A DNA stretch of 16,115 nucleotides, taken from assembly GCA_026770575.1 (NCBI GenBank), contig MU657219.1, positions 263,115-279,229 on the forward strand, given 5' to 3'. The DNA is from Pelagophyceae sp. CCMP2097. Taxonomy: Eukaryota; Sar; Pelagophyceae. The translations under genes were made by a program, and so were the position numbers. Below are positions 1-16,115 of this stretch, in pieces. Under the pieces are notes generated by a model that was given only the letters and a program-made list of their open reading frames with translations, had not been told where the DNA came from and did no database searches. Positions within the stretch are counted from its first letter, which is position 1, and each line of letters starts with the position of its first letter.

Positions 1-63
1 GTATATATACCGGGCCCCACAATCCGTTGCGGCCACAATCACCTCCAAGGATAATGATCCGGT

Positions 64-250
64 GAATCCCCTTTTGCCCCCAGCGGGTCTTTACGCTATA
101 GGCCCGAAAACGCCCGTTTTGGACGTTTCCCAGCGTTTTCTTTCCTACCCCCTTCAATAGTTGGCGCGTGTTCGTGCTAATCAACGCTTCCTTCGCGGTG
201 GCTCGACGCGCCCCGCTGCGTTATTACACTCACCACAACCGTCCATGGCC
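64..250 (-). repeat. Terminal-repeat family, copy A (inner and middle part)
   Basis: Bases 88-145 (CTATAGGCCCGAAAACGCCC through CAGCGTTTTCTTT) are near-identical, in reverse complement, to 9825-9875. The similarity continues through the GCGTGTTCGTGCT, CGACGCGCCCCGCTGCG and ACACTCACCAC blocks to about 245. The same module recurs in the two arms of the foldback element at 10833-13892. The orientation matches the right arm (copy D), so copy A reads as the right end of an element lying mostly left of the window. I see no coding signal here. Confidence 0.75.
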
Positions 251-467
251 ACTTTCAATAGGCACCTGCTCTAGCGCAGGAGGGGTTACGCTGACGGGGA
301 ATTGGAGAGCCGTTTCACGAGAGCATCGATCCGTTCGACCTCCGTGGTGGACTTAAGGCCCCAATTAGACTTGATAAGTTCCAAAATCTGGCTTATTGAC
401 AATTCCAAAACCAAACTTTTGGAAAGAGAGTAGTTTGAGATAAGTGGAACTTAGGCGAGTAGTACAT

Positions 468-571
468 CAGCTCCCAGGGCATGTACATGGTCATGGGCGA
501 CGGATATGGAGAGCCCTTGACCTCCTCTTTCCAACGCTCCAGTCTGTGACTATAAGCTGCCCGGAGAGCTG
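468..571. repeat. Hairpin element, copy 1 of 3
   Basis: An imperfect inverted repeat. Its left arm starts CAGCTCCCAGGGCATG and its right arm ends GCTGCCCGGAGAGCTG. The centre carries the shared CTCTTTCCAACGC block. Same family as 614-716 and 915-1022, and the most degenerate of the three: several stem positions no longer pair. Confidence 0.65.
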
Positions 572-613
572 AGCTATAGGGTGTCAAAGTTTCAGAACAT
601 GTCAACTTATCTT

Positions 614-716
614 AGCTCTCCGGGCGTGGGCATGGTCACGGCCGACGGATTCCGAAAGCCCGGCTTCTTCTCTTTCCAACGCCGTCGGCCGTGACTATGT
701 CCACGCCGGGAGAGCT
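614..716. repeat. Hairpin element, copy 2 of 3
   Basis: An inverted repeat with arms of about 35 bp: 614-648 (AGCTCTCCGGGCGTGGGCAT onward) and 682-716 (ending CCACGCCGGGAGAGCT). There are only a few mismatches across the stem. The loop holds ATTCCGAAAGCC and CTCTTTCCAACG, as in copies 1 and 3. The size and terminal inversion fit a small non-autonomous hairpin element. Confidence 0.75.
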
Positions 717-914
717 GAGGTTCCGTCGCACCCTTTTCGAGTACCCTCATCGGTTTTCGGCCCGTGGGCGGTCGCTATAGGGGAAATACTGCTTAGGGGC
801 CAGTGAAAGGGCAACCTACAGCGTGTAGGAACGCTCAACGAGCAAAAGTAACAGCGCCGGGGCGCAGAATTGCCCCAAGAAGGTCAGAAATAGTCAAACT
901 TTGGCGACCTTGAG

Positions 915-1022
915 CTCCGCTCTCCGGGCTTGCCCATTGTCACGGCCGACGGATTTCGAAAGCCCTGCTTCCCCTCTTTCCAACGCCGTCGCCTGTGACA
1001 ATGGGCAAGCCCGGAGAGCTGA
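915..1022. repeat. Hairpin element, copy 3 of 3 (perfect 25-bp core stem)
   Basis: Bases 919-943 (GCTCTCCGGGCTTGCCCATT and five more) are an exact reverse complement of 995-1019. The stem continues inward, less perfectly, through GGCCGACGG and CCGTCGCC. The loop has the family block CTCTTTCCAACG. This is the cleanest copy of the trio and probably the youngest or most constrained. Confidence 0.85.
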
Positions 1023-1082
1023 GACTCGATGCTCCAAAGTAGTATTTTTTCGCGCATCCCCTCCTCTCTAGCGCTCTGCAAC

Positions 1083-1220
1083 AGCCTCCGAATGCTAAAC
1101 TATCGCCGAAATTTGTATAAGAAAATCCATTTATCGCTAAAATGGCCATCTGGAAACCCGAATTATCGCTAAACGATCAAAATCTCTGAAAACCCGTTTA
1201 TCGCTAAAATGACCATAAAA
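1083..1220 (-). repeat. Terminal-repeat family, copy A (outer end)
   Basis: The stretch containing CGCCGAAATTT followed by TTATCGCTAAAATGGCCAT matches the outer tips of the foldback element arms (10833-10890 in reverse complement, and 13855-13892). The tip motif TTATCGCTAAA occurs three times here (about 1131, 1163 and 1199). It is probably the distal end of copy A, separated from 64-250 by about 830 bp that include the hairpin elements. Confidence 0.6.
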
Positions 1221-1227
1221 AAGGAAA

Positions 1228-1305
1228 GGCGCCCTTGCAAAAGCTTGAGTAGGCGGGCGTCCTTCAGAGGGCTTACCCACTACGGGGGCCCCTCTGAGCA
1301 ACAGC
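1228..1305 (+). repeat. Dispersed GAGTAGGCG / CTACGGGGGCCCC repeat, copy 1
   Basis: The order of blocks (GCGCCCTT, GAGTAGGCG, GTCCTTCAG, CTTACCC, CTACGGGGGCCCCT) is shared with 11505-11560 and 13905-13992. All three copies are on the plus strand. Two of them, this one and 13905-13992, sit directly beyond a TTATCGCTAAAATG tip, so the repeat is associated with terminal-repeat family ends. No coding role is evident. Confidence 0.65.
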
Positions 1306-1911
1306 GCGTCGGAATGCGACAGATAGGTTGGCGCGGCGGAGCGGCCGCCGCGCGAGGGCCGTCGACTCGACCGGGGGGGCTTGGACGTCATGGCCCTCGT
1401 GCGTCACCACAGCGTCCCCGCCCCGCCCAGGCGAGAGAGCGCCAAACGCGGCTGGCGGACGACGCCGTCGTCTCCCCACACCTGCACGGCGGCCCCGACG
1501 GCGACAGCACCGACGACGACGGCAGCGCGCCGCAGTCGTGACCACGGCCCGCGTCCACCGTTTGCAACCGCTGGAGCATCGGCCCGAGCGCGACTTGTCG
1601 AGGCGTTCCGTCGCGGTTGGGTGCCAGGCCTCCCACTGCCAACGCGCGATACTAATCACCGCCCCAAACGCCCCCCGGCCGCAGTGCCAACCGACCCCGT
1701 GCACCACAGCGATGCTGCAGGCCACCCCGAGAGCGCGGCGGCGCGTCCCGGGCCGATTTTTTGGACGAACCGAGAGGCCACACCCTCCCGGGGGGACCGA
1801 GAGGCCACACCCTCCCGGGGGGCGCGGGCCATCAACCGCGCTCGGGGGCCCGCGCGAACAACCCGCTATTTCTTAATTCAAGAATCCGGCCTCCTGGGAC
1901 CTGATAGGCTG
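1306..1911. other. GC-rich region without a recognised gene
   Basis: Very GC-rich DNA downstream of the kinase stop codon. Several overlapping open frames exist on both strands, but they are low in complexity (Arg/Ala/Pro/Gly) and none shows a recognisable domain or an intron-exon pattern. A 27-bp direct duplication (1769-1795 and 1796-1822, beginning ACCGAGAGGCCACACC) lies inside. The near-palindrome TTCTTAATTCAAGAA at about 1870-1884 could mark the 3' flank of the kinase transcript. Confidence 0.5.
1769..1822. repeat. 27-bp tandem duplication
   Basis: Two exact adjacent 27-bp units, 1769-1795 and 1796-1822, each beginning ACCGAGAGGCC and ending CCCGGGGGG. The length is a multiple of three, but no gene is supported here. 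Confidence 0.9.
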
Positions 1912-4900
1912 CTAGAGGATGGGGTTGGGTTCCTTTTTCGGCGGGTTCTTGCGGATAAAGTCGAGCACATCTTGCACGACCTTCGCCGCCGTCTCGCGCG
2001 GCAGCTCGTCTAAAGACTCAACACTAACAGAAACGTCCGCTTGGTCGTAGAAACCCGTCCTTTCTTCCAAAATCCGCGAAATGTCGCTTGCGTCCTTCAA
2101 CAGCGGCCTCGATTCCATCTCGGCGCCGAGGAGGCGCGCCTCCAAGACGTCGACGGCGGGGTTGATCCAGACGACGATTCCAGACCTGGTTTTTGAGTTA
2201 AGCGGAGAAGTACTAGAGAGGAATTGTATCGAGCAATCCTCTAAAACCGACGCCCCCCCCCCCCGCCTCACCGGAGCGCGGCCCAGTTGGCCGTCTGCGT
2301 GACAATCCCGCCGCCGGTGCCGACCACCAGGCGGACGTAGGCGGCGACCTAGGGGAATACGATAGGAATGCTCTAGAATCCTAAAGAAATCCTCTACCTG
2401 GTTGAGGATCATGCCTTCGGCTTTCCGGAACGCGTCTTCGCCCTCCGCCGCGAAGAACTCGGCGACGGTGGAGTTCATGGCCGTCTCCAGCGTGGAGTCC
2501 GTGTCGACAAAGGCGTAGGAACCTATAGTATTTCCTATAGTATTTCCTATAGTATTTCCCATTGCCGAGAGGTTTGCCGATTCCCGAGAGCAACTTCCGA
2601 CAGATGGGGCTGCACCCGCCCCGGAAGACCCCGCGCTTCAGGGCCGCCTCGACGGCACCGTCGAGACGGACGTCTCAAGGACAGAAGGCCGCCAAAGAGG
2701 CCGTTTTGAGACCAGGAGCAGAGACGGCTTCGGGTTTGCCCTTCAACCCGCGGGTCGGGTTTGCCGGGTTTGCGCGTTTTGGCCGACCCGTGTACCCGCG
2801 GGTCTGGCCGTGGCCCGAACCCGAACCCGACCCGAGAAGACGGGTTTGGTCGCAAAGACAAACCCGTGACCCGAGAGTGCGGCACACATTGAAAAGCTCT
2901 CCGGACGGGCCCCTACAAGGCCTCTTGGGCGGCCGCTTACAAGGCCTCTGCATGGTCACTTGAAAGGCCTCTTTGAAGGGTCCTATCAAGCCCCCACGCA
3001 GGGTTCTTTATCAGAGACGCGTGTTCGGGCCCTTACGGGGTTCCTTCACCGTTCCTCGCATGAGATGCCATATGGTTCGATAGCGGTGCGAGGGCCCGTC
3101 CAAGCGACCGCCCGAGGATCCGCCCAGGTGACGTCGCAGAGGGGCCGCAGTCGAGGAGCCGACAGCCGAGTGACCGTCCACGGGGCCGTCGAGAAACCGC
3201 CGTCAAAACGACTGTCACAGAGGGCCCGTCGAGGGACCGTCCAAGGAACTGTCCAAAGGGAACGTCCAAGGGACCGCCCAAGCGACCGTCCGAGGGAGCG
3301 TCAGAGGGACCATCCAAGCGACCGTCCGAGGGCCCGTCCGACAGACCACCCAGAGGGACGCAGAGGGGCCGCAGTCGAGGAGACGGCAGCCGAACGACCG
3401 CCCAAGAGACCGTTCGAGAAACCTTACACGGGACTGCCGCAAAGGGACCGACGAGGGCCGTCCAAGGGACCGGTCGAAGGGACCGTCGATAGGCCCGTCA
3501 AAGGGGTCGTCCACGGAACCGTCGCAGATGGACTGTCCGAAGGATCGCCCAAGGAACATTCCAAAGGAAGTGTCCAAAGGACCGCCCAAAGACCGTCCGA
3601 GGGACCGTTCGAGGGACCATCCAAATGACCGTCCGAGGGACCGTCCACGGGACCGTCGCAGAGGACCCGTCGAGGGCTCGTCGAGAGATAGCTTAAGAGA
3701 CTGCAAAGGGAACTGTCCAAAAGGATTGTCCAAAGGCCCGCCCAAGAGACCGTCGCAGGGTCCGTCCGAGGGTCCGCCCGCGGGACGTCGCAGAGGGACC
3801 GCAGTCGAGCGCCCATCCAAACGACCACTCCATGGACCGTCCACGGGACTGTCGGAGAGGGACCGTCGAGGGACCGTCAAGGGGCCCTCCAAAGGACCCT
3901 CCAATGAAACTGTCCAAAGGAACTGTTCAAAGGACCGCTCAAGGGACCGTCGAGGGACCATCCAATCGACCGTCCGAAAGACCGACTGAGCGACCGTCCG
4001 AGCGATCGTCTGAGCGACCGTCCGAGCGAATGTTCGAGGGCCCGTCGAGGGGACATCGCAGAGAGGGGCTGCAGTCGAGGGGCCGGCAGCCGAGTGACTG
4101 TCCAAGGGACCGTCGAGGGGCCGCCAATCAAAGCGACCGTCACAGAGGGCTCGTCGAGGGACCCTCAAAGGAACTGTCCTAAGGAATTGTCCAAGGGACC
4201 GCCCAAGCGACGGTCCGAGGGACCGTCCGAGCCTCCCGAGGGGCCGTCTCAAAGGCTTCGTTTCGCATGGCCATCGAAAGGAGCCATCTTGAGGAGCCGT
4301 CTCGAGGGGCCGTCTCGAGGAGCCGTTTCAAAAAGCCGTCTCCAGGGGTCATTTCGAGGCACCGTCCCGAGGAGCCATCTTAAGGCGTCGTTTCGAATGG
4401 TTATCGAAAGGGGCCGTCTCGAGGGGCCGGAGAGAGGAGCTTTCCCGAGGCGCCGTCTCGAGGGGCCGTCGAAACGGCGCCGTGTCGAATGGCCATCGAA
4501 AGGGACCATCTCGAGGCACCGTCTCGAGGGGCCGTCTCGAGGGGTCGTCTCAAGGCGCTGTCTCGAATGGCCGTCTCCAGGGGCCGTCTCGAGGGATCGT
4601 CTCAAGGCGCCGTTTCGAGTGGCCGTTTCGAGGCACCTTCTCGATGGGCCGTCTCAAGAAGCCGAAACGAATGACAGTCAAAAGAGGCCGTCTCGAGGGG
4701 CCTTCTCGAAGCGCCGTCCCAAGGCGCCGTTTCGAGTAGTCGTCTCAAAGGGCCGTCTCGAATGGTCGTCTCCAGGGGCCGTCTCCAGGGGCCGTCTCCA
4801 GGAGCCGGAGATAGGAGCAGGGAGGGGTTTGGGTTTGCCCTTCAACCCGCGGGTCGGGTTTACCGGGTTTGTGCGTTTTGGCGAACCCGCAACCCGCGGG

Positions 4901-5724
4901 TTTGGCCGTGGCCCGAACCCGAACCCGACCCTTCGAAGACGGGTTTGGTCGCTTGACAAACCCGCGACCCGAGGGTACGCCACAAATTGAAAACCCGACC
5001 CGACCCGAATAGACCGTCCCTGGTCCTGATTTCGAGGCCGTCGAGACGGCTTCGAGACCGTCTTCAGGGCCGCCTCGACGGCACCGTCGAGATGGACCTG
5101 TTCGGCCGCCTCGACGGCCCGCCAAAGAGTTTGTCTTGAGGTCGTCTTCTCGGCCGTCAAAGGGGCCGCCTTTTTGGCCAGACGTCGTCTGGAAGAATAT
5201 CACAGGCCCGTCTTCGGGCGCGTCTCGGAACTTTCCGGGGTCCAGACCGTCTTCGGGCCTCTGCAAGGCCGTCCCGGGCCTCTCTTCATTCGGGGGCATC
5301 GGGCCGCACCGAGCATGCGCGTCAGCTCGTCGCCGACGGACGACTTGCCACAGCCTAGGGAGCGGGAGGCGTAGGCAGCGGGAGGCGTCGTATAGGATCC
5401 CGATCGGAAACGTATAGGAAGACGTACCCATCATGCCGACCAAGTAAAGGTTCGTCCCTTTCAACTGCTCCGCCAGCAGCCGCCCCGCCTCCGTCGACGC
5501 CGAAGCGGCCTAAAGTAGCGAGTCGGCCGCAGACCGCCGCATCAAGGGCTCTCGAAGAGGCGAGAGCGCCACACTAAAGGCTCTCGAGAAGAGGCGTCGT
5601 ATTGTACTTTGGAAACCCCGCTCGGCCTATCTCTACGCACCGCGTGTAGGCGCGTATGGCGGGCGTGGCGCCGCTGCGGGACGAGGCCCGAGACGGCCGC
5701 GAGGCCAATCAGCAGGAAAAACAT
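1912..5724 (-). CDS. SK: Shikimate kinase, plastid-targeted, six exons
   Basis: Shikimate kinase phosphorylates shikimate with ATP to give shikimate 3-phosphate in aromatic amino-acid synthesis, here probably in the plastid stroma. Exons on the minus strand: 5724-5641, 5509-5428, 5354-5310, 2522-2398, 2348-2272 and 2185-1912. They join in frame to 228 residues. Visible motifs: P-loop GMMGCGKS (residues 53-60), DTD (77-79), FR at 102-103, GTGGGIV (122-128), the lid RPLL (164-167) and the ERTGFY segment (179-184). All the usual catalytic landmarks are present, so it should be an active enzyme, not a kinase-like paralogue. The first exon (MFFLLIGLAAVSGLVPQRR then Arg/His-rich) looks like a signal peptide plus transit peptide. 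Donors are GTGCGT, GTACGT, GTGCGG, GTAGAG and GTGAGG; every acceptor is AG. Intron 3 (2523-5309, 2787 nt) makes up about 73% of the gene and carries a satellite element. The start at 5724 was chosen because it opens the hydrophobic presequence. Confidence 0.93.
2523..2560 (-). repeat. 12-bp triplicate at the kinase intron 3 acceptor
   Basis: In the sense of the kinase, the intron ends with three copies of GGAAATACTATA followed by G, so CTATAG|G acceptors occur every 12 nt. The downstream one (2523/2522) restores the kinase frame. Because 12 nt is four codons, use of an upstream acceptor would add NTIG-type tetrapeptides without breaking the frame. TACTAT also resembles a branch-site core. Confidence 0.85.
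2719..2895 (-). repeat. CGGGTT-rich module, copy in the 3' part of kinase intron 3
   Basis: About 175 bp, near-identical to 4816-4995 in the same orientation. On the plus strand the shared blocks are GGGTTTGCCCTTCAACCCGC, CGTTTTGGC, GGCCGTGGCCCGAACCCGAA, GACGGGTTTGGTCGC, and an end of ACATTGAAAA type. The plus strand is built of degenerate CGGGTT/AACCCG steps. A third, partial copy lies in the La gene intron (6560-6660). Confidence 0.85.
2960..4250 (-). repeat. 12-bp tandem array in kinase intron 3
   Basis: Degenerate tandem units of 12 bp, consensus about AAGGGACCGTCC on the plus strand; clean runs occur around 3240-3350 and 3590-3660. A longer marker (GCAGAGGGGCCGCAGTCGAG and variants) recurs near 3136, 3362, 3790 and 4059, so there is a higher-order layer with irregular spacing of about 230-430 bp. 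Long open frames on both strands (for example 3215-4252 minus and 2960-3628 plus) follow from the stop-poor unit and read as RDRP- or SLGR-like tetrapeptides; they are not credible genes. Confidence 0.9.
4251..4815 (-). repeat. 13-bp tandem array in kinase intron 3
   Basis: Degenerate tandem units of 13 bp, consensus GGGCCGTCTCGAG on the plus strand, with very few interruptions from about 4285 to 4805. The unit is one base longer than the neighbouring 12-bp unit (GAGGGGCCGTCTC against GAGGGACCGTCC), so the two arrays look like relatives. Thirteen is not a multiple of three, so each frame cycles through the same 13-residue peptide; that explains the open frames here. Confidence 0.92.
4816..4995 (-). 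repeat. CGGGTT-rich module, copy in the 5' part of kinase intron 3
   Basis: A direct repeat of 2719-2895, so the 13-bp and 12-bp arrays are bracketed by two same-orientation modules, a layout reminiscent of terminal direct repeats. In the kinase sense it begins TTTTCAATTTGTGGCG and runs through GCGGGTTTGTCAAGCGACC and AAACCCGTCTT. The La intron copy has the equivalent TCAATCTGTGCC, GCGGGTTTGTCGAGCGACC and AAGCCCGTCTT at 6560-6620. Confidence 0.87.
4996..5309 (-). other. 5' end of kinase intron 3, degenerate repeat
   Basis: Between the CGGGTT module and the exon 3 donor (GTGCGG at 5309) the intron holds degenerate CGTCTTC/GAGACGG-type sequence. One block (CTTCAGGGCCGCCTCGACGG, about 5062-5090) also occurs at about 2637-2666, outside the other module. 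No coding sequence is expected here. Confidence 0.6.
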
Positions 5725-5796
5725 GCTTCTCGCCGAATCATGAACGTCGCCGAAAGAGCGCAAGTGCACATTCCGTCGCCCTTCAGAGAAGACAGC
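5725..5796. promoter_or_regulatory. 72-bp divergent intergenic region between the kinase and La starts
   Basis: The kinase ATG (5724, minus) and the La ATG (5797, plus) face away from each other with 72 bp between them. The two promoters and 5' leaders must therefore overlap or extend into the partner gene. No TATA box is visible. The La frame stays open upstream of 5797 (to ATGs at 5740 and 5656), but that would extend it into the kinase presequence, so 5797 in a GACAGCATGG context is preferred. Confidence 0.7.
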
Positions 5797-8700
5797 ATGG
5801 CGGCCCCCGACGCGCCCGCGGTGGTCCCCGCCGTTGCGGCCGAGGCGGCGGTCGTTGCGGAGGCGGCGGCGCCGACGGCGGCCGACGCGGAGCTCGTGCT
5901 CTCCAAGGTCCTGCGCCAGTTGGAGTACTACTTCTCCGACGCCGCGTTTCCGTTCGACGACTACATGCAGTCACTGCTCGATTCAGAGGGATACGTGGAG
6001 GTGGCCAAGCTCACGGTGCGTTCCCGCGGGCGGTAGACGACCCACGGGCGTAGAAGGACGCGGGCGTCGAAGGCCTACGGGCGTCGAAGAAGGTGTTTCC
6101 TAATGCGCTCCGTAGGCCTTCCCGAAGATGCAGACGATCACCAAGGACGCCGCTGTCGTGTCGAAGGCGCTGGCGGAAAGCGACAGTTTGGAGGTGCGTT
6201 TCTATAGGAATTCCTATAGGAATTCCTATAGGATTCTATAGTATTCTATTCTATAGTCTTCTATAGTCTTCTAGAGCAATTCCTTTTGGCCCCGCCCCAC
6301 CCGGGGTGGATCTGAAGCGAGCCATCCCGTTTCTTGGAGCGCCGTGCGCCTTCCTCGCGGCCCCTGCAAGAGCCTCTAGGTCGACGACCAAGCCCTTCGC
6401 GTGCGCCGCAAGTACCCTCTACCAGACGTCGACCCCAACGCCGCCCTCACGGTCCACGTCTCCGGGTTTGCGACGGTCGCAGGCGAGGAAACCCGCGTCG
6501 GCATGCAAGGAGGGGGCAACGACTCGAAATTCGGAGCAGGGGCGGTGTGTTCGAGTTGCTCAATCTGTGCCAAACCCAAAGGGTGGCGGGTTTGTCGAGC
6601 GACCAAGCCCGTCTTAAAAGGGTCTGACCCGCGAGGAAGACGGAAAGGCCAAAACGTCTCGACGACCCCTCGAGACGGCGCTTGGAGACGGCCACTCGAA
6701 ATGGCGCCTTGGGACGGCGCTTCGAGCAGGCCCCGTCTCGACGGCCCCTTTCGGCGGCCCTTTGAAACGGCGCCTTGAGACGGTGCCTCGAGACGGCCAT
6801 TCTGAGACGGTGCCTTTAGACGGCCCCTGGAGATGCCCCCTGGAGACGGCCGTTCGAGACGGCGCCTTGAGACGGCCCTCGAGACGGTGCCTCGAGACGG
6901 CCCTTTTCCATGTCCATTCGAAACGGCGCCTTGAAACGGTCCCTCGAGACGGCCCCTCGAAATGGCGCCTCGAGAAGGCTCCTCTCTCCGGGCCCTCGAG
7001 ACAGCCTCTGGAGACGGCCATTCGAAAAGGCCCTTCGAGACGGCTTCTCGAGACGGCTTCTCAAGAAGACCCCTTGACACGACCCCTCAAGACGAACCCC
7101 TCGAGACGGCCCTTTCGATGGCCATTCAAAACGGCGCCTTGAGACGTTTGAAACCCTCGAGAGGCTCGGACGGTCTCTCGAATAGTCGCTTGGGCGGTCC
7201 CTTGGACAGTTCCTTTGACAGCCCCACGACGGTCCCTCCGTGACGGTCGCTTTGACGGCGGTTTCTCGACGGTCCCTTGGACGTGACCACTCGGCTGCGG
7301 CCCTGAAACGTCCCCTGGACGGGCCCTCGGACGGTCGCTCGCACGGGCGCTCGGACGGCCCCTCGGAGTCGCCGCGGTGGCCGGGTCTCTTGCAAGGAAC
7401 CCTGCGCGGGGGCTCTTCAAGGGGCCTTGAAAAGGCCTCGCGAGCGACGGCGCATTCTGCCTTTGCGAGTGGCCTCGAAAGAGGCCTCGCAGGGGCCGTC
7501 CTTCCGGGCTCTGAACGGGCCCTCGTGCGGTCTCTTCGCCGCCGACCGGAGTATTGCCCCTCGAGCCTTGGAGACGAGGCTTCTCGAGGCGGGCCCTCTG
7601 CTTCTCGAGGCGGGCCCTCTGCTTCTCGAGGCGGGCCCTCTGCTTCTCGAGGCGGGCCTTTGAGCGAATGCCCTCTCGAGACGGCCCCTAATACGGTCCT
7701 GTGGAGGCGGGTCTTTCGAAACGGGCCCGGGACGGCGGTTCTGGGCTCTCGACGGGCCCTAAAGAGACGGCCTCTCTCAATCGCATCGACGGGCCCCCTC
7801 TGGACGGTCCTTCGGTGACCCCTCTCACGGTCCTGTCTATAGACGGCCCCTCGTACGGTTTCCGTCGACGGACAGTCCCTCGAGACGAAACTTGATGGTC
7901 CCTTTGGCAGCTGCTTCCCCTATAGACGGGCCCAATCGAATGGCTCTATAGACGGTCCCGAGCGACGGCCCTCTCTACACTGCCCTTTGGATGGTCCCCT
8001 CTAGACGAGTTTTAGAGACGGGCCTCGATCGACCTCAAGAAGGGCCGTTCGTTCAGTCCGTTTGAGAAAGTCGTTGTGAGACGGATCCTCTCGGCGGTCT
8101 TTGAGAGGCGGCCCCCTCGGACAAGGCCCCCTCTGGAAAAAACGAGAGACGGGCCCTCGGCAAGGCGGCCTCGCAACGAGGCAGTGCAACTAGGCAAAGA
8201 AGCAACCGAGACCAAAATCGCCGCGGCTATGGCCAAGCACGGCCCGGTCTCTTCCGTCCGAGCGCTGCGCGACCTTGCAAAGGACGCCCGCGCGCTGGAC
8301 GGGTCGGCCTTTGTCGTCTACGAAACCGCCGAGGCCGCCCTGGCTGCAGTCAAGGCCAACGGCGGGGTTCGCGACGGGCGCAAGATTGGCGTGTACGCGG
8401 TGCTGGTACGTCACGACTTGCATGCCTTTGATGATGATCTGTCTTGCATCCTCCCCCTTTTTGCCGCACATTGACTCTGTAGGACTGGTTTGACCGCCAA
8501 AAGAAGAAGAAGGAGTCCATGGCCAAAAAGCGCACCTCGAAACGAGATCGCGAGGAAACGGAGGAGGCCGAGGCCGAAGCCGCCTTCACCGTGGTTTCGG
8601 GCGTGGTGCTCAAGTTTGCCGGGCTCGGGGGGACCGAGGCGTCTCGCGAAGATCTCAAAGGGGTGATCGAGAAACATGCGACTGTGAAATACGTCGAGTA

Positions 8701-9111
8701 CTCCAGAGGCGAAGAAATCGGCCACGTCCGCCTCGCAGAGCAAGGCGCCGCGCAAAAGGCGCGTGGGACACCCGCGGGACACCCGTTGCGCCTCGCCCGC
8801 AACAAGAGACGGCCCGAGCGAGGACAACAGACGCGCCTCGCCCGCCCCGACGGCACGCGTCGTAGGCCCTTGACCTCATGATCCCCGGCTCCACCGACCT
8901 GGTGCGCACGTTACAAGTGGGCCCCGTCGAGTCGGCGCAAGTTTCGGTGGTTTCGGGCGAAGAGGAGACTGCTTACTGGACGCGCGCGGCGGAGACGGCA
9001 AAGGCCTCGCGCGCCTCGCGGCGCGCAAACGGCAAGGGCGGCAAAGGACGCGGCGGCGGCGGCAAGGGAAAAGGCAAGGGCGGGCGCGGCGCCAAGCGGC
9101 AGCGCACCTAG
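5797..9111 (+). CDS. SSB: La-family RNA-binding protein, six exons
   Basis: La proteins bind the 3' oligo-U of new RNA polymerase III transcripts in the nucleus and protect them or help them fold. Exons: 5797-6015, 6128-6193, 6380-about 6475, about 8181-8405, 8483-8758 and 8866-9111, giving about 375 residues. The La motif lies in exons 1-2 (VLRQLEYYFSDAAFPFDDYM, then GYVEVAKLT and MQTITKD). RRM1 starts in exon 3 (LTVHVSGFAT) and finishes in exon 4 (KIAAAMAKHG, SAFVVYETAEAALAAV). A lysine/glutamate linker begins at DWFDRQKKKK. Exon 5 holds the C-terminal xRRM, with VVLKFAGL and the family-typical YVEYSRG. The tail is Gly/Lys/Arg-rich and ends KRQRT, a plausible nuclear signal. Most junctions are phase 0. 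The exon 3 donor (GTC at 6476 or 6497) and exon 4 acceptor (8181 or about 8195) are uncertain. The exon 5 donor appears to be GC (AAG|GCGCGT). Intron 3 is about 1.7 kb and filled by satellite. Confidence 0.9.
6016..6127 (+). repeat. La intron 1 with a short tandem motif
   Basis: An intron bounded by GTGCGT and CGAAG. Its middle carries a roughly 17-bp motif repeated about three times (ACGGGCGTAGAAGG, CGGGCGTCGAAGG, ACGGGCGTCGAAG). The exon join gives VEVAKLT-MQTITKD, which fits the La motif. Confidence 0.75.
6194..6379 (+). repeat. La intron 2 with a CTATAG microsatellite
   Basis: The donor GTGCGT is followed at 6201-6275 by an AT-rich simple repeat: CCTATAGGAATT about three times, then degenerate TATTCTATAGTCTTC. 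The acceptor CTCTAG lies at 6374-6379, and exon 3 begins GTCGACGACCAAGCC. The CTATAG core is also the motif of the triplicated kinase intron 3 acceptor. Confidence 0.8.
6560..6660 (+). repeat. CGGGTT-rich module, La intron copy (partial)
   Basis: In the sense of La it reads TCAATCTGTGCC, GGCGGGTTTGTCGAGCGACC, AAGCCCGTCTTAAAAGGGTC and GGCCAAAACG. These are the same blocks, in the same order, as the sense strand of the kinase intron module at 4995-4816. It is shortened: the GGGTTCGGGTTCGGGCCACG section is missing. Confidence 0.8.
6661..7150 (+). repeat. 13-bp tandem array in La intron 3
   Basis: Tandem 13-bp units of the CTCGAGACGGCCC type, the exact complement of the kinase intron unit, and so in the same direction relative to transcription. 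Variants include CTTGAGACGGCGC and CTCGAAATGGCGC. It directly follows the CGGGTT module, as in the kinase intron. Confidence 0.9.
7151..7375 (+). repeat. 12-bp tandem array in La intron 3
   Basis: Units of the GGACGGTCCCTT type. The stretch from about 7150 to 7370 is collinear with the kinase intron read in its sense (4250 down to about 4010). Shared blocks in order are GAGGCTCGGACGGT, GTCGCTTGGGCGGTCCCTTG, GACAGTTCCTTTGA, GTGACGGTCGCTTTGA, TCGACGGTCCCTTGGAC and CACTCGGCTGC. That is homology of one insertion, not just of a simple unit. Confidence 0.88.
7376..8170 (+). repeat. Tail and mixed degenerate repeats of La intron 3
   Basis: The tail begins GTCTCTTGCAAGGAACCCTG CG(C/T)GGGGGCT, matching the sense tail of the kinase element (about 3020-2985, GTCTCTGATAAAGAACCCTG). 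Further on the repeat is irregular (GACGGGCCCTC and GACGGTCC types). It contains a 21-bp unit repeated nearly four times at 7579-7659 (GCTTCTCGAGGCGGGCCCTC T). No exon is expected here. Confidence 0.75.
7579..7659 (+). repeat. 21-bp tandem repeat, nearly four copies
   Basis: Units start at 7579, 7600, 7621 and 7642; the last is cut at 18 bp. The first three are identical (GCTTCTCGAGGCGGGCCCTC plus T), so this is the most recent amplification visible within the La intron satellite. Confidence 0.93.
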
Positions 9112-9715
9112 CCAACCGATGGACGCGGCCACCCACGCAGAAGCCACCTCGACCGCAGACCGGCCCGGAAAGAGACTAAACAACTGTTGCATGCATCTCC
9201 CAACTCTTTGGCTCCACATATCCATGGAGGGCGATTCGGGCTGCTGCAGACGCGGTGACACCTGATCGCCCGACTCGGAGGCGCACTTTGCGCGCCTCTG
9301 TGCAATCTCGGCAGTGAGGCAGGCGTTGCGGGACGCGCCCAAGGACGTTGCCGCATCCCGCCGCGGTGAACGGCGCCTTCCGCAACCGTACATCCGCCCG
9401 AATTCAATCCCATCCGAGTTTGCTTGAAAGAATAACGTGGCTTAAGCTTCGGGAGCGTCGCGTCGCCGCAGCGGCTTCTCTGCGCTTTCGAGGGGCCTCG
9501 GAGCCCCGGGCGCGCCCCCGGGTCCGCGTGGCGGGCATGCCCGTCACACGGGCTGCGTGGCGCGCCCGGTCGCGCGCCAGCGGCGCCGTGCTCGCACTCC
9601 GCGTCTTTGAGCAGCGCGACCTGCTTCGCCCTCCTGCGGATGGCGGCCTCGCCGAACGGCCTCCTTTATTCCAGGCTCCCGAAGGGAGCCATAGTAATCC
9701 TTATTCAAGGTCACA
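9112..9715. other. La 3' flank, no recognised gene
   Basis: Open frames on both strands (minus 9108-9413, minus 9176-9385, plus 9348-9773) have no domain I recognise and no clear splice pattern. The minus frame at 8911-9393 overlaps La exon 6 and is a shadow of it. It probably includes the La 3' untranslated region. Confidence 0.45.
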
Positions 9716-9960
9716 GGGGCTTTCTGTGGTGAGTGTAGAGACGCAGCGGGGCGCGTCGAGACGCCGCGTATGAGACGTTTATCAGCACGAACACGCACCA
9801 GCTTTTGAAGGTGTTAAGTAAGAAAACGCTGGGAAGCGTCCAAAACGGGCGTTTTCGGGCCTATAGACACGCCCATATTTATGGACGTAAGGTACGATGA
9901 TCGGGTGCGTTTACCCGTTGAAGATGCGGCGAATGAAAGGAAGTATACACAAAAGAACAA
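9716..9960 (+). repeat. Terminal-repeat family, copy B
   Basis: Reverse complement of copy A across 9716-9875 (GTGGTGAGTGTAG, CGCAGCGGGGCGCGTCG, AGCACGAACACGC, GAAAACGCTGGGAAGCGTCC). It continues inward through GTACGATGATCGGGTGCGTT and GTTGAAGATG, as in the foldback arms (11158-11180 and reverse complement of 13603-13640). It has left-arm orientation. No matching right arm for this copy was found inside the window, and the outer tip is missing. Confidence 0.8.
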
Positions 9961-9999
9961 GCGCGTGGGGAGGCGCCGAATGCGTGACCTCGGGGCCGG

Positions 10000-10220
10000 C
10001 ATCCATTCGTACCTATGTTGATCGTGGATACCGCCCTCGAGGTGCGGTACTTTGGCCACTGGGGCGCCCCTGGGTGCTTTCTTAGCACGTCGACCACTTT
10101 TTGCGTATCGTCGGCGCCCCAGTGGCCAAACAAAGTGCCGCACCTCGAGGGCGGTATCCATTCGTACCTATGTTGAGCGCGGATACCGCTCTCGAGGTGC
10201 GGCACTTTGGCCACTGGGGC
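10000..10220. repeat. Three-armed hairpin repeat
   Basis: Arm 1 (10028-10068, starting ATACCGCCCTCGAGGTGCGG) is almost fully complementary to arm 2 (10113-10157), apart from a small bulge, with a loop of about 45 nt. Arm 3 (10183-10220) is a direct copy of arm 1 and can also pair with arm 2. A CATTCGTACCTATGTTGA block precedes arms 1 and 3. The structure permits two mutually exclusive stems. Confidence 0.87.
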
Positions 10221-10642
10221 AGAGTTGGAGGGCGCCCATCGCTCGACAATTGACACAGGCAGATTGCAGGCTCTACTCACCGGCCCGGGATAAAATTTGC
10301 ATGGCCGTGGGTGACCCCTCGCGGCAAGGGCGCGGCCCCAAGCTTGTATGCGGGATCGCCGTGCGGGCTCGAGACGAGTGCGGTCAAGGAGTCGAGATGT
10401 TTCTCGAGAAAACCCAACTAATATCAGGAGCTCTGTCTCCTTTTTCGGCCTGTGGTTTAAGAATCGGCTAAGCGAAAAAAAATCAGCGGCCAGGCGACGC
10501 CGTTGTTTGCGGTTTTAACGCTGCCAGGGGACGCGTTTGGTTCCCTCCTTCCACCCCCAAATCATGGCGTCCGTGGAAGACCTCTGTGAGAAATTTAGCA
10601 CAGGCAGAGTCCGGACCGACCATCGGTTCTTTAAAAAACGCC

Positions 10643-10783
10643 GGTCAGATTAAGAACCGGGCCCCTGGAGCAGGATATAATATCTCAATAAGGGATTTAA
10701 TGGATTTTAATTGGGTCTTATAAATGCCTTGTTGAGATATTGAACGCCATTTGTCGATTTTTTCGTCGGTTCTTAATCTGACC
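10643..10783. repeat. MITE-like 141-bp inverted-repeat element
   Basis: The terminal inverted repeat GGTCAGATTAAGAACCG (10643-10659) pairs exactly with 10767-10783. An inner pair, AATATCTCAATAAGG (10679-10693) with CCTTGTTGAGATATT (10727-10741), is nearly perfect. A second TGGTTCTTAATCTGAG follows at 10784-10799. The interior is AT-rich, unlike its surroundings. Confidence 0.8.
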
Positions 10784-10832
10784 TGGTTCTTAATCTGAGT
10801 TTTACTCTACCGCGCCACGGTCGTGGAAGTGG

Positions 10833-11468
10833 TCATTCTAGCGATAATACGGTTCTTAGAGGTAAATTTCGGCGGTTGTATAACACATGGGGGCGTTTGT
10901 AGCGCGCGCGAGCATGCGCCTATTTGAAACACATGCGAAGGCTTTCTGGGCCATATGTCGACATCCACCGCGGCGCAGGAGGACGGCTCCTGGGTCATAT
11001 GTCCAACGCCAGCTAGGCACAGGAGTATGGCGCGCCAGACGCGTTTGAAAGCACTAACGCTCATCAGCTTGCCTAGGTGACTAATACGAAAAAGCGGAAA
11101 AGCGTCTAAAACGTGCGTTTTCGGGCCTATAGTCTTGCCTCAGGTCAAGGACGTAGAGTACGATGATCGGGTGCGTTCGTCCGTGAGAGTTGACACGATT
11201 GAGTAAGATTCAGAGAAAACACGAAGAAACGTTCTCGCGCGTGATACGGACGGACTTGTAGGTCTTCAAACGTCAGCTATACCTAAGATAATAATTCTCT
11301 TAGGGACATGAGACTTACGAAGAGATGGGCACAAAAGGAATTGGCGCTTGCGAAGAGGTGAATAAACTACAAGCAACCTCACGTGATACTGTGACGTCAA
11401 AAATTGAAAACGAAAGCGGCTTCGCCGCAAACGGAAGATGGGAGGCATCCAAAGGCTGCGCCGCCAGA
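10833..11468 (+). repeat. Left inverted arm of the foldback element (copy C)
   Basis: 636 bp. From the outside it carries the tip GTCATTCTAGCGATAATACG, the conserved GCGTCTAAAACGTGCGTTTT block (11102-11121), GTACGATGATCGGGTGCGTT, and the inner edge CTGCGCCGCCAGA. It is about 80 bp longer than the right arm because of indels. Confidence 0.83.
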
Positions 11469-11504
11469 TGGGGTAGTAGAAGCCCATCAGTAGCAACCCT
11501 TCAG

Positions 11505-11560
11505 TAGCAACCCTTCAGTAGGCACCCTTCAGCCCGCTTGCCCCCTACGGGGGCCCCTTT
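11505..11560 (+). repeat. Dispersed GAGTAGGCG / CTACGGGGGCCCC repeat, copy 2
   Basis: Holds CAGTAGGCACCCTTCAGCCC, GCTTGCCCC and CTACGGGGGCCCCT. It is preceded by the small tandem repeat AGTAGCAACCCTTC (11489-11517). It lies inside the foldback element just past the left arm, unlike copies 1 and 3, which lie outside a terminal tip. Confidence 0.65.
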
Positions 11561-12229
11561 GGCGCTCGACCGCTGCGGTGAGAGCAGAGCGCACCAACGA
11601 AAGGGGCCATCTCGTGGAGCGCCCGAACCCCCTTTCGGCGGTGCCGCCGCTTGGGACACGGACCCCCCCAAAGCGCCGCCGCGCACCGGGCTTTTCCGCG
11701 ACGGGCGCGACGTTGCGACCGTCCTTGAGACGAATGCCCATTTTCGAACGCAGCGCTCGCGTTGACATTTCTTAGGAGAGGCGCCGACGCGAGGTCGGCG
11801 TAGGGGGAGGGCGCCCCTCGAACGTGCGCTTTATCCCTGAGCTTGCTCGTGCGTCGCCTGCTCCGCTCGTCCACTCGATGCGGCCGCCTCGAGTGCAGCG
11901 ACCGCTCGATGAAAACAAAAATGATTTGATTAATTCTTCACTTTAGAGAGACTCTGTCGAATTAGTTTCGGGTGTTCTGTGAGAGCTTGGCCGGCGTGCA
12001 GTAACAAGGAGCCTCGAGAGCGTTTTGAAATCCTCCTATACCGCAGGCCCGCGTCCTCGTCGGACGCGGCCCACCCGTCAGGTATACTCGGTGGTCTCTT
12101 TCTACGGCAATCTTTGGAGCACTCTTAATCACTGCTCGTCCACGCCCTGCTCTTCAACGACACGCGTCGCGTAAGCCACCCCCCGAGCAGATTTGAGTAG
12201 GCCAGTTTTTGGGAGGCTAATCTGTCTAA
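11561..12229. other. Foldback element interior without a recognised gene
   Basis: GC-rich sequence to about 11890, then a more AT-rich stretch (GATTTGATTAATTCTTCAC), then mixed sequence including CCTCCTATACCGCAGG. Short open frames at 11501-11874 on both strands show no recognisable domain. Nothing convincing as a transposition gene was found. Confidence 0.5.
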
Positions 12230-13338
12230 GACGGCACACCTGCCGGATGCGGAGCAGCCGCAAAGAGCGGCGCAGCCGGCGGAGGTGGCTAAGCCGTCGG
12301 AGGCGGCTAAGCCGCCGGATGCGGTCCAGCCTCCTCTGATGGCGCAGTTGCTGGAGAAGGCTAATCCACCAGAGGCGGCGCAACCGCCGAAGGCGGCCCA
12401 TCCTCTTCTGGCGGCGCATCTGTTGAATGCGTCGCATCCTCCTTTTGCGGCGGCGAAGTCGCAATCGTTTACAATTTTTGATGTAGCCGCCAAAGGCGGC
12501 TCAGCCTTTTCCTGCGGTGAAGCCGCCAGAGGCGGCGCATCCGCCGAAGGCGGCATTGCTTCCTCCTGTGACAAATACACCTCTTCCACTGCAGTCGGCG
12601 TAGCCGCCGAAGTCGGCCCATCTTCTTCCTGCGGCGAAGCCGCCAGATGCAGCGCATCCGCCGAAGGCGGCATTGCTTCCTCTTGCGACGAATATACCTC
12701 TTCCGCCGAAGTATTCGGACCCGCCGGAAGCGGCTCAGCCGCCGAAGGCGGCTCAGCCGCCGGAGGTAGTGTAGCCGCCAATGGTGGCTCAGCCGCCAAA
12801 GGCGGCGTAGCCGCCTATAGCGGCATAGCCGCCGAAGGCAGCTCAACTGCCGAAGGCGGCTTAGCCGCCAAAAGCTGCCCAGCCGCCGAAGGCGGCTCAG
12901 ACGCCGAAGGCGACTCAGCCGCTGATAGCGGCGTAGCCGCCGAAGGCGACTCAGCCGCCGAAGTCGGCGTAGCCGCCAATGGCTGCTCAGCCACCTAAGG
13001 CGGCTCAGCCGCCTAAGGCGGCATAGCCGCCTAAGGCTGCTCAGCCGCCGGAGTCAGTGTAGCCCCCAAAGGCGGCCCAGCCGCCGGAGGCGACGTAGCC
13101 GTCGAAGTCAGCGTAGCCGCCGAAGGCTGCTCCTGCGCCTGAGGCAGCGTAACCGCCGGAGGCGGCGTAGCCGCCTAAGGCTGCTCTGTTGCCTTAGACG
13201 GCTTAGCCGCCTGAGGCGGCGTAGCCGCCGAAAGCGGCCCAGTCTCTTCCTGCGGTGAAGCCGCCAGAGGCAGCGCATCCGCCGAAGACAGCCTTGCTTT
13301 CTCCTATGACCATCACGCCTGTGGCGGCCCTGCCTCCT
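12230..13338. repeat. GCCGCC/GGCGGC palindromic tandem core
   Basis: About 1.1 kb of degenerate units of the form GCCGCCGAAGGCGGCTCA (also GTA or ATA spacers), period mostly 15-18 bp. Each unit is itself a small palindrome (AGCCGCC-n3-GGCGGCT). A longer unit of about 110 bp, with GGCATTGCTTCCTC and TACACCTCTTCC, occurs at about 12545-12600 and 12660-12710, with a weaker relative at about 13245-13330. A degenerate copy of the right-arm inner edge lies at 12411-12482. Open frames at 12285-12998 plus and 12125-12799 minus are Ala/Pro/Gly repeats on both strands, so neither is a convincing gene. Confidence 0.85.
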
Positions 13339-13892
13339 CTGGCGGCGCAGCTTTTGGATGCCTCGCATCCTCCGTTTGCGATGATGTTACTTTCGAATCA
13401 TTTTTTAACGTTTCAGTATCACGTGAGGTTGCTTATAGTTTCCTCACCCCCCTGCAAGCGTCGATTCTTTTTGTGCCCATCTCTTCGTTTGTCGCATGTC
13501 CCTTAAGGGCGTTAATATCTTACCTATAGCTGACGTGTGAAGTCCTACAAGTTCGTCCGTATAGCGCACGTTTTCTTTTTGGTGTTAACTCCTTCTCATA
13601 CGTCACATCTTCAACGGCCAAACGCACCCGATCATTATACTCTACTTCCTTGACCTCGGGCGAGACTATAGGCTCGAAAACGCACGTTTTAGACGCTTCT
13701 CAGCGTTTTCTTACTTGTCACCTATAAAAGCTGAATAACGTTTGTGCTGTTAAACGCGCTTGGCGGACCTTCCTTCTGCGCCGCCCTACGTCTCGACATA
13801 CCCCACAGAAAGCCTTCACTCGACGTTCTAATAGGCGCACCTTCGCGCGCGCTACAAACGTTTGAAAACCGTTTATCGCTAAAATGGCCCTT
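13339..13892 (-). repeat. Right inverted arm of the foldback element (copy D)
   Basis: 554 bp, the reverse complement partner of 10833-11468. The inner edge is TCTGGCGGCGCAG and the outer tip is CGTTTATCGCTAAAATGGCC. The conserved CGAAAACGCACGTTTTAGAC block is at 13676-13695. Confidence 0.83.
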
Positions 13893-13995
13893 AAAAAGAC
13901 TGCTGGCGCCCTTGAGTAGGCGCCCTTGCCAGTGAGTAGGCGCCCTTGAGTAGGCGTCCTTCAGCCCACTTACCCCCTGCGGGGGCCCCTGTACC
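13893..13995 (+). repeat. Dispersed GAGTAGGCG / CTGCGGGGGCCCC repeat, copy 3
   Basis: GAGTAGGCGCCCTT-type steps occur three times at 13913-13960, followed by CAGCCCACTTACCCCCTGCG and GGGGCCCCT. It abuts the outer tip of the right arm, as copy 1 abuts the tip at 1220. Confidence 0.7.
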
Positions 13996-14119
13996 CACGG
14001 AAACCACGGCAGCAGCGCGTCGAGACCCACGTCGGTCACGGGAGTCTTTCGTCCAGGGCCCCTGACCTCGCAGTGGGTTTTTATGACACACTTAATTGCA
14101 TTGCTCCGCCGGGTTCTCT

Positions 14120-15014
14120 TCACTCGTCGGCCCCCAAAGCGGCGTCTGCGGCCTCGTCACGCTCTCGCTGCAAAACCATCTGGCCGTCGATCTTGGCGAC
14201 ATTTGGGAGCCGCCGCAGAATCTCGATCCGCGCCTAAAACACAGTCGCCCTTTGCGATGCATCGCGTTTCGGAAACACACCTCTTGCGGCGAGAGCCCCT
14301 CGTACATAGGGTTCCCCGTGAGCAACACGTCGCGGAGGTTGGCCAAACCTGCCACCTTGTCCAGCTCCTAGTCGCGCGGGGGTACGCGGTGCGTTCCAAA
14401 CGGTTGTGGAAAGGACGCACGGCGAAGGACTTGAGGTTATTGTTGCTGATATAGAGGGTTTTCAGGTTCACCAGCCCTTGCAGCCCGTCCAGCGTGCCGA
14501 TCTGGTTGTACGAGACCCACAACTCCTCCAAATTCTCCGCGACGTCGTCGAGCTTCTCAATCTTCTTGATCACGTTCCGGCCTACGACTCAAACGTCCGA
14601 GGGAATCACGTTCCGTCCTATCGAACAAGTCCCAAACAAGCGAGGGGACGAAGAAGAGCCCCCCGCCCTCGCCAGCGCACCGAGGGAGAGGATCTTGAGG
14701 TTCTTGAGCCCCGTGAACGCCACCGCAATCTTATCAATCGAATTCGTCGACAGCTGCAAGTGCCTACGCACGCGCGCGTCGGTGCGTTTGAGACCACCCC
14801 GATGCATATTGGAGATCAACCCGTGGCGCGCCGCGCCCGCGCGCCTTTCGCGCCCTCCGCCCCGCGCTCACTCGCAGGCGGCGAGCGAGTTGAGCGAACT
14901 GTCCAGCTTTACAATCGGCGGGATCTGGCAGTACAGCTTGACGACCTTAGCCTCCACGGCCGATTCGCCGTACTTCTCCTCGAATCGCTTGATGGCCGCC
15001 GCGCACGTCGTCAT
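14120..15014 (-). CDS. DNAL1: Axonemal dynein light chain 1 (LC1), leucine-rich repeat protein, five exons
   Basis: LC1 binds the outer-arm dynein heavy chain in cilia and flagella and helps regulate the motor. Exons on the minus strand: 15014-14872, 14763-14681, 14581-14421, 14367-14281 and 14233-14120. They join in frame to 195 residues, close to the family length of about 190. The N-terminus has IKRFEEKYGESAVEAKVVKL and CQIPPIVKLDSSLNSLAACE. Leucine-rich repeats follow: LQLSTNSIDKI, LKNLKILSLGRNVIKKI, LEELWVSYNQI, LVNLKTLYISNNNLKSF and LANLRDVLLTGNPMYE. The C-terminal cap is RIEILRRLPNVAKIDG. LEELW-SYN and LTGNP match the family closely. Introns are 108, 99, 53 and 47 nt, with donors GTGAGC, GTGCGC, GTGCGT and GTGTGT. 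The intron 2 acceptor region is duplicated. Its transcription converges on the repeat block to its left. Confidence 0.94.
14576..14626 (-). repeat. Duplicated splice acceptor in dynein light chain intron 2
   Basis: In the gene sense, TAGGACGGAACGTGAT is followed about 38 nt later by TAGGCCGGAACGTGAT. The second copy spans the real intron/exon 3 junction (acceptor at 14583-14582). The upstream copy has an AG too, but using it reaches a TGA after about ten codons, so only the downstream acceptor gives the full protein. Confidence 0.8.
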
Positions 15015-15186
15015 CCTGCCGACGCGCCGCAGGCGGAGAGGAGGAGCCCAGCGGCCGACGACGGGCGCGCGAAACACTCTGCCGTTGTGTAGAGCTGGCC
15101 CGTTAAACGGAAACAAATGTAACGTGTGTTTACGCTTTTACGGTCTTCTCTCTCTCCTTTGTCTGCAAGTTTCCCCTCCTTGGGCA

Positions 15187-15230
15187 GTGGGCTCCTCCTG
15201 CCAGCAGAGTGGGCTCCTCCTGCCAGCAGA
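15187..15230. repeat. 22-bp tandem duplication
   Basis: Two exact adjacent units, 15187-15208 and 15209-15230, beginning GTGGGCTCCTCCTGCCAGCA. Confidence 0.93.
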
Positions 15231-15372
15231 ATCGGCTAGGAGTTTGGCCACGCGCGGTTGGGGCCCTCGTTGATGGGCCTGCACAAGACTTTTCGAAGCG
15301 CACGCCTCTATCGTATACGTTGGGTCGGCAAAGTTGGTTGCTTGGCAGCGTGAGAACTTTGCATTCCTGCCG

Positions 15373-15449
15373 GGGAAGTCCACAATTCTACGGCGTGGCA
15401 GTCGCCCACCATGTGGTGCGTCGACCCCCCCCGGAATTGTGGACTTCCC
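15373..15449. repeat. Perfect 16-bp inverted repeat
   Basis: GGGAAGTCCACAATTC (15373-15388) pairs exactly with GAATTGTGGACTTCCC (15434-15449) around a 45-nt spacer that contains CCACCATGTGGTG, a smaller palindrome. It could form a nested stem-loop or be the ends of a very short element. Confidence 0.9.
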
Positions 15450-15647
15450 GCGTCGGGTTTGCAAATGGAACTCTATGCAAAAGCAGTCGACGATTCTGGC
15501 AACATCAGAGGCTGCGCAGCATGAAAAACGACTTGATTGCCGAATCGCACGTCCGTGACCCGTAGGGCATGTCGCTGCCGCGTCGGCCTCGAAGAAGACG
15601 ACGGAGCGGCGGCGGCGGAGACTTTTTTCTTTCTCGTCTTGACGGGG

Positions 15648-16059
15648 TCATGGCGTCGGCGCTCTCGTGCGGCGGGGGCGCAAGAGACTCGCCGCCGCCG
15701 GGCGACGGCGGCGCGCGTCACTGGGCCGGCCTGCCGTCCGGCTGCTTGTCGAGCGGCGGCGGGCGCGTCGGACACGAGCCAAGGACTGGCCGGTTGAGGC
15801 CGGCGGGGCTCGTTCCACGCCGGCGAGCGGTCGCGCCGCGTGCGGGCCATGCGGCAGCGGCGGCTCTGGCAATGCCGCGAGCGACGGCGCGGTCGACGCG
15901 TTGTCGCGGGACCGCAGGATTGCAGTCGAACCTTCTCGCGCCACGACGAGCTGGTCCGTCATGATGAGCTTCACGAGGGCCCCGTCTCGACATGTCGCCA
16001 AGAAAGCCTTCGCGGTTGTTTCTATGGGCCATGCTCGCAAGGCCGTACAAACCCTCCAC
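15648..16059 (-). CDS. Possible partial gene, armadillo-like segment, running off the right edge
   Basis: On the minus strand one frame reads GLYGLASMAHRNNRE (from about 16053), and a second frame, shifted by one or two bases, reads KAFLATCRDGALVKLIMTDQ and then VAREGSTAIL (about 16010 to 15915). Together they resemble one armadillo repeat. Whether the shift is an intron (a CATAG acceptor lies at about 16026), a pseudogene lesion or chance cannot be settled here. Downstream the frame becomes Arg/Ala/Pro-rich and loses credibility. The product and exact limits are unknown. Confidence 0.25.
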
Positions 16060-16115
16060 TCAGGCTATACGCTTCGCGTAAGCTACCCTCAACCGATGGT
16101 CGGCGGTCGCCGCTG

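Follow-up and report, generated by a model that had tools for sequence, protein, structure and literature searches.

Genes and introns at the locus

The stretch of DNA analyzed here (the window; 16,115 nucleotides) carries a shikimate kinase gene on the minus strand (Pfam SKI, 5.6e-37 for the joined exons), a gene encoding a La-type RNA-binding protein on the plus strand (La domain, 1.4e-15, together with RRM_1 and RRM_3), and a gene encoding dynein axonemal light chain 1 on the minus strand. Outside of junctions and introns, the dynein and La exons of the window are identical to protein records of Pelagophyceae sp. CCMP2097. The CCMP2097 genome is described in its publication as 85.8 Mb in size with 27% repeats and 62% GC (PMC9756366); our genome-wide searches covered 66.2 Mb in 638 contigs which, judging by those exon identities, belong to CCMP2097 or to a near-identical strain. 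The source organism of the two long introns discussed below is an Arctic alga.

Intron 3 of the shikimate kinase gene (2523–5309, minus strand) is 2787 bp long with GT-AG boundaries. It is absent from the identical transcript-derived protein P0126, which represents the spliced kinase and reads MLG/SYAF across the intron (5309–2523; the slash marks the junction). P0126 belongs to the MMETSP set, which we take to be a transcriptome project, and it shows that the intron is removed. Intron 3 of the La gene (plus strand) is predicted by the public CCMP2097 gene model P0121, which reads ATVAG/KEATETK, to be a GC-AG intron of 1711 bp at 6483–8193. The earlier note had given the kinase intron exactly, and its La boundaries (approximately 6476–8180) are replaced by those of the gene model.

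A composite element shared by the two introns

The two introns contain copies of the same composite element, as the earlier note had recognized. When the window was compared with itself, positions 3990–4770 aligned collinearly with 7372–6661 over 801 bp at 72% identity (E = 3.9e-131), and a second alignment (111 bp, 73%, E = 5.6e-14) covers a module fragment in the La intron. Tandem Repeats Finder places 13-bp arrays at 4279–4807 and 6661–7112 and 12-bp arrays at 3221–4023 and 7313–7367, where they had been claimed. The GAACCCTGCG tail is found near 7398 and, inverted, at approximately 2991–3010, and the orientation relative to the host gene is identical for the kinase and La copies. However, the element does not fill either intron from end to end, as had been proposed: it accounts for 2316 of 2787 bases in the kinase intron and approximately 1016 of 1711 in the La intron.

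The kinase copy (2713–5028) lies in element orientation on the plus strand, antisense to the kinase gene, and is common to other loci. It begins with a left-type module (2713–2895) that includes the left terminal inverted repeat (2713–2727), continues through a 12-bp array zone (3090–4231) and the 13-bp array, and ends with a right module (4813–5028) that includes the right terminal inverted repeat (5014–5028), all on the plus strand. The two modules are in direct orientation and 87% alike. The length of this copy stems from a local duplication within its 12-bp zone (3090–3306 and 4012–4231, 83%). Each end has one mismatch to the 15-bp inverted repeat described below, and the flanks match at only 4 of 8 positions, giving no clear target-site duplication.

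The La copy (6532–7547, inner end approximate) has its element orientation on the minus strand, antisense to the La gene. It contains the 13-bp array and a collinear block (7150–7440) that includes the 12-bp array, both likewise on the minus strand. Sequence common to other loci extends to approximately 7600, and the left module was not found in this copy. A second, unrelated dispersed repeat of unassigned strand follows in the La intron at approximately 7642–8021 (28 matches, its own included; 20 candidate places were scored).

Dispersal through the genome

Genome-wide searches with the module core and the La collinear block, which the earlier note had proposed, revealed a dispersed family on many contigs. 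With at most one mismatch, the module core gives 186 matches, and with at most three, the 27-bp right end gives 209; the reversed patterns of both, searched genome-wide as a control, gave no matches. The intron motif CTATAGGAATTC, a palindromic pattern, matched 13 times forward and 13 times in reverse. The element is common to up to 65 of 68 fetched loci (matches above 99% identity left out). Coverage by these loci in 100-bp bins is 7 and then 0 to the left of the kinase copy and 0 to its right, and 0 to the left and 0–1 to the right of the La copy; the loci were chosen by matching the element, so that coverage marks its edges and not its frequency. Immediately to the right of the element, the kinase-intron DNA matches three other places, each weakly and in part, and one of these is on the far side of the same intron. 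With hundreds of places in the genome, and copies in either direction, the composite is a dispersed family; it is not a satellite confined to this locus, nor is it an introner.

The copies are strongly concentrated on some contigs. On 25 contigs (C1–C25), module-core matches form 55 clusters, and 14 of the contigs, with 53% of the total length, contain no module-core copy, also when the best other matches are added. None of 20,000 random placements was as uneven. Right ends with at most one mismatch (28 places) follow the same contig pattern, and one of the 14 contigs, C5, contains a right end with two mismatches. Ribosomal proteins S3Ae and L15e are each matched once, S3Ae on C23, for which no copies are listed, and L15e on C2, which has one listed copy; this speaks against two organisms having been mixed. 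GC content did not separate element-rich from element-free contigs (p = 0.73; 6 usable samples of 10 against 23 usable, the others being mostly N).

Ends, target-site duplications and coding content

Inspection of about 20 copies placed the ends of the element at CAGGAGCAGGGACGG and its reverse complement, which form 15-bp inverted repeats of the form CAGG...CCTG. Both ends are recognizable (at most four mismatches) in 24 of 30 elements that run from a left to a right module, and these two-ended copies are 1078–2474 bp long. The 8-bp flanks match at 7–8 positions in 6 of the 24, compared with 0 of 552 pairs of flanks from mismatched copies, and at 6 or more positions in 8 of the 24, compared with 7 of the 552. 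Perfect 8-bp duplications occur on C12, C27 and C42. Three further elements with poorer ends have flanks matching at 6–7 positions, and a scan of all end pairs added three places at 7–8 of 8 (L029, L036 and L064, the last a divergent element of 570 bp). In the remaining 16 of the 24 copies, including the kinase copy, fewer than 6 of 8 positions match and there is no clear duplication, which we read as decay with age.

In element orientation, an inverted repeat and the left module are followed by sub-repeats, the 12-bp array and the 13-bp array, and the right module and a second inverted repeat close the element. The body consists of two direct modules of about 200 bp flanking the 12- and 13-bp arrays. 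Among 98 modules typed, 42 are right-type, 41 left-type and 7 solo, and 8 lie between two units, such that some places contain more than one unit in tandem; this suggests unequal recombination.

Four long reading frames in the kinase copy have no Pfam match, and we rejected the element as coding DNA on this basis. An RNA gene was likewise rejected, since the five Rfam matches in window positions 2400–8300 all fall below the gathering score, as was a tRNA-derived element, since there is no tRNA in the window. Domains of hAT transposases have nine matches genome-wide. No transposase bearing the ends of the element was found, and no pair of element ends was seen around these matches, the loci spanning only about 1.9–3.2 kb each; one of them (L074) has a single left-end-like site with three mismatches.

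From the dispersal, the ends and the duplications, the composite is very probably a family of non-autonomous cut-and-paste DNA transposons with 15-bp terminal inverted repeats and 8-bp target-site duplications, inserted independently and in random orientation. The suggestion in the earlier note of a family of kilobase-sized, satellite-built mobile elements, several copies of which lie in introns, is upheld. The direct modules at the termini are unusual for a simple miniature element, and we count them against the transposon reading, as we do the copies lacking a clear duplication and the failure to find a transposase with matching ends. Duplications of 8 bp, which are not specific to the hAT superfamily, and CAGG ends would fit a placement there.

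Host introns and orientation

The earlier note had compared the composite to introners; in an introner-like origin, insertion of the element would create the intron in which it lies, and only one orientation would be spliced. Some DNA-type introners are known to carry inverted repeats or duplications, the latter of 8 bp in Aureococcus sp. (PMC9860276), and copies of the present element do occur in introns. Beyond the kinase and La introns of the window, joining at GT-AG sites restores the repeat motif of FAST-repeat-like genes on C27 (LANL/VWSYANAG) and C20 (VWAFATAG/FEAP). However, in these four measured introns the splice sites lie 17–646 bp outside of the element (281 and 190 bp for kinase, 49 and 646 for La, 79 and 66 for C27, 231 and 17 for C20), leaving 145–695 bp of other intron sequence. 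The donor string of a fifth intron, that of the second copy on C83, was not found, leaving four measured introns. In all four, the element is contained within the intron and does not set its boundaries.

The composite had also been proposed to be biased in orientation. Coding segments were identified with a codon model trained on the window exons and extended on the loci, and copies flanked on each side by exons of a single gene were curated by eye. Seven curated copies are antisense to the host gene and four are sense; with the window copies set aside, the numbers are 5 and 4. The antisense copies are those in the kinase, La and DNA polymerase A (C89) genes and in FAST-repeat-like genes on C29, C83 (second copy), C20 and C27. 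The sense copies are in an EamA-like transporter gene (C29), an MFS_1_like gene (C24) and FAST-repeat-like genes on C83 (first copy) and C15. The hosts are not equally well supported: neither EamA (E = 0.006) nor MFS_1_like (E = 8.6e-4) reaches the Pfam cut-offs, and the last exon of DNA polymerase A aligns in order, but weakly. The two C83 copies occupy neighboring introns of one gene in opposite orientations.

An unselected count used all 70 element segments of at least 500 bp, including those of the window, with limited flanks. At a threshold of 16, coding sequence lies on the same strand on both sides of 17 segments (8 sense, 9 antisense; p = 1.0), on opposite strands for 4, on one side only for 22 (16 sense, 6 antisense) and on neither side for 27. 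At a threshold of 20, the corresponding numbers are 10 (3 sense, 7 antisense; p = 0.34), 3, 19 (15 sense, 4 antisense) and 38. Since weak exons escaped detection, the automatic count assigns the kinase copy to the opposite-strand group. The one-sided flanks lean toward sense, the opposite of the window copies, and we count this against random orientation; short flanks and missed exons are the only explanation that we can offer. A consistent orientation bias is not supported by the curated or the same-strand counts, and the shared orientation of the two window copies is a coin toss. Given the distances to the splice sites in four introns and the presence of both orientations, even within one C83 gene, an introner-like origin is very unlikely.

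Relationships among modules

A long terminal repeat (LTR) or TRIM retroelement, in which the modules would be the terminal repeats, would explain direct modules at both ends and the nearly equal numbers of left and right types. However, left and right modules are no more alike within a copy (83.8%, 27 pairs) than between copies (83.0%, 702 pairs; left-left 84.6%, right-right 83.0%). In a tree, left and right modules intermingle, although those of one side tend to group together (13 label changes compared with 18.3 after shuffling, values as low being reached in 5 and 6 of 500 shuffles). The mixed tree and the identities argue against an LTR-like birth, and we rejected an LTR element on these grounds; they suggest instead that modules may have been exchanged between copies. 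LTRs usually end in TG...CA and make duplications of 4–6 bp, whereas the ends here are inverted CAGG...CCTG with 8-bp duplications, and the solo modules have no clear duplication or insertion signature in the five of seven inspected. We regard a retroelement origin as highly improbable.

Gene conversion between the neighboring introns or local spread of a satellite, the alternatives offered in the earlier note, would be in keeping with the true tandem repeats of the internal arrays and the places with tandem units, but is just as improbable and is contradicted as a sole account by defined ends with duplications and right ends on many contigs. Also against it are a nearly single-copy kinase flank and a La collinear block that is 74–80% alike to distant copies over nearly its whole length compared with 72% between the window copies.

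Origin and significance of the element family

As a non-autonomous DNA transposon, the element would be mobilized by a transposase supplied in trans, and independent copies would have entered pre-existing introns and other places. The 12- and 13-bp arrays between the modules may then expand and shrink, and genic copies would survive wherever splicing of the host intron is preserved. Orientation would be random, with the agreement of the window copies arising by chance.

No description of this element family was found among the titles and abstract openings of the literature searched. Non-autonomous hAT-type elements and MITEs, of which Mar of Drosophila (PMC3517528) is an example, resemble it in short terminal inverted repeats, in the 8-bp duplications of hAT elements and in the lack of detected coding capacity, but here a kilobase-sized body contains satellite arrays between two direct modules, and no transposase partner was found. 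Introners as reported in PMC9860276 are also non-autonomous DNA elements that occur in introns, and inverted repeats and duplications are present in some of them. However, their family medians are given as 30–654 nucleotides compared with 1.1–2.5 kb here, and our element lies apart from the splice sites in the four measured introns and shows no orientation bias. The Tetris foldback elements (PMC4079207) are described as non-autonomous and modular, with tandem repeats able to become satellite arrays, 8–9 bp duplications and an unknown autonomous partner. Their repeats lie inside long inverted repeats, whereas here the arrays are central, the end modules direct and only 15 bp inverted, and we did not assign the element to the foldback class, which has long, internally repetitive inverted repeats. 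Galileo of the P superfamily is likewise presented as a DNA transposon with internal tandem repeats (PMC3573991; PMC4079207), but differs in its long, internally repetitive inverted repeats and known P-type transposase.

A more speculative proposal, which we consider doubtful, is that the transposon is a vehicle scattering GC-rich satellites into genes, that its module-array-module body recombines between copies, that the family is concentrated in a single genome compartment (some of the contigs or chromosomes) with its own repeat regime, and that the family may share machinery with the pelagophyte introners that make 8-bp duplications.

The tempting story of giant, orientation-biased introners is replaced by a testable one. 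The gain is a family of pelagophyte repeats whose ends are defined and which bears a signature of transposition, together with an intron of 2.8 kb that is laden with satellite DNA and missing from a transcript-derived protein. A DNA transposon can carry satellite arrays into genes, and the contig-level clustering, if confirmed, would point to a compartmented algal genome.

Genomic distribution and host genes of the element

The element is clustered on certain contigs of the CCMP2097 (or near-identical strain) genome. Among contigs C1-C25, 14 of the 25 have no match to the module core, a pattern from its CGGGTT-rich module, and these 14 account for 53% of the combined length. The spread of module-core matches over C1-C25 is far from random, and this concentration is not accounted for by GC content in the GC samples. 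Many of the host genes encode large FAST/RAP-like repeat proteins with a LANTVWAFATAG motif. These host genes are found in islands on contigs C15, C20, C27, C29 and C83 (loci L034, L051, L053, L063, L080, L081 and L086), and some of the genes carry at least two copies of the element, in separate introns and in differing orientations.

CGGGTCC-rich stretches adjoin hAT-domain open frames at two loci (L074, 1167-1980; L076, 1115-1270) and are perhaps a related miniature family. Similarity between these stretches and the CGGGTT module of the element was also observed.

Additional repeats in the window

A second dispersed repeat lies within the La intron (7642-8021). It resembles approximately 20 places with 67-87% identity, some of them close to copies of the element. 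Short CTATAGGAATTCC-like repeats terminate or occupy introns (2522-2559 and 6200-6273), and in the kinase gene they yield several successive TATAG acceptor-like sites. The exact CTATAGGAATTCC pattern is rare (13 forward and 13 reverse matches).

Inverted repeats of approximately 460 bp with 78% identity (11016-11476 and 13330-13782) enclose an 18-bp and a 117-bp tandem array; judging from this arrangement, 11016-13782 is a foldback-like, satellite-bearing element. Three imperfect palindromes of approximately 105-145 bp (75-77%; 611-719, 898-1040 and 10116-10220), two of which are mutual copies (86%), are possible miniature inverted-repeat elements.
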